A stretch of DNA of 64,000 nucleotides, from contig JAJECN010000057.1 in NCBI GenBank assembly GCA_022821965.1, forward strand, positions 62,001-126,000. Direction: 5' to 3'. This stretch comes from Candidatus Poribacteria bacterium. GTDB taxonomy: Bacteria; Poribacteria; WGA-4E; WGA-3G. The position numbers and the translations under genes are program-made. Positions 1 through 64,000 of the stretch are shown piece by piece (positions within the stretch are counted from its first letter, which is position 1; each line of letters begins with the position of its first letter). Under the pieces are notes generated by a model that saw only the letters and a program-made list of their open reading frames with translations, was not told the origin of the DNA and ran no database searches.

Positions 1-2
1 CT

Positions 3-3000
3 GACGTTGCCGTAAGTCGTATTGCTGAAGAAGAGACAGAAACTAAAGACGAAACGCAAAAAGACCCCACAGTCCCTCGCCAACGCGCTACCGTGCCTTC
101 CGACGAACCCGAAATCCCCTCGGAAGATCAGAACATCACCGAGTTCGGATTGTTCAATCAAAACCTTTTCAACAGAGGTAGCGAATCAAAACATTTCATT
201 TGGCAGGATGAAAAGGAACAAGTTGAGGTCCGCGATGAAACCGAAACGGAAAAAAATCTCCTTATACAACCCTACTTAGATAGTCTGCGGAGATGGCGGA
301 ACCCTCCTGAATTAACCGATCTCAGTAAACTTTACAATTGGAAACCGAAGGCAAAACGCGATGAAAAAGGCATTGCCCTCCCAATGGATTCTAACCTGCA
401 AATAACCGTCTTACAATCTGTAACTATAGAGGCAAACAAAACACACTATTTCGGTGAAGGCGATCTGAATCGATACGGTGGGTATGGTTACGGCGGTGGA
501 TACGGTGGTTACTCATCGGGACTTGATTTAGGGCTTACTTCATCTTACGGTTATGAAGATTTTGGTTACGGCAGCAGCTTTGGTGGCGGTGGATACGGTT
601 CAGGATATGGGAGTGGCTACAGCAGCTACGGTTCAAGCTACGGTGGTTATAGCGGATACCGCAGTGGTGGTGTCCCGCGCGCAACGGGCTTCAATCTACG
701 ACAGATCCAGCAACTCGGTCTTCACGGACGCGTCGGACAACGGACACATATCGCAGTAGATTATAGTGCTGGCGGCAGTAGCTTCGGCAGCGGCGGGTAT
801 GGTGGTGGATACGGCGGATACGGTGGTGGCTATGGTGGTGGCTATGGTCTCGGCGGCGCGAAGGAACAGAAAATTAAAATCTGGTACGAAGGTAAACCGG
901 AGGACATTATAAAAACCATCTCGTTCGGTGACATCACGCTCAGTTTGCCGAACACGCGTTTCTTAAATATCAACCGAAATTTGTTCGGACTTGAGGGTGT
1001 TTTTGAATGGAAAAACACGCGTCTCACCGCCTTTGGTTCCCGAAGTAAAGGAATACGTGAAGTGCGCACCTTCCGCGGGCAGTCTCGGCGTGCTGGCGGC
1101 TACGGTTATGGACCGCCCGGGACTCAGATCCCAGATACCAACTATGTCAAAAATCGATACTATCTGATCCACAAAGGTGAAGACGGCTTACTACAAGCTG
1201 CATATCTCCCCATCAAACCGAGAAGTGAGCAAATCTACATTGACGATGGCGTTGTAGGAAACAACCAAGGCGGTCAACGAACAAGTCGAGGATACTTCAA
1301 CCTGCAATTTGCTGGTCAGGACTACAATATCGATTACGAGACGGGTGAAATAGAATTCCTTTCTCCGATCTCCGCAAATTATACGATCGTCGTTGCGTAT
1401 GAATATGTAGGTAGCGGCGGCGATACTGGCGGTACTGTCGGTAATCCGGAGGGGGTCTTCATCGATGAAAACGGAGACGGAACGATTGACGAAGAAGGCG
1501 AGGAGGTCGGCTACATCGTACTAAAAGAGAAAGGGTTTCGTGGCACGGAGGCAACGCACGTCTACTTTCTCGGCAATCGCAATATTAATCCTCGCGATTT
1601 CCAACTCTTACTCCTTAGAGAAGGACAAAGTGAAACTTTCGAGACGAACACCGGTTCCGTCCCCTACATCGAAATCTTCGGTTTGGATCAAAACGGCGAT
1701 GGCGATGTCGATGCCCAGTTTATAGACTACGACAAGGGATTACTCCGTTTCCCCACGACACACGGGAGACATCCATTTCAAATCACAGAGGAAAGCCATC
1801 CATATTACGCCTACCGGGACGCGATCAACAACAATGCTATCTATCTTGAAGGCGGTACACGTACGGATGCTCAAATCTACACGATTATAGCCGACTACGC
1901 ATATCAATCGGAAACGTACAATGTCGGTTTGTTTGTAATTCCAAACAGTGAAGAGGTCAGATTGAACGGTCAACTTCTGACGCGCGACACCGACTATATG
2001 ATGCTTTATGAGGTTGGTACCATCCGCTTTTTCAGGCAACTTGACGAGTTTGATGAGATTGTCGTGGAATTTGAAAAGACCCCCTTCGGCGGTTCATCAC
2101 AACAAACGGTCGCTGGTGTCTGGCTGGAATACACACATAAACCGAAACCTAAATCGGAGAGAGAACAGAGTCTTGAGGATAGATTTGATCGACTCGGTGG
2201 CATCCAAGGGATGGGATCCGATCTCCTCGGTGAAGGAAGAGACGCTTTCGGCGGAGGACTGTCAGGTGGGCTGCAAGGAAGGAGAGGCGGTTTAGGGGGT
2301 TTCGGGAGAAGTTCTGGATTTGGCAGTGGTTTCGGCGGCGGATTTGGCGGTGGTGGGTTTGGCAGTGGCTACGGCGGTTACGGTAGTCTCGGTGGCAGAT
2401 CGCGGAGTTACTACGGTGGTTATGGCGGCGGGATGAACTATTTCAATCCGGTCTTTCAAAAAGGATTTATGCTTTCAACGGGTTATATTTTGAATACTGG
2501 GCAGAAACCAGCAGAGATACCGGATGTAAACGGTGTTCCAAACCGTTTGCAAGCTGTCAATATGAATACGAGTTTCGGAAGGGAATTTAACGTTGCTGGC
2601 ATCTTAAACCTGTTGCCCTTTGTTAACATGAGGAATCTTCCTCTCTCGCTTGACTTCAGCGGCGAAGCCGCGTATTCACACAATAACCCAAATAGCATCG
2701 GCGTCGCCCTTATTGACAGCATGGAAGGAGCAAAGGAAGCAACGACGGTGCCGACATTAAAATACAACTGGAAACCGAGCAGCGTGCCATATCTACTGGA
2801 GAGTCGTAACTCAATCGATGAAGGCGATAGTTACCGGGTTATACCGACCGATGAAAATAGGACAATCTTTAAGGTTCTGCTGAAAGATAAAGACGAATCG
2901 GAAGCACGGGGAAACTATATGCGGAACCGCGATGTCCCAGCCTCGTCAATTCAACCGCTTTCCCTCTCGACCGAAGAACGTCTTATTATGGAACTCGGCT

Positions 3001-6000
3001 ACAATTTCACAGATGTCGTCGCGGAGTGGGGAGGCTTTTCAAACGGCATATCAGCATCTGGCGCAGACTATTCGGAACGTGGTTTCCTCGAAATCTGGAT
3101 GCGTGTACAAGGCGACGATGATGTGACGTTACACCTGAACCTCGGTATCGTCAATGAAGACGTAGATGCCGATCAGCGATTGGACAGCGAAGACCTCCCA
3201 AGCACCTTAACGGATACAAATGGCGACGGAAGTGTTGATGCCTTGGATCTGGACCTGGAGAACCTTTCAGACACCGATCGCTATCGGGGGAACGGTGCCC
3301 TTGATACAGGCGAGGATGTAGGATGGAGTTATGACGGTCCGCTTGAAAGAACACCTATCGGTACGAATAACCAGATTCTGGATAGCGAAGATCTAAACGG
3401 GGACGGTGTCCTTGACCGCATAGATGCATATTTTGAGGTTTCAATACCACTGAATGAAATTCCGAACGAATGGGTTAAAAGCAAAAACGCAAACGGTTGG
3501 ATGTTTCTTAGTATTCCGCTCTCTAAACTTACACCAGTAGGTTCTCGTCCACCAAGTCTCGTTTTTGTACAACACTTCCGGTTTTGGCTAAGCAAAAACG
3601 CACCCGGTAACGTAGACGGTACGTTGCAGTGGGCATCCATCGAAATTGTTGGAAACAAATGGCAACAAGGGATTATCACCCGGACAGCTCCCGAATCAAC
3701 GCCAGATATCGAGTCCATAGTTAGCAACCCTGAACTCGCTGCGACTGGGGAGACGTTGTCAACAAGCACAATTGTGGAAGACACACTCGAAAGGTTCGTC
3801 GTCGGCACAAGGGATAACTTCAGTTATGACGCTTATCAAAGTGCGTATTTAGATATTGAAGATAATGAACTCTTCAAAAAATTACATCCATTCACAGCCA
3901 CCTCGCTCGGTTTTCAAACACAACAGCAACGCGAACAAACGCTTAGTCTTGAATACTACCTTTTCCCCGGTTCCTACGGTGTCACCTCTAAGCAGCTGAA
4001 AGGTTTAACACAAAGCGAAGGGCAGGACTTCAGCAAACACGACACCTTGCGATTCTGGCTTTACGGCGACAAAAGCGATACAACCTTTGTTTTACAACTC
4101 GCACCGACTGTCCGGACTGGCTATCGCAGCTCCTTTTACAGTTCAGATCCGTTCATCAACCAGACTGAGGAAGAAAAGGTCAATATTTTCGAGAACCTAA
4201 CGGATTACTATGAATATACGGTGCCGATCGATTTTGAAGGCTGGAAGTTGATTGAAATCGATTTACGTGACCAGCGTAGAAATGCCTATCCAGATGTAGA
4301 TGCCAGCAATCCGCCTTCGGCAGTCAGTCAAGATCAGTTTGTAGAAACCGAAAGTGATACGCAACCACCAGCCACTGACGACCAACAGCCGACAACCGAT
4401 AGCGATAATCCAGATGGACAGCCCGACGGTTTCATCGTTAGAGGTAGAAATAGCACGCGACTCTCCATTAAAAACATCGGTGGCATCCTATTAGGTATCC
4501 GTAACGACACGGGACGCGAAATCAGTGGCGAGATATGGGTAAATGAGATCCATCTCGGCGATCCGCTCGTCCGCGCTGGATGGGCACGCCGTGGAAACAT
4601 GTCCGTGTCTCTCGGTCGTATCGCTAAATTACGCGGTGGTTACGCCAGTCAAGACAAAGACTTTGAAAGCGGTGCGGGCGAAGTCGGTAGGCAACGGCTC
4701 TCTTCACGGGGGTACAGCACCACAAACGATGACTTCAATATTGATGCAGACATCACCTTGTTCCCGTGGCTGCCGATCCGATACGGCATTCGACGGCAGA
4801 ACACCGAAACCGAAAGTCAGCGCGGTAGTTACAGCAGTTTTCAGAGCGGGAAAAGTGAAATCCGCACCCGAGATTTCTCCGTCCAATTTAACCAAAATCC
4901 GTATCCTAACCTCGGCTTTGCCTACAACTACCAAGACTTTTGGAATGAACGCCAAGGGACACAAATCAGCCATCTCTACACGGGCAGTTTTCGATACGAA
5001 CTCGGTTCAAAACTCGGAGTCAACGCTCAGTATCGGCACGAAGACCTGCTCGCGAAGCCCGAAACTGCAACAGATACATCTTCGACTTCGACCTCCTATT
5101 ATAGTTACGGCTACGGCAGAAATCGAGACGAAAAAACGGATAGCGGCACAATAACATTCAATATCAACCCAACGAATATCTTCAGTCTGAGTCCGAGTTA
5201 TGATATCCGTCGGACACTTGAAAGACGGGAAGATCAAAATCAGAGCACAAGTTTTGTAAGCAATGTAGCGACAGAACCCGAAACTCCTGAAGAAGAATCT
5301 GCCGAAGAGGTCAAATGGTCAATCGCCGAGCGAGAACACCGCCTGTCTTTGACACCACGCTTGAATCGGGACCTGCTCGGCATGCGTCCTACTGTAACAA
5401 GTCGCATGAGTTTTCGTGAAAATTGGTTTAGGGAGCAAAAAAATGCCTACCTCAACGGAAACGTCAGTGTCGGCGTGAATCTCCGTGTCCAAAAATGGTT
5501 CGAGTGGCTCTTCAGAAAAAAAACGCCGGAAACTGAAAGCCAATCAAACGGATCTCAAGATGGAACAGCACCACCGCGTAGAGGCGAGGTTACCTCACCA
5601 CCAGAACTCTTGGAAGATGACCACGATACGGAAACAATTGAGCAGTTGCGAGCGAATGGTATCGACGAGACACAAATCCAAGAATTAGAAGAAAACCGCG
5701 GTGATTGGATTGAACGCGATAAAAATGAATCAGTCCCGACAGGTATAGCAGAAGGTATCAAAGGACAAGGGAATCGTAAAGGCGAGGCACCCTCGCCTCT
5801 ACAGGAGGGTTTCCTACATCGAATCGTGAAAAGTTTTACCGTCAGCACTAACGCAAATTTCACTGCTACTGAATCATATCGCGATCTCGCATCTGGGCTG
5901 TCAGCGTTAGAAATTTGGTCGCTTGAACAGGACGCACAAGAACGGACAAACTCTCGACGCAGCAATCGCTACACACTACGCAGTTCAGTAGACCCGTGGA

Positions 6001-6638
6001 GTTGGGCATCTCTCGGTACAAACTTCAGTACTTCCGATAGTTTTCGGAAAAGTTCAGGGACCACTTACACACAACACGCCGAATCTTATGAAACTGACCT
6101 AAAACTGAAAATTCAGGAGACCTCCAGTCTTCAACTCCGCTATAGTTTTACAAAGCGAGACAACACGACGTTGGATGCTACCCTCAGCGACAGTAAGGCA
6201 CACATTCCATCGCTGAGTTGGATACAGACCTGGGGTAAAGAGACACGGACAGCATTGGGCGTACGGACAACCCTCCGAGATCAGCAGCGAAGCGGCATTC
6301 GGGCGAACGCCCTGATTATTACACCGAATCTAAGCATTGACTATCGCTATCGTACAGAGAACGGTATACGGGTGCCATTTTTTGGTAGAATCCCTCTGAA
6401 ACACGATTTAGAACTGACAAACACCCTTTCCTGGGCTATCCGTAGAGAGCACTTTGGGGCAAACCGCGAGGAACGTTCCGAGCGTTACGAGACGACTTTG
6501 CGCGTCGGTTACAAAATCAGCACACACATCACAGCAAATTTACATCTCGGTCTGAGCTACAACCACGACAGGGTTGAAGAGGGCAGAGACTTCCTTTCCA
6601 TCGCAAGCGCGCTGACCGTCCGCGGCGAGATTCAGTAA
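3..6638 (+). CDS. sprA: SprA-like T9SS outer-membrane translocon (5' truncated)
   Basis: Resembles SprA/Sov, the very large outer-membrane beta-barrel translocon of the type IX secretion system. SprA-type segments include 'KIWYEGKPEDIIKTISFGD' followed by 'LFGLEGVFEWKNTRLTAFG', a 'DYNIDYETGEIEFLSPI' segment, and long C-terminal beta-strand-rich sequence. The frame is open to the left edge of the window, so the true start lies upstream; GTG at 93 is only the first internal start candidate, and residues below are counted from it. Three Gly/Tyr-rich blocks (about residues 127-192, 227-255, 720-780) and four Asp-rich calcium-loop motifs such as 'DENGDGTIDEE' and 'DTNGDGSVDALD' are unusual additions. 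A low-complexity linker near residues 1825-1905 contains two short hairpin repeats. The length, over 2180 aa, fits SprA (about 2400 aa). Family assignment is by motif recognition only. Confidence 0.82.
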   Translation, partial: DVAVSRIAEEETETKDETQKDPTVPRQRATVPSDEPEIPSEDQNITEFGLFNQNLFNRGSESKHFIWQDEKEQVEVRDETETEKNLLIQPYLDSLRRWRNPPELTDLSKLYNWKPKAKRDEKGIALPMDSNLQITVLQSVTIEANKTHYFGEGDLNRYGGYGYGGGYGGYSSGLDLGLTSSYGYEDFGYGSSFGGGGYGSGYGSGYSSYGSSYGGYSGYRSGGVPRATGFNLRQIQQLGLHGRVGQRTHIAVDYSAGGSSFGSGGYGGGYGGYGGGYGGGYGLGGAKEQKIKIWYEGKPEDIIKTISFGDITLSLPNTRFLNINRNLFGLEGVFEWKNTRLTAFGSRSKGIREVRTFRGQSRRAGGYGYGPPGTQIPDTNYVKNRYYLIHKGEDGLLQAAYLPIKPRSEQIYIDDGVVGNNQGGQRTSRGYFNLQFAGQDYNIDYETGEIEFLSPISANYTIVVAYEYVGSGGDTGGTVGNPEGVFIDENGDGTIDEEGEEVGYIVLKEKGFRGTEATHVYFLGNRNINPRDFQLLLLREGQSETFETNTGSVPYIEIFGLDQNGDGDVDAQFIDYDKGLLRFPTTHGRHPFQITEESHPYYAYRDAINNNAIYLEGGTRTDAQIYTIIADYAYQSETYNVGLFVIPNSEEVRLNGQLLTRDTDYMMLYEVGTIRFFRQLDEFDEIVVEFEKTPFGGSSQQTVAGVWLEYTHKPKPKSEREQSLEDRFDRLGGIQGMGSDLLGEGRDAFGGGLSGGLQGRRGGLGGFGRSSGFGSGFGGGFGGGGFGSGYGGYGSLGGRSRSYYGGYGGGMNYFNPVFQKGFMLSTGYILNTGQKPAEIPDVNGVPNRLQAVNMNTSFGREFNVAGILNLLPFVNMRNLPLSLDFSGEAAYSHNNPNSIGVALIDSMEGAKEATTVPTLKYNWKPSSVPYLLESRNSIDEGDSYRVIPTDENRTIFKVLLKDKDESEARGNYMRNRDVPASSIQPLSLSTEERLIMELGYNFTDVVAEWGGFSNGISASGADYSERGFLEIWMRVQGDDDVTLHLNLGIVNEDVDADQRLDSEDLPSTLTDTNGDGSVDALDLDLENLSDTDRYRGNGALDTGEDVGWSYDGPLERTPIGTNNQILDSEDLNGDGVLDRIDAYFEVSIPLNEIPNEWVKSKNANGWMFLSIPLSKLTPVGSRPPSLVFVQHFRFWLSKNAPGNVDGTLQWASIEIVGNKWQQGIITRTAPESTPDIESIVSNPELAATGETLSTSTIVEDTLERFVVGTRDNFSYDAYQSAYLDIEDNELFKKLHPFTATSLGFQTQQQREQTLSLEYYLFPGSYGVTSKQLKGLTQSEGQDFSKHDTLRFWLYGDKSDTTFVLQLAPTVRTGYRSSFYSSDPFINQTEEEKVNIFENLTDYYEYTVPIDFEGWKLIEIDLRDQRRNAYPDVDASNPPSAVSQDQFVETESDTQPPATDDQQPTTDSDNPDGQPDGFIVRGRNSTRLSIKNIGGILLGIRNDTGREISGEIWVNEIHLGDPLVRAGWARRGNMSVSLGRIAKLRGGYASQDKDFESGAGEVGRQRLSSRGYSTTNDDFNIDADITLFPWLPIRYGIRRQNTETESQRGSYSSFQSGKSEIRTRDFSVQFNQNPYPNLGFAYNYQDFWNERQGTQISHLYTGSFRYELGSKLGVNAQYRHEDLLAKPETATDTSSTSTSYYSYGYGRNRDEKTDSGTITFNINPTNIFSLSPSYDIRRTLERREDQNQSTSFVSNVATEPETPEEESAEEVKWSIAEREHRLSLTPRLNRDLLGMRPTVTSRMSFRENWFREQKNAYLNGNVSVGVNLRVQKWFEWLFRKKTPETESQSNGSQDGTAPPRRGEVTSPPELLEDDHDTETIEQLRANGIDETQIQELEENRGDWIERDKNESVPTGIAEGIKGQGNRKGEAPSPLQEGFLHRIVKSFTVSTNANFTATESYRDLASGLSALEIWSLEQDAQERTNSRRSNRYTLRSSVDPWSWASLGTNFSTSDSFRKSSGTTYTQHAESYETDLKLKIQETSSLQLRYSFTKRDNTTLDATLSDSKAHIPSLSWIQTWGKETRTALGVRTTLRDQQRSGIRANALIITPNLSIDYRYRTENGIRVPFFGRIPLKHDLELTNTLSWAIRREHFGANREERSERYETTLRVGYKISTHITANLHLGLSYNHDRVEEGRDFLSIASALTVRGEIQ
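5578..5603. repeat. Short hairpin repeat inside sprA
   Basis: GTAGAGGCGAGGTTACCTCACC resembles the reverse orientation of the hairpin family seen in intergenic regions (GGCGAGG-loop-CCTCGCC with a CTAC tail). It is translated as part of a Pro/Glu-rich linker of SprA. Confidence 0.4.
5781..5803. repeat. Short hairpin repeat inside sprA
   Basis: Perfect 7-bp stem GGCGAGG (5781-5787) / CCTCGCC (5791-5797) with loop CAC, followed by TCTACA. It matches the intergenic hairpin family at 49211 and 56118 but lies in frame in the SprA linker. Confidence 0.6.
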
Positions 6639-6641
6639 GTC

Positions 6642-6670
6642 TTGACACCCGCGCCACCTTCTGATATACT
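6642..6670 (+). promoter_or_regulatory. Sigma70-type promoter for ATPase/nuclease gene
   Basis: TTGACA (6642-6647), 17-bp spacer, TATACT (6665-6670). It begins 4 bp after the sprA stop and lies about 35 bp upstream of the GTG start at 6706, giving the next gene independent transcription. Confidence 0.8.
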
Positions 6671-6705
6671 AAAGAAACGAACGCTTGAACAAGGAGGAGG
6701 AAACC

Positions 6706-8340
6706 GTGAGAACTTTCGGAACACAAGGGCCTGTCAATCCTCACGATAACTATATCGTCAGACGTTCTAAGGAAACCGCTGATTTCATCGAACGCGTCAA
6801 AAGTGGAAAATACATCGTCATTTTCGCACCTCGACAGACCGGAAAAACGACATTTTTTCAACGAGCGTTGGATACCCTTACAACCCAAGAACAACACTAT
6901 TTTCCTATTCAACTTAATTTTGAGGAGGCTGAAGACGATACTGCCACCGATTTTTACAGAGGTCTCTACGAAGATATCCTTGAACAGATAGAGAATGTTT
7001 TTGAGCAACGCTGCGAGGTGCCTTCTGTGCAATTAGCAGACTTTTTGGAGAATAACGACGGCATTACCGATCACCGTTCCATGCGGAGGTTCTTTCGACA
7101 GTTCGCAAAATTTCTGTCGCGCGATACACAGAACCCAACACAACCGCCGTCTCTCACCCAGCGGGTGGTGCTTCTCATTGATGAGTTTGATGGTATTCCG
7201 CGTAATGTGCTTAAAGGGTTTCTTCACTCACTGCGCCACATTTACGTCGCCGGTAAGCCGCGCAGTCCGCACAGCGTCGGCATCGTCGGCGTTAAGAATA
7301 TCAGGCAACTCAACTATGATACCTCTGTTTCCCCGTTCAATATCCAAGACGAGTTCGTCGTGCCAAACTTTACGCTCAAGCAGGTCGGTGAACTCCTTGC
7401 ACAATACACAGATGAAGTCGGACAACCCTTCGCCCCAGAGGTTATTCAGATGCTCCACAAACAAACTGCTGGGCAACCCTTCCTGGTCAACCGCGCAGCA
7501 CAAATTCTTACCGAAGAGCTGGACGTTCCGAAAACCGAGATTATTACGAGACATCACTTCACAGCAGCACATAAGAGGCTCCTTCTTGAAAAGAATACGA
7601 ACATTGAGCACCTAACGACTAATATCCGCAAAAGTCGGCAGTTTGAAAGGCTCCTGATGGAAATCATGACTTATGAAGAAGGTGTCCGCTTCAATCCGCA
7701 CGACGACATTATCAGTGAGCTCACAACTTATGGAGTCATACAGAACGGTGCTGATGGAAGGTGTGAGATTGTCAACCCCATCTATCTACATCACATTATG
7801 CAAGCCTTCACCCCCACAGTAAATGGGTTGGAGCGTGACTATTTTTCAGAGAACACAACCGACGAATTTCAAAATTACCTCACGCCGAAAGGACATCTTG
7901 AGATCGCGCGGCTCTTGGATAACTTTCGGGATTTTATCACACGGGTAGGTTTTAAGATTCTCCAGGTCCCCGAAACGCCGCGAGAGTATGTGGGCAGGCA
8001 TCTTCTCCTTACCTATCTGGATTCATTTGTCAAGGCAGTCGGCGGAGTCATGTCCTTTGAAGTACCAACAGGAGCAGGCAAAATGGACCTGTGCATCACG
8101 CATAACCAGCGGAAATATATTGTTGAAACAAAAATTTGGCGCGGAGATGCCCGCTATCAGATAGGTAAGCAGCAACTTGCAGTATATCTTAAATCAGAAG
8201 GTGTAACGGAAGGCTATTATGTCGTGTTTGATCACCGCCAAAAACCAGAACCTCGTGTAGAAACGGAAACCGTGGCTGGCGTGAGCATTCAGAGTTATAT
8301 CATTCCCGTCATACAAAAGGCTCCTTCAAATGCCGATTGA
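6706..8340 (+). CDS. AAA-like ATPase with C-terminal PD-(D/E)XK nuclease domain
   Basis: A two-domain protein of about 544 aa. The N-terminal AAA-like ATPase (AAA_35-type) has Walker A 'APRQTGKTT' (residues 41-49) and Walker B 'VVLLIDEFD' (about 152-160). The C-terminal domain has a PD-(D/E)XK core: D461 in 'GKMDLCI' and E474-x-K476 in 'YIVETKIW'. GTG at 6706 is preferred over TTG at 6685 because AAGGAGGAGG (6691-6700) lies 5 nt before it. The gene has its own consensus promoter and is followed by a decayed sprA-like fragment. Proteins of this layout occur as orphan, often multicopy genes in several phyla; their role (defence, mobile-element biology or other) is not established. Nuclease activity is inferred from motifs only. 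Confidence 0.8.
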   Translation: MRTFGTQGPVNPHDNYIVRRSKETADFIERVKSGKYIVIFAPRQTGKTTFFQRALDTLTTQEQHYFPIQLNFEEAEDDTATDFYRGLYEDILEQIENVFEQRCEVPSVQLADFLENNDGITDHRSMRRFFRQFAKFLSRDTQNPTQPPSLTQRVVLLIDEFDGIPRNVLKGFLHSLRHIYVAGKPRSPHSVGIVGVKNIRQLNYDTSVSPFNIQDEFVVPNFTLKQVGELLAQYTDEVGQPFAPEVIQMLHKQTAGQPFLVNRAAQILTEELDVPKTEIITRHHFTAAHKRLLLEKNTNIEHLTTNIRKSRQFERLLMEIMTYEEGVRFNPHDDIISELTTYGVIQNGADGRCEIVNPIYLHHIMQAFTPTVNGLERDYFSENTTDEFQNYLTPKGHLEIARLLDNFRDFITRVGFKILQVPETPREYVGRHLLLTYLDSFVKAVGGVMSFEVPTGAGKMDLCITHNQRKYIVETKIWRGDARYQIGKQQLAVYLKSEGVTEGYYVVFDHRQKPEPRVETETVAGVSIQSYIIPVIQKAPSNAD

Positions 8341-8349
8341 TGCACCTAC

Positions 8350-8415
8350 AAAGAGACACAAACAACATTAGGTATACGTCCAACACTCCGAGATCAGCAG
8401 CGCAGCGGTATTTTT
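8350..8415 (+). pseudogene. Decayed fragment of a sprA-like C-terminus
   Basis: Translation in one frame gives 'KETQTTLGIRPTLRDQQRSG', against 'KETRTALGVRTTLRDQQRSG' in the intact gene at about 6238-6297. DNA identity over about 60 bp is also high. The fragment starts 10 bp after the nuclease stop and reaches the end of the minus-strand gene at 8414. It looks like the remnant of a second or duplicated sprA 3' end. Confidence 0.7.
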
Positions 8416-8827
8416 AGAATTGGTCTTCAATCCATTCATCATCGTGTTCTGGATTATAGATGAGCCCTTTTTTAATGTCAAGACAGAGATCCAAGTATTC
8501 CAGGACCATGTGTCCGACAAGGACAGGTAACTCGACTGGTAGATCCGCCACCTCCATCGTCCCTTCCCGTTCCAAGACTGTATACCGGACATCCGAATAA
8601 ACTGTCCGCGTTACGATACCGTTCGTGGTCTGTGCCCTCCGACTTCTAATGGGAGTCAAGCCGAGTTGTTCGATAAGCGGTTTCGGTAAAGACAATCCAG
8701 TTGCACCGGTATCAACGATCGCGTCCTCAGCGGTCACTTGCCGAATATCCTCAGGTTTGATAACACCAGCCTCTGCCAAAAACTGATCTTTTCGATTTGC
8801 GAGTTCGATTTTTGTTGTGTGTTTCAT
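8414..8827 (-). CDS. Retropepsin-like aspartic protease (clan AA)
   Basis: Small protein of 137 aa with the clan AA signature 'AIVDTGATGLSLP', catalytic Asp at D39, and a later hydrophobic-Gly segment 'LVGHMVLEYLDLCLDI' typical of retroviral-type aspartic protease folds. ATG at 8827 is preferred over an upstream ATG at 8875 because AGGA lies just upstream of it, and the 16 extra residues are Lys/Arg/Tyr-rich and not family-like. The gene is convergent with the ATPase/nuclease gene. Such stand-alone bacterial retropepsin-like proteins have largely unknown substrates. No signal peptide is seen, so it is probably cytoplasmic. Confidence 0.75.
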   Translation of the reverse strand: MKHTTKIELANRKDQFLAEAGVIKPEDIRQVTAEDAIVDTGATGLSLPKPLIEQLGLTPIRSRRAQTTNGIVTRTVYSDVRYTVLEREGTMEVADLPVELPVLVGHMVLEYLDLCLDIKKGLIYNPEHDDEWIEDQF

Positions 8828-8954
8828 TTTTTTTTCCTGTTTTCGTTTACGATAAAAGTATTTGTGATATAGCATACACTATCTCTCAGCGGAAATCAAG
8901 GGAAAAAAATTATTGAAGGCAGAGAGTAATTTATGATAGACTGATTGTCAGTCA

Positions 8955-9003
8955 TCGATTATCAGTTTTCAGTTAAGAAGAATTCCGACAACCGATAATC
9001 ACA
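8955..9003. repeat. TCAGTTATCAG-type palindromic repeat (copy A)
   Basis: TCATCGATTATCAGTTTTCAG is followed, after a short spacer, by CCGACAACCGATAATC, an imperfect inverted repeat. Related copies recur in many gaps of this window. Confidence 0.6.
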
Positions 9004-9020
9004 CATACAGAAGGAAAAAC

Positions 9021-11741
9021 ATGACAAGAAACCATAACACAGACACACCGCGCCCAGAATACCCGCGTCCAGACTTTCAACGCGGGACCTCAGAAGGCAT
9101 CGACTGGATCTGCCTCAACGGGACATGGGAATTCGCATTCGACCCCGACGATATTGGTGAACAGAACCAATGGTTCGCAACTGCCCCGACTGCTGACTTC
9201 CCTTGGACATCGCAAATACAGGTGCCTTACCCTTGGGAAAGCCTCGCAGCTTGGGGCAAAGAAGAACAAGCAGACAACGCAAACTACTTGAGCAAGAATG
9301 CATATCTCAACCCCGAAGAGGTTACCTGTGGCGGCTTGGACCGCGAAGGAAATTACCGAGACGAACCGAGGCATATAATCGGATGGTATCGTAGAATAGT
9401 CTCTATCCCCGAAAATTGGGGGGACAGACGTGTTATCTTGAAGTTCGGTGCCGTTGATTGGGAAACGAAAGTTTGGGTAAATGGAAACCAAATCGGCAAA
9501 CATGAAAACGGGTACTTACCCTTTGAATTTGACATCACAGACGCTCTCAAGCCAGGGGAACCCACAACCATCGTTGTGCGCGCTTATGATGCACAAGATC
9601 ACAGCGAACAACTTGCTGGAAAACAGATAGGTTGGTATGTTCGTACCAGTGGTATCTGGCAAACTGTCTATCTTGAACCGAGAAGCGCAACGCATATCGC
9701 GCAGTGTCATATCACACCTGACATCGATAACGCGTCTGCTACGTGCGCCGTCAAAATAGACGGAGACATAGAAGATACAGGGTTAACCCTACGTTGGAAT
9801 TGTAATGAACTCAGCGGCTCCGCTCAGGTTTCCACCAATGAAACACAATTCACAGTGCGTATCCCTCCCGAACAACTCCGGTTGTGGGATGTAGACACGC
9901 CGAATCTCTACGATGTCAAACTTGAATTGGTAGCAGAAGATACCGTTATTGACAGAATCTTTACCTACTTTGGAATGCGGAAGGTTTCTATTGAAAAAGC
10001 CCCCGGCGGAGACTACCAGTATATCTACCTCAACAACCGACCCGTCTATCTGCTCGGCGCACTCAATCAATCATTTAACCCGGAAAGTGTATACACATTC
10101 CTAACAGACGAAGCCATCCGTAGAGATGTTGAACGCGCAAAGGAGTTCGGATTCAATTTCCTCCGTCTTCACATCAAGGTAGATGAACCCCGCCTTTACT
10201 ATTGGGCTGACAAGTTAGGGTTGCTCTTCATGTGCGACATCCCAAACTTCGGTAACTACACCGAAAAAGCGAAAGCCCGATTTGAGGAAACACTCCGCGG
10301 GAACATTGATCGTGATTATAACCATCCGTCAATCATCTCTTGGTGCAATTTTAACGAAACTTGGGGACTTGGTGGTAGGGAATACAGTGAGATGCACGAA
10401 CGGCAAGAATGGGTGCGTGAGATGTATCATCTCGCGAAATCTCTCGACACTACCCGTCTCATTGAGGATAACTCGCCCTGTCTGTATGACCATGTGGAAA
10501 CAGACATTAATTCGTGGCATTTCTATATCAACGACTACGAACGCGCGAAAGAACATATCGCGAACGTCGTAGAAGAGACATACCCCGGTTCAGCATTCAA
10601 CTACGTCGGTGGTAATGTCCAAACCGATGCGCCCCTAATTAACAGCGAATACGGTGGTATTTCGGCAGGCGCGGGGGATAAGGATGTCTCATGGTGTTTC
10701 AAATACCTGACGAATGAACTCCGACTTCACCCAAAAATCTGTGGCTATGTCTACACCGAGCTGCAGGACATTGAGTGGGAACACAACGGCTTCATGAACT
10801 ACGACCGGTCGATAAAGTCATTCGGATATGATTATCTCGACATCAATACGTTAGACTTTATCGCGATTGATTATCCACCCGGCACAACGGTCACACCTGG
10901 AGATCGGATACAGGCTGATATCTATGCGAGCCACTTCTCACACACAACTATTACAGGCGCAATGCTCCACTGGCAATTGGATACGATGTCAGCAACTGGA
11001 GACATCACACGTGGACACGTCTCTGGAAGCGTTGAGATTCCATTTCCACAGTATCAAGTACAAAAGGTTCACAAGCTTGAACTTACCATGCCTGACGTTC
11101 ATCCCGCTGTCGGTACACTCCACGTCTGGGTAACAGATCACACCGGCACCGTTGCTGCCCGTAACTTCATTAATTTCGAGCATTTCGTTAAGGCAATACC
11201 CGCAATTGAATCGGATGACTCAGGAACCGTTCGCCTCAACTATACGCCCGGAAACATATCCGAATCCTCTTGGGATGAAACCACAAGCAGTGAGCAGCTC
11301 TTCTCCGCAGTAGAGAGTGGCTATGTTGAATATGAAATTTCCTTACCAGAGGAACTCGGGGCAGCGGATGCTGCAGAGATGGAACTTATTTTTGAAGCAT
11401 CCAGTTTTTATGGTGGTGCACGTCAAACGGAGCCGGAGAAATATCCATCCGATGTGACGATTTCAATTAACGGCACTGAAATCGATACTGTGCGTATTCC
11501 AGATTGTCCGGCAGATACTCGCGGTGTGCTCTCTTATATCCATGAGCAACCCGGCATCTACGGTTACCTTCAGAACGTCAAAGTTGACCCATCACTCGTT
11601 CTGAATGGCAGGTCAGATACATTAACAGTGCGGTATGAAGTGAAAGCGGATGCCGAAGCGAAAGACGGTTTCGCTCTCTATGGAGCACGCATGGGCAGAT
11701 ACCCGACTGGACCGCATTTGCTTATCCGCCAGAAGAAATAG
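9021..11741 (+). CDS. Glycoside hydrolase family 2 protein
   Basis: A 906-aa protein with GH2 architecture: N-terminal jelly-roll sugar-binding domain (about residues 20-210), an immunoglobulin-like domain (about 210-320), and a TIM-barrel catalytic domain. The likely acid/base is E446 in 'SWCNFNETWG'; the likely nucleophile is E580 in 'GYVYTELQD'. An extra C-terminal beta-rich region extends to residue 906. The family includes beta-galactosidases, beta-glucuronidases and beta-mannosidases; the substrate cannot be read from motifs. No signal peptide is visible at the N-terminus (MTRNHNTDTP), suggesting a cytoplasmic enzyme. The start is supported by AGAAGGAAAA upstream. The gene stands alone on its strand between two palindromic repeats, with a dehydrogenase gene downstream. 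Confidence 0.88.
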   Translation: MTRNHNTDTPRPEYPRPDFQRGTSEGIDWICLNGTWEFAFDPDDIGEQNQWFATAPTADFPWTSQIQVPYPWESLAAWGKEEQADNANYLSKNAYLNPEEVTCGGLDREGNYRDEPRHIIGWYRRIVSIPENWGDRRVILKFGAVDWETKVWVNGNQIGKHENGYLPFEFDITDALKPGEPTTIVVRAYDAQDHSEQLAGKQIGWYVRTSGIWQTVYLEPRSATHIAQCHITPDIDNASATCAVKIDGDIEDTGLTLRWNCNELSGSAQVSTNETQFTVRIPPEQLRLWDVDTPNLYDVKLELVAEDTVIDRIFTYFGMRKVSIEKAPGGDYQYIYLNNRPVYLLGALNQSFNPESVYTFLTDEAIRRDVERAKEFGFNFLRLHIKVDEPRLYYWADKLGLLFMCDIPNFGNYTEKAKARFEETLRGNIDRDYNHPSIISWCNFNETWGLGGREYSEMHERQEWVREMYHLAKSLDTTRLIEDNSPCLYDHVETDINSWHFYINDYERAKEHIANVVEETYPGSAFNYVGGNVQTDAPLINSEYGGISAGAGDKDVSWCFKYLTNELRLHPKICGYVYTELQDIEWEHNGFMNYDRSIKSFGYDYLDINTLDFIAIDYPPGTTVTPGDRIQADIYASHFSHTTITGAMLHWQLDTMSATGDITRGHVSGSVEIPFPQYQVQKVHKLELTMPDVHPAVGTLHVWVTDHTGTVAARNFINFEHFVKAIPAIESDDSGTVRLNYTPGNISESSWDETTSSEQLFSAVESGYVEYEISLPEELGAADAAEMELIFEASSFYGGARQTEPEKYPSDVTISINGTEIDTVRIPDCPADTRGVLSYIHEQPGIYGYLQNVKVDPSLVLNGRSDTLTVRYEVKADAEAKDGFALYGARMGRYPTGPHLLIRQKK

Positions 11742-11790
11742 TTATCGGTTTTCAGTTTTCGGTTAAAGAGTTTTCTGATAACGGTAACGT
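11742..11790. repeat. TCAGTTATCAG-type palindromic repeat (copy B)
   Basis: GTTATCGGTTTTCAG is followed by GGTTAAAGAG and then TCTGATAACGGTAAC, forming an imperfect inverted repeat immediately after the GH2 stop. Confidence 0.6.
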
Positions 11791-11944
11791 AACGAAGGCT
11801 GGCACCTGCTGCCAACTTCAACTGAGAAAGGTTTTTAAATATCGTGTTTCTGCTCTGCCTTCCATTATAGGTATACCCCAAAATAGTCCGTAATGTAATG
11901 GAGGACGGATATACGGAAATAACCGTTTTTTAGCAAAAACACCT

Positions 11945-11971
11945 AACCGAACCGCAAGGAAAATTAAAAAA
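11945..11971 (+). repeat. Recurrent ribosome-binding leader (copy 1)
   Basis: AACCGAACCGCAAGGAAAAT followed by TAAAAAA and the ATG at 11972. Nearly the same leader precedes genes at 27554, 57739 and 57874 on the plus strand and at 62496 on the minus strand. The AAGGAAAA core probably acts as the Shine-Dalgarno sequence. Confidence 0.7.
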
Positions 11972-13081
11972 ATGGCAAGCCCTGAATTTGTATTTACACG
12001 TCATCCGAACTTGGAAACTTCTTGGCCCTTCGTGCACGAACAGATGGTGAGCCGGTTAGAGGAACTCGGCGTAACGCTCGTTCTCAATACCAGCAGCCGA
12101 GATCCGATTCACGAACAGGTTGACTTAAGTGAAACCATTGGCATATCCCACTTCGGTGGAAATCTGACTGAAGCATGCATCGACAATGCACCGAAACTTA
12201 AAGTGTTCGGAGCAATGACAGATAATTCTGGTCACGGTATCCCATACCAAGCACTTCAAGCACGTGGTATCCCGGTCATTGAATCAACACGCGCCTGGTC
12301 GCAATCCGTGGCTGAGTGTGCCTTCGGTCTCGCTTTGTCCTCGCTGCGCCGGACAGCACAGTGGCACCTGAGAATGGCAAACCGTGAAAAACTCTGGGAT
12401 TGGGAAAACCCGATGTGGGGTTCGCTAAATGCCCGTGAAAGCGGCGCGCCCCTCGATAAACTTCCGGCAGCCCATCAGTTCTGTGATGATCCAGATTTTG
12501 TTAACGGGGACCTCGGCACGAAAAACGTCGGGGTTATTGGTCTTGGACAGATCGGCGGAAAAATAGCGAAATGGTGTAGGGTTTTTGGTGCAACGGTGAC
12601 GGGCTTTGATCCGTATGTGCCGGACGCACTCCTCCAAGAATGGGATGTGCAACGTGCTGATATGGATACGCTCGCCGATAGTTCTGATATTGTCTTTGTA
12701 GCAGTTCCACCAACTCCTTCAGCGCGACATCTGTTGAATAGAGAGCGCATTTACCATTTGCGGAAGGGTAGTTTGGTTGTCGTGATTACGCGCGCCCATG
12801 CAGTTGATATGGAAGCGTTACGAGAACGGATTGTCAAAGACGAACTCGCAGGTGCATTCGATGTCTACGACACTGAGCCGGTTCCTGTTGACGATGAACT
12901 CCGTAATCGAGACAACGTTGTTCACACACCACATATCGCTGGCAGAACGGAAGATTCTAACTTACGCGTGGCAGATATGACTGTGGATGATTTCGTGCGG
13001 GTGCTGAAGGGTGAAGCACCAATAGGTGCTTTAACACCAAAGGCAGTTGAAGTGAGAACTTCGCCGAACCCAAGCCAATAA
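11972..13081 (+). CDS. D-isomer-specific 2-hydroxyacid dehydrogenase
   Basis: A 369-aa NAD(P)-dependent D-2-hydroxyacid dehydrogenase. The Rossmann motif 'GVIGLGQIGGKIAKW' (GxGxxG) is followed by an acidic residue in 'VTGFDP'. The catalytic triad of the family is visible: Arg in 'VVVITRAHAVD', Glu in 'VYDTEPVP', His in 'VHTPHIAGRT'. The N-terminal substrate-binding half contains 'HFGGNLTEACID'. The oxidised substrate (glycerate, phosphoglycerate, another 2-hydroxy acid) cannot be decided. The start is fixed by the leader repeat with AAGGAAAA directly upstream. The gene lies between GH2 and hisC, each separated by a repeat, so co-transcription is not evident. Confidence 0.88.
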   Translation: MASPEFVFTRHPNLETSWPFVHEQMVSRLEELGVTLVLNTSSRDPIHEQVDLSETIGISHFGGNLTEACIDNAPKLKVFGAMTDNSGHGIPYQALQARGIPVIESTRAWSQSVAECAFGLALSSLRRTAQWHLRMANREKLWDWENPMWGSLNARESGAPLDKLPAAHQFCDDPDFVNGDLGTKNVGVIGLGQIGGKIAKWCRVFGATVTGFDPYVPDALLQEWDVQRADMDTLADSSDIVFVAVPPTPSARHLLNRERIYHLRKGSLVVVITRAHAVDMEALRERIVKDELAGAFDVYDTEPVPVDDELRNRDNVVHTPHIAGRTEDSNLRVADMTVDDFVRVLKGEAPIGALTPKAVEVRTSPNPSQ

Positions 13082-13083
13082 TA

Positions 13084-13186
13084 GTGGATAGTTGTCAGTT
13101 GTCAGTTACTCGCGTGTGGCATTGAAAACGTTTGCAACAGCCACACGCCTTAACTGATAACCGAGAACCGAAAACTGATAACCATT
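13084..13186. repeat. TCAGTTATCAG-type palindromic repeat (copy C)
   Basis: The left arm carries GTTGTCAGTTGTCAGTTACT; the right arm carries TTAACTGATAACCGAG and AAAACTGATAACC; the centre has GTGTGGC / GCCACAC arms. The repeat ends only a few bases before the hisC start. Confidence 0.7.
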
Positions 13187-13191
13187 AAAAA

Positions 13192-14292
13192 ATGTCAACT
13201 GAAACATTATATAAAAACCTTATTCGTCCAGACATCGCAGACATGGCACCCTATACCCCCATCGTGCCGTTTGATGTGCTCAGCCAACGCCTCGGCATCC
13301 CTGCTGAGGACATCATTAAACTCGATGCAAATGAGAACCCCTACGGTCCCTCGCCTCGCATATATAGCGCACTAACGGAGGAAACCTATTATCACATATA
13401 TCCGGACCCAGACAGCACATCGCTCCGTGATGCGTTGAGTCGGTACATAGGGGTTGATTCAAAACACATTGTTGCCGGACAGGGCGCAGACGAACTGATT
13501 GATCTTGTCATTCGGCTGTTCGTCACCCCCGGAGATGCCGTCCTCAACTGCCCTCCAACATTTGGAATGTATCGTTTCGACACAGAACTTAACGGTGGGA
13601 AAATAATTGATGTCGAACGGAAAACGGATTTTTCGTTCGACACCGAAGCGGTCGCTAAGATCGCCACCAACAACAAAAACACAAAAATCCTCTTTATTAC
13701 AAGTCCAAACAATCCTGATGGGAGTATCCTCAGCGATGCATGCCTTCGACAGCTGCTTCAATTACCGCTAATTGTTGTATTAGATGAGGCGTATATCGAA
13801 TTTGCTGGGAATAGTCGTGTGGATTGGGTTTTAGAACACGAAAACCTAATTGTGCTTCGGACGTTCAGCAAATGGGCAGGACTCGCGGGATTGCGAGTAG
13901 GCTATGGAGTCTTCCCCGACTGGATAATCTCCCATCTGTTGAAGATTAAACAACCGTACAATGTAAACGTTGCGGGGGCAGTTGCTGCGTTGGTATCGTT
14001 ATTGGATGTAGATCGACTGCGGGAAAACGTGCGAAAAATTGTGGCGGAGCGTGAAAGGCTTTCCGTAGCACTGCGAGAGTTTGATTTTTTAGATCCTTAT
14101 CCGAGCGAGGCGAATTTCATTCTGTCAAGGGTTGTTGGAAGGGACGCGGCGGGGTTGAAAACTGCGTTGTCTGAGCGGGGTATTCTTATCCGATACTTTA
14201 ACACATCACGCTTACGAGACCACGTCCGGATTAGTGTCGGTAAACCGGCGCATACATCGGCTCTCCTAAATGCCCTCTCAACGTTGGAATAG
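13192..14292 (+). CDS. hisC: Histidinol-phosphate aminotransferase
   Basis: A 366-aa class-II-type PLP aminotransferase of the HisC group, which transfers the amino group of glutamate to imidazole acetol phosphate in histidine synthesis. Visible features: 'KLDANENPYGPSPR' near the N-terminus, 'SPNNPDGS', 'VLDEAYIEFAG', the PLP-lysine motif 'RTFSKWAGLAGLRVGYG' with K227, and C-terminal 'HVRISVG' with the phosphate-binding Arg. Length matches HisC (about 350-370 aa). No other his genes are nearby, so specificity (HisC or a related aromatic aminotransferase) rests on sequence only. There is no clear Shine-Dalgarno; the ATG follows directly on a palindromic repeat. Confidence 0.88.
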   Translation: MSTETLYKNLIRPDIADMAPYTPIVPFDVLSQRLGIPAEDIIKLDANENPYGPSPRIYSALTEETYYHIYPDPDSTSLRDALSRYIGVDSKHIVAGQGADELIDLVIRLFVTPGDAVLNCPPTFGMYRFDTELNGGKIIDVERKTDFSFDTEAVAKIATNNKNTKILFITSPNNPDGSILSDACLRQLLQLPLIVVLDEAYIEFAGNSRVDWVLEHENLIVLRTFSKWAGLAGLRVGYGVFPDWIISHLLKIKQPYNVNVAGAVAALVSLLDVDRLRENVRKIVAERERLSVALREFDFLDPYPSEANFILSRVVGRDAAGLKTALSERGILIRYFNTSRLRDHVRISVGKPAHTSALLNALSTLE

Positions 14293-14424
14293 TTATCGGA
14301 AGTATGCTTTAACTTACCTCGCCGTCTATTATATCCGCAGAGCCATTCAATTGTCAGTTTTTCGTGGGGGTTATCGGAGAAGTCGTGCCGCGGAGATCAC
14401 GCCGACTGTGGTATGTTGTGGTAT

Positions 14425-14456
14425 GTCGGGATTTGGAAATCCCTCCTACAAGAGAA
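14425..14456. repeat. Hairpin with CTACAA tail
   Basis: Stem GGGATTT / AAATCCC with a 2-nt loop, followed by TCCTACAAGA. It belongs to the family of diverged-stem hairpins with a conserved CTACAA end. Nothing else is recognised in the gap 14293-14530 between the convergent hisC and ispH. Confidence 0.6.
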
Positions 14457-14530
14457 TTAAATGCCTCTGATTATATCCATCCTGTATACAAGAATCAATA
14501 CAAGAATTTAGTCTCACCGATTGGTGAAGA

Positions 14531-15775
14531 TTAGGTGTTATAAGGTTCCAAGACTTCCTCTATAGAGCGGGTATTTGGAAACCATCCGACGATTTTTTGC
14601 AATACCTCGTCAAGTAAGACATCAGGGCAAGAAGCACCGGCAGTTAGCACGATGTCGGTGGGGGTCTTTCGCACCGAACCAGTTTCCTCAAAAAGCCAAT
14701 TCTCTGTAGTCTTCACCTGTTTTGTCTCCAATTCGAGATGGCGAATCCGTTTCGTACTGAGCAGCTCGTCTGCATCTCGAATAAAATAGGTCGGAAGATG
14801 TTGCTGACAGAGTTCCACAAGATGGCTGGTATTGGATGAATTATAACCACCAACGACAACTGCGACATCGCCACCGTCGGCAATGAGTGCAAGCGTTGCA
14901 TCTTGGTTTTCCTTGGTAGCATAACAGAGGGTATCTCTCGTATCCGCGAAATGTTTTGACATTTCAGCCTCTCCATAGGTTGCTCTGATCGCTTCTCGTA
15001 GTAAATCAGCGATCGCCTCTGTTTCAGTAGCAAGCATCGTTGTCTGGTTGACAACACCGATGTGTCTGAGATGAATGGTAGGATCAAAGCCGTGAGAGAA
15101 ACGGTCAGCAAATCTTTCAAAGAAGAATGTGGCATCTTCCGTCCCAGATATTACCTTTGCCAGATCCTGCGCTTCTTCGAGGTCGCGAACAACTACAACA
15201 GGGGCGCCTGCTTGTGCGTGGGAAAAAGTTGCCCGCGTTTCTTCATGGTAACGCTTTCCGTGGATAACGACGGTGTAATCCTGCCGACCAATCTCCTCAC
15301 TTCGTCGCCAAACCTTTTCAACGAAGGGACATGTTGTGTTATAAGCAGTGAGCGTAACACCGCGCGCCTTAAGTGCCTGTTCCACTTCAAGTGTAGTGCC
15401 GAAGGCAGGAACAATGACGACATCCTCAGGCATTAAAATATCAAAAGGGAGGAGTTGTGTGCCAGCGGTATCCATTAGGAATTGGACACCACGCTGTTTT
15501 AGGTTTTCGTTGACATGCGGATTGTGAATAATTTCAGATAACAGGAAAATACGTTTGTCCGGGTTTTCCGCTAATGCTTGATAGGCGATTTCGATGGCGT
15601 TTTCAACACCGTAGCAGAAACCGAAATGGCGAGCAATTTTAAATCGAACGGGACCGAAATTCAACAGTGTTGGTGAAAGATCTCGCTTTCGAGCATCAGT
15701 TTCTCGCCGCGCGTGTTTAACTACAGAAATCACCGGACTATGGTAGAAGTGAGGTAGTTTAAAAGTTCGGGGCAT
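14531..15775 (-). CDS. ispH: 4-hydroxy-3-methylbut-2-enyl diphosphate reductase
   Basis: IspH (LytB), the [4Fe-4S] reductase that makes IPP and DMAPP in the last step of the MEP pathway. The three cluster cysteines are recognisable: Cys in 'HFGFCYGVENAIE', 'NTTCPFVEKVW' and 'TAGASCPDVLLDEV'. Substrate-binding motifs 'EIIHNPHVNE', 'VVVGGYNSSNTSHLVELC' and a 'TMLATETE' segment are present. At 414 aa it is of the long type found in cyanobacteria and plants rather than the roughly 315 aa of E. coli. The start lacks a good Shine-Dalgarno. The gene lies 98 bp downstream of rpmH, where rnpA would usually be found; no rnpA-like reading frame is seen in that gap. Confidence 0.93.
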   Translation of the reverse strand: MPRTFKLPHFYHSPVISVVKHARRETDARKRDLSPTLLNFGPVRFKIARHFGFCYGVENAIEIAYQALAENPDKRIFLLSEIIHNPHVNENLKQRGVQFLMDTAGTQLLPFDILMPEDVVIVPAFGTTLEVEQALKARGVTLTAYNTTCPFVEKVWRRSEEIGRQDYTVVIHGKRYHEETRATFSHAQAGAPVVVVRDLEEAQDLAKVISGTEDATFFFERFADRFSHGFDPTIHLRHIGVVNQTTMLATETEAIADLLREAIRATYGEAEMSKHFADTRDTLCYATKENQDATLALIADGGDVAVVVGGYNSSNTSHLVELCQQHLPTYFIRDADELLSTKRIRHLELETKQVKTTENWLFEETGSVRKTPTDIVLTAGASCPDVLLDEVLQKIVGWFPNTRSIEEVLEPYNT

Positions 15776-15873
15776 TCGCGTTTTGCGTCCTTGGACAAGT
15801 TAAGGGAATGAACTTTTCCTCTTAGGTTCCTTCCAGAGATTAAAATCTGTAGATTGGCGTTTAACAAGGCTCT

Positions 15874-16008
15874 TTAGGCACTCAGAACTTTTCGTCCTTT
15901 CGCCCGGCGGCGGGCAATAGTTTGTCTTCCATGCCGCGTAGACATCCGTTTACGGAAGCCTAACTTATTTTTCCTTTTCCGACGATGTGGTTGATACGTG
16001 CGCTTCAT
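15874..16008 (-). CDS. rpmH: 50S ribosomal protein L34
   Basis: A 44-aa Arg/Lys-rich protein reading [20 protein letters not shown] and then '[20 protein letters not shown]', ending VLSA. It matches the universal L34 pattern in length and sequence. The ATG at 16008 is preceded on the minus strand by GAGGTGAT (spacing 5) and by a consensus promoter at 16123-16151. It is divergent from dnaA, the common bacterial arrangement next to the origin. Confidence 0.97.
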
Positions 16009-16122
16009 TAACATCACCTCTTTTCTATCTCGACTCTGTTTCAATACTTAATGAAAATTGAATTTGCATTCTGCATTGGCGGTTGTATTTTTCGTTAGAA
16101 CTGCATTATATTTCGCTTTAAA

Positions 16123-16151
16123 ATGATACGCTATTTTTGGACGTTTGTCAA
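16123..16151 (-). promoter_or_regulatory. Sigma70-type promoter for rpmH
   Basis: On the minus strand TTGACA (complement of 16146-16151), 17-bp spacer, TATCAT (complement of 16123-16128), about 115 bp upstream of rpmH. Confidence 0.8.
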
Positions 16152-16231
16152 ATTTTTCGCTACTCTTTCCAGTGTTTAACTCTCTCTTAAACAAAGACAC
16201 CTTTGAAATTTAAAATTTTTCACAAAAAATG

Positions 16232-16260
16232 TTGACATCTCTGTAATAAAATGATATGAT
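16232..16260 (+). promoter_or_regulatory. Sigma70-type promoter for dnaA
   Basis: TTGACA (16232-16237), 17-bp spacer, TATGAT (16255-16260). It gives dnaA a leader of about 280 nt, which contains the hairpin element at 16304-16405. Confidence 0.8.
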
Positions 16261-16303
16261 ATTTTGACGTAAGTTTGATTTAAGAGTTAGGTTGGGTTAG
16301 ACA

Positions 16304-16405
16304 GAATGTCAACTACCCAAGTCTAAAGACTTGGGTTTGTGCAAAGCACATAGAAAAAAAGGAGCGGGCATTCCTCCCAAAACTAAAGCATTGGGTCTCC
16401 TGCCC
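16304..16405. mobile_element. IS200/IS605-type end or omega-RNA-like hairpin element
   Basis: The stretch contains hairpin ACCCAAGTC-TAAA-GACTTGGGT (16315-16336), a small GTGC-AAA-GCAC hairpin (16339-16349), and a larger hairpin GGGCA...CCCAA / TTGGG...TGCCC (16366-16405) with CTAAAG in its loop. Paired hairpins with CTAAAG loops preceded by GTCAACTACCC resemble ends of IS200/IS605 (IS1341/TnpB) elements. No transposase gene is present, so this would be a relic or miniature copy in the dnaA leader. Alternatively it is a regulatory leader structure of dnaA. The rest of 16009-16546 holds two promoters and AT-rich DNA. Confidence 0.45.
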
Positions 16406-16552
16406 AAAGGTTAGATAACCCGTCGTTCTTTTTCGTTCACCCCAGCCTGTATAGGTATCCTTCATATTGAACTTATGATTTGAATTTATACGTTATAGAA
16501 ATATCACTATTTTTTACTCATATTATTAAACGCGAAATTCAGGAATATGCTC

Positions 16553-17944
16553 ATGCGGCACACCCCTAACGAAGTTTGGCTGGAAATATTAGAGAAGCTC
16601 AGCGATACAGCACGACAGGATGTCTACCTTCACCAAGCAGTGCCCCTTTCAATTACAACGGAGGCATTGAACATAGCTGTCCCTTCTGCTTACACGCGTG
16701 CGCGAATTGAAGAACGATTCCGCGCCGATATCCAACGGGTGTTAGCAACACTTATCGGTGCACAGTGTGCCCTAATTCTCACTGTAGATGAATCCACGTC
16801 CGAGGACAGCACCGATCTTGAAGAAACTCAGCACGAGGAAAGTCTTAACCAATTACACGATTCAGAAAAGACATCAGATAGAGATGAACCCGCGTCATTG
16901 ACACAAAGTGAGACAGGGTTGAATCCTAACTATCGATTTGATAGGTTTATTGTCGGTTCAAGCAACATGATTTGTCACGCCACAGCCTTGGCTGTTTCTG
17001 AAAATCCTGGACGCGACTATAACCCGCTCTTTATCTATGGTGGTGTCGGATTGGGAAAAACCCATCTGTTACATGCAATTGGCAATCGGCTTTTAGCGAA
17101 CCAACCTGATAAGAAGGTACTTTACGTCACATCAGAAACCTTCATGAATGAATATGTTGAGTCCATTGTCAATCGAGGATCGGCACAAGGATTCCGGACA
17201 AAATACCGAACAGCAGATATGCTCTTGATTGATGACATACAGTTCTTACAACGTAAGGAGGGAACACAAGAGGAATTTTTCAATACATTTAATGCCCTCC
17301 ACATGAACTCAAACCAAATCGTCATGAGCAGTGATCGGACACCAGATAACCTCGAAAATCTCGAAGAACGCCTCCAATCCCGGTTCCAGTCAGGTATGGT
17401 AGCCGAAATTAGCATGCCACAATACGAAATACGGATCGCTATCTTGCGCCAAAAATGCCGAGATCAAGGGTGGGGTGGTGTCCCCGATGAAGTACTCAGT
17501 TACATCGCTGAGGTCGTCACAACCAACATCCGAGAATTAGAAGGCACTCTTTTGCGGCTAATCGCCCAAGCTACAATACTCAAAGAAGATTTGACCTTAG
17601 AATTCGCACGGCAGGTCCTGAACGATGTCGGTACCCCCTCGCCGATTCGACTCCGAAAAACTGCTACATCCAGAGGCATACAAACAGCCGTAGCTGATCA
17701 TTTTGGAATTGAAATAGAGGACCTCGTGTCTCAGAAACGGACAAGGGAATTGGCGAGAGCGCGTCAGATCGCTATGTACATGTGTAGAGAACTCACACAA
17801 ATGTCCTATTCAAATATTGCCCAAGTTTTTAATAGGGAAGATCATACCACTATCATGCATGCCTGCAGACAAATAGAAAAAACGATTGAGGAAAATGACG
17901 AGGAGCAACAAACGATTACCCTATTACTCAATCAATTCCGCTAA
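16553..17944 (+). CDS. dnaA: Chromosomal replication initiator protein DnaA
   Basis: DnaA with all four domains: domain I (about residues 1-80, 'EVWLEILEKLSD'), a short acidic linker II ('ESTSEDSTDLEETQHEE'), the AAA+ domain III with Walker A 'GGVGLGKTHLLHAIGN' (about 163-178) and Walker B 'LLIDDIQFL' (about 224), and domain IV with the DnaA signature 'EDHTTIMHACRQIEKT' that binds DnaA boxes. ATG at 16553 is chosen over 16547 because AGGA (16541-16544) is 8 nt from the former and only 2 nt from the latter. It is followed directly by a cluster of DnaA boxes. The length, about 463 aa, is normal. Confidence 0.97.
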   Translation: MRHTPNEVWLEILEKLSDTARQDVYLHQAVPLSITTEALNIAVPSAYTRARIEERFRADIQRVLATLIGAQCALILTVDESTSEDSTDLEETQHEESLNQLHDSEKTSDRDEPASLTQSETGLNPNYRFDRFIVGSSNMICHATALAVSENPGRDYNPLFIYGGVGLGKTHLLHAIGNRLLANQPDKKVLYVTSETFMNEYVESIVNRGSAQGFRTKYRTADMLLIDDIQFLQRKEGTQEEFFNTFNALHMNSNQIVMSSDRTPDNLENLEERLQSRFQSGMVAEISMPQYEIRIAILRQKCRDQGWGGVPDEVLSYIAEVVTTNIRELEGTLLRLIAQATILKEDLTLEFARQVLNDVGTPSPIRLRKTATSRGIQTAVADHFGIEIEDLVSQKRTRELARARQIAMYMCRELTQMSYSNIAQVFNREDHTTIMHACRQIEKTIEENDEEQQTITLLLNQFR

Positions 17945-18007
17945 CGAAATCCGCTGGTATTGGCATTCCAAGTTGCCACTTTTCAGTTTTACGGTGCTTT
18001 TTAAACC

Positions 18008-18277
18008 TGTGGATAACCTGTGGATAACCTGTGGATAACTTTGTCATCCTTTGTGGATAGATTGTGGATAACTTGTGGATAGATCACAGAGTTTCTGCGT
18101 TTGTGGATAACCTGTGGATAAGTCAAAAAGTTATCCACAATTTATCCACAGGGTACTTGTCAATGGTGACAAGCGTTTAAGCGAGTTATCCACTTATCCA
18201 CACCCCCTACTACTGTTACTAATTTAACACTATAGTATATATATAGAAATTAGTACAAATATTAGGAGTGTGGATAA
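18008..18277. other. oriC: Chromosomal replication origin (oriC)
   Basis: At least 13 DnaA boxes (TTATCCACA or one-mismatch variants). Reverse-orientation boxes lie at 18008, 18019, 18030, 18052, 18063, 18074, 18102, 18113 and 18269. Forward boxes lie at 18131, 18142, 18186 and 18194. Many neighbours are exactly 11 bp apart, about one helical turn. The cluster ends in a C tract, trio-like repeats (18207-18221) and an AT-rich stretch at about 18222-18256 that can serve as the unwinding element. It sits between dnaA and recF. Confidence 0.93.
18207..18221. promoter_or_regulatory. DnaA-trio-like element
   Basis: CTACTACTGTTACTA directly follows two forward DnaA boxes (18186-18202) and a C-rich spacer (18203-18207), and is followed by the AT-rich stretch. 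This is the order of the basal unwinding system described in B. subtilis (boxes, GC spacer, trios on the strand loaded by DnaA). Confidence 0.7.
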
Positions 18278-18315
18278 GTATCAAAAATCATCAAAAAATC
18301 ATCAAATAGTACGCA

Positions 18316-19737
18316 ATGGCGAAGGAAATCTTTTACGTTTACAAACAAATGTTGTTAAGCCATATCATTCTACGCAATTTCCGTAACTATATTGATTGTG
18401 AAGTTAACTTTCCTAAGCCTGTCAATTTAATTATTGGCGGAAACGCGCAGGGCAAAACAAGTTTGCTTGAAGCAATCTATTTCCTTTGTACCGCGGAATC
18501 ACATCGTGCGACTCGCGATGGTGAACTGATTCGGCATAATGAAGCGGGATTCTATTTGAAAGGAACGTTAGAAAATAGTAATGACGATGTAATGTCTCTT
18601 GAAGCAACGAAGCGCGCACGCGGTGAGTTTAAACTGAAAAAGAACGGTGTGCTTCAAACAAAGCGTTCCGAATGGATCGGTCAGTTTAACGCTGTCCTCT
18701 TTTCGCCGGAATCGCTAATATTAGTGAAAGGGGGACCATCAGAGCGGCGAAGGTTTTTAGATCTGCTTATCTCACAGATTGACAACAACTACTTAAAAAA
18801 CTTACAGGAGTACAGACTCGTTCTCAAGCAGCGAAATGAACTATTGAAGCAAATTCGCATGGCGTTAGCGAATACAGTTCAATTAGATGTCTGGGACAAA
18901 CTTTTAATCGCACACGGTACTGCAATTATTGTAAAGAGATCAGAAATTTTTCACCAATTGAAAACCTACGCCACGCTAAATCACCAAAGACTCACTGAAG
19001 GGCAAGAAAATCTCGCATTGACATATCGCTCCGCACTGTTGCGGAGCGATATGTCAATAAGTAGTATAGCAAACGAACACAGCGCAGAGGATGAGAATTT
19101 GGGAAACTCAGTGGGCGAAGAAGGAGGTCAATTAAGAATCGAATCTATTGAATCTGCAAATGAAAGCAAGATAGCGAAACACTTTGACGAAGCACTGAGT
19201 GCCTCGCGCAGCGCAGATTTACAGAGAGGAACAACTTTAGTTGGACCACACCGCGACGATTTTCTGATTGAATTAGAGAACACATCTGAAATACACGATC
19301 CCAATTCTCAAAGTGAGAGCTGCTATGAGGTTAGAGACACTGAGGAAGGAGACGTGGTACATGAACCGTCCTTACCTACACCAACGCCTGAAGAAAACGG
19401 AACATTCCGAGAGGGAGCGCGGGCTTATGGGTCCCAAGGTCAACAACGGACGATAGCGTTGGCACTCAAATTAGCAGAGTTAGAACTAATCCGTGCCGTG
19501 ACCGGTAGGGACCCGATAGTGCTTTTAGACGATGTCACCTCAGAATTAGACTACAAACGGACCGAGTCGCTGTTAAACGTGCTGCAAAATCTGAGTGCAC
19601 AAACTTTCATCACTGCGACACATGCCGAACCTCTCGTCCATCATCTCAATCAACCAAACGTCTTAACAGTGGAGAATGCCCGGGTAAGCCGCACCCCTCA
19701 AGAATCCAAAAACCACGTTGAAGGCGTTGAAGACTAA
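18316..19737 (+). CDS. recF: DNA replication and repair protein RecF (with insert)
   Basis: RecF, an SMC-like ATPase that helps load RecA at gaps. Visible: 'ILRNFRNYIDCEVNF', Walker A 'IGGNAQGKTSLLEAIYFL', 'LFSPESLILVKGGPSERRRF', 'GPHRDDF', the signature 'YGSQGQQRTIALALKLAE', and Walker B 'PIVLLDDVTSELD'. It is 473 aa against a usual 360-380. The extra length is acidic low-complexity sequence around residues 235-300 and 320-365. The first insert begins at a perfect 17-bp inverted repeat in the DNA (19018-19057). The family N-terminus fits ATG at 18349 (MLLSHIILRNF) better than 18316; neither has a clear Shine-Dalgarno. The usual upstream neighbour dnaN is absent. Confidence 0.93.
   Translation: MAKEIFYVYKQMLLSHIILRNFRNYIDCEVNFPKPVNLIIGGNAQGKTSLLEAIYFLCTAESHRATRDGELIRHNEAGFYLKGTLENSNDDVMSLEATKRARGEFKLKKNGVLQTKRSEWIGQFNAVLFSPESLILVKGGPSERRRFLDLLISQIDNNYLKNLQEYRLVLKQRNELLKQIRMALANTVQLDVWDKLLIAHGTAIIVKRSEIFHQLKTYATLNHQRLTEGQENLALTYRSALLRSDMSISSIANEHSAEDENLGNSVGEEGGQLRIESIESANESKIAKHFDEALSASRSADLQRGTTLVGPHRDDFLIELENTSEIHDPNSQSESCYEVRDTEEGDVVHEPSLPTPTPEENGTFREGARAYGSQGQQRTIALALKLAELELIRAVTGRDPIVLLDDVTSELDYKRTESLLNVLQNLSAQTFITATHAEPLVHHLNQPNVLTVENARVSRTPQESKNHVEGVED
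19018..19057. repeat. Perfect inverted repeat inside recF
   Basis: The left arm TTGACATATCGCTCCGC (19018-19034) and right arm GCGGAGCGATATGTCAA (19041-19057) are perfectly complementary, with a 6-nt loop ACTGTT. It is translated as 'LTYRSALLRSDMSIS' at the edge of the extra RecF segment. Confidence 0.85.
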
Positions 19738-19752
19738 AAATGAGTCAGAGTA

Positions 19753-20247
19753 ATGTCCAAAACCCAAAATCTACATCACCTTCTTAACGAACTCAATCGA
19801 AAACTTCATCTTGAACCCAAGATACTCGAACAAAAAGTCTTTGCACTTTGGCGGGAGCATCTTGGCGCGCCACTCGGTACAAAAACAGTTCCTGTATCGT
19901 TGTCAGACGGGACATTGAAGATTTACACAGAATATCCGCCATATCGAACAGAACTCCTGTTTCACAAACAGAAAATTTTGGACGACCTGAACGCGGAATT
20001 AGGACAATCAATCATCACAGAACTTCAAATAGAACTCCATCAAGTCCACGCCGCTCACGAGGCAAAAAGTGTCCCTTTAAAGAAAAAAGAGTCAAAGGCA
20101 AACTCAAGGAATTCCAAGACTATAAACCATCAGGTAAAACCCGAAAAACTGGAGAGAATAGAGCAATCACTCGCCACTGTAACAGACACAGAAGTAAAAA
20201 AATCTTTGCGACGCTTGTTCATGACACAAAGCAAGGATGACCCTTGA
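19753..20247 (+). CDS. DUF721/DciA-like protein
   Basis: A 164-aa protein with the DUF721 pattern in its first 100 residues: 'LEQKVFALWREHLGAPLGTK', then 'VPVSLSDGTLKIYTEYPPYR' and 'ELLFHKQKILDDLNAELG', followed by a Lys-rich C-terminal tail. DUF721 proteins include DciA, which loads the replicative helicase DnaB in bacteria without DnaC, and commonly sit between recF and gyrB. The position here, 15 bp after recF and before gyrB, supports that role. The function is inferred from family and neighbourhood. The stop codon overlaps the -35 of the gyrB promoter. Confidence 0.8.
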   Translation: MSKTQNLHHLLNELNRKLHLEPKILEQKVFALWREHLGAPLGTKTVPVSLSDGTLKIYTEYPPYRTELLFHKQKILDDLNAELGQSIITELQIELHQVHAAHEAKSVPLKKKESKANSRNSKTINHQVKPEKLERIEQSLATVTDTEVKKSLRRLFMTQSKDDP

Positions 20248-20272
20248 CAAAATAGTTGAAACATGTTATTCT
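20244..20272 (+). promoter_or_regulatory. Sigma70-type promoter for gyrB
   Basis: TTGACA (20244-20249), 17-bp spacer, TATTCT (20267-20272). The -35 overlaps the stop of the DciA-like gene. It gives gyrB a leader of about 245 nt to the ATG at 20523. Confidence 0.75.
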
Positions 20273-20402
20273 ATTTAAGGTGTTAAGGTACGTATAGCGG
20301 AACGATACGCGTCCTATTCCATTCATTGAAAACTACTCACCTATTTATAAGGAGGCACATAAGGAATCGCCTGACAATCCAGCGCGTAATTCGTCATTAT
20401 AG

Positions 20403-23033
<2,631 letters not shown>

Positions 23034-23086
23034 TTTTTTACCGATATAGAAAGGAGTAATTCACTTTAGATAATACAAAGAGCAAA

Positions 23087-25693
23087 ATGGAAAACATACA
23101 AGAACGCAACATAGAAAACGAACTGCAAACATCGTACCTCACCTATGCGATGAGCGTCAACACGAATCGCGCAATACCTGATGTCCGTGACGGTCTCAAG
23201 CCGAGTACTCGTCGAATCATTTACGCGATGGGAGAGATAAACCTCACTGCAAACCGGCCTTATGATAAATGTGCTGCTGTTGTTGGCGAAGTAATGAAAA
23301 ATTATCATCCACACGGTGATGGTCCTATTTACGGTACGCTTGTTGGTTTAGCGCAGTCGTTTAATATGCGTTATCCGCTGGTAGATCCACAAGGGAATTT
23401 TGGGAGTATTGACGACGACCCACCGGGGGCGATGCGCTACACGGAATGCCGTCTTGCTGTTATTGCAGGTGAGATGCTCACGGACATTGATAAGCAAGTC
23501 GTTGACTTCCAGCCCAACTACAAGGACTCTCTTGAAGAACCGACGGTTCTTCCTGGACTTTTACCCAACTTGCTTGTCAACGGTACCACGGGTATTGGTG
23601 TAGGTTACCTTACGCGCATACCGCCACACAACCTCAGTGAAGTTGTTGATGCACTCCTCTGCAAACTCACAGACCCCGATGCCGACGCGGACACACTCAT
23701 GGAACACATCGTTGGACCCGACTTTCCTACTGCTGGTGTTATTGTTGGCACCAATGGTATCAGGCAAATGTATACTACCGGTAGAGGAAGTATTACCATC
23801 CGAGCCAAAGCGGTCATAGAAAGAGTTTCCATTCGTGGGGCAGAACGGGAGCAGATAATCATAACAGAAATTCCATATCAGATAAAGAAGAATCAACTGT
23901 TGGAGCGGATGTATCAATTGGTTGTCAACAAAACCATTGATGGAATCCAGGATATCCGAGATGAATCAGACAGCGAGATCCGCATTGTTATCGTCCTCAA
24001 GCGCGGCGAGATTGCACAGGTTATCCTGAATCAGTTGTATAAACACACACAGATGCAGACAAACTTCAGCGCGAGTCTTCTCTGTCTTGTAGAAGGGCTT
24101 CCAAAGATTCTGACGCTTGAAGAGATCCTCGGGCACTACCTTGCACATCGGAGGGACGTGGTCCGGCGGCGTACACAATTTGAACTTGCACGTGCGGAAC
24201 GTAGAAATCACATCTTAGAAGGGTATCTCTTAGCACTGCAAAACCTTGAGGCAATCATAGAACTCGTTCAAACAGCAGAATCACCACAAACAGCAGAGCA
24301 GGAATTGCGAGACGCCTATCAACTGAGCGAAGATCAGGCAAGAGAAATTCTTACGATGACCCTTCGGCAGTTGACCGGACTTGAGCGGCAGCGCATCCAT
24401 GATGAATACACGGAGCTTCTTGATCGTATCGCGGAATTCCGGGCTATCCTTGCCAACGAGACATTGGTAACGGATATCATCCGAACAGAACTCGAAACTC
24501 TCAAAGAAAAATACGGGGACGAACGCTGCACCGAAATTACGAACGAAGTCAAGGAATTTGAAATCGAAGATCTCATTGCTGATGAAGAAATGGTGGTCAC
24601 GCTGTCCCACGCCGGTTATATTAAACGGTTACCGATGGACACTTACCGCAAACAGCACCGCGGCGGCGTTGGAATCAGAGGAGCTGCGGCAAAGGATGGT
24701 GATTTTTTAGAACATATTTTTGTTGCGACTGCCCATCAGAACATTCTGTTTTTCACAGATTGGGGCAAGTGTTACACACTAAAGGTCCACGAAATTGTAG
24801 AAGCCAGCCGTCAATCAGCCGGACGGGCAGTTGTCAACCTACTTCGCTTATCGCAGGACGAGAACATCACGGCTTACGTTCCGGTCTCTTCCAAAGCCAC
24901 TAATGAAAAAATTGAAGCGGCTGATGCTGACGAAGTCCCGATGGATGAGCTTGAGACATCTGATGCCGATGGAATAGCGGAAATAGACGATGTTGGCGAA
25001 GGTACGACGAATGAATTTGTTTTTATGGCGACACAGCAAGGGATTGTCAAGAAAACAAAACTGACCAGTTTTGAGAACACAATATCAAGTGGCATCATTG
25101 CTGTCAACCTTAATGATGGTGATAAACTCATTGGTGCACAAGTAACAAACGGGGATTCCGATGTCATCCTTGTCACCCACAAAGGTGTTGCTATTCGTTT
25201 CAGTGAAAAAGATGTTAGACCTCTCGGACGCAACACACGTGGCATGCGTGGGATAAAACTTGATGCTGATGACTTCGTCGCGCAAATGGTTATTGTTAAT
25301 GGCGAATCGGAGGGAGAGGAATCAGAGGACGTAGCTACTGCCAAAGAAGACGATACCTTGTTGATTGTTACAGAGAATGGGTATGGCAAGCGAACAGCTG
25401 TCTCCGCTTACCGTTCACAAAAACGCGGCGGAAAGGGTATCATTGCCATCGGGAAATCTAAGCGAAACGGTGCAGTCGTCGCTGCAAAGCGCGTCGCAGA
25501 TATTGATGAACTCGTGCTTATTAGTTCAAGTGGATATGTCACCCGAACCGCAGTCGGCGACATTCGGCGTATCGGACGAAACACACAAGGCGTACGGATT
25601 ATGGCACTTCAAGCAGACGAGACGCTTGTTGATGCAGCCAAAATTGAACTTTCATCCACTCTTCTTGACGAAGAATTAAACTTCCAAGAATAG
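23087..25693 (+). CDS. gyrA: DNA gyrase subunit A
   Basis: The breakage-reunion subunit of gyrase, 868 aa. It has the N-terminal 'AMSVNTNRAIPDVRDGLKP', the quinolone-resistance region 'NYHPHGDGPIYGTLVGLAQ', the catalytic tyrosine in 'AMRYTECRLAVIA', a C-terminal beta-pinwheel with repeated blades, and a GyrA-box variant 'QKRGGKG' in place of QRRGGKG. Two acidic insertions interrupt the pinwheel (about residues 605-640 and 735-760). The start has AAAGGAG upstream at some distance. It forms an operon with gyrB. Confidence 0.96.
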   Translation: MENIQERNIENELQTSYLTYAMSVNTNRAIPDVRDGLKPSTRRIIYAMGEINLTANRPYDKCAAVVGEVMKNYHPHGDGPIYGTLVGLAQSFNMRYPLVDPQGNFGSIDDDPPGAMRYTECRLAVIAGEMLTDIDKQVVDFQPNYKDSLEEPTVLPGLLPNLLVNGTTGIGVGYLTRIPPHNLSEVVDALLCKLTDPDADADTLMEHIVGPDFPTAGVIVGTNGIRQMYTTGRGSITIRAKAVIERVSIRGAEREQIIITEIPYQIKKNQLLERMYQLVVNKTIDGIQDIRDESDSEIRIVIVLKRGEIAQVILNQLYKHTQMQTNFSASLLCLVEGLPKILTLEEILGHYLAHRRDVVRRRTQFELARAERRNHILEGYLLALQNLEAIIELVQTAESPQTAEQELRDAYQLSEDQAREILTMTLRQLTGLERQRIHDEYTELLDRIAEFRAILANETLVTDIIRTELETLKEKYGDERCTEITNEVKEFEIEDLIADEEMVVTLSHAGYIKRLPMDTYRKQHRGGVGIRGAAAKDGDFLEHIFVATAHQNILFFTDWGKCYTLKVHEIVEASRQSAGRAVVNLLRLSQDENITAYVPVSSKATNEKIEAADADEVPMDELETSDADGIAEIDDVGEGTTNEFVFMATQQGIVKKTKLTSFENTISSGIIAVNLNDGDKLIGAQVTNGDSDVILVTHKGVAIRFSEKDVRPLGRNTRGMRGIKLDADDFVAQMVIVNGESEGEESEDVATAKEDDTLLIVTENGYGKRTAVSAYRSQKRGGKGIIAIGKSKRNGAVVAAKRVADIDELVLISSSGYVTRTAVGDIRRIGRNTQGVRIMALQADETLVDAAKIELSSTLLDEELNFQE

Positions 25694-25790
25694 TTATTTC
25701 CGGCGTGATGCTTGGGACTAACCGATAATTTCAATAGGAACCGGTTTTGAACAACGGACAAAACCGATTAGAAGGTCCATAAGTGAAAAA

Positions 25791-27476
25791 ATGAGATACC
25801 TTAATGTACTCACGATCCTTGTTTTAATCGTAGCATCTTTCTCACTACAGCCTAATTTGCAAGCCCAAACCGAAGGTGAAACACCTGAATTGGTAATACT
25901 CCCTGATGCTGATGCAGGATTGAATGCTGATATGACACGTGCATCAGAACTTTACACGGACCTGATGTGGGCAGTTTATTGCAGAACAAATGGATATAAC
26001 ATCCCAAAAAGCAAAATCACCTACGATATATTAATCAATGGTTTGGAATCTGACAAGGACCTCGCCAGGCTTAGAGAGAATAAGCTCTTATCTGAACGCG
26101 ATTTAAGTTTCATTTATACAGAGCGTGCCTCACTCCGATATTCCAGGTTGCAGGACTTCACAGGTGCTGAAAAAGATATCGAAACAGCCATCAGTCTGAA
26201 TCCTGAAAATGTAACAGCAACATGGATTCTTGCCCAAATAGTGACAATCCGATTCGATTATATGGAACGAAACGGAAACAAGGAGGTAACTGACGTTTTA
26301 CAAGAGAAAATGTTTGCTACCTTAAAACGTGTGGTTGAATTGGAACCTGACCACGATAGGGCATATCATGTCCTTAGCACAATGGCACGCAAACTCGGCG
26401 ATATTGAACTTGCAATTACGTCCTTCAAAGCACTTACACGCATTGTGTCTCATGAGTCGCAATACCATAAGGAGCTCGCTGAACTCTATGAGATGCAGAA
26501 CCGACTTGATGAAGCTGTCCAATCCTATGAAAGAGTCGTGACCATACGACCCGAGCTGACACCCGAACTGATAGGGCTCCGAAACCATATTGGGCAACTC
26601 TATCTTCAAACAGGCGATTATCCGGCAGCTATAAAGGCTTTTCGCTATATTTTGACATCGTTTGAGGGTTCCGAGGATAATCTATCAGCAAAAACAGATA
26701 GCGGTAGCACAAAGGTTCCTGCCACGTATAATATTGATCCCGCTGAAATTGACGCACACCGCGGTATTGGCCTTGCATATCAGTTGCAGAATGAGTTTGA
26801 GCAATCCGAATTTCATATCACGCGTGCGATTACTTTGCTGGAAGAAAAGGTAAAGCGGACTCGCACCGGTTTCCGCGTGAGAAGCCGTGAACGCATCAGG
26901 TTGGCGAGAGATCTCCAAAACGCACGCTACGCACTCGGACAGATTTATATCCAGCGCAACGCCCCTCAGAAAGCTATAGAAACTTTCGCCAAGATTCTGG
27001 CTGATGATGACGAAAATGTTCCCGCACTTTCCAGCATCGGAATCGCTTATCAAATGCAGGACGATGTGAAGCGTGCAGAAATCCATCTCCGTAGAGCGAT
27101 TGAGCTGTCTTCCAAAGACGAATTACCGGATGCATATAATGCATTAGGATACCTATATGCGGAACAGGGAATCAAGTTGGATGAAGCAGAAACCTTGGTC
27201 CGCCGGGCACTTGAAAGCGCGCCGAAATCCGGAGCCTATCTTGATAGTTTGGGACTTATCTATTTCAAGCAGGGGAAACTGGATGCCGCTATAGAAAATT
27301 TGGAGCAAGCCATCCGTTATTTGCCTGACACACCTGAGATTCTCTTGCATCTTGTTGATGCCTACCTCGAAAAGGGATTGAAGCAGAAGGCGTTGCAGAC
27401 TTTGGAGCAAGCCATCCAACTTGAACCAGATAACGCTGAACTTCTCCAAAAACTTGAGGCTGTTAAACCTCGATAA
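25791..27476 (+). CDS. Secreted or periplasmic TPR-repeat protein
   Basis: A 561-aa protein with an N-terminal signal peptide (hydrophobic 'LTILVLIVASFSL', likely cleavage after LQAQ) and many tetratricopeptide repeats, e.g. 'LGDIELAITSFKALTRI', 'LDEAVQSYERVVTIRPE', 'LDAAIENLEQAIRYLPDTPE' and 'LKQKALQTLEQAIQLEPDNA'. TPRs mediate protein-protein contacts; no enzyme domain is seen. It follows gyrA by 97 bp but is not functionally tied to it. The partner is unknown. Confidence 0.85.
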   Translation: MRYLNVLTILVLIVASFSLQPNLQAQTEGETPELVILPDADAGLNADMTRASELYTDLMWAVYCRTNGYNIPKSKITYDILINGLESDKDLARLRENKLLSERDLSFIYTERASLRYSRLQDFTGAEKDIETAISLNPENVTATWILAQIVTIRFDYMERNGNKEVTDVLQEKMFATLKRVVELEPDHDRAYHVLSTMARKLGDIELAITSFKALTRIVSHESQYHKELAELYEMQNRLDEAVQSYERVVTIRPELTPELIGLRNHIGQLYLQTGDYPAAIKAFRYILTSFEGSEDNLSAKTDSGSTKVPATYNIDPAEIDAHRGIGLAYQLQNEFEQSEFHITRAITLLEEKVKRTRTGFRVRSRERIRLARDLQNARYALGQIYIQRNAPQKAIETFAKILADDDENVPALSSIGIAYQMQDDVKRAEIHLRRAIELSSKDELPDAYNALGYLYAEQGIKLDEAETLVRRALESAPKSGAYLDSLGLIYFKQGKLDAAIENLEQAIRYLPDTPEILLHLVDAYLEKGLKQKALQTLEQAIQLEPDNAELLQKLEAVKPR

Positions 27477-27523
27477 TCTTTTTTCGGAAACGGTGCGTGA
27501 AAATGGTTGTCATCTGAAGGCCG

Positions 27524-27553
27524 CCTAAACGAACCGCAAGGTAAATAAAAAAA
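27524..27553 (+). repeat. Recurrent ribosome-binding leader (copy 2)
   Basis: CCTAAACGAACCGCAAGGTA followed by an A-rich stretch and the ATG at 27554; closely matches the leader at 11945-11971. Confidence 0.7.
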
Positions 27554-29374
27554 ATGAAGGTGTACATCTCGACAATTCAAGGTGCTATTAGCGGACAACA
27601 GGATAAAAGACGGGCTCAGTTAGGTAGTTCGGTTTCAAATCTTCTCGGCGTGCCATATCTGTGTTCCTTATTCGTTAGTAGCGCACCTATAAGTCTTTTA
27701 GTGATGCTGTTGCTTTTCGGGGTAACCTACAAAAGTTCAGCATACATCTGCGGTACACCGCATTTGTCAAACCCAAGGGGTATGGTTGAAAGGAGAGACA
27801 CACCTCAGCAGTTTCTGCCACCCAGAAATCCGACAGCACCTGCCTTGCCAGCTGCACCTGCTTTGCCAATTGGCACAGAACGAACTTTTTTCGCCCCTGA
27901 CTTTAGAAGCATGCAACAGTACACTGTCTCCGCCGTACTGCGTGGTGTCGGTAGTTTTTGCTATGTGTTTGTTGAAGAATCTGAGTGGAACACGCGGGTT
28001 ACGCCTGGAACCGTACAGGCAATAATCCGTGCTTTTGATGCTGCCACACCAGCAAATCCGCAACAAGGAATTTACGCAACACTGACGAAGTTCTTTGGAG
28101 CACCACCGGATATCGATGGAAATGGGAGGGTTATCTTACTTCTACTTAATATCCGGGATGCACACGGCGTAAACCAGTACACAGCAGGTTTTTTCAATCC
28201 GACGGACCAGAGCCGCGGTTTACTCAGGACTCCCGGATTCCGCGGGTTTCCAATTCGTAGTAACGAAGCGGATATGTTATATATTGATACACAACCTCTT
28301 GACCCAAATAGCGAAAGAGCGCATAATGTAATTGCACATGAATTCCAGCATCTCCTCAATTGGCAGCATGATGCAAGGGAAGCAACTTGGGTTGATGAGG
28401 GGTGTGCAACGTACGCTGCATTTCTTTGCGGTTATTCCGTGCGGGAACATATAATTGCGTTTGAAAAGATGCCTTCTGTTTCGCTCATAGCATGGCCGGA
28501 GGGTAATGCTAACTCGCTTCCACACTACGGTGCTGCTTTTCTATGGATGCTCTATCTTCATGAGCAATACGGGGGCATAGGAACGGTTGTGGAAATTGTT
28601 CAGAATCGCGGCACATCGCTTACTGGTGTTTCGGATGCACTCGCATCGCGGGGTATTCCGCAAACGTTCTCTGAGATATTTACGGCTTGGAAGCTTGCTA
28701 ACTATTTATCTGATTATCGTGCTATTTCGCTCTCTCTTGCGCCTCGTCGTTGGCACCGTTCCTACCCGAGCGGCACGCAGCACGGGGAGCTCAGCAATTT
28801 TTCTGCGGCGTATATCGGTTTTGAAGATGCTGCAGGATTAACACTTGGATTCTCAAGTAGTTCTCCGGCGAGCAGTGCTGTTCAAGCGATTCAATTTCAC
28901 CGCACTGGTACTGTCGATATTAATCAAATAAAATTATCGGCTGGTAATGCCGGTTCTCTTGTTTTATCAAATACTGCCATAGAGGTTATCTTGGTTCCGA
29001 GTTTGCAAGCGGAGACCATTAACGCTCAAGGACAAAGCGCGACGTATCAGTATAGTGCAGCGCGCGGCGCACATATTACCTTTATTACTACTGCTCTTCC
29101 GAATCCGGTGCATCCGCGTTACTGGGATATCATCGCGAAACCGAATGAATCTCTCGTTGGGTTAACGCCTACCGTGACGTTGATGCTCTTTGAGAACAAC
29201 GTGGAACGTCTCTATAAGGAAGCACAAGCAATGTATCCAGTAACGCAAGATTCTCAGGACAACCGTCTCTATAGATTTTCATTCCTTCTTGAACCGGAGA
29301 TAGCACCGGAATCTGTAGTATATCAGATTTCGCTTGATTCGAGGCTCGCTGTTACGGGCTCGCTAACTGAATGA
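27554..29374 (+). CDS. Exported zinc metalloprotease (M30/hyicolysin-like)
   Basis: A 606-aa protein with an N-terminal hydrophobic export segment after a long n-region ('PISLLVMLLLFGVTYKSSA', about residues 38-56). The zinc-protease motif is 'HEFQH' (H262, E263, H266), followed by 'WVDEGCATYAA', where E282 is the likely third ligand of a gluzincin. The layout and the aligned 'NVIAHEFQHLLNW' segment resemble M30 hyicolysin-type peptidases. The C-terminal half is beta-rich and may be a substrate- or surface-binding domain. The start is set by the leader repeat. Probably secreted or cell-surface. Substrate unknown. Confidence 0.75.
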   Translation: MKVYISTIQGAISGQQDKRRAQLGSSVSNLLGVPYLCSLFVSSAPISLLVMLLLFGVTYKSSAYICGTPHLSNPRGMVERRDTPQQFLPPRNPTAPALPAAPALPIGTERTFFAPDFRSMQQYTVSAVLRGVGSFCYVFVEESEWNTRVTPGTVQAIIRAFDAATPANPQQGIYATLTKFFGAPPDIDGNGRVILLLLNIRDAHGVNQYTAGFFNPTDQSRGLLRTPGFRGFPIRSNEADMLYIDTQPLDPNSERAHNVIAHEFQHLLNWQHDAREATWVDEGCATYAAFLCGYSVREHIIAFEKMPSVSLIAWPEGNANSLPHYGAAFLWMLYLHEQYGGIGTVVEIVQNRGTSLTGVSDALASRGIPQTFSEIFTAWKLANYLSDYRAISLSLAPRRWHRSYPSGTQHGELSNFSAAYIGFEDAAGLTLGFSSSSPASSAVQAIQFHRTGTVDINQIKLSAGNAGSLVLSNTAIEVILVPSLQAETINAQGQSATYQYSAARGAHITFITTALPNPVHPRYWDIIAKPNESLVGLTPTVTLMLFENNVERLYKEAQAMYPVTQDSQDNRLYRFSFLLEPEIAPESVVYQISLDSRLAVTGSLTE

Positions 29375-29493
29375 TATTATAGACGCGTGGCAGGTATTCC
29401 TCTTGTCACGTTTAGGAGATCGTTCCTACCTTGTATGAAGTATGAAAATTTTGTTTCGTTTTCATCAAATGGACATCTAAAAAGGGGAAAAAG

Positions 29494-30456
29494 ATGCAAT
29501 CTACACTCTATGCAGGAACTATTGGACAAAGCGTCTGGCGCAGTACCGACAATGGAGACACGTGGAATAGGGCGAGCAATGGACTCTTTCCAGAAGCCGA
29601 TGTTCGCGCGATAGCTGTGAGTCCAAGCAATTCGGATACCGTCTATGCAGGGACTGAGAAAGGTATTTTCCGCACAAATGATGCTGCTGATTCATGGCAC
29701 CGCCTCTCAAGTCCTATGGACGAAATGGAAGTTTGGGCGATCGCTATTGACCCGCGATCATCAGACACGGTCTACGCAGGGACGTGTCCCTCGGCGTTTT
29801 TCAAATCTACTGATGGCGGCGATAACTGGAAGCAGCTCAACGCTGATCTGGCACAGGAATGTGAGGGGGTCCCGATTATTCCGCGTGTCACAACTTTTAT
29901 TGTGGATCCCGAAGATTCACAAACGCTCTACGCCGGAATTGAAATCGATGGAATGCGCCTTAGTACAGACGGTGGTGAAACATGGGTAGAACGCAGTGAA
30001 GGACTCAGCAGTCTGGATATTCACGGACTCTGTGTGGTGCCAGATTCGCCCAAAACCATTATTGCTGCAACAAATAACGATGTCTGTGTAACTACAGATA
30101 TGGGGCAGCAATGGACACCACTGAATGTTAAAGCACATTACCCATGGCCCTACTGCCGTGCTGCATTCTTTCTCAATGGCGATGCGGGTCGTGTCTTTAT
30201 CGGTGCTGGAAACGGTCCTCCGGGCGACCAAGGCGGTATTTTCTCAACGACCGATGCTGGTAAGACGTGGAGTCGAGCTGACATCGGTAGAACAGCGAAC
30301 AGCACAATCTGGACCTTTGCCCATAATCCAAAGCTTAACAACCTTCTCATTGCTTGTAGCGTAAGCGGACAGCTTTACCGCAGTACAGATACCGGCGATT
30401 CGTGGACGAAACTCACACACGAATTTGGGGAAGTTCGGTCATTGGCTGTCGGATAA
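29494..30456 (+). CDS. BNR/Asp-box repeat beta-propeller protein
   Basis: A 320-aa protein made of Asp-box repeats: 'SVWRSTDNGDTWNRAS', 'FKSTDGGDNWKQL', 'RLSTDGGETWVERS', 'IFSTTDAGKTWSRAD' and 'LYRSTDTGDSWTKL', alternating with 'DTVYAGT' strands. This forms a propeller as in sialidases and Vps10/sortilin-type proteins, but no sialidase catalytic residues are evident. No signal peptide; the start at 29494 has AAAGGGGAAAAAG just upstream. Function unknown; such proteins often bind carbohydrate or protein. Confidence 0.8.
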   Translation: MQSTLYAGTIGQSVWRSTDNGDTWNRASNGLFPEADVRAIAVSPSNSDTVYAGTEKGIFRTNDAADSWHRLSSPMDEMEVWAIAIDPRSSDTVYAGTCPSAFFKSTDGGDNWKQLNADLAQECEGVPIIPRVTTFIVDPEDSQTLYAGIEIDGMRLSTDGGETWVERSEGLSSLDIHGLCVVPDSPKTIIAATNNDVCVTTDMGQQWTPLNVKAHYPWPYCRAAFFLNGDAGRVFIGAGNGPPGDQGGIFSTTDAGKTWSRADIGRTANSTIWTFAHNPKLNNLLIACSVSGQLYRSTDTGDSWTKLTHEFGEVRSLAVG

Positions 30457-30460
30457 ATGC

Positions 30461-30490
30461 TTGACTAATTTCTGCAATTTATGGTATGTT
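30461..30490 (+). promoter_or_regulatory. Possible promoter upstream of lipoprotein gene
   Basis: TTGACT (30461-30466), 18-bp spacer, TATGTT (30485-30490). The gap 30457-30841 otherwise holds a hairpin repeat (30596-30616), a TCAGTTATCAG-type repeat (30715-30790) and the ribosome site of the next gene; no small gene is seen. Confidence 0.4.
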
Positions 30491-30595
30491 GTTAACAAAA
30501 TGTGGGGCGAAGACAAATTGTGCTTTAATAGCCAATTTGGTTTCCGATGGTTCTGTGAGGGCGCGATTAAGTAATAGTGCTCTACAATGAGACAG

Positions 30596-30616
30596 GTTTG
30601 CAGACCTGATCGAAAG
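30596..30616. repeat. Short hairpin repeat
   Basis: CAGGTTTGCAGACCTG: stem CAGGT / ACCTG, preceded nearby by CTACAATGAGA. It is probably a member of the hairpin family with CTACAA flanks. Confidence 0.45.
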
Positions 30617-30714
30617 GAAACCTAAATTCTTTTGAGCCCAAGATATTGAATACGCGGACGAGATTTTTAAGTGGGCGCGATCGCATGAGGAATCTCGCGA
30701 AATGAATAGTTATG

Positions 30715-30790
30715 CGTTACGAGTTATTAGTTTTCAGCTAAGATTTATGGCATCAGAGTCCTTTTTAACTCGCAACTGGTAACTGGTAAG
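30715..30790. repeat. TCAGTTATCAG-type palindromic repeat (copy D, diverged)
   Basis: TTACGAGTTATTAGTTTTCAG on the left and TTAACTCGCAACTGGTAACTG on the right form an imperfect inverted repeat. Confidence 0.45.
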
Positions 30791-30841
30791 CAGAAAGTTT
30801 AGTTTTCAAGTTACGCCCAAAATTATAGGAGGCACACTTCA

Positions 30842-31627
30842 GTGATACGTTTCTTTAGAACACTATTTATACCGCTTCTCTGCCTTGTAATGGTAGGCTG
30901 TATTGGTGGTGATGGTGAAGTTGACATTGACACGCCACCCCCGATTAGTGACGCAAAGCGCGTTACAATCGTTCCATTCTTCGCTAAAGATGCGGGGGCA
31001 GAAGAAGATGTAATCAAGTTAGGTGGGCGAATCAGCGTGAACCTCGCAACCCGCCTGGAGCTTGTATTCAAGGAAGCCGAGTGGATCTATGACATCTCAC
31101 ATAAGGTTAAACCCGTTGACGATAAACTTACAGAGTTGGGAATAACGCCGGAACAGGTTTACGCAGATCCAGCTTTGGCAGCAAAACTCGGGCAGGCACT
31201 CGAAGCAGATATGGTTATCATCGGGATGGTTGATAATCCAAAGTTGACCCGGCAGGACTATGACCAACATCTTATGAAACAGGGTAGGCAAGGCGGTATT
31301 TCTGGTACATCTACCTATATTCGTACTCGCCTAACTGCTATTGGTCGTGCTCGAGTCAAAGTCGTTGATGCCGGCTCTGGGGATATTCTTTTTAACAACC
31401 GTATCCGGTCGTATCTCAAGTATTGGTATGCCTACCAAACCCAGCAGAGCGAACAGATAATTTTTAAAAGCGATACAGATAGACTCGCCGATTTAGGGAA
31501 ATATCTCTCGCTCAGGATCGCCTATAGCCTCTACCCAACCGGTTTGAGGTTGGAAACGGAAGAGCAAATTTTGCTTAAGCCGGATATCGTGTTAAAAGGG
31601 ACAGGCGGTGTTGTTGAATTTAATTAG
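30842..31627 (+). CDS. Lipoprotein, CsgG/LpoB-like
   Basis: A 261-aa predicted lipoprotein: signal peptide with lipobox 'LVMVGC', lipidated Cys near residue 20. The mature part starts with a strand 'RVTIVPFFAKDAG', contains 'GQALEADMVIIGMVDN' and later 'RARVKVVDAGSGDILFNNRI', a pattern seen in CsgG, LpoB and GNA1162-type envelope lipoproteins. The GTG start at 30842 is supported by AGGAGG (30827-30832, spacing 9). Specific function unknown. It ends just before a strong hairpin shared with the convergent gene. Confidence 0.65.
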   Translation: MIRFFRTLFIPLLCLVMVGCIGGDGEVDIDTPPPISDAKRVTIVPFFAKDAGAEEDVIKLGGRISVNLATRLELVFKEAEWIYDISHKVKPVDDKLTELGITPEQVYADPALAAKLGQALEADMVIIGMVDNPKLTRQDYDQHLMKQGRQGGISGTSTYIRTRLTAIGRARVKVVDAGSGDILFNNRIRSYLKYWYAYQTQQSEQIIFKSDTDRLADLGKYLSLRIAYSLYPTGLRLETEEQILLKPDIVLKGTGGVVEFN

Positions 31628-31654
31628 GGCGTATAGGCAAGGTTCGTAACCTAC

Positions 31655-31683
31655 AATAGGCGCGGTTTCTAACCGCGCCTATT
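31655..31683. terminator. Bidirectional hairpin terminator
   Basis: Perfect 13-bp stem AATAGGCGCGGTT / AACCGCGCCTATT with loop TCT, between the convergent lipoprotein gene (ends 31627) and the minus-strand gene (ends 31684). There is no long T tract. An adjacent AAGGTTCGTAACCTACAA stretch (31638-31655) belongs to the CTACAA hairpin family, so the structure may be a repeat used as terminator. Confidence 0.65.
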
Positions 31684-32157
31684 CTATGAAGGCGAGAAAT
31701 TCACGAAGAAATTCTCAAGTTGCTGGGTGTACATTTCACCATATTTCAAAAGCTCGCGCGAGGCATCGTACAGTTCTGACGGAGCGAGTTCTTGATAAGG
31801 ATTCGTGATTTTTTCATAGTAGTCTAAAGCCCTCATGAAAAAATCTAATGTTTCCCGATCAATCGCGCTATTTTGATGTAAAGCACGGAAGCTGTGGTGC
31901 TTTTGCTGTGGTGGTGTCTGCCCACTAAATTCGATGATAACGTTGTTGATATCCACAGCGCGTTGAATAATCATGAGGAAGCAGCTTTTCACATAAGAAT
32001 GTGTAATCCTATCCCCCTCAACGTATTCTTCTTGGTTCGCCGGTAGTCCGTGCCTCAATTGATCAAAACACTCATTTATTGATTCCAATTTCGCCTTCAC
32101 TGGATTGAACCGCCGATTCATAGACCTCTTCGGGCTTCTGGTATTTCTTTTTCCCAT
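31684..32157 (-). CDS. Small helical protein, possibly HepT-like
   Basis: A 157-aa mostly alpha-helical protein with a basic N-terminus ('MGKRNTRSPKRSMNRR'). The helices 'MIIQRAVDINNVIIEFSGQ' and 'SFRALHQNSAIDRETLDFFM' followed by 'RALDYYEKITNPYQELAPSE' resemble DUF86/HepT proteins, but the catalytic RX4HXY motif is not conserved. No MntA-like nucleotidyltransferase partner lies next to it. The start is supported by AGAGGAAG upstream. It could equally be another HEPN-like or unrelated helical bundle. Confidence 0.5.
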   Translation of the reverse strand: MGKRNTRSPKRSMNRRFNPVKAKLESINECFDQLRHGLPANQEEYVEGDRITHSYVKSCFLMIIQRAVDINNVIIEFSGQTPPQQKHHSFRALHQNSAIDRETLDFFMRALDYYEKITNPYQELAPSELYDASRELLKYGEMYTQQLENFFVNFSPS

Positions 32158-32252
32158 TATGTCTTCCTCTTTCTCGTTAATTTTTGTTTTTTTAAGTGTT
32201 CTATTTTTTTAGACGTTGATACAACTAAAAAGTTGTAGTCTTCTTCTTTAGA

Positions 32253-32335
32253 ACTTACGCAAATTGACCAGAGAAATTGTATTTAACCACCTAAATCCCC
32301 CTTATCAGGGGGACCTTGGGAGGAAATGCGTAAGT
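32253..32335. mobile_element. MITE-like element with ACTTACGCA terminal repeats (copy 1)
   Basis: An 83-bp element bounded by ACTTACGCA (32253-32261) and TGCGTAAGT (32327-32335), with an internal CCCCCTTATCAGGGGG hairpin. A larger copy is at 51885-52064. No transposase. The right end overlaps an upstream potential start codon of the next gene. Confidence 0.8.
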
Positions 32336-32367
32336 CTTATTATAAGTTAGTATGCAAGAGATCTCAA

Positions 32368-33360
32368 ATGCGAAAGAGAATATTAGTTGTTGTTATCTTT
32401 GCTTTTGTTTGCTGTCTCGCGCTTTTGTTCCATTGGCGAGCGACGAAACGTCCTGCCTTGATACAGACACCACGCATCTATGAACCCTCCGCCGCGCTCT
32501 CACCGCAAGACACGCTCATGTTGCTTGAACACTTCAACGCAGCGGTTACTGAGCGCGAGGCGGAACTCGAAAGTGGAGTTATTGAGTTTTCCCTTACGAT
32601 CAGTAAAATAAAAACTCCATTTTCCAAAAAATCTGTTTATGAAGAGAGATTAAAATGGCACGTCACCTATCGATTTTCCGGTCAACAACGGTTTTATCAG
32701 ATTCAGGAACGCGTGAAGGTCAAACCGGGGTGGTTTCGACGCGCGAAATGGAAGGAATCGAAGCGTTACAATTTTCAAGCGGATGACAGCGGCAAGAAAG
32801 GGTATGTTAACCGAGGAGATGGATGGCAGTGGACCTCCCACCACCCAATCACATTGAACAGTTACGGTAGTCCACTCCGCTGGAAATGGAACACGAATCT
32901 GACTCGAATGACACAAATGTTAGGGCCCATCGTTGACGCACAGAAGGACATCATTGAGGAGGAACCGGTTGACTATTTTAAATTTGAGGATTGGCGCGCT
33001 GATAGGATTGAAACAACTGAACTCTGGTCCAACCCACGAAAGGATTACCGCACGACAAAAGTTGTACAGCAGACAAGATACATTAACAAGGAATTGACGA
33101 ATAAAACCTTAATTTCTTCTGGGGAGCCGGTAACTGAAGGGTGGCTCTCTCCTCACATAAGTCAATTACGTTATACATGCCAATTGGCACAGTTTGAACC
33201 CGGTATTTGGTACCCCCAAACATCAACTGAGGTACGGGAGGTGGTTGATGCCAAAAACTCACATTTTCTCATGGGGGAAAAGTTAACGTTGCAGGTGCAG
33301 AGTGCCGCCTTTAACATTCCCATCGCCGTAAAGGATTTGCTTTTACAACCTGATCGGTAA
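32368..33360 (+). CDS. Membrane-anchored protein of unknown function
   Basis: A 330-aa protein with an N-terminal membrane anchor or signal (MRKRILVVVIFAFVCCLALL) followed by 'HWRATKRP'. The remainder is soluble, beta-rich and Trp/Arg-rich ('VKPGWFRRAKWKESKRYNF', 'PLRWKWNTNLTRMTQML'). No family is recognised. ATG at 32368 is chosen because the earlier in-frame ATG at 32326 lies inside the MITE terminal repeat. Likely periplasmic-facing. Confidence 0.65.
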   Translation: MRKRILVVVIFAFVCCLALLFHWRATKRPALIQTPRIYEPSAALSPQDTLMLLEHFNAAVTEREAELESGVIEFSLTISKIKTPFSKKSVYEERLKWHVTYRFSGQQRFYQIQERVKVKPGWFRRAKWKESKRYNFQADDSGKKGYVNRGDGWQWTSHHPITLNSYGSPLRWKWNTNLTRMTQMLGPIVDAQKDIIEEEPVDYFKFEDWRADRIETTELWSNPRKDYRTTKVVQQTRYINKELTNKTLISSGEPVTEGWLSPHISQLRYTCQLAQFEPGIWYPQTSTEVREVVDAKNSHFLMGEKLTLQVQSAAFNIPIAVKDLLLQPDR

Positions 33361-33516
33361 TTGGACTGGAGCAGCAAGAAAGGACCTCACAATCAGAAAA
33401 CCGTTTCTATGGGGAGCGGAGATGGTGAGTCCTTTAAGTAGCATATTTTGATTCTATTTTTGAAGGAAGTTAAAAAGATTTACAACAAACAACAGTAAGA
33501 AAGCGGGGTAGAAACA

Positions 33517-34494
33517 GTGAAAGCTATTGTTAGAACAGGAGATGGCGGACCGGAAGTCTTGCAATTGGGCGACGCACCATCGCCAGAGCCAACAGAAACC
33601 CAAGTCTTGGTGGATGTTCATGCCACCGCTTTAAATCGAGCCGACATGATTCAACGACGAGGCGGATATCCGCCACCACCGGGAGAATCTGAGATACTCG
33701 GTTTAGAAATCGCTGGCACCGTTGCACGGATGGGCAGTACGGTGGAAGGGATGGCTGAAGGCGACCGGGTCTTCGGACTCGTCGGCGGTGGTTATGCCGA
33801 GCAAGCCGTCATTGATTATCGCATGGCGATGCCGATTCCTGACGAATGGACTTTTGAACAAGCCGCCGCGGTGCCTGAAGTATTCTTTACTGCCAACGAA
33901 AATATCTTTACCTTAGGCAAATTGTCGGCTGGTGAAACGATTCTGATCCATGCAGGTGGTAGTGGTGTTGGCAGTGCCGGGGTCCAAATCTCGCATCATG
34001 CCGGGGCGACCGTCTTTGTCACTGCGGGAACATCCGAGAAAATAGATAACTGCAAGTCACTCGGTGCAGTAGAAGGTATCAACTACAAAGAAAAGGACTT
34101 CGTTGCTGAAATCGGACGTTTGACGGATGAACGAGGCGTAGATGTCGTTTTGGACTTTATCGGAGCACCTTACTTTGAGCGGAACCTTTCTATACTTAAA
34201 ACAAAGGGTAGACTCTTGCAGGTTGGATTGATCGGTGGTGCGACCACAGAAATTAACCTTGGCACAGTGATGCGCAATCGGCTTCAAATTATAGGTTCTG
34301 TTATGCGTCCACAATCTATTGATGAAAAGATCGCTATCACACAGCGTTTTATGGAGCGGTGGTTACCTGAGTTAAAACGCGGCACGCTCCAACCAGTTAT
34401 TGACACTGTCTTCCCGTTGGCACAAGCGCAGCAAGCGCATGAATATATGGAAGCGAATCGCAACTTTGGTAAAATTTTGTTGAAGGTGAGATAG
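33517..34494 (+). CDS. NAD(P)H:quinone oxidoreductase (zinc-independent MDR family)
   Basis: A 325-aa medium-chain dehydrogenase of the quinone oxidoreductase (PIG3/TP53I3-like) group. The N-terminus 'MKAIVRTGDGGPEVLQL' and 'ATALNRADMIQRRGGYPPPP' are typical; the nucleotide-binding motif is 'IHAGGSGVGSAGVQISHHAG'. No zinc-binding cysteines are present. It should reduce quinones or enones with NADPH. GTG start. It stands alone before the porU-like gene, with a palindromic repeat between them. Confidence 0.9.
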   Translation: MKAIVRTGDGGPEVLQLGDAPSPEPTETQVLVDVHATALNRADMIQRRGGYPPPPGESEILGLEIAGTVARMGSTVEGMAEGDRVFGLVGGGYAEQAVIDYRMAMPIPDEWTFEQAAAVPEVFFTANENIFTLGKLSAGETILIHAGGSGVGSAGVQISHHAGATVFVTAGTSEKIDNCKSLGAVEGINYKEKDFVAEIGRLTDERGVDVVLDFIGAPYFERNLSILKTKGRLLQVGLIGGATTEINLGTVMRNRLQIIGSVMRPQSIDEKIAITQRFMERWLPELKRGTLQPVIDTVFPLAQAQQAHEYMEANRNFGKILLKVR

Positions 34495-34551
34495 AAAAAA
34501 TGAAGGATCTGCACCTTACAAAACACTTATAACACAAGGTTTTGTAGAGGA

Positions 34552-34625
34552 ACGGTTATCAATTTTCAGTTTCATTTAATTAATTGTTGATAAAAGTGGA
34601 ACATCTCGAAAACTGACAATAGACT
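34552..34625. repeat. TCAGTTATCAG-type palindromic repeat (copy E)
   Basis: GGTTATCAATTTTCAGTTTC on the left and CGAAAACTGACAATAG on the right form an imperfect inverted repeat. Confidence 0.5.
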
Positions 34626-34673
34626 CTTAACAAGGCAATTATTCTTAAAACGGACAGGAGCAAACATAAACCG

Positions 34674-37600
34674 GTGCGTATCCGATTCAGGCTTGGTATT
34701 ATACTAAGCGTCCAAATTCTCATCTTTTTAGTATGTATAAGCAGTGCGTCCGCTGAGATTACCCAAGTTACATCAACCGATGGAATCACACTTCAGTTCA
34801 CCCTACCGGAACTGGTTACCTCCGATGTGGTTCGAGACAATGTACGTTATCAAGAAGTGCGTTACGCCGACAGTCGCTTCACGAATGAACCGGGGAATCC
34901 CAAAGTTCCGGTCACACGCGTCATGCTGGGTATACCTGCAACGGCTACAATTGAAGCCGTTGATGTTTCTACTGCACCTATGGAGACACGCAGCAATGTC
35001 CGTCTCGTCCCTGTCTCGATTTTCGATGTCCGTGAACGTGATTCGCTGCACTCAGCATCGCAGCGTTGGATGGAAAATGGAAGCGCGTATCGGTCGAAAG
35101 CGAACACCTCTTTTGGGGCGAATTCTCCGTATCCCGGACACCCTTTTGCCCGAATTGTCCGAAAGGGCTATATACGCAGTCAACACGTCATCGCTTTGAC
35201 ATTGTACCCTGTCCAATATATCCCAAGTGCCCGCCGTTTGCAGGTCTATTCACGCCTCACTGTGAACATCCGTTTTTCTTACGGTAGTCAGCAGTCAGCA
35301 GTTAGCAGTCGGTCAAGCGCTGTGAGTGGTAGTGAGCTGATAGCCGATAACCGACAGTTTCCGATAGCCGAATCTGAAGCATTTGAGCGCGCGTTTTCAC
35401 ATCAACTCCTTAATGCCGAACAAGCCGCTCGTTTCCGCGCAGGGCGACCACGAATACCTGCAGCACCGACACTCATTCTCAACGGCGGGAGTGAAACACG
35501 CTATAAGATATCTGTCGAGGAGACGGGTGTCTACGCCGTAACGGCGGCATCGCTACAACACGACTGGGGTATAGAACTCATCGGGACTGACCCCGCGAGG
35601 CTTCGACTCACACAGGGAAACAGAGATATTCCTGTTTACATCAGTGGCGCGGCGGATGGCAGTTTTGACCCAACGGATGCTATCTTTTTCCTTGGACATA
35701 AACCCGAAAATCGATATAGTCGTTGGAATGTCTATTGGCTCACAGTTGATAATAGTGGGCGTATTCCGGCTCGGATACCACAAGTTACCGCCAATCCAAC
35801 AGACCAGACGGCAACACAAGTGCCTACCTTCCGCTCTAAGGTGACTTTTGAGGAGGATTACCTGACGAGTAACCTTGAATTTGTCCATACCGAGACCGTT
35901 TCACCCGGCGATAAACACGGTTGGTTTGACGCACTGGACTTCTGGTACTGGGACGGTATCAAAAATGGCGGTGATTCTGCCGAGATGCGTCTTGAGTTTC
36001 CGCTTTATGATGTCGCAAAAAGTTTCGATCCACCACGCATCTCTGTTGACTTGCAGGGTGGGACACCGGTATCACATGAAATTTTGGTTTCTATTAACGG
36101 GGTCCGAATCCAATTCGCCAAATGGGAACAGCAGGACACGTTCACTGTTGAACGCACCTTGCGTACTTGGGATACACTCAAGGACGACAGGAGCGGTGAG
36201 CAGAATGTCCTATCCCTTGCTCGCGTTGATGATAATGTTGACGACGACACCACTCGATATCCGTATCATGTCTATCTCAATCGTTTTTATGTCGAGTATA
36301 CCCGTCTCTTCCGTGCTGTTGCGGATGAATTGTGGTTCATATCGCCGGAACCGGAAGCTGATTCTCGAACCCGGCTCCCCGGTGCGCGTAAGCTTCAGTA
36401 CAAAGTTGAGGCGTTCCGTGATCCGAGCGTACATATCTTTGAGACGGATGGAATACATCTCACAGCCCGGATGCAAGGCGTTCACATAGAGTCGAATACA
36501 ACACATACGGGTTCGTATAACGCGCTTTTTCAGGTGCTTGATACCCGGAGGACGCAATTTATTGCTGTTTCCAATACTGCATTGCGTCAACCTACACACA
36601 TTGACATCGTCGTCCCCACAAACTTAGCGACTGCTACACAGGGTGCTGATTACCTGATTGTGACACATTCCAACTTCCTGCCTGCCGCGCAGAGATTAGC
36701 GGCGTGGCGCGCCACGCCTGGCGGTGGAGGATACCGCACGAAGGTTGTTACAACTGACGATATTTACAATACGTTTGGCGATGGGAGTGTCAGTCCGAAA
36801 GCAATTAAAACGTTTCTAAAGCACGCCTATCAATCTTGGGCACCGCCAGCACTGACTTATGTCGTCCTCTTCGGCGATGGCACCTTCGATTTTCGCGGTG
36901 TGGACGCGGAGATTTATGCTGAGCCACCTGAACTTATTGGATATATTCCAACGCATTATATCCGAACCGACTCTTTTGGTCGTACCGCTGCTGACCACTG
37001 GTACGCGACCGTCTCCGGACACGATGAATTCACCGATTTCTATATTGGTAGACTCAGCGTCGAAAACCTTAACCAAGCCGATGCAATCGTTGATAAGATT
37101 GTGGCTTATGAGCAGTCACCGCCCAATGGAGACTGGCGGAGAAGGATTATCTCTGTCGCTGACGACGAAGTCAGCAACTCTGGCGATTTTATCTTCAAGA
37201 AAAGTCTTGATGAAATCGCGAAAGATCACACCCGCTTAGGCTATGAAACCGTTGAGGTTTTCCTTGAAGATGTTATCGATCAGGTTGAAGCACACCCAGC
37301 GGATTACCCAGATCTCTTGCCACAACGTGTTGCCAAAGATAGGATCATTGAAGCACTTGGAGAGGGTGCTGTGCTCGCGCAATATGCTGGACACGGCGGG
37401 AGAATCGTCTGGGCACACGAAGCAATCTTTGATAATGCGTCTGTTGATCAGGTTGAAGAAACCGCAAAGATTCCTTTCATGTTGGTTCTCAGTTGTTACA
37501 ATGGCTATTTTGATAAACCCGGTGAACCGAGTATGGCAGAAAAGTTACTGCGGAAAGAGCGGGGCGGTATCATCGGTATGTTGAGCGCGACGCGTCTCAC

Positions 37601-40600
37601 CTATGGTCGTGGAAATGATGCTCTCAACCGAATCATTTTTGACATGCTTTTTAAACGCAACATCCGACAACTGGGTCCTTTAAGTTTTGATTCAAAGGTT
37701 GAACTGCTGATGACAGAGGGCACGGGTCAGATTGATGTGATGATGGAATACACCCTTTTTGGTGATCCAGCCTTACAGATTGCTATTGCCAACGGTGAAA
37801 TTCAACCTGCTATTGAAACGAAGACGGTTGCCCCCGGAGACACCCTCCGAATCGCAGCAGGTCATGTTCAAACTGCTACTTACGATGCGGCAACCCGCAC
37901 AAAACGCTTTACTACAAATTCCGCTTTTAACGGCACACTCACCGTTAAAGCCCTGTTCCCTGGCAAAACAGCGATTGCCCAAGGCGTTGCGGGTCCAGTG
38001 AGATATTACACTGGGGACGTGGTTCTGACAAAGACGCTGACTGTGAGTGGCGGTGCCTATCCTGCAGTGACTTTCAATGTCCCACGTAACATTGCGAGCG
38101 GTGATGCTCACGTCGAGTACTATGCACAAAGCGATACAACTGTCGCTGTCGGTGGTGATGGGTTTACCGTCAACATCCCAAAAATTCTCGACATTCAACC
38201 CGAAGTGGTCGGTGAGGGCAAGTTTCGTATCTCTATCCAGATTTCCGATGAAAAAGAGGAACTGGCACAAGTCCTCTTGGATTGGCGTAATCCACAGAGT
38301 CGCGAATGGGAGAAGGTATCTCTCGTCCCCGCAGACCCGCCCTTAGCAAAGGATGGATGGTGGACGGTGCCTGAGCCGTTAAACGCACCTACAGACGGTT
38401 CTGCTGTCCGATATGACTTTGAAGTAACGGATATAGATGGGAATACAGTTGAGACTGGGAGACTCCAGTATTATCCTTATATATACCCTAATCTTTTGGT
38501 TGTAGAGGCTGAGAGGGAGAATAGGATTGGTTACGGCTATAACACCCAAACCGGACAGTGGTATCTCTCGGCGGATGTGCAGGTGGAAGGCGGTGATGGT
38601 GATATACAAACGCCTATTGAAGTCGCCTTTTTTAGTGGTAATCCGGATGTTGACAATGATACGCTTGTTGATGACAATGTCGAGCACCTTGGAACGACCC
38701 GGATTCAACCCAAAGATTGGATACAACGCAACCCGTTAGTGAAGTCCGAAAGTACGTCTACAGGAAAAAGTGTTTATGAACCGGATCCTTTGAATACGCT
38801 ACCGATCGCGACCGCTACTTTAAATCTGAAGAATCAGTTGCGGGCTGGTATATACGACATATTTGTCTATGTCGATGTGACAAATACTGAAACGGATCAA
38901 CCCGGCAAAGTCCTGGAAAATGATGAGGCGGACAATATCGCTTATCGACGGCTTTCTATTGACATGGGCGTGATCGGAGAGAAAACCTCCTCAAGTCAAA
39001 TTGTTAGTTTGGATCGAAACTGCATTGTTACTGCACCTCCTGGAGCACTTCAAGGCACAACAGTATTGGCTATTCGTCCCTTAGATGAACAGGGATTTAT
39101 CAATGTAGGAGCTGGGTTACCCAGTCCCTACGCGAAAACCTCTACCGAAAGACCCCTTGCGGGGATGTCCAAGCACACACCGTTCCCTGGTGTTTCCGTT
39201 CACGGTTACGAACTTGTTCTTGACACACAAACGGAAAGCGATAATGAAGCCATTTCTGAGGTTAAACTAACCTCTCCAGTAGCGATCGACTTGAGTTTCG
39301 ACCTCCGTGCGCTCAGTGCCCAACTCGCGCAAGAATTGCTGGGAGGTGTTGACTCTGAAGTGGTACCCTTGGGAGAAGGAACTGATAGATTGGGTGTTGC
39401 AGACACGATTAACACTGCTGTCGTATCCCATGCCCGTGAGTTAGGCATCTACATATTTAGTCCAACACTCGGAAATTGGACCAGACTTCCGTCTCAACAA
39501 TTGGCAGATGCTACAGGAACGTTACAGCAACGCATGCATGTGACAAATATAAGTGAGAAGAATATTGGACAAAGCGAAATTCGCGAGGTACGCATTCAAC
39601 CTGAAGGTGCAAGAACCGGCAAGTATGTGCTCTTTTTCACGGGTCCACAAACGTATCGGCTTTTCCTTGCTCCTTGGGACGAGGATCCGCAGGCACTTGA
39701 TCCGTTGGAAATTATCGCACCAGTGGAACAACTCGCTAACTTCAGCACAAACTACCAAAACTTTAGGCACGGATTCTCCCTTAACGTGGAACTTGATTTT
39801 GAACTACCCTTCACCTTTGGTGATGTCTTAACGTTCAGAATAACCTCGCTTGTACAACCCGTTACGGAGGTCGAAGCCGACATTGGCACCCCGCAGCAAG
39901 AACTCCGTTGGTACGCATCTGGATTTAGAGATAGGAACCAAGGCACTGGTACCCTCAGTTACATTGAACTACCACCAGACACTACTATGCCTGAAGATCG
40001 GTGGGTTGTCTTCTTCATGAATAGCACTGAGTTTCAGGTTGAGGGTGAAAGAACCGGTGTTTTACGTTCCCAAGCCGATGGAAATCCATTCCGCGGAACA
40101 GTTGGAGAGTTGTTCTCATATCAACCTTACGGTTTACGTTTTCAAATCACACAAGGTGATCGTTCGTTTGCCCCCGGCGACAGATTTCGATTTGAAACTC
40201 GACCTGTTGCCACTATTCGGGCAACGACGGATCGATTGGGACCGATTACCCTATTGCATACTGACGATACCGTCCCACCGGATATGCAGTTGACTATCGG
40301 TAACCAGCAACATTTCATTCCTGGAGATGCCACAGATGCGGAACCCCTCATCGGAGCAACATTAACCGACCCAAGTGGACTTGATTACCTCACCCGACCG
40401 CTGCTGTTGGAAATTGGGAGCGCGTTCGGGGAGTATGAACGTATTGACCCAGAAGCGTATCAGGTGACACATCACCCCGGCTCGAATCAACTTGTGTTGA
40501 CCTATCCATCCCCAGAACTTGAACCGCGGGAGTATGAGGTTCGACTCACCGCGAGTGATGTCCATGGAAATACCGATACAAAACGGATCACATTTCGGGT

Positions 40601-40904
40601 TCACGACACCTTGCAGCTGCTCTCGTTTCTCAATTATCCAAATCCGTTTCCGCGCAAAACAACGCTCACTTGTGAATTAACGGCACCTGCGGATTCACTC
40701 GTTGTGAAAATCTATACGCTGAGCGGACGGCTTATCCGAGAACTCTCGGTTCCAGCAACTCCTGGATTTCTTATGGTGGAGTGGGATGGTAGAGACGCTG
40801 ATGGCGTTGAGGTTGCAAATGGCGTTTACTACGCAAAACTCCGGGTTAAGCGCGAAGGCGAAAAAGACATAACTGAAATACTTAAAATGATGAAATTGCG
40901 TTAA
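34674..40904 (+). CDS. porU: PorU-like C25 (gingipain-family) cysteine protease, T9SS component
   Basis: A 2076-aa exported protein with signal peptide ('LGIILSVQILIFLVCISSASA'). The C25 peptidase domain lies at about residues 655-1040: 'YLIVTHSNFLPAAQRLAAW', 'YVVLFGDGTFDFRG', catalytic His H907 in 'YAGHGG' and catalytic Cys C941 in 'LVLSCYNGYF'. The C-terminus carries a sorting-type domain starting 'LNYPNPFPRKTTLTCEL' and ending with 'DGVEVANGVYYAKLRV', as in type IX cargo (type A) and FlgD-like domains. PorU removes the sorting domain of T9SS cargo and links it to the cell surface. This protein is much longer than the usual 1100-1300 aa because of large beta-rich regions between the peptidase and the C-terminus. 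A palindromic repeat is translated at residues ~204-231. porV follows 91 bp downstream. A C25 cargo protease is a possible alternative. Confidence 0.82.
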   Translation: MRIRFRLGIILSVQILIFLVCISSASAEITQVTSTDGITLQFTLPELVTSDVVRDNVRYQEVRYADSRFTNEPGNPKVPVTRVMLGIPATATIEAVDVSTAPMETRSNVRLVPVSIFDVRERDSLHSASQRWMENGSAYRSKANTSFGANSPYPGHPFARIVRKGYIRSQHVIALTLYPVQYIPSARRLQVYSRLTVNIRFSYGSQQSAVSSRSSAVSGSELIADNRQFPIAESEAFERAFSHQLLNAEQAARFRAGRPRIPAAPTLILNGGSETRYKISVEETGVYAVTAASLQHDWGIELIGTDPARLRLTQGNRDIPVYISGAADGSFDPTDAIFFLGHKPENRYSRWNVYWLTVDNSGRIPARIPQVTANPTDQTATQVPTFRSKVTFEEDYLTSNLEFVHTETVSPGDKHGWFDALDFWYWDGIKNGGDSAEMRLEFPLYDVAKSFDPPRISVDLQGGTPVSHEILVSINGVRIQFAKWEQQDTFTVERTLRTWDTLKDDRSGEQNVLSLARVDDNVDDDTTRYPYHVYLNRFYVEYTRLFRAVADELWFISPEPEADSRTRLPGARKLQYKVEAFRDPSVHIFETDGIHLTARMQGVHIESNTTHTGSYNALFQVLDTRRTQFIAVSNTALRQPTHIDIVVPTNLATATQGADYLIVTHSNFLPAAQRLAAWRATPGGGGYRTKVVTTDDIYNTFGDGSVSPKAIKTFLKHAYQSWAPPALTYVVLFGDGTFDFRGVDAEIYAEPPELIGYIPTHYIRTDSFGRTAADHWYATVSGHDEFTDFYIGRLSVENLNQADAIVDKIVAYEQSPPNGDWRRRIISVADDEVSNSGDFIFKKSLDEIAKDHTRLGYETVEVFLEDVIDQVEAHPADYPDLLPQRVAKDRIIEALGEGAVLAQYAGHGGRIVWAHEAIFDNASVDQVEETAKIPFMLVLSCYNGYFDKPGEPSMAEKLLRKERGGIIGMLSATRLTYGRGNDALNRIIFDMLFKRNIRQLGPLSFDSKVELLMTEGTGQIDVMMEYTLFGDPALQIAIANGEIQPAIETKTVAPGDTLRIAAGHVQTATYDAATRTKRFTTNSAFNGTLTVKALFPGKTAIAQGVAGPVRYYTGDVVLTKTLTVSGGAYPAVTFNVPRNIASGDAHVEYYAQSDTTVAVGGDGFTVNIPKILDIQPEVVGEGKFRISIQISDEKEELAQVLLDWRNPQSREWEKVSLVPADPPLAKDGWWTVPEPLNAPTDGSAVRYDFEVTDIDGNTVETGRLQYYPYIYPNLLVVEAERENRIGYGYNTQTGQWYLSADVQVEGGDGDIQTPIEVAFFSGNPDVDNDTLVDDNVEHLGTTRIQPKDWIQRNPLVKSESTSTGKSVYEPDPLNTLPIATATLNLKNQLRAGIYDIFVYVDVTNTETDQPGKVLENDEADNIAYRRLSIDMGVIGEKTSSSQIVSLDRNCIVTAPPGALQGTTVLAIRPLDEQGFINVGAGLPSPYAKTSTERPLAGMSKHTPFPGVSVHGYELVLDTQTESDNEAISEVKLTSPVAIDLSFDLRALSAQLAQELLGGVDSEVVPLGEGTDRLGVADTINTAVVSHARELGIYIFSPTLGNWTRLPSQQLADATGTLQQRMHVTNISEKNIGQSEIREVRIQPEGARTGKYVLFFTGPQTYRLFLAPWDEDPQALDPLEIIAPVEQLANFSTNYQNFRHGFSLNVELDFELPFTFGDVLTFRITSLVQPVTEVEADIGTPQQELRWYASGFRDRNQGTGTLSYIELPPDTTMPEDRWVVFFMNSTEFQVEGERTGVLRSQADGNPFRGTVGELFSYQPYGLRFQITQGDRSFAPGDRFRFETRPVATIRATTDRLGPITLLHTDDTVPPDMQLTIGNQQHFIPGDATDAEPLIGATLTDPSGLDYLTRPLLLEIGSAFGEYERIDPEAYQVTHHPGSNQLVLTYPSPELEPREYEVRLTASDVHGNTDTKRITFRVHDTLQLLSFLNYPNPFPRKTTLTCELTAPADSLVVKIYTLSGRLIRELSVPATPGFLMVEWDGRDADGVEVANGVYYAKLRVKREGEKDITEILKMMKLR
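35283..35367. repeat. TCAGTTATCAG-type repeat translated within porU (copy F)
   Basis: GTCAGCAGTCAGCAGTTAGC on the left and GAGCTGATAGCCGATAACCG on the right match the intergenic palindromes and are read in frame as 'SQQSAVSSRSSAVSGSELIA', a low-complexity linker. Confidence 0.8.
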
Positions 40905-40990
40905 TAGCCGTCAGCCATCAGTCATCAGCGATCAGTCAAGAGGTTTCTGATGAACTCACACCCTCTTTGCTGACTGCTGATAGCCGGAAT
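40905..40990. repeat. TCAGTTATCAG-type palindromic repeat (copy G)
   Basis: TAGCCGTCAGCCATCAGTCA on the left and TGCTGACTGCTGATAGCCGG on the right, with a GAGG / CCTC centre. It fills the gap between the porU-like and porV-like genes. Confidence 0.7.
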
Positions 40991-40995
40991 CCAAT

Positions 40996-42072
40996 ATGGA
41001 AACCATAAAAAAATCTATCTTCTGCTTCATTGTGGCACTAATTGCGTTCTGCGTGTTGACTATTCAACCCGTTGATGCGAGATACACTGCCGATTTCCTA
41101 ACACTTGGTGTTGGAGCCCGCGCACTTGGTATGGGCGGTGCGGGGACTGCTTTAAGCGACAACGCTTACGCACCTTATTGGAATCCAGCTGGGTTGGGAC
41201 AACTCACCCGATATGAAGTCAGTTTCATGCATTCTACACTCAATGAGGCGGATGCCTACGATTTTGTCGGTTATGTCCATCCGCTCAAAAAGCGAGGCGC
41301 GATTGGTGTGAGTTGGCTCCGTGTCGGTGTTGACGATATTCCTATTACCAGTCTACCGGTTGTCAGTCGCCCTGTCGGACCCGCAAACCGTCCAGAGGTA
41401 GTCGGCTCTTTTAACAATACCGACAATGCTTTTCTTTTGGCTTCTGGCTGGAGGCTTCCATCGCGCTACGGTATTGACTTCCACTTGGGTGGCACGCTCA
41501 AGCTTCTCTATATGAGTGGATATCGGAGTACAAACGCTATCGGTGGTGGCGCAGATATAGGTTTCGTTGCGATGACAAATCGGGAAAAACCGCATCAGTT
41601 AATGCTTGGGCTGCAGGTGAGCGATGTCTTTACGACAAAACTCTACTGGAACACCCCACCGCTATCGGCAGATCAGACATCACACACTGAAACGATACTA
41701 CCACACCTCAAAATCGGTATCGCTACGGTCCATAGACTCCCCATTTTCCGAAGTGTGCTTATTGTGGCACTGGATACCTACGTCCAAAATCGGGGTGGTT
41801 TGGAGACTGAACCTGAACCTGCCGTTGAGATACCACAGGGGAGTCCAGTTGAGTTGCATGCGGGTGCTGAATGGACACTCTTTGATCTGCTTTCTTTACG
41901 GATTGGACTCTCAGAACGGAGTGGGAGCCTTGAGAGTGTTCGCCAATTGACAGCGGGGGTTGGATTGAATCTCCGATTCGTCACAGGTGCCGGGGCAGGA
42001 TTAGACTATGCGTTCGCAAATCATCCAGCATTAGGCGGCAGTCATCGTATATCTCTCAGAATTAGATTTTAG
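40996..42072 (+). CDS. porV: PorV-like T9SS outer-membrane protein
   Basis: A 358-aa outer-membrane beta-barrel of the PorV/UPF0164 group. A signal peptide ('SIFCFIVALIAFCVLTIQPV') is followed by the characteristic mature start 'FLTLGVGARALGMGGAGTAL' and 'DNAYAPYWNPAGLGQL'. The chain ends in an aromatic-terminated strand ('SHRISLRIRF'), typical of barrels inserted by the BAM machinery. In T9SS, PorV shuttles cargo from the SprA translocon to PorU. Location directly after the C25 gene supports this. It could also be a PorQ/FadL-like paralogue. Confidence 0.8.
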   Translation: METIKKSIFCFIVALIAFCVLTIQPVDARYTADFLTLGVGARALGMGGAGTALSDNAYAPYWNPAGLGQLTRYEVSFMHSTLNEADAYDFVGYVHPLKKRGAIGVSWLRVGVDDIPITSLPVVSRPVGPANRPEVVGSFNNTDNAFLLASGWRLPSRYGIDFHLGGTLKLLYMSGYRSTNAIGGGADIGFVAMTNREKPHQLMLGLQVSDVFTTKLYWNTPPLSADQTSHTETILPHLKIGIATVHRLPIFRSVLIVALDTYVQNRGGLETEPEPAVEIPQGSPVELHAGAEWTLFDLLSLRIGLSERSGSLESVRQLTAGVGLNLRFVTGAGAGLDYAFANHPALGGSHRISLRIRF

Positions 42073-42105
42073 ATGGCAGTCAGCCGTCAGCTGTCGGAAA
42101 CCGTC
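42070..42105. repeat. TCAGTTATCAG-type repeat (copy H, partial)
   Basis: GATGGCAGTCAGCCGTCAGC followed by TGTCGGAAACCGTCAG directly after the porV-like stop; one arm of the repeat family. Confidence 0.5.
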
Positions 42106-42155
42106 AGAAAGAGATTTCGTTTCATTGAAATCTTCTTTCTCCGATGATCTATAAC

Positions 42156-42211
42156 TTTAACCAACAACTCGTCTACCGATACTTTTGCTAAGGCGCAAGT
42201 TGTTGGTTAAA
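42156..42211. terminator. Hairpin between convergent genes
   Basis: A 14-bp perfect stem TTTAACCAACAACT (42156-42169) / AGTTGTTGGTTAAA (42198-42211) followed by a T-rich stretch on the plus strand. It lies between the porV-like gene (+) and the WD40 gene (-). A second stem-loop (42107-42141, GAAAGAGATTTC / GAAATCTTCTTTC) lies just upstream. The loop is long for a classical terminator. Confidence 0.55.
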
Positions 42212-42224
42212 ACTATTTTCTTTT

Positions 42225-44453
42225 TTATTCATCTATTACGGGCGCGTCCTTGATAATTTTCTTCCAATCCCACACAAGGATCGTGCCGTCCGTCCCTGTG
42301 CTGACGAGTGTTTTTCCATCCGGCGAGAACATCAGTGTTTCGACTTGTCCGGTATGCCCTTTGAGTGTGGTAAGTTTATCTCCAGTTGCCAGATTCCACA
42401 ACTCGATTTCACTTGTTCTAAGTCCAGTAACAAGCACGGTATTATCTGGTGAAAACACTAAGGATATGGCACCGTGGGGTACTTCTTTAAAATGGGTCTG
42501 CTTACGACCGCCTAACAAACGGATTTTTTTCTCACTTCCCACAGCAAGCAGGGTGCTATCTGAAGAAAATGCTAAGGCTGTGATAGGGTCTTGATACGTA
42601 GTCCGAAACCCACCGCCGGGTATCTTCTTTGCTGTTTCATCTAAATCTTGTCCTGCAAAGAACGGGGCTAATGGAACACCCATTTCTGTATCCCACATCT
42701 GAACATTTCCACCCAGAGTTCCGCTGACAATTTTTTTGCCGTCAGGTGAGAATACCAAAGCACTGATCTCAGGGTTTACATCTGGCAGCATGTTGGGCAT
42801 GGTCTTCAGCTTTGCATCTGAGAGCCGGATATCGAACGAAGCTCCTTTTTCTAACCGCCATAGGCGGATCCTACCCAAACTCCCAAAGGCTACTGTTTTT
42901 CCATCGGGTGAGAACGTCAGATTTGAAGGACCGCTTCTTTCTGTCAAAGTTACGACCTCATGTCCGGTACTTACGTCTTTAATTACGCGAACCAACGGAT
43001 CTGGTTTCCACCAACCGTAGGAGTATCCCAAACCGAAACCTGAATCAAAAATCATACTGCTTTTTGTTCCGACACTGGCAAACTGCTTCCCATCCGCCGA
43101 AAACGCTGAGGTTCTGAGCCAATCGCTATGCTCTGTACTCTGATTTGTAGCTCCTCGCGATGTCTTCAGATCCCAAAAGGTAATTACCCCGTTGAATGCT
43201 GCACTTACAAGCGTCGCACTGTCTTTAAAGAAGGCGATTGATTTCACATACTCCGTGTGTCCGGTGATATGAGTTGTTAGTGGATCTCCAGTTTCGGTGT
43301 TCCAAAACTTGACTGTGCCATCCGCGCTCGCGCTTGCGAGCGTTTCTCCATCCGGTGAAAACGCCAGGGCGGTAATACCGTTGAGATGTCCAGTGAACGT
43401 AGCGATCGGTTCGCTTGTATCGGTATCCCACAGCTGCACGGTCTTATCGGTGCCCCCGCTTGCGAGCGTTTTTCCGTCCGGTGAGAATGCTAATACGTTT
43501 GCCCAACCTGTGTGTTTCTGGAGGATAGTCGGTTTCTTGCTGGTGAGATCCCATAAACGCACGGTTGAATCGGCACCTCCACTGGCGAGTTTTGTTCCAT
43601 CGGGCGAAAATGCTAACGCTAATACATAAGTTTTCTGCCCTCTTCGACGGGGTGGAGAACGAAGGGAAGGATTGTCTAACGGCATAAACGACAAATGTAT
43701 GTGCCCTCTGAGGCTAAATAGCTTTTTACCAGTCGTTGTGTCCCACAAATGAATTCTCCCATCTTTCTTTCCAACTGCAGCTTTGTCGTGCGTAAGCGCG
43801 TAAGATTCGGGAAGATGTCTTGTTCCCGATTTAGGTTGTCCTTCGAGATCTCTCCTATCTACCTTTCCAGTCTCAATATAGAACGTGCTAACTGTGCACC
43901 CAGCTAAACTGCTAAGCGTTTTGCTGTCTTCTGAGAATTGAAGTGCTGAGGCAGGACGCTTCGCATCGGCGAGTGGCACTTTGCGACCGCTCGCTGTTTC
44001 CCATAGTTGAGATTCCGATTCCCAAAACTTACCACCTCCGCTGGCAAGAAAACGCCCATCAGGCGAAAGTGCAAGAGATTGGCATACACCGGGGAACAGA
44101 GATATTTCCTTTCCTGTTTTTACATCGTACAACCACACGCCGATATCACCACCTACCGCGAGTTGCGTGCCATCTGGTGAGAATTGAAGCACGCTGATTC
44201 CGCCTTTTCCGAGACGTGCTTTCGCCTCTTTGGGGAGTGTCCATTGTGAATAGTCTTTGAGGGTTTGACCTGTTTGTGCTTCAGCAAGATGATTTCCAAT
44301 ACTTAATATTAGAAAGATGGAGGTGACGATTATCCAAAAAATGAACGGCTTACTGCTGGACAGTGCGATGGGTTTGAGGCAGGAAATCTTCCGGCTGGCA
44401 TTTTTTATCAGATGTGGCATAATCTGAAAATTTGTTGAAATTCGCCTTATCAT
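42225..44453 (-). CDS. Membrane-anchored WD40 protein, sigma-less paralogue of the upstream gene
   Basis: A 742-aa protein with an N-terminal membrane segment ('PFIFWIIVTSIFLILSIGNH') and at least ten WD40-type repeats ('LAFSPDGTKLASGGADSTVR', 'LAFSPDGETLASASADGTVK'). Its first 50 residues align with the linker and membrane segment of the sigma-WD40 protein encoded just upstream ('NFQIMPHLIKN' against 'HFQITPTLAEN'; 'KPFIFWIIV' against 'KPFFPWAIA'), and its propeller shares 'LPKEAKARLGKGG'. It therefore appears to be a duplicate that lost the sigma domain. The start is supported by AAGGAGAA (spacing 6). It lies 32 bp downstream of the sigma-WD40 gene, probably the same operon. Likely an interaction or sensing module. 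Confidence 0.85.
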   Translation of the reverse strand: MIRRISTNFQIMPHLIKNASRKISCLKPIALSSSKPFIFWIIVTSIFLILSIGNHLAEAQTGQTLKDYSQWTLPKEAKARLGKGGISVLQFSPDGTQLAVGGDIGVWLYDVKTGKEISLFPGVCQSLALSPDGRFLASGGGKFWESESQLWETASGRKVPLADAKRPASALQFSEDSKTLSSLAGCTVSTFYIETGKVDRRDLEGQPKSGTRHLPESYALTHDKAAVGKKDGRIHLWDTTTGKKLFSLRGHIHLSFMPLDNPSLRSPPRRRGQKTYVLALAFSPDGTKLASGGADSTVRLWDLTSKKPTILQKHTGWANVLAFSPDGKTLASGGTDKTVQLWDTDTSEPIATFTGHLNGITALAFSPDGETLASASADGTVKFWNTETGDPLTTHITGHTEYVKSIAFFKDSATLVSAAFNGVITFWDLKTSRGATNQSTEHSDWLRTSAFSADGKQFASVGTKSSMIFDSGFGLGYSYGWWKPDPLVRVIKDVSTGHEVVTLTERSGPSNLTFSPDGKTVAFGSLGRIRLWRLEKGASFDIRLSDAKLKTMPNMLPDVNPEISALVFSPDGKKIVSGTLGGNVQMWDTEMGVPLAPFFAGQDLDETAKKIPGGGFRTTYQDPITALAFSSDSTLLAVGSEKKIRLLGGRKQTHFKEVPHGAISLVFSPDNTVLVTGLRTSEIELWNLATGDKLTTLKGHTGQVETLMFSPDGKTLVSTGTDGTILVWDWKKIIKDAPVIDE

Positions 44454-44485
44454 CGGTTTCTCCTTATAAACTCTTAGAAACGGTA

Positions 44486-47400
44486 TTACTTATCTTTTGC
44501 AGGCAAGCTTTTGATGATTTTATCCCAATCCCACACGAGAATTGTGCCGTCCTGTCCTGTACTAACGAGTGTTTTGCCATCCGGTGAAAAGGCTAACGTT
44601 TCTACCATTAAGGTATGTCCATTGAGAGTGGTGATTTTTTCTCCTATTGTCATATCGAATAATTCAATTCTGCCATTTCTAAGTCCCGCGACGAGAACAG
44701 TGTCATCAGGTGAAAAGGCTAACGATTCGGTGCCGCGTGGTACATCTTTAAGGCGAGGCTGCTTACTGCTACCCAATAAGCGGATTTTTTGTTGACTTCC
44801 GACGGCGAGCAATGCCCCATTTGAGGAGAACGCTAACGCTGTAATCGAATCTTCAAATCTCACGGTAAAATTGCCAGGTCCTGCCTTATCCTCCACCTCC
44901 TGGCCTGCAAGGAAGGGAGCTAGCTCAACACCCGTTTCTGGATCCCACATCTGAACCTTTCCACCTATGGCTCCACTAACAAGTTTTTTCCCATCCGGTG
45001 AGAACGTCAAAACCGTGACTTCATTTAGCATTTGAGCCATCATGTGCTGATTGACCCTCTCGTCATTATTGTTTGGTTCCAAGGGTCGGATAGTAAGCAC
45101 ATCGCTCGTTTCCGTATGCCATACACAAATTTCACCGAAACCGGAGAAGGCTACCTTTTTTCCGTCAGGCGAAAAAGCCATACCTGCTTTTTGATTAATT
45201 CCGCCAACTGTCTTTGTTTGGGTAGCTAATTCATGTCCTGTCGTTACATCCGTCAGACGGAGTAGATGGTCTGGTACCCGCGTGGTGACAACCTTACCAT
45301 AACCGGTATTAAAGAATGTGGCGGATTTTGCACCGGTGCTAATGAGTTTCGTTCCATCCGGCGAAAACACTGAAGTCAATAAGAAATCGGGAGGGACTAT
45401 CGTTTGGACTCCGGTTTTTTGTGATGTCTTCAGGTCCCACGAGGTAATTACGCCGTTAAAGCCAACGCTGGCGAGTGTAGAGCTGTCTTCAAAGAAGGAA
45501 ACGGCTTTCACCCACTCTGTATGCGCTGTGAGCCGGATCGGTAGCAATGTTTTGGTGGTTGTGTTCCAAAAATGGATTGTGCCGTCCATACTTCCACTGG
45601 CGAGGGTACGCCCGTCTGGTGAAAATGTGAGTGCTGCAATACCCTTGATATGCTCATTGAACGTTGCGAGGTGCGCGCCAGTCGCAGTATCCCATAGCTG
45701 CACGGTCTTATCGGTGCCCCCGCTTGCGAGCATTTTTCCATCCGGTGAGAACGCTAAAGCGTTTATCGAACCTGTGTGTTTTCGGAGGGTAACTAATTCG
45801 TCGTTGGTGAAAGTATCCCATAATCGCACCGTTTTATCCTTACTTCCACTGGCAAGTTTTGTTCCATCCGGTGAAAATGCTAAAGCTAACACAGAGTTGG
45901 GGGTGCCGTCTATAAATTGCACCTGCTCATTTATTTCAAGCTGCCACTGATTCTTCTCTGGTGGAACCTCCTCATTTACTTCAAATGGTAACAATTCCTG
46001 AATCTCTCCTGGTGGAGCCTCCATATTTAGTTCAAATGGTAACAATTTCTGAATTTCGCCTGTATGTCCGCTAAGGGTCGCTAACTTTTCCCCTGTCATT
46101 GTGTTTCCGAGTTCGATCTTTCCGTCTTGCCTGCCAACTGCAAATTTATCCGCTGTGAGAGCGTAGGATTGAGGCGAGTTTGTCGGGTTTACTGTTTTCT
46201 CAATCTTCTTCACATTGCTCTCACCTGTTTCAACATCTAAACTGACAATAGTCTCTTTCCTGTTGCTCAAACTGACGATTGTTTTGCCATCTTTAGAAAA
46301 GTGCAATGCTGCGGGAAAAGGAAGTTTCTCAATATGCGGCATTTTCTGACCGGTGGCTATCTCCCATAACTGAAGTCCGGAGCGGCTACCGCTTGCGATG
46401 AATCGTTCATCAGACGAAAAAGCGAGGGACCGGCACATACCAGGGAACATAGAAATCTCTTTACCTGTTTGAACATCGTAAATCCATATACCGATATCAC
46501 TACCGACTGCGAGTTGCGTGCCAGTTGGTGAGAATTGAAGTGCATTGATGCCCCCCTTTCCGAGGCGCGCTTTCGCCTCTTTGGGGAGTGCCCATTGTGA
46601 GTAGTCTTTGCTGATTTCGTCTGTTTTCGCTTCAGCAATCAGTGCTGAGACATCATCGGATTGCTGTTCACGGGTTTTGTTGTGCTTGCTTGATACGTCA
46701 GGGTTTCTGGGCTGTGTTCGGGCATCTGTTTTGACCGCGAGCTTCAACACAAGGGGTGTCTCAATGATGTCAATCTTCATCTCCGAGGTGGCGTTGAAAT
46801 TATAGGGTTGCTGGAAATGGATTGCGTATTGATGGGTTCCAATACCCAGCATTAGCAAAACTACTGCCATTGTGGAGGCTGCAATTGCCCACGGGAAAAA
46901 CGGTTTACCGCCGGTCGGTGCAGTCGGTTTGATACGGGAAACCTCACGCATGATGTTTTCGGCGAGGGTGGGTGTGATTTGGAAGTGTTCTAAAGCCTCT
47001 CTGATTATCGGTTCTTCCTTTTTTAAACGCTGCTGTGCGCGACGGAGACGACTTTTAATCGTATTTGCGGAGACCCCTAAAAACGCGCCAATCTCTGGAC
47101 AGGACATCTCCGCGAAGTAGTGGAGCGTGATGACCGTGCGTTCACTCTCTTGGAGTTTCGCGAGCAGCTTTTTAACGACATCGCGCTGTGCTTCTGCAGT
47201 TGTGCGTTCATTTTCCTCGGTGACATATCTCGAATACGCTGCCTTTTGTAACTGCTCGTTATCTATCTCTTCCAATTGCTCCAGCGGCTGTGTTCTCAAC
47301 CGCTTTTTACGTAGCCAAGAGTTACAACGATTTGCAGCAATGACATAAAGCCAACTCACGAAACGTTGGGGTTTTTTCAGTGTTGCGAGTTTCTTGTATG

Positions 47401-47566
47401 CTTTCAGGAAGGTATCTTGTGTAATCTCTTCGGCAATGTGAAAATCCCCGATTTTCCGCCACGCGAGTGCGTGAACTTGCTTTTGGTATTTTCTCACAAG
47501 CGCGGCAAAGGCGTTATCGTCGCCTTCAAGGACGCGTTGGATGAGTTCAGCATCGTTATTTTTCAT
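44486..47566 (-). CDS. ECF sigma factor fused to membrane segment and WD40 propeller
   Basis: A 1026-aa fusion. Residues about 1-190 form an ECF sigma-70: region 2 'FAALVRKYQKQVHALAW', 'AEEITQDTFLKAYKKLATL', 'FVSWLYVIAANRCNSWLRKK', then region 4 'TVITLHYFAEMSCPEIGAFL' and 'GVSANTIKSRLRRAQQRLK'. A single membrane segment follows ('PFFPWAIAASTMAVVLLMLG'), then a large WD40 region to the end. Such architecture would hold the sigma factor at the membrane with a propeller on the far side. ATG at 47566 is preferred over 47608 because GGAGG lies 7 nt upstream. Within the propeller a short unit ('GEIQKLLPFELN' / 'GEIQELLPFEVN') is tandemly duplicated. Target genes unknown; a sigma-less paralogue follows. 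Confidence 0.9.
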   Translation of the reverse strand: MKNNDAELIQRVLEGDDNAFAALVRKYQKQVHALAWRKIGDFHIAEEITQDTFLKAYKKLATLKKPQRFVSWLYVIAANRCNSWLRKKRLRTQPLEQLEEIDNEQLQKAAYSRYVTEENERTTAEAQRDVVKKLLAKLQESERTVITLHYFAEMSCPEIGAFLGVSANTIKSRLRRAQQRLKKEEPIIREALEHFQITPTLAENIMREVSRIKPTAPTGGKPFFPWAIAASTMAVVLLMLGIGTHQYAIHFQQPYNFNATSEMKIDIIETPLVLKLAVKTDARTQPRNPDVSSKHNKTREQQSDDVSALIAEAKTDEISKDYSQWALPKEAKARLGKGGINALQFSPTGTQLAVGSDIGIWIYDVQTGKEISMFPGMCRSLAFSSDERFIASGSRSGLQLWEIATGQKMPHIEKLPFPAALHFSKDGKTIVSLSNRKETIVSLDVETGESNVKKIEKTVNPTNSPQSYALTADKFAVGRQDGKIELGNTMTGEKLATLSGHTGEIQKLLPFELNMEAPPGEIQELLPFEVNEEVPPEKNQWQLEINEQVQFIDGTPNSVLALAFSPDGTKLASGSKDKTVRLWDTFTNDELVTLRKHTGSINALAFSPDGKMLASGGTDKTVQLWDTATGAHLATFNEHIKGIAALTFSPDGRTLASGSMDGTIHFWNTTTKTLLPIRLTAHTEWVKAVSFFEDSSTLASVGFNGVITSWDLKTSQKTGVQTIVPPDFLLTSVFSPDGTKLISTGAKSATFFNTGYGKVVTTRVPDHLLRLTDVTTGHELATQTKTVGGINQKAGMAFSPDGKKVAFSGFGEICVWHTETSDVLTIRPLEPNNNDERVNQHMMAQMLNEVTVLTFSPDGKKLVSGAIGGKVQMWDPETGVELAPFLAGQEVEDKAGPGNFTVRFEDSITALAFSSNGALLAVGSQQKIRLLGSSKQPRLKDVPRGTESLAFSPDDTVLVAGLRNGRIELFDMTIGEKITTLNGHTLMVETLAFSPDGKTLVSTGQDGTILVWDWDKIIKSLPAKDK
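45950..46062. repeat. Tandem direct repeat inside sigma-WD40 gene
   Basis: Two neighbouring copies of TTCAAATGGTAACAATT (about 45978 and 46031) with similar flanks encode duplicated 'LLPFE-N-E-PP' units on the minus strand. A third, more diverged unit is adjacent. Confidence 0.7.
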
Positions 47567-47713
47567 CAGTCGCCTCCAACAAAGAATCGTTTCGTATTGT
47601 GCCTTCATATCTGGTGACGCTGTTTAGAGGTGGTACGGGTGCATAATTCTGCAAAAAATAGGGGTGGGTTCGGTTTTTCTTCTTTAATCTGCTGATGGTT
47701 GAGAGTTAGTAAA

Positions 47714-48928
47714 TCAGGGACAAACGAATTTGCCCAAAATTTTCCGAATAGATGCCCCTGTTGCTGAAGGCAGGTTCCCAGCGTTTCCGTGGAGTGCCTC
47801 GTTCGCCAGAATTGCGAACGCTATTGCCTCTTTCGCATCTGCTGAGATACCAGAGTTATCCACCGGCTCGACCGATGTATCTGGTAATAGTTCACCAAGT
47901 CGTTGCATGATCGTTTGATTATGCACGCCACCGCCGCTTACATAGAGCGCGTCAATCGGATTTTGCCTTGTTATAAATTGTGCGATGTAGTTAGTAATTG
48001 TTTGGACTGTCAATTCCGTCAGCGTCGCGATGCAGTCATTATCTGAAAGGTCGTGTTTACGGCAAGTCTCCAGACCTTCCATTGCGAAGGTGTTTCCGAA
48101 GGTCTCACGTCCAGTAGTTTTTGGAGGAGGGAGGTGGAAAAACGGATGTTTTAGCCATTCGTCGATGAGTGGTTGATAGGGAGTTCCTTGTGCGGCACGC
48201 TGACCTGCTTCGTCATAACGCGCTACGCCTTGTGTGATTTCTGTTACGACCGCATCAATGCACATATTGCCGGGACCTGTATCCGCAGCACAGACAGAAT
48301 CAATGGTTCCGTTTGCGGGAAGCACAGTAAGGTTCGCGATTCCTCCGATGTTCAAAAGTCCCACTGTTTTAGCACTGTCACGGAATAGCAGATAGTCGGG
48401 GTACGATACTAACGGCGCGCCCTGTCCGCCTGCTGCCATGTCTGCCACTCGAAAGTCGGCAATAGTGGGGATACCGGTTTCGTGTGCAATGACTGCAGGT
48501 TCGCCAATCTGTAATGTTGACGGATTTTTAATGTGCTTTGCGGTTCGGTGAGGTGAAATTGTGTTTGGATCTCCGGGTAGGTGGTGAATTGTTTGACCGT
48601 GTGAGCCGATGAGGTCAATGTCGCTGGGACGCATTCCGCTCTTTTGTAGAACGTGTTTGGCAGCCTCTGCAAAGAGGTATCCGATGTAAAAATTCATCTC
48701 ACAGATATCGTCAACGCGGCTGGTGTCGGGTTGGCAGAGCGCGAGAATTCGTTGTGATACATCGGGTGGAAAAGGAAAAGTCTCAAAAGCGATTAAGTTT
48801 ACTTGCGTCTCCAAGTTGTGTCCGGTAATTTCAACGATTGCTGCATCAATGCCGTCAACAGAGGTGCCAGACATCAAACCGATAACGTACTTTTTGTCTT
48901 TTTTCAGGAGTTCATAAAATTCTATCAT
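47714..48928 (-). CDS. anmK: Anhydro-N-acetylmuramic acid kinase
   Basis: AnmK phosphorylates 1,6-anhydro-MurNAc to MurNAc-6-phosphate in peptidoglycan recycling. Signature motifs: 'YVIGLMSGTSVDGIDAAIVE', 'SHGQTIHH', 'TIADFRVADMAAGGQGAPLV', 'LLNIGGIANLTVLP', 'DTGPGNMCIDAV' and 'LYVSGGGVHNQTIM'. ATG at 48928 (MIEFYELLKK) is preferred over an upstream frame start at 48970; TGGAA lies before it. The length, 404 aa, is slightly above E. coli AnmK (369). It lies beside NamZ-like and beta-lactamase-fold genes, forming a cell-wall recycling group. Confidence 0.94.
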   Translation of the reverse strand: MIEFYELLKKDKKYVIGLMSGTSVDGIDAAIVEITGHNLETQVNLIAFETFPFPPDVSQRILALCQPDTSRVDDICEMNFYIGYLFAEAAKHVLQKSGMRPSDIDLIGSHGQTIHHLPGDPNTISPHRTAKHIKNPSTLQIGEPAVIAHETGIPTIADFRVADMAAGGQGAPLVSYPDYLLFRDSAKTVGLLNIGGIANLTVLPANGTIDSVCAADTGPGNMCIDAVVTEITQGVARYDEAGQRAAQGTPYQPLIDEWLKHPFFHLPPPKTTGRETFGNTFAMEGLETCRKHDLSDNDCIATLTELTVQTITNYIAQFITRQNPIDALYVSGGGVHNQTIMQRLGELLPDTSVEPVDNSGISADAKEAIAFAILANEALHGNAGNLPSATGASIRKILGKFVCP

Positions 48929-49210
48929 TTTTATTCCATTTCTATTTGGGGTGAAAAAACAACAACACATCAGCTCCCACAGAAAATAACAGGATTTTTA
49001 GGTCTCTCAAAATTGACCGTAAACCTAATCCACCAAAGGGCTGAGAAGCGATTTTGAGAAATTTCATAAAACGTCATATCTGTCAAATTTCTGTGGTGAA
49101 TTTGATAGGTCATCAAGTTCTTATATGTGAATTATAGATATACCAAAAGTTAACTAACACAATGGGTATAGATATGAAAATTATTCATAAAACCCGTAAT
49201 TACCTACATA

Positions 49211-49252
49211 CGAATGCAACGGCGAGGATACAATCCTCGCCAGTGGCAGTGG
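49211..49252. repeat. GGCGAGGATACAATCCTCGCC hairpin repeat
   Basis: Stem GGCGAGGAT / ATCCTCGCC with loop ACA, followed by AGTGGCAGTGGGGTCC. The same tail (CAGCGGCGGTGGGG) follows copies at 56118 and 56162. The rest of the gap 48929-49309 is AT-rich with nothing recognised. Confidence 0.8.
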
Positions 49253-49309
49253 GGTCCTTGTTCCTTGACGAACTGTAAACATATTTTTGGATTTCACTAT
49301 AAGGATGTT

Positions 49310-50491
49310 CTAAGTGTAGGCGTGATACTGTGTTGTATTTTCACACCATCTCTGAAGTTCTTCAGCCCACCGTGCTTGAATCTTATTGAATGACTCTCTT
49401 TCTAACAAGGTGTTTCGGAGCCAGCTGTTCCCTGCTAACCTATCAAAGTGCGTGGGGGAGAACGCGAATTGACCTCTGTATTCGGTGCCTAAAGTAGATA
49501 ACATGTGAATGGCCGTTTCTATCGGACAGAAACGTTCTCTATTGGTAATGTGAATCGCAACACCATGACATGTCTGTTTCGCATGCTTCGTGTTTTCGGC
49601 GGCTGGCGCAGGTGTAAAAACAAGAGGACGGAACAGGACACCCGGTAGACGTAATGCATTTAGGGTCTCAGCCCACCTTTCCCCCTTGCACCAAGGTGCG
49701 CCGATATATTCAAACGGCTTCGTCGTTCCGCGGCCCTCGCTCATGTTTGTTCCTTCAAACAGACACAAACCGGGATAGAGCGTTGCTGTTGTGAGCGTTG
49801 GCATATTGGGCGATGGTGGCACCCACGGCAAACCGGTGTCATTGAACCACATTCCGCGTTGGTATCCGTCCATCCATGCGACCTTTAATCGGCACGATGG
49901 TACGCGTTCCGCCTTCAAAAGCATTGCCAATTCACCAATTGTTAGTCCGTAACGAATCGGAATTTTATGGATGCCGACGAACGATTCAAAACCAGTTTCC
50001 AACAGGGGGCCCTCTACAGCAGTACCCGTGATTGGATTGGGGCGATCAGCAACAATGAACTCAATGCCGCAGTCGCTCGCCGCTTCCATCGTATACAACA
50101 ATGTCGAAATATAGGTGTAATAACGCGCACCGACATCCTGCATATCGTAGACGAGTAGATCAATACCTTCAAGTTGGCTTGCTGTTGGGCGCATTGATTG
50201 TCCGTATAGACTGAAAACCGGTACGGTTATATTTCCATTAGGCGTGTCAATGCTATTGACGGCGATACCGTCTTGGACTGCGCCCCAGAGCCCATGCTCG
50301 GGCGAAAAAATAGCGGAGAGTTGGCACTCCGAAATTTCCGAGAAAAGTCGGTAATTGCTCTGTAAGTTGTCGTCAACGCCTGTATGATTCGTAATCAGTC
50401 CAATTGATTTCCCTCGAATCCAATCGAGTTCCTTTGTGAGCAGGACTGTCACACCTAATTCAGTTTTTTGCGAGTTTGTTGTGGAGGACAT
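49310..50491 (-). CDS. namZ: NamZ-like exo-beta-N-acetylmuramidase (DUF1343)
   Basis: A 393-aa DUF1343 protein. Family motifs: 'GLITNHTGVDDNL', 'IFSPEHGLWGAVQDG', 'VPVFSLYGQSMRPT', 'LLVYDMQDVGARYYTYISTL', 'FIVADRPNPITG' and 'PGLCLFEGTNMSEGRGTTKP'. Members characterised as NamZ release MurNAc from the non-reducing end of peptidoglycan fragments. No clear signal peptide is seen, so it may act in the cytoplasm. It shares strand and neighbourhood with anmK, supporting a role in cell-wall sugar salvage. The start has only weak ribosome-site support. Confidence 0.88.
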   Translation of the reverse strand: MSSTTNSQKTELGVTVLLTKELDWIRGKSIGLITNHTGVDDNLQSNYRLFSEISECQLSAIFSPEHGLWGAVQDGIAVNSIDTPNGNITVPVFSLYGQSMRPTASQLEGIDLLVYDMQDVGARYYTYISTLLYTMEAASDCGIEFIVADRPNPITGTAVEGPLLETGFESFVGIHKIPIRYGLTIGELAMLLKAERVPSCRLKVAWMDGYQRGMWFNDTGLPWVPPSPNMPTLTTATLYPGLCLFEGTNMSEGRGTTKPFEYIGAPWCKGERWAETLNALRLPGVLFRPLVFTPAPAAENTKHAKQTCHGVAIHITNRERFCPIETAIHMLSTLGTEYRGQFAFSPTHFDRLAGNSWLRNTLLERESFNKIQARWAEELQRWCENTTQYHAYT

Positions 50492-50565
50492 AAGAGGTCT
50501 TTATGTAGAAAAGTTATACCATTTCTAAAAATTTATACCGCATTAACCGCACCTGACTGCACAGA

Positions 50566-50621
50566 CTAACAGTCTATGCTACAATGGAAACACAAACTAA
50601 AAGTTTATGCTACAATTTCAA
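50566..50621. repeat. Two CTACAA hairpin repeats
   Basis: CACAGACTAACAGTCTATGC followed by TACAA (stem AGACT / AGTCT), then a diverged copy ACACAAACTAAAAGTTTATG followed by CTACAA (stem AAACT / AGTTT). A third copy at 53937 has stem AGGCT / AGCCT. The loop and tail are conserved while the stem sequence changes with matching substitutions. Confidence 0.75.
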
Positions 50622-50654
50622 TCAGAAATGGTATTAGACGATTGAGTATTACTG

Positions 50655-51686
50655 CTAATTGAATAGAATATTATGAAACATCTTCCGAAATTCAATAATA
50701 CCGCGCCGATCAGCATCGGGATGCACTCGGTTCGTTAAGAGGATCGCTGCAAGTTTTCTTTTTAGACATATTCGTATTGAAGTGCCGGTGAATCCTGTGT
50801 GATAGAGGCACCCATCGTCTGTGACAGCCCAACCGATGCAGCGGCGTTCCCCTTTTGCTGAGGCGACTTGTTGCATCTTTCGGAAACTCTCCGGACGTAA
50901 TAGTTCGCCTCCGTTGTTCAGCAGCGTCCTGCAAAATTTGCCGAGGTCTCTTGACGTGGAGAAAAGCCCTGCATTGCCGGAGATGCCGCCGAGGAAGTGG
51001 GCGTTCTCATCGTGAACTTGCCCGATGATGACACCTTCACGCCAGTCATAGCGTTCATAGTTTACCATTCGGCGTTCAAAACTGTTGGAATCCTCGGTGG
51101 CTGCGCAGTACTCACGCCACGCTTGTGGTGGATTGAACCGCGTCCATTCCATGCCGAGTGGCGCGAAGATCCGTTCTTTTGCCAATTTATCTAACGATTG
51201 TCCGGTTACGCTTTCAAGGAGAGCACCTAACACGATATATCCCAAGCAACTATATACGGCTTTCTCGCCCGGTTGAGATTCCAACGGTATTCCTCCAAGG
51301 TAGAAGATTACCTTCTCGCGTGATGGGGCACGTAGATAGATAGGTAGCCACGCAGGGAGTCCTGAGGTGTGCGTTAGCAAATGCTGAAGCGTTACATCTG
51401 TTTGTCTAAACTCCGGTAAATATGTCTCCACAGGTGCGTTGAGGCAAATTTTATTCTTCTCAACTAACTGCATGCACAGCGTTCCGACGACAATCGGTTT
51501 CGTCAGCGATGCTAAATCAAAGAGTGTCGTTTGGAACATTGAAAGCCGTTTCGGTTTTACAGATCGAGACCCGAACGCTTCGTGATAGATCGCCTTTTTA
51601 TCAGTAAGAACGTAGGCGACGGCACCGGGGAACACCTTTTCTGCGATACTGTTCTGGATGAGGGTTGAAATTGTGTTTTTTAACAA
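50655..51686 (-). CDS. Beta-lactamase-fold serine hydrolase (class C / family XII-like)
   Basis: A 343-aa serine hydrolase of the beta-lactamase/transpeptidase-like family. SxxK motif 'LASLTKPIVVG' (Ser nucleophile, Lys), second motif 'YSCLGYIVLG' at the YxN position (a Cys-containing variant), 'HLLTHTSGLP', and a late 'YHTGFTGTSI' corresponding to the KTG-like HTG motif. These enzymes include esterases, D-aminopeptidases and peptidoglycan-processing hydrolases. Beside NamZ- and AnmK-type genes it probably acts on cell-wall material, as in the nag/mur recycling clusters. TTG start at 51686 with only weak ribosome-site support. Confidence 0.85.
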   Translation of the reverse strand: MLKNTISTLIQNSIAEKVFPGAVAYVLTDKKAIYHEAFGSRSVKPKRLSMFQTTLFDLASLTKPIVVGTLCMQLVEKNKICLNAPVETYLPEFRQTDVTLQHLLTHTSGLPAWLPIYLRAPSREKVIFYLGGIPLESQPGEKAVYSCLGYIVLGALLESVTGQSLDKLAKERIFAPLGMEWTRFNPPQAWREYCAATEDSNSFERRMVNYERYDWREGVIIGQVHDENAHFLGGISGNAGLFSTSRDLGKFCRTLLNNGGELLRPESFRKMQQVASAKGERRCIGWAVTDDGCLYHTGFTGTSIRICLKRKLAAILLTNRVHPDADRRGIIEFRKMFHNILFN

Positions 51687-51884
51687 TTGAATTTTCCCGC
51701 AACAATTGGATTTTCCTACGAAGAATAGCTATCGGAAACCAAGAGGAAGAATTGAAATTATCTCTTTTTTTTCTTTGCTGACTCCTGACGGATATTCCTC
51801 TCTTTCCCGCTTTTTGTTTGACGGACGGGCTACCTGTATGATACACTATCTATTGTATTTTTGTCAGCATTTTTTATCAACAGG

Positions 51885-52064
51885 ACTTACGCAAATTTAG
51901 CACACGATGGTAGATTTTTTTTAGTTTTAAACCCCCTAAATCCCCCTTATCAGGGGGACTTTAAGAGAAATGATAGATTTTTTAGTTTTAAACCCTCTAA
52001 ATCCCTAACGCCCCATATCCCGCTTATCAGGGGGGTAGGGGACTTTAAGAGAAAATGCGTAAGT
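51885..52064. mobile_element. MITE-like element with ACTTACGCA terminal repeats (copy 2)
   Basis: A 180-bp element bounded by ACTTACGCA (51885-51893) and TGCGTAAGT (52056-52064). The interior contains two tandem copies of a unit with CCCTAAATCCC, CTTATCAGGGGG and GACTTTAAGAGAAAATG-type sequence. It shares ends and core with the 83-bp copy at 32253-32335. Located just upstream of the cupin gene. Confidence 0.85.
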
Positions 52065-52088
52065 TCTAATCAATTCGGGAAGTAAATT

Positions 52089-52454
52089 ATGCAATCATCC
52101 GTGAAAGAACTTCAGGAGATAACAACAACCGAGAAACCTTGGGGTAGTTTCATACAGTATGTGCTCAACCAACCTGTCACTGTCAAGATTTTAGAAATTC
52201 GAGCAGGCGAGCAGGTGAGTTATCAGTATCACCACCATCGGAGCGAACTGTGGATTCCATTGGATGAGGGTGCCTGCTTGAAACTTGATGGTGCGATTCA
52301 GCGTCCAGAACGCATGGAACCTGTGTTTATTCCACAGGGGGCAAAACATCAACTCATCGGTGAATCTAAAGATTATCGGATACTCGAAATTTCGTTTGGG
52401 CACTTTGATGAAGAGGATATCGTTCGCCTTTCAGACAAGTATGGAAGAGTTTAA
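52089..52454 (+). CDS. Mannose-6-phosphate isomerase type II cupin
   Basis: A 121-aa cupin matching the C-terminal phosphomannose isomerase domain of ManC/AlgA-type enzymes: 'EKPWGSFIQYVLN', 'VKILEIRAGEQVSYQYHHHR' with metal-binding histidines, 'ELWIPLDEGACLKLDG', 'FIPQGAKHQL', 'ILEISFGHFDEEDIVRLSDK'. It would interconvert mannose-6-phosphate and fructose-6-phosphate, or act in GDP-mannose metabolism. The start has GGGAAG upstream. It lies 14 bp before the PGI gene and is probably co-transcribed. Confidence 0.88.
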   Translation: MQSSVKELQEITTTEKPWGSFIQYVLNQPVTVKILEIRAGEQVSYQYHHHRSELWIPLDEGACLKLDGAIQRPERMEPVFIPQGAKHQLIGESKDYRILEISFGHFDEEDIVRLSDKYGRV

Positions 52455-52468
52455 GAAGAGGGAGATTT

Positions 52469-53884
52469 TTGTTGGACAGAGAACTTCGTTTTTCGGTTGA
52501 TGATGGGGTGGACTTGTTTCCACAAGCAGCGCAGCAGAAGGTTGATGCTGCTTTGCGAAAGATCCATCTCCTGTTCCAAAAAGAGACATCAGCACCGCTT
52601 ACCGAGTTAGAAGATGAACTGCGGGCGTGGACCCGGAGTCATCTGCAGACCGAGGATATTGCCCAAGTCTCGGCGTTAGCTGCGCGTGCCCGTGAAGATT
52701 TCTCGGTGCTTGTCATTATCGGTGTGGGTGGGTCCGACCTGAGTGCGCGCGTTTTCCACGACTTTTTCAACCATCCGTATCATAACCTGCTGTCGGTTGA
52801 AGAACGCGGCGGTGCTCCTGAAGTCTATTTCACAGGTGATACCTTCGATCCACACAAGCTTGTCGGCTTACTTGAGATGCTCAAAGCGAGGAAACTTCTC
52901 CATAAAACACTCTTCAATGTCATTAGCAAATCCGGCACGACGACCGAAACCATGGCGACGTTGATGATTATCCGTGATGCGTTTGATGATGTGAATTGGC
53001 AGCAACATGTCCTCGCGACTACTGGGTTAACCACCGACAGTGTCTTGTTCCGAATGCATGAGCAATTCCCTTTCTACGGTGGCACGCTACTTCCTGTTCC
53101 CGATGGTGTCGGTGGGCGATTTTCTGCCTTTTCCCCGGTTGGTTTATTCTTTCTCGCTATGATGGCAGGAAAGAGCGAAACCCCAGAGACTCGAATCCAA
53201 GCTGCAATAGAAGGCGTACAGCAGGCGCATGACAACTTCAACCTTCCTTATGAACATCAGGGCAACGTCGCCTATCAATTGGCGCGATGGATTCATCTTG
53301 AAGAAGTTGCGGAAACCGGACACGCAAGGAAAAACAGTATTGTTTTTTACAACTACGCCGATCATAGCTGCCTCGGTGAATGGTTCGTTCAACTTTATAC
53401 AGAATCTATTCAGGAACGTGGGGGCGGTGCGAATGTCATAAGCGCGAAGGGACCGACGAGTAATCACTCGATTCTCAACGGTATCATTGCTGGTCCCAGG
53501 GATAAGGTTATCCTGTTTATCCATTGGGAGGAACTTGGTCCCGATTTGGTCCTCCCGGTGGATGCTGGAATGGATAGCAAATTAACCGAGCTTGAAGGGC
53601 TATCCATGACGCAGATGCAAACTGCCTCCTATCGTGGGACTGCCTTAGATTTTAGTGAGAACGGCGTATCCAATGCCACGCTAACTTTACCGAAACGGGA
53701 TATCCGGTCTGTTTGTCAATTGATGCGTGTCTTAATGGATACCATTGCCGTAAAAGGCAGGCTCCAAGGGTTGCATCTTGACAACGATAGTGGAAATGAG
53801 TTAACATACCTACAAGAGGGTGTTGAGGGCTATAAGCGGAATTTTCGATCTTTTGCCTTGGCACCAAATGTGGAAGGTGATTGA
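52469..53884 (+). CDS. pgi: Glucose-6-phosphate isomerase
   Basis: A 471-aa phosphoglucose isomerase, interconverting glucose-6-phosphate and fructose-6-phosphate. Motifs: 'VLVIIGVGGSDLSARVFHDF', 'NVISKSGTTTETMATLMII', 'GTLLPVPDGVGGRFSAFSPV' and 'PTSNHSILNGIIAGPRDKVI'. It is of the shorter bacterial/archaeal type (450-470 aa). TTG start at 52469 or 52472, with AAGAGGGAG just upstream. Preceded by the ManC-type cupin, suggesting a sugar-phosphate unit. Confidence 0.92.
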   Translation: MLDRELRFSVDDGVDLFPQAAQQKVDAALRKIHLLFQKETSAPLTELEDELRAWTRSHLQTEDIAQVSALAARAREDFSVLVIIGVGGSDLSARVFHDFFNHPYHNLLSVEERGGAPEVYFTGDTFDPHKLVGLLEMLKARKLLHKTLFNVISKSGTTTETMATLMIIRDAFDDVNWQQHVLATTGLTTDSVLFRMHEQFPFYGGTLLPVPDGVGGRFSAFSPVGLFFLAMMAGKSETPETRIQAAIEGVQQAHDNFNLPYEHQGNVAYQLARWIHLEEVAETGHARKNSIVFYNYADHSCLGEWFVQLYTESIQERGGGANVISAKGPTSNHSILNGIIAGPRDKVILFIHWEELGPDLVLPVDAGMDSKLTELEGLSMTQMQTASYRGTALDFSENGVSNATLTLPKRDIRSVCQLMRVLMDTIAVKGRLQGLHLDNDSGNELTYLQEGVEGYKRNFRSFALAPNVEGD

Positions 53885-53891
53885 CCCTCCA

Positions 53892-53962
53892 AGGAGGCAA
53901 GGTTACAAACCTCGCCAGCGACGGCACGAAGAGGCACAGGCTAACAGCCTATGCTACAAAGT
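53892..53962. repeat. Two adjacent hairpin repeats
   Basis: GGCAAGGTTACAAACCTCGCC (stem around ACAA) followed by AGCGACGG, then CACAGGCTAACAGCCTATGC followed by TACAA (stem AGGCT / AGCCT). Both belong to the diverged-stem hairpin family. Confidence 0.75.
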
Positions 53963-54009
53963 GGCAACTTGGGTTATAAAAGCGAAAATACTTTGCAGGC
54001 TGTACCAAA

Positions 54010-56103
54010 ATGAGGAATAGACTCTCTGCCTTACCGTTTCATGATAAAATATTTATCGCTTACGGCTTCGTCTTCCTTGTGATGTTTGGCGTTGTCTTTG
54101 GCAGCACCAGTTTCCTGACTCGGCTCGCCTTTAAAAGAGACGTTGATGCTTATATTGAGAAGCTTGAAGCCCAGATTTCAAATGCGTATCAGGATTTTCT
54201 TAACAACATTCAGAAGCAGGTTCACGCGATAGCCACGGACATGAGGTTACATGACATTATAGAAAGGGAGGCGGAGTCGTCGCATCTTTATCTACCAGGT
54301 CCGCAGTTTGATCTTTTAGAGTATGGTACTGCAGATGGAAAGCTGCTATATCCCGACACAAGAGCGGGGAGAAGGACGCAGGTGTACACCTCCTCGGAGG
54401 ACCAGGAGAGACATATACAACTCAGAAGTATTCCTGAGCAGAGCGATTTGGGATTGCAGTATGTGGTTCAGGTAACGGAAGCAGGTGAGTGGGGATTTGT
54501 AAGAGGCGGTTATCTCCTACAGGATTGGCTGGAGAAGAAACAAACGAGCATCATCCAGTCAGATGAGCATCCAATTTTCCTTGTTGGGAAACCGCAAATG
54601 TCGGATGCAGCGTTCTTCAACACCGAATCAAATGCGACCCCAACGGATTGGCTTCCATTGAACAATGCCTCCCGATACGCGCCGCTCCGCCGTTCGTTTC
54701 AGTCGCTTCCGAGTTCACAAGGGCAGCGAAAACTTTCCTTACAAGGGACCGAAGAAACAGATGGGCGCTCTTTTACGGCTTTTCGGATAACCCCGTTCAA
54801 CTCACCCTTCGCGACGACGCGTGAGGCACCGCCTGTTGAGTTGTTCGTTGCGTATTCACATGAGCGTCAGATGAAATGGCAGCAGCAACTTACGCTCACA
54901 CTGCTTTTGAGCGGTATTGGTGGGTTGGTGTTGGTTTACCTGATTAGTTATATCATCAGTCGTCGCATTACGCGTCCTATTGCTGTTCTCCGTGAAGGGG
55001 TAGGGCACATCGCTGCAGGTGATCTCGATCATCGCGTTAAAATCCACTCACGAAATGAGGTGGGTCAGCTCGCCGAAGGGTTCAACCAGATGGCGCGAGA
55101 CTTGAAACAGAGTTTAGAAGAGCGTATGGCAGCGGAGCGTGCAGCAACATGGCGGGATGTCGCGCGGCAGGTAGCACACGAAATCAAAAATCCGCTTTTT
55201 CCAATTCGGCTTTCTGTTGAAAACTTACAGCAAGCGAAATCGAACCCTGAAGTTTTTGAGCAAATATTTAGTGAATGTACGAACACCGTTATTGAAGAGG
55301 TGGATCGGATTGGAAAGTTAATAGATGAATTCCATCAATTCGCACGGATGCCGAAGCCACAGAAAAAGTTGAGTCAGCTGAATAACATTGTGCCCTATGT
55401 GTTGGCGTTATACACCGGTAGACAGGTACCAGATATGGAGCAGGAAGCTGGTGTCACAATGGCAATTTCGGAGGATGGAAACCCGGAACTACTGGATTCT
55501 GCCGAGAAGTCTTGGCTTGAAAATGTTTCCAAGATTAAGGTTGAAACCGAGTTGGGGGCACTTCCACAAGTCTTTATTGACCCGGAACAGGTCGCGCGGG
55601 CACTCGGAAATCTGCTGAAGAATGCGATTGAAGCCATGCCGGAGGGTGGAATGCTTAAGGTCAAAACCTCTTTTACGCCGAGCACATCGCAAGAAAATTC
55701 AAACGGGAGACCGGAGGAACTGGAGGACAGCGAAAAAGAGGGAGACGAAGAAAATGTAGACATAGATGTTCCTGGCACGGTTACGCTTGAAATCGAAGAT
55801 ACTGGCTGCGGCATGTCCAACGAAACTATGGCTAATATCTTTGTGCCTTATTACACCACAAAGTCAGAGGTGAATGGGACCGGTCTCGGTATGCCGATTG
55901 TCGGAAGAATTGTTGCGGAGCACGGTGCTAAAATAGATTTTCAGAGTGAACAAGGTGTAGGGACAACGGTTCGCGTCCATTTTCCGTGCAACCAAGGTGT
56001 TGATTCCGAAGAATTAGCCTCGGAAATTGAGGAATTGATGCCGCTCCGAAGTTTCGTTCCCGAACTGGAGCGCATAGATCAGAGGACAGACACCGAAAAT
56101 TAA
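54010..56103 (+). CDS. NtrY-like sensor histidine kinase
   Basis: A 697-aa membrane sensor kinase: N-terminal membrane segment ('AYGFVFLVMFGVVFGSTSFL', about 17-36), a large periplasmic sensor region, a second membrane segment ('LTLLLSGIGGLVLVYLISYI', about 296-315), a HAMP domain ('SRRITRPIAVLREGVGHIAA'), the HisKA phosphorylation site H390 in 'QVAHEIKNPLFPIRLSVENL', and a HATPase domain with N-box 'LGNLLKNAIEAMP', 'DTGCGMS' and 'GTGLGMPIVGRIV'. It is followed by a sigma54-type response regulator, its likely partner. An acidic insert lies between N-box and G1. The input signal is unknown. Confidence 0.93.
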   Translation: MRNRLSALPFHDKIFIAYGFVFLVMFGVVFGSTSFLTRLAFKRDVDAYIEKLEAQISNAYQDFLNNIQKQVHAIATDMRLHDIIEREAESSHLYLPGPQFDLLEYGTADGKLLYPDTRAGRRTQVYTSSEDQERHIQLRSIPEQSDLGLQYVVQVTEAGEWGFVRGGYLLQDWLEKKQTSIIQSDEHPIFLVGKPQMSDAAFFNTESNATPTDWLPLNNASRYAPLRRSFQSLPSSQGQRKLSLQGTEETDGRSFTAFRITPFNSPFATTREAPPVELFVAYSHERQMKWQQQLTLTLLLSGIGGLVLVYLISYIISRRITRPIAVLREGVGHIAAGDLDHRVKIHSRNEVGQLAEGFNQMARDLKQSLEERMAAERAATWRDVARQVAHEIKNPLFPIRLSVENLQQAKSNPEVFEQIFSECTNTVIEEVDRIGKLIDEFHQFARMPKPQKKLSQLNNIVPYVLALYTGRQVPDMEQEAGVTMAISEDGNPELLDSAEKSWLENVSKIKVETELGALPQVFIDPEQVARALGNLLKNAIEAMPEGGMLKVKTSFTPSTSQENSNGRPEELEDSEKEGDEENVDIDVPGTVTLEIEDTGCGMSNETMANIFVPYYTTKSEVNGTGLGMPIVGRIVAEHGAKIDFQSEQGVGTTVRVHFPCNQGVDSEELASEIEELMPLRSFVPELERIDQRTDTEN

Positions 56104-56117
56104 AAATATCCGTCACA

Positions 56118-56218
56118 AGGGCGAGGATACAATTCTCGCCAGCGGCGGTGGGGTGTGTACAAGAGCGAGGATACTGGCAGAAACACCGAAGCAAAACTCC
56201 CTCGCCAGCGGCGGTGGG
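56118..56218. repeat. Paired GGCGAGGAT hairpin repeats
   Basis: Copy one: GGGCGAGGATACAATTCTCG followed by CCAGCGGCGGTGGGG. Copy two: GAGCGAGGATAC, about 28 bp of intervening sequence, then CTCGCCAGCGGCGGTGGGGG. The second looks like a hairpin whose loop was enlarged. Together they fill the gap before the response regulator. Confidence 0.75.
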
Positions 56219-56259
56219 GGTCGGATTTTACTATAAACACTTGCTTTAGGACAAAAGAG

Positions 56260-57687
56260 ATGGAAACTATTCTGATTGTAGATGACGAAAAAAATACGCT
56301 CAAGATGTTGTCGCTAGGACTCAAGATGCGAGGGTATCAAGCCCTAACGGCTGCAAATGGTGAGGAAGCATTGCAACAGTGTACGAAGTCCGATGTGGAT
56401 CTTGTGCTATTGGATATCCGTATGGAAGATGGAATGGATGGTGTTCAGACGCTTGTAAAACTCCGTGAACGTCATCCAGAGTTAAACGTAGTGATGATGT
56501 CGGCGCAACAGGATATTGAGATTGCTGTTAAGACAATGGAGCTCGGTGCGAAACGGTATATCACAAAACCGATTGATATTGATAAGATCCTCTCCAACGT
56601 TCAGCCATTTTTGGAAATATCGCGGTTATCGCAAGAAAATGAGATTCTGAAGTCACAGATTGCACTGACTGATGAGATGGTGGGTGAGAGTGCTGTTATT
56701 TCGCACCTTCGCTCACAAATTGAACGGGTCGCGGGAAGCAAACTCGGTGTCTTAATCTCTGGTGAGAATGGGACTGGCAAACAACTTGTTGCCAATGCGA
56801 TTCATCGGCAGAGCAGCCGTGCCTCGAAAACCTTTATCCCACTCAATTGTGCCGCCTTACCCGATGAACTCGTTGAGAGTGAGCTCTTTGGACATGAACG
56901 CGGCGCGTTCACCGGTGCGGATTCTCGAAGGCAGGGTCGCTTTGAACTTGCCGACGGTGGTACCATCTTTCTCGATGAAATTGGGGATATGAGTTTAAAG
57001 GCGCAGGCGAAAGTTCTCCGGGTCATTGAAACCGGTGAAGTCGAGCGTCTCGGTGGCAATCAGATTCGGACGGTAGATGTACGCATTATCGCAGCAACGA
57101 ACAAACATCTTCCCGAAGAAATTGAAAAAGGGCGATTCCGACGGGATCTTTTCTATCGACTCAATGTTGTGCCTATTACAGTGCCGCCGCTTCGGGAACG
57201 GATGGAAGATGTTCCGGTGTTAGTTCAATACTTTGCCGAGCGTTTACAATTGAATATGGCATCTACCCCAAAAGTTATTGATCCAGGTGCTTACGCTGTG
57301 TTTCAAGGTTACAGTTGGCCCGGGAACATCCGAGAGCTAAAAAACATCGTTGAACGGCTACTTATTATGGTAAACCGAGACGTTGTGATGGCACCCGATG
57401 TCGTCGAATCGTTATCGTTGATTTCTCAACCCTCTTTATCAAACAACTCTTCGGGGGTCGTTCTGGATCCAAGTGTCTTACAGTCCAGCTTGGGTGCATC
57501 GCTCTATAAACCGGGGACAGCACTGAGTCAGATGATGGATTCCGCCGAGGCGCAGTGCATCCTTGCAGCATTGGAAGAAAATAAGTGGAACATCCGGAGG
57601 ACCGCAGAAGCGTTAGAGGTTGAGCGCAGCAACTTGTACAAAAAAATGAACAAGTATGGTATTTCTCGTCCGAGTTCTGGGCAGTAG
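56260..57687 (+). CDS. NtrC-family sigma54-dependent response regulator
   Basis: A 475-aa regulator: receiver domain with 'ILIVDDEKNT', phospho-acceptor D52 in 'LVLLDIRMED' and 'KRYITKPID'; AAA+ domain with Walker A 'SGENGTGKQLVANAI', the sigma54-contact motif 'GAFTGA' (215-220), Walker B 'GGTIFLDEIGDM'; C-terminal Fis-type helix-turn-helix 'NIRRTAEALEVERSNLYKKM'. ATG at 56260 is chosen because AGGA lies 9 nt upstream and the longer frame from 56155 only translates the hairpin repeats. It would activate sigma54 promoters when phosphorylated by the kinase upstream. Located before pseudopilin and prepilin peptidase genes, possible targets. Confidence 0.95.
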   Translation: METILIVDDEKNTLKMLSLGLKMRGYQALTAANGEEALQQCTKSDVDLVLLDIRMEDGMDGVQTLVKLRERHPELNVVMMSAQQDIEIAVKTMELGAKRYITKPIDIDKILSNVQPFLEISRLSQENEILKSQIALTDEMVGESAVISHLRSQIERVAGSKLGVLISGENGTGKQLVANAIHRQSSRASKTFIPLNCAALPDELVESELFGHERGAFTGADSRRQGRFELADGGTIFLDEIGDMSLKAQAKVLRVIETGEVERLGGNQIRTVDVRIIAATNKHLPEEIEKGRFRRDLFYRLNVVPITVPPLRERMEDVPVLVQYFAERLQLNMASTPKVIDPGAYAVFQGYSWPGNIRELKNIVERLLIMVNRDVVMAPDVVESLSLISQPSLSNNSSGVVLDPSVLQSSLGASLYKPGTALSQMMDSAEAQCILAALEENKWNIRRTAEALEVERSNLYKKMNKYGISRPSSGQ

Positions 57688-57705
57688 CGTCCATATCAAG
57701 TTAGC

Positions 57706-57738
57706 CTCACCGAACCGCAAGGAAGATTAGAGAAACAA
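57706..57738 (+). repeat. Recurrent ribosome-binding leader (copy 3)
   Basis: CTCACCGAACCGCAAGGAAG followed by an A-rich stretch and ATG at 57739. Confidence 0.65.
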
Positions 57739-58275
57739 ATGAGAAAAGCGCGCAGCCTGAAACGAACTGGAAGGGTTTTTGCTTGGGGGTTTCCTCACGT
57801 CTACGGAAAAGGGTTTGAACTCACCACCCTATCTAACCGAACCGCAAGGAAAATTAGAAATGAAAACGGGGGAATGACTTGGCTTCAACTGCTTATTCTT
57901 GTTGCTATAGTGGTTGTGATTGGGGTTCTATCTTTCCCGCCTTGGTTGGAGTATCGTAAAGTGGGCACAGCGGATGTAGATGTCGAAACTATTGCTGTCG
58001 CCATTGAGAAGTACTTCAAGCACACCAGCGAGTATCCAACAAATTTAAACGCGCTGATAACGAATCCGGACGTTGAGGGATGGCGTGGCGGTTATCTGGA
58101 GTCTATTCCTGAGACACCTTGGGGCGGGAACTATGTCCTTCACCAGGATACTTATAAAGTAGGGATTGCGGAAAGTCACCCACGCGTTCCCGAAAAATAT
58201 CGAATCGGCGGTGTTGCAGAAATTAGCAGAGTTTATCATGCCGACGCGCGCCTCGGTGAGAAGTATTGGTGGTAA
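57739..58275 (+). CDS. Type IV pilin / GspG-like pseudopilin, start uncertain
   Basis: The product resembles a major pseudopilin: prepilin-peptidase site 'GG/MTWLQLLILVAIVVVIGV' (first mature residue M, position 5 Gln instead of the usual Glu), then a GspG-like 'IAVAIEKYFKHTSEYPTN' and 'GGYLESIPETPWGGNYV' C-terminal region. The open frame starts at ATG 57739, giving an unusually long leader (about 45 aa). A second copy of the leader repeat lies at 57833-57859 and places ATG 57860 in the +1 frame; that frame ends after 'MKTGE'. One extra G in the G5 run at 57868-57872 would give 'MKTGG/MTWLQ', a classical short prepilin leader. A sequence error, slippage or genuine long leader are all possible. 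The prepilin peptidase follows. Confidence 0.72.
   Translation: MRKARSLKRTGRVFAWGFPHVYGKGFELTTLSNRTARKIRNENGGMTWLQLLILVAIVVVIGVLSFPPWLEYRKVGTADVDVETIAVAIEKYFKHTSEYPTNLNALITNPDVEGWRGGYLESIPETPWGGNYVLHQDTYKVGIAESHPRVPEKYRIGGVAEISRVYHADARLGEKYWW
57833..57859 (+). repeat. Recurrent ribosome-binding leader (copy 4)
   Basis: CTAACCGAACCGCAAGGAAA followed by ATTAGAA and ATG at 57860. It lies inside the long pilin leader reading frame and points to a start at 57860, out of frame by one base. Confidence 0.75.
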
Positions 58276-58392
58276 TTGGTTGTCGGTTATCGGAGGAATA
58301 GTTGTCAGTGGCCAGTTGTCAGTGGTCAGTTAAAGAGGTTTTGTTACCTAACACTTAACTGATAACCGACAACCGATAACTGATAACCACTA
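58276..58392. repeat. TCAGTTATCAG-type palindromic repeat (copy I)
   Basis: The left arm GGTTGTCGGTTATCGG plus GTTGTCAGTGGCCAGTTGTC, the right arm ACTTAACTGATAACCGACAA and CCGATAACTGATAACC; a long hairpin. It fills the gap between pilin and prepilin peptidase genes. Confidence 0.8.
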
Positions 58393-59184
58393 ATGATGTG
58401 GGTCTTTATTTTTTTCTTCGGTTTAGCAGTCGGTAGTTTTCTCAATGTCTGTATCTATCGTATTCCACGCGCAGATGTCTCAATCCACTCCCCGCGTCGT
58501 TCCTTTTGCCCTGAATGTAGTAATCCCATAAACGTTTACGACAATATTCCTGTTTTGAGTTATCTGCTTTTACGGGGAAAGTGTCGGCAGTGTCGTGCAA
58601 GAATTTCCGTGCTATATCCGTTGGTTGAACTTGCAACGGCAGGGTTGTTCCTTGGGATGTACTATCACTTCGGGTTGACCCTCGAATTTCTGCTCGCGCT
58701 TGCTTTTATCAGTCTGCTACTCCCAATCGCTGTAATTGATGCACAGCACTATATCATTCCGAATGTTATCATCGTAACAGGGTTGGTTCTGGGTCTCGTC
58801 ATCGTTTGCGGGATAGCGTATCAACGCTCAGAGGTCTGGTATCTTCTCACACGGATCATCGGTGCTGTTGCTGGTGGGGCGACGTTGTGGTTGGTTGCTG
58901 TGATTGGCAGCGCGATTTTGCGTAAAAAAGCAATGGGTGGTGGCGATATCAAACTGATGGCACTCATCGGATTTTTCCTCGGCGCGTGGCCCGAACTCGC
59001 GATGGTGATAGGCTTTTCTGCCCTCAGTGGTGCGGTTGTCGGGACTGTCCTTATTGTCTCTGGTGTAAAAAGCCGCCAAAGTCCGATCCCTTATGGTCCG
59101 TTCTTGGCGGGTGCTGCTGTGCTCGTGCTTTTGTGGGGAGATAGACTCTGGCGTGCGTATTTGCAATTCGTCGGGTGGAATTGA
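58393..59184 (+). CDS. Prepilin peptidase (A24 family)
   Basis: A 263-aa polytopic membrane aspartic peptidase (GspO/PilD type). The N-terminal 'GLAVGSFLNVCIYRIP' is followed by a zinc-binding CxxC pair ('FCPECSNPI' and 'GKCRQCRARI'), the catalytic Asp residues D116 in 'AVIDAQHYIIPN' and D185 in 'MGGGDIKLM', and several membrane segments. It cleaves and N-methylates type IV pilins and pseudopilins, here probably the product of the gene just upstream. Start at 58393 or the adjacent ATG at 58396. Confidence 0.95.
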   Translation: MMWVFIFFFGLAVGSFLNVCIYRIPRADVSIHSPRRSFCPECSNPINVYDNIPVLSYLLLRGKCRQCRARISVLYPLVELATAGLFLGMYYHFGLTLEFLLALAFISLLLPIAVIDAQHYIIPNVIIVTGLVLGLVIVCGIAYQRSEVWYLLTRIIGAVAGGATLWLVAVIGSAILRKKAMGGGDIKLMALIGFFLGAWPELAMVIGFSALSGAVVGTVLIVSGVKSRQSPIPYGPFLAGAAVLVLLWGDRLWRAYLQFVGWN

Positions 59185-59225
59185 ATAGTTTTCAGAGAAA
59201 TGGCTATCAGTCATCAGAAACAATC

Positions 59226-59456
59226 CTAAAGTTTGGACAGTTTTTAGACAATAAACATGCCGCCCCTACGGGGCTCAGCTGCGCGGGGACAACATTTCTA
59301 TTCTCACTGCGAAGCAATATCGCCCCTACGGGGCTGCGCATAGCTGCATCTGAGTTTATTTTTCTCTGAGTTGCGTTTGTGGCTATAATGCAAAGAAAAT
59401 ACGCAAAATGCGGTGGAAACAGCACCTGATCTGGATAGAAACTGTCCAAACTTTAG
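59226..59456. mobile_element. MITE-like element with 18-bp perfect terminal inverted repeats
   Basis: CTAAAGTTTGGACAGTTT (59226-59243) and AAACTGTCCAAACTTTAG (59439-59456) are perfect inverted repeats bounding a 231-bp element without a gene. The interior has two direct copies of CGCCCCTACGGGGCT (59261-59275 and 59321-59335). No clear target duplication is visible. The rest of the gap 59185-59504 holds a partial TCAGTTATCAG-type arm at about 59195-59222. Confidence 0.85.
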
Positions 59457-59504
59457 TGTAAAAATCGCCTTTTACAGAATTACCGAAATATTTTTGAGGA
59501 AGAT

Positions 59505-60851
59505 ATGAAAACCTTTTACATAATCACTTGTCTGCTGATGTTAGTCTTGAGTCAGCAGGTTCTATATGCACAACAACTGCAAATTAAAGAAGAATCTGCT
59601 GAGGATTTTGTTAAACTGGAGATGCCTTTGGAGGAAGCACTTACCAAAATTACTTTTATTGTTACGTGGTTAAGCGGAGAGGGAAGTGATGAAGTGATTT
59701 TTGAAGGTGAAGGCATAATCCGCACCCCTGATTACATAGAACTCCGCATACCGTATGAAGATGATAGCGGCAGGTACAGTTCTTATAAGATTCTGACTAA
59801 GTATGCAGTTGAAACGAATCGGTACATTTTTGTCCCTTTAGACGACTGGGGCGGGGGTTCGGGAATCTTTCGGAGGCTCCACGCGGTTGACAAAAAAACG
59901 CTCAGAACTGTTGAGGAAATCGCGTTAGGGGATCGATCAGGTATCTGGGGACTTACTGTAGCCGATCCCTCCACGAACACTATCTCTATTACTTATGTAA
60001 GGGAAGAGGATTGGCGCGGTAACTTTACAGATTCCCGCGATAAAGCAATCAAAGGACATCTTAGAATGATAGATGGTAAACTTCGAGATGTGGCAGATCC
60101 GCTAAGTCCGATCCCATCTGATATGGCGTTCTTTAGGGCAGGCAGCTTTTTTACGATGGGAAGTTGGAAAAAAGATGCGGAAACTGATGAGAAGCCACAC
60201 CACGTCGTCTTCCTTGATGCATTCTATATGGACAAATACGAAACGACAAATGCACAATATAAGGAATTTATTGATGCGAACCCACAGTGGCAGAAAAATC
60301 GTATCCCAAAAAAATACCACGACGGAGATTATCTGAAGCATTGGAATGGAAATGATTACCCACCCGATAAAGGCAACCACCCCGTTGTTTATGTCAGTTG
60401 GTACGCAGCAATGGCTTATGCAGAGTGGCGCGGGAAACGCCTGCCGACAGAAGCAGAATGGGAGTGCGCAGCACGCGGTTCTTGGCATTGGGGTGCCATG
60501 AATGCCGACACAGCAAACTATGGTGAAAATATCGGCGATACGACACCCGTCGGAACGTATCCTCCGGGCGCAAGCGGCTTATACGATATGGCAGGCAACG
60601 TCTGGGAATGGTGCCTTGATGAATACAATCCCGACTTTTACGCTATTTCTCCAAGTCATAACCCACTTGCCGGTGGAACTATGGATCATATCTTATCCGA
60701 TTGGACGAATGTTAAAAGCGTCCGTGTGTTACGCGGCGGATCTTGGGTTAGTGATGCTAAGTTTGTGCGGGTCTCTGATCGGACGAGGTTTACGCCGAAA
60801 ATCACGAATAAGGCTCGTGGGTTTCGGTGTGTGAAGCCTGTAAAGCCTTAA
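59505..60851 (+). CDS. Exported SUMF1/FGE-sulfatase domain protein
   Basis: A 448-aa protein with an N-terminal signal peptide ('IITCLLMLVLSQQVLYAQ'), an N-terminal region of unknown fold (about 25-200), and a C-terminal SUMF1-like domain: 'FFRAGSFFTMGSWKKDAETD', 'FYMDKYETTNAQYKEFIDAN', 'HPVVYVSWYAAMAYAEWRGK', 'RLPTEAEWECAARG', 'DMAGNVWEWCLDEY', 'RVLRGGSWVSDAKFVRVSDR' and 'ARGFRCVKP'. The cysteine expected after 'RGGSW' in true formylglycine-generating enzymes is absent, so it is probably not a sulfatase activator but one of the many binding or structural relatives. It lies just after the MITE. Confidence 0.85.
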   Translation: MKTFYIITCLLMLVLSQQVLYAQQLQIKEESAEDFVKLEMPLEEALTKITFIVTWLSGEGSDEVIFEGEGIIRTPDYIELRIPYEDDSGRYSSYKILTKYAVETNRYIFVPLDDWGGGSGIFRRLHAVDKKTLRTVEEIALGDRSGIWGLTVADPSTNTISITYVREEDWRGNFTDSRDKAIKGHLRMIDGKLRDVADPLSPIPSDMAFFRAGSFFTMGSWKKDAETDEKPHHVVFLDAFYMDKYETTNAQYKEFIDANPQWQKNRIPKKYHDGDYLKHWNGNDYPPDKGNHPVVYVSWYAAMAYAEWRGKRLPTEAEWECAARGSWHWGAMNADTANYGENIGDTTPVGTYPPGASGLYDMAGNVWEWCLDEYNPDFYAISPSHNPLAGGTMDHILSDWTNVKSVRVLRGGSWVSDAKFVRVSDRTRFTPKITNKARGFRCVKPVKP

Positions 60852-60958
60852 TTTATTTTCGTTTTATCGCCGCGGGAGCGACAGGAGCGTTGTGTAGGAG
60901 TGTTATTTAGGCGAAAAAGCGGAAAACTAAATAGCCCTGATAGAACAAATGCTGCAAC

Positions 60959-60987
60959 TTGCAATTAACCATTCTATAGAGTATAAT
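60959..60987 (+). promoter_or_regulatory. Promoter for nitroreductase gene
   Basis: TTGCAA (60959-60964), 17-bp spacer, perfect TATAAT (60982-60987), followed by AAGGAGG (60998-61004) and the ATG at 61015. Confidence 0.65.
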
Positions 60988-61014
60988 TCAATTCTATAAG
61001 GAGGATGCAATATA

Positions 61015-61584
61015 ATGGATGTTAAAGACGCAATTCTTTCACGACGCACGATTTTTAAGTTCAAACCGGAACCGGTGCCGAACGATGTTATTGAACAAGT
61101 TTTTAGCTACGGAATATGGGCGCCCAATCACCATGTCACGGAGCCTTGGCGTTTTACTGTGATCGGTGAGGAAACAAAACTTACCCTTGCAGACCGCTAC
61201 CGAGAAATTAAGATTGAGGATACGCCCGACCACGTTGATGCCGAGAATCTCGCTAAAATCGGTGAGCTGGCTTACGCGAAGTTCATGTCTAAGCCGACGA
61301 TTATTGCTGTTTCGTGCCTCCAAGAGGGCGACGAACAACGCCGCCGCGAAGACTACGCCGCTGCTTGTTGTGCAATGCAGAATGTCCAACTCGCCGCATG
61401 GGATGCTGGTGTTGGGATGCAGTGGAGCACCGGTAGAATCACATTGGAAGAGCAGACGTATCAACTGTTAGGAATTGATTCGTCGCAAGAGTACATCATC
61501 GGCTTTTTCTACACGGGTTACCCCGCCGACATCGGCGAACCGAAGCGACAACCGGCTGGCGAGTTTATCCGCTGGGTGGCTTAA
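61015..61584 (+). CDS. Nitroreductase-family flavoprotein
   Basis: A 189-aa FMN-binding nitroreductase-like protein: 'AILSRRTIFKFKPEPVPNDV' at the N-terminus, 'WAPNHHVTEPWRFTVIGEET', 'CAMQNVQLAAWDAGVGMQWS' and 'EYIIGFFYTGYPA' near the C-terminus, all in the order of the family (YdjA-like subgroup by length). Uses NAD(P)H; the substrate is unknown. A strong promoter and Shine-Dalgarno precede it, so it is likely a single-gene unit. Confidence 0.9.
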   Translation: MDVKDAILSRRTIFKFKPEPVPNDVIEQVFSYGIWAPNHHVTEPWRFTVIGEETKLTLADRYREIKIEDTPDHVDAENLAKIGELAYAKFMSKPTIIAVSCLQEGDEQRRREDYAAACCAMQNVQLAAWDAGVGMQWSTGRITLEEQTYQLLGIDSSQEYIIGFFYTGYPADIGEPKRQPAGEFIRWVA

Positions 61585-61668
61585 TAGTTGTCAGTACGTT
61601 CGCTACGCTCACTTTCAGTTATCAGTTTTCAGTACTGACGACTGACAACCGACAACTGACAACTATTT
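61584..61668. repeat. TCAGTTATCAG-type palindromic repeat (copy K)
   Basis: TTAATAGTTGTCAGTACG...ACTTTCAGTTATCAGTTTTC on the left and GACGACTGACAACCGACAAC then TGACAACTA on the right; an inverted repeat between convergent genes. Confidence 0.8.
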
Positions 61669-62496
61669 AAGTTGATATGCTGTCTTGGCATTCTGCCAAA
61701 AGTATTTCGCTTTCACCGCGTCGCCTTTCGCGCTGAAATAGTCGTTCACGATCTGTTGGACGACAGCGTACGGCGCGAAGCGTTCGGATACGGGCCAATT
61801 GCTCCCGTAGATAAGCCTATCCTCACCAAAGGCATCCCATAAGACATCAATCGTTGGGGTGTAATAGGCGACATCTGTCGGTGCGGGGATTTGTCCGGTG
61901 TTTTCCGCGAGTCCAGATACTTTGCAATAGATGTTTGGATAGCGAGCCACTTCATTTATTGCGGAGACCCACGCTGGATCGGGTGGCTCTTCTGATATGC
62001 GCGCTCCTGCAATATGGTTGATAACAATGCGCATCTCCGGTGTATGTTCAACCAGTGTCGGCAACGTTGATAACATTCCGGGGTTAATCAGCAGATCCAA
62101 AGTAAGTTCTTTCGCTGCGAGTTTCTCAATATTCGATAAGAACGTGCTGTCACCAATCGCTTGTAGATGTCCGCCACCGAGGCGTATCCCGCGGAAGAGT
62201 GGATTTGCAGAAAACCTGTTCAAGTTATCCTCGAAGTCTGGGTCGTCGGGTTCTAAGTGTCCAACGAATCCGACAATGAAAGGTTCATCTGCAGCAAGGT
62301 CGAGGATCCACTGGTTATCTTCGAGCCATTTGCTTGCCTCAACAACGACGGTGCCTGTTGCGCCTTCGGGGACTGCGAGCGTTTTGTAATCGTCTGGCAT
62401 GACGCGTCGGTAAAGTACATCGTCATCCGGATTGGGCCACGGCACCCCTTCAGGTCGTGTTGGATCGTAGAAATGTGTATGTGTATCAATAATCAT
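61663..62496 (-). CDS. Amidohydrolase-2 family metal-dependent hydrolase
   Basis: A 277-aa amidohydrolase-related TIM-barrel protein: N-terminal 'MIIDTHTHFYDPTRPEG' with metal-ligand HxH, then 'TVVVEASKWLEDNQWILDLA', 'MRIVINHIAGARI' with the conserved His, and C-terminal 'EDRLIYGSNWPVSERF' with the conserved Asn/Trp pair (Asp in some relatives). Related proteins include lactonases and pyrone-carboxylate hydrolases; the substrate is not predictable. The start follows the CCGCAAGGAAAAATTAAAAA leader on this strand. Confidence 0.88.
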   Translation of the reverse strand: MIIDTHTHFYDPTRPEGVPWPNPDDDVLYRRVMPDDYKTLAVPEGATGTVVVEASKWLEDNQWILDLAADEPFIVGFVGHLEPDDPDFEDNLNRFSANPLFRGIRLGGGHLQAIGDSTFLSNIEKLAAKELTLDLLINPGMLSTLPTLVEHTPEMRIVINHIAGARISEEPPDPAWVSAINEVARYPNIYCKVSGLAENTGQIPAPTDVAYYTPTIDVLWDAFGEDRLIYGSNWPVSERFAPYAVVQQIVNDYFSAKGDAVKAKYFWQNAKTAYQLK

Positions 62497-62515
62497 TTTT
62501 TAATTTTTCCTTGCG
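62497..62515 (-). repeat. Recurrent ribosome-binding leader (copy 5, minus strand)
   Basis: On the minus strand CCGCAAGGAAAAATTAAAAA precedes the ATG at 62496. On the plus strand the same DNA (TTTTCCTTGCGGAGGAACAA) recurs at 62628-62647 with a similar downstream stretch, a direct duplication of about 50 bp. Confidence 0.65.
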
Positions 62516-62625
62516 GAGGAACAACGGTCGTTGTGGTTTTAACGTGCCTTTTTTAGATCCGCCTGCGCCGTTGTTGCAGGCTCACGTTTTTGATGCTATA
62601 AAGAATGTGAAGTGCTACTTATTTT

Positions 62626-62647
62626 ACTTTTTCCTTGCGGAGGAACA
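62626..62647. repeat. Second copy of the duplicated leader segment
   Basis: TTTTTCCTTGCGGAGGAACA recurs from 62507-62525, followed in both places by GTTTTAACGTGC-like sequence. Here its GGAGG also serves as ribosome site for the gene at 62648. Confidence 0.65.
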
Positions 62648-63472
62648 ATGGGCGTTAGGACTTTAACGTGCGTTCCTTTTATCCTAATAGGGCTCTTAAC
62701 CTATTTACTGTCGGGATGTAATCCGTCTGATCAGGCGCAGCAACAGAAGCGGGAACTTCAACGTGATCTCCTAAAACTCAGGATGGGGCAGGCACTGAAT
62801 CCGACAGATGCAGAGGGACATATTCAACTCGGCAACGTCTATCGTGAGTTGGGTGAATATGAGAAAGCGATAGAATCTTTTCAAAACGCTATCGCGCTTG
62901 ATGACGAACATCCGCACGCCTATAACAACCTCGGTTTGGTGTATACCGATACCCGCATGTTTGCGCTTGCGATAGAAATGTTCCTCGCTGCACTTGAGTT
63001 GTCTCCCGGAAATCCTGCCTTCTCCAACAATCTCGGCTATGTTTACGACATGACAGATCAGTTTGAGGAGGCACTCGCTGCCTTTCAAAGTGCCATTGAA
63101 ACAGAACCGACCTTTGTTGATGCCTATTACAACCTCGCAAATGCCTATCTCCATCGCGAAATGTATCAGGATGCTATTAAGAGTTATGAGGCAGGACTCG
63201 AAATAGAAGAGGGCGATGCTGATGTCTATTTTAACCTCGGACTCGCTTACGAGGAGAACGAGGAATTTCTTTCCGCTATCCAATCCTACGAAAAGGGTTT
63301 ATCTCTTGATGATAGCGACGCGGAGGCTTACTATCGTCTCGCACAGGCGTATGAAAAAAATGGCGATCCACTTATGATGCGTCGTTATTTAGAGGTGTTT
63401 TTGGAGCGGGCAAAGGGTCTCCCCTACCTCGAAGAACAGATCCGCACTGCTGAGCAGATGGTTGATAAGTAG
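62648..63472 (+). CDS. TPR-repeat lipoprotein
   Basis: A 274-aa predicted lipoprotein: signal peptide with lipobox 'LTYLLSGC' then consecutive TPRs, e.g. 'LGEYEKAIESFQNAIALDDE', 'RMFALAIEMFLAALELSPGN', 'QFEEALAAFQSAIETEPTF', 'MYQDAIKSYEAGLEIEEGD' and 'EFLSAIQSYEKGLSLDD'. ATG at 62648 is chosen over GTG 62612 because GGAGG (62639-62643) lies 4 nt upstream. It probably acts as an outer-membrane-associated scaffold; no partner is visible. Confidence 0.85.
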   Translation: MGVRTLTCVPFILIGLLTYLLSGCNPSDQAQQQKRELQRDLLKLRMGQALNPTDAEGHIQLGNVYRELGEYEKAIESFQNAIALDDEHPHAYNNLGLVYTDTRMFALAIEMFLAALELSPGNPAFSNNLGYVYDMTDQFEEALAAFQSAIETEPTFVDAYYNLANAYLHREMYQDAIKSYEAGLEIEEGDADVYFNLGLAYEENEEFLSAIQSYEKGLSLDDSDAEAYYRLAQAYEKNGDPLMMRRYLEVFLERAKGLPYLEEQIRTAEQMVDK

Positions 63473-64000
63473 CATCCCTCCTTAAAATCAGCAAAAATTC
63501 CGACTTCATTCCATCCGGGTTCTTATTCTTCCGCGCACCAAAAAGTTTCCGCGTTTTAATCCTATCCTCATAGACTTTCTCAAACGTCCATCCATGTTCC
63601 GTGAAGTACTCCGCCAATATTCGCCATAGTTCAACCGTTATGCCGTCAATCCGTGGGTTGCCGACAAAGATGCAAGCGGCTGCATTCGGTTTCAATTGAT
63701 TCATCGAATTTTCAAGGGCATTGATTGTATGACAGAAATAGGAATCAAGCCGTTTGTGGAGGTCGTCCCGGGTGAGTCTGTCTCTGACCCTGTCCAATGT
63801 TTCGGTCTGAATTACTCGGTCCGCCTTCCGATACGGAATTTCAAGCCGTGATAACTCTTGAATTTCTTCCTCGGTGTGCCCTAACCAAAACAGGTCCATC
63901 TTCGTAGAGCGGATATACTCTTGCGCTTGGAGGTAGGGCGGTGATGTGATTAGCGCGTCACATTCTCGTGGTACAGTGGCATAAGATGAATCAACACCTC
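63372..64000 (-). CDS. DNA methyltransferase (SPPY motif), 5' truncated
   Basis: The frame continues to the right edge without a stop, so the start lies outside the window. It carries 'DALITSPPYLQAQEYI' (the catalytic SPPY-type motif IV of N4-cytosine/N6-adenine methyltransferases), then 'RSTKMDLFWLG'. The visible part continues with 'ACIFVGNPRIDGITVELWRI' (cofactor-fold strand) and ends near 'MKSEFLLILRRD'. The last ~30 codons overlap the 3' end of the convergent TPR gene and look unlike the domain, suggesting a lost stop. Restriction partner not visible in this window. Confidence 0.75.
   Translation of the reverse strand, partial: GVDSSYATVPRECDALITSPPYLQAQEYIRSTKMDLFWLGHTEEEIQELSRLEIPYRKADRVIQTETLDRVRDRLTRDDLHKRLDSYFCHTINALENSMNQLKPNAAACIFVGNPRIDGITVELWRILAEYFTEHGWTFEKVYEDRIKTRKLFGARKNKNPDGMKSEFLLILRRDATYQPSAQQCGSVLRGRGDPLPAPKTPLNNDAS

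Follow-up and report, generated by a model that had tools for sequence, protein, structure and literature searches.

The segment at positions 18008-18277 of the window, the whole 64-kb stretch of DNA analysed here, is supported as the chromosomal replication origin (oriC) of a Poribacteria genome, as a cluster of DnaA boxes lies there beside replication genes. Genome comparison shows that, across the phylum, the sequence of the array boxes changes together with the recognition helix of DnaA. A putative second box-plus-trio module, seen as a conserved sequence pattern, faces the first across a shared AT-rich core. As a whole, the segment is probably best explained as an oriC with phased arrays, opening at DnaA-trios, co-changing boxes and recognition helix, and a mirror module.

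This origin type is already known, and what would be new is that a mirror module is present and that the box code is rewritten within one phylum. In the open-licence papers searched, we found no earlier report for Poribacteria of concerted DnaA-box evolution, of origins, of TTATCAACA, TTATGCACA or TTATTATCA boxes, or of two-sided or opposite-strand trios.

Locus and features

The window belongs to a Poribacteria genome of 5.69 Mb in 62 contigs (G000), and the closest named relatives of its DnaA are Candidatus Poribacteria. Poribacteria are known above all from sponges. The genes and the origin elements are as follows.

16547-17944, + strand: dnaA, 465 aa, with the AAA+ domain and the domain IV helix-turn-helix (Pfam Bac_DnaA, 2.7e-67; Bac_DnaA_C, 2.6e-29)
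17840-17863, + strand: codons for D-H-T-T-I-M-H-A of the DnaA recognition helix (E. coli D433-A440, by alignment to E. coli 1J1V), with D433 at 17840-17842
18008-18082, - strand: left array of six reverse boxes in two blocks (18008, 18019, 18030 and 18052, 18063, 18074), with 11-bp steps inside each block
18102-18121, - strand: reverse box pair, 11 bp apart, from the box search
18131-18150, + strand: forward box pair, 11 bp apart, facing the reverse pair, from the box search
18186-18202, + strand: tandem boxes TTATCCAC and TTATCCACA of the basal unwinding system (BUS), overlapping by 1 bp (8-bp step), a layout shared by most Poribacteria origins
18203-18206, + strand: C-tract spacer, 4 bp
18207-18221, + strand: DnaA-trios CTA CTA CTG TTA CTA, kept in relatives
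18222-18250, no strand: AT-rich core between the forward and mirror trio runs
18251-18265, - strand: mirror trios CTA ATA TTT GTA CTA
18266-18268, - strand: mirror spacer, 3 bp
18269-18277, - strand: mirror BUS box TTATCCACA
18316-19737, + strand: recF, 3' of the box array
19753-20247, + strand: dciA, after recF
20430-23033, + strand: gyrB, after dciA
23087-25693, + strand: gyrA, after gyrB

Reading of the window's genes finds no dnaN between dnaA and recF. After the origin, recF, dciA, gyrB and gyrA run in this order on the same strand (18316-25693). A dciA gene follows recF, and the helicase loader here need not resemble that of B. subtilis.

Two observations concern dnaA genes elsewhere. 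Five order-level relatives (G023, G020, G016, G014 and G021; L257-L261) carry a second DnaA-like protein of 386-439 aa with about 37-39% identity and with SRTT, SRAT or SHHTT in the helix instead of DHTT; this shorter protein was not found in the window's family. In another genome the dnaA match is split into residues 1-225 and 241-465 (G061:C162:33167-34511), probably by a frameshift or an assembly error.

The phased box array

Between dnaA and recF there are thirteen boxes that differ from TTATCCACA at one position or at none, and ten of them are exact. They start at 18008, 18019, 18030, 18052, 18063, 18074, 18102, 18113 and 18269 on the - strand and at 18131, 18142, 18186 and 18194 on the + strand. 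The first-pass annotation had claimed this same number of boxes, and its count is confirmed.

It is the only array of this kind in the genome. The 64-kb window holds 29 TTATCCACA-like matches (at most one mismatch) versus 14.4 ± 3.3 expected, a number reached by none of 100 shuffles, and the surplus is the cluster itself. Exact TTATCCACA occurs 79 times genome-wide, and the reversed pattern that served as control occurs 67 times; ten of the 79 fall in the segment. Moreover, the 11-bp double box (at most two mismatches) occurs six times in the whole genome, every time within 18008-18277.

Of the 12 steps between neighbouring boxes, six measure exactly 11 bp and one measures 22 bp. The others are 28, 18, 44, 8 and 75 bp, and therefore the 11-bp phasing is valid inside the blocks rather than over the whole array. 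Among the Poribacteria arrays, 11 bp is the most frequent same-strand neighbour step (242/387). The claim of unusual phasing is upheld only in part: close-set boxes are known in E. coli and H. pylori, and here the phased boxes are mostly of perfect consensus.

The forward unwinding module and the origin assignment

Forward boxes, a C tract, trios and an AT-rich stretch follow one another in the order of B. subtilis, as had been annotated. Some details of that annotation are amended: two of the forward boxes overlap, the C tract occupies 18203-18206, and the box that comes last, at 18269, has reverse orientation. The tandem boxes (18186-18202) lie within 16 bp of the trios, which begin at 18207, and 18207-18221 holds at least three trios of the form 3'-NAN-5' (5'-NTN-3' on the other strand). 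A BUS-type element 3' of dnaA is kept in nearly all the relatives read.

The reading as a chromosomal origin is upheld by the position between dnaA and recF, the unique array, the B. subtilis-like order and the conserved BUS-type element. We take the site as oriC because of its position, anatomy and conservation, and the GC skew adds modest support. The skew is weak across Poribacteria, and it was sampled in the complete relatives G081 and G080.

Among 60 sampled places in G081, the best-fitting origin is the bin adjoining dnaA, with the best-fitting terminus on the opposite side. There dnaA is the best of 60 rotations, with a directed permutation p of 0.005 when origin and terminus are fixed beforehand; the free best two-segment split is not significant, since 80 of 200 shuffles do as well. 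For G080 the directed test gives p = 0.04, and among the rotations the bin with dnaA comes third. For the switch in skew that the first-pass annotation had proposed as a check, these relatives give weak support at dnaA, in the directed form only.

Mechanistically, DnaA would fill the phased high-affinity arrays. From the tandem boxes by the C tract it would then assemble along the trios and, judging from the anatomy, open the AT-rich core in the manner known from B. subtilis.

Comparison with known origins

The B. subtilis BUS (DnaA-boxes #6/#7 and trios; PMC6669920, PMC8287927) shares with the window the tandem boxes, GC spacer, AT-rich stretch, strand order and trio consensus 3'-GAT-5'. The first box stands 12 bp from the trios in the window, inside the reported peak of 10-13 bp (PMC6669920, PMC8287927). 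Unlike in B. subtilis, the tandem boxes of the window overlap by 1 bp, a mirror module lies opposite, and the origin is between dnaA and recF without dnaN. In B. subtilis the trios are described on one strand with the DnaD element opposite (PMC10201434).

The arrays of E. coli oriC resemble those of the window in having two oppositely oriented sets with boxes 2-4 bp apart, but in E. coli many array sites have low affinity (PMC5742627), whereas the window boxes are mostly exact consensus. H. pylori oriC likewise has 2-bp-spaced boxes, trios and boxes departing from TTATCCACA, although it is bipartite, unlike the window origin (PMC8235120).

Lineage-dependent box sequences, as in Poribacteria, are known from cyanobacteria, with the box TTTTCCACA (PMC4674748), and from Thermotoga, with a 12-bp motif and non-conserved contact residues (PMC7561715). 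Unlike in those lineages, several switches occur here within one phylum, down to 91% DnaA identity, with the layout and trios retained. D433 is highly conserved across bacterial classes (PMC8235120), but in Poribacteria D433 itself varies.

The putative mirror module

On the reverse strand, 3 bp separate the box at 18277-18269 from the mirror trios, which enter the same AT-rich core as the forward module. We scored the mirror trios with a weight matrix built solely from forward trios, excluding four genomes without a match to the trio pattern. Those of the window are themselves degenerate, a point against the module. They score p = 0.001 against dinucleotide shuffles, and most near relatives have a reverse-strand trio run at p <= 0.01.

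Of 34 near genomes from the three nearest genera, 28 carry a box with at most one mismatch ahead of the mirror trios, always at a gap of 3 or 4 bp. In the 17 distinct box-anchored mirror 15-mers the middle base is T in 64 of 68 triplets and the first base is free to vary, the pattern expected if these are degenerate trios. The mirror trios are near-perfect in G048, whose module reads TTATCCACA ACCT CTACTATTACTACTA, and in G028; trio runs are found also in the distant G012 and G006.

The mirror element may instead be a recF promoter or an autoregulatory DnaA box next to an AT-rich palindrome, an explanation that we regard as possible if somewhat doubtful. It lies directly upstream of recF, and 6 of the 34 near genomes, as well as most of the genus g4, lack its box or have it in degraded form. 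An AT-rich palindrome can also yield trio-like runs by itself: runs at p < 0.05 occur in 25 of 64 genomes on the forward-strand control, versus 48 of 64 on the reverse strand. Against this explanation are the constant gap, like that of the forward module, the largely kept middle T with a variable first base, and the near-perfect or distant examples above. In addition, no mirror module was found in a small sample of four non-Poribacteria controls. If the mirror element is a second unwinding module, its trios could give DnaA access to the opposite strand and help to place a second helicase.

Box rewriting and the recognition helix

DnaA was matched in 72 of 85 Poribacteria genomes and the origins were read beside those dnaA genes, with residues in E. 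coli numbering via the alignment to 1J1V. Across the 72 genomes the layout and trios are constant while the box letters differ. The types TTATCCACA, TTATCAACA/TTATGCACA, TTATTATCA and TTATACACA track, in this order, D433, N433, N433 with R435/T438/Y439, and V433. D433, T435, L438 and H439 are listed among the box-contacting residues, and we took the residue-base contacts from the same sources (PMC7561715, PMC8235120).

At positions 5-7 of the array boxes, D433 genomes have CCA in 149 of 156. N433 genomes (278 boxes) have CAA in 161, GCA in 53 and CCA in 49; N433/R435 genomes (97 boxes) have TAT in 61 and TAA in 16; and the one V433 genome has ACA in 4 of 8. CC-majority arrays are found in all 20 scorable D433 genomes versus 4 of 42 non-D433 ones. 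The E. coli consensus reads TTWTNCACA (PMC7561715), so that a box altered only at position 5 still conforms to it, unlike boxes with C6 to A or A7 to T. In the V433 genome, the box pair upstream of dnaA is TTATCCACA/TTATCTACA (G021:C20:45692-45711) and the downstream array is mostly TTATACACA.

The window itself shows the classical pairing of D433, H434 and T435 (D-H-T-T) with TTATCCACA/TTWTNCACA. Neither the sister genome G081 (N433) nor the R435 members of g4 show this pairing, and both carry other boxes. G081 is the nearest switch: its DnaA, 91% identical, carries N433 and its array has eight TTATCAACA boxes, although its BUS and mirror boxes remain TTATCCACA.

N433 does not always come with altered boxes. 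The array of G077 is all TTATCCACA despite N433, and G057, G073 and G068 combine N433 with mostly TTATCCACA arrays; therefore N433 permits but does not force the box change. G077 looks like the state expected when the protein changes first. BUS box 1 retains CC in 21 of 28 N433 genomes, but only 49 of their 267 array boxes do so (p = 1.8e-9 by Fisher's test, uncorrected for relatedness).

Outside Poribacteria, 53 of 54 DnaA proteins have D433. The sole exception, L071 with N433, has TTATGCACA boxes versus TTATCCACA in its relative L059; this one genome may serve as a lead that agrees in direction with the link between N433 and the boxes.

Changes in the recognition helix, whose residues at 17840-17863 covary with the box sequence across relatives, would alter the box preference of DnaA. 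D433 would pair with TTATCCACA, D433N with TTATCAACA/TTATGCACA while tolerating CC, and N433 plus R435/T438/Y439 with TTATTATCA. Binding specificity would follow DnaA residues 433, 435, 438 and 439, as we infer from the aligned proteins and boxes.

Covariation and shared ancestry

We built the DnaA tree from domains I-III alone, leaving out domain IV. On it, three to four independent D/non-D contrasts are concordant and none is opposite, and three of three R/T contrasts are concordant. The independent events are too few for either set alone to reach p < 0.05.

Column scans over the whole protein point to the same residues. In the window's genus, 433 ranks first (tied with 442) in separating CC from non-CC arrays. 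In g4, only 403, 435, 438 and 439 separate the TTATTA-type from the other arrays without exception, and residue and box match in all 16 scored genomes. A single clade of the g4 R435 rows is rejected on domains I-III (AU p = 0.00014) and on RecF (p = 0.003), leaving three groups.

One alternative is that domain IV and the adjacent origin are exchanged between lineages as one recombining cassette, so that residue and boxes switch in one step. The domain IV coding region adjoins the array, and the g4 domain IV tree unites all the R435 rows with support of 96/91, against the rejections by domains I-III and RecF. This support falls to 46/0, however, when domain IV is analysed minus its contact residues, third-position identities shift only slightly, and G077, with N433 and all CC boxes, resembles a protein-first intermediate. 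With the R435 grouping lost in this way, both convergence and cassette exchange are conceivable; we consider the exchange rather unlikely.

It is improbable that this is an ordinary BUS-type oriC with neutral variants, its tandem 11-bp units homogenised by gene conversion or slippage and its residue match due to shared ancestry only: such units do homogenise readily, the independent contrasts are few and CC arrays occur in some N433 genomes, but the associated columns, drawn from the whole protein, land on known base-contacting residues, the R435 rows match their boxes throughout in spite of their three groups, distant boxes on either strand change alike, and in N433 genomes BUS box 1 keeps CC far more often than the array boxes.

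Implications

We tentatively propose a combined reading, in which DnaA, using the two mirror modules, would open the origin from either side and tag each strand for a helicase of its own. On this reading, too, the recognition code would have been rewritten several times, the protein first via the permissive D433N and the array boxes following. As a joint claim it is conceivable, though still open to doubt.

The placement and loading of two helicases on opposite strands at bacterial origins are described as unresolved (PMC10201434). A trio module on each strand would allow a direct test of the two-helicase placement. DnaA box recognition is commonly regarded as nearly fixed. Close relatives in which the recognition residues and some ten sites change jointly while the layout stays the same would offer a natural experiment on the ways in which the code linking an essential protein to its DNA sites can be altered while its function is preserved.
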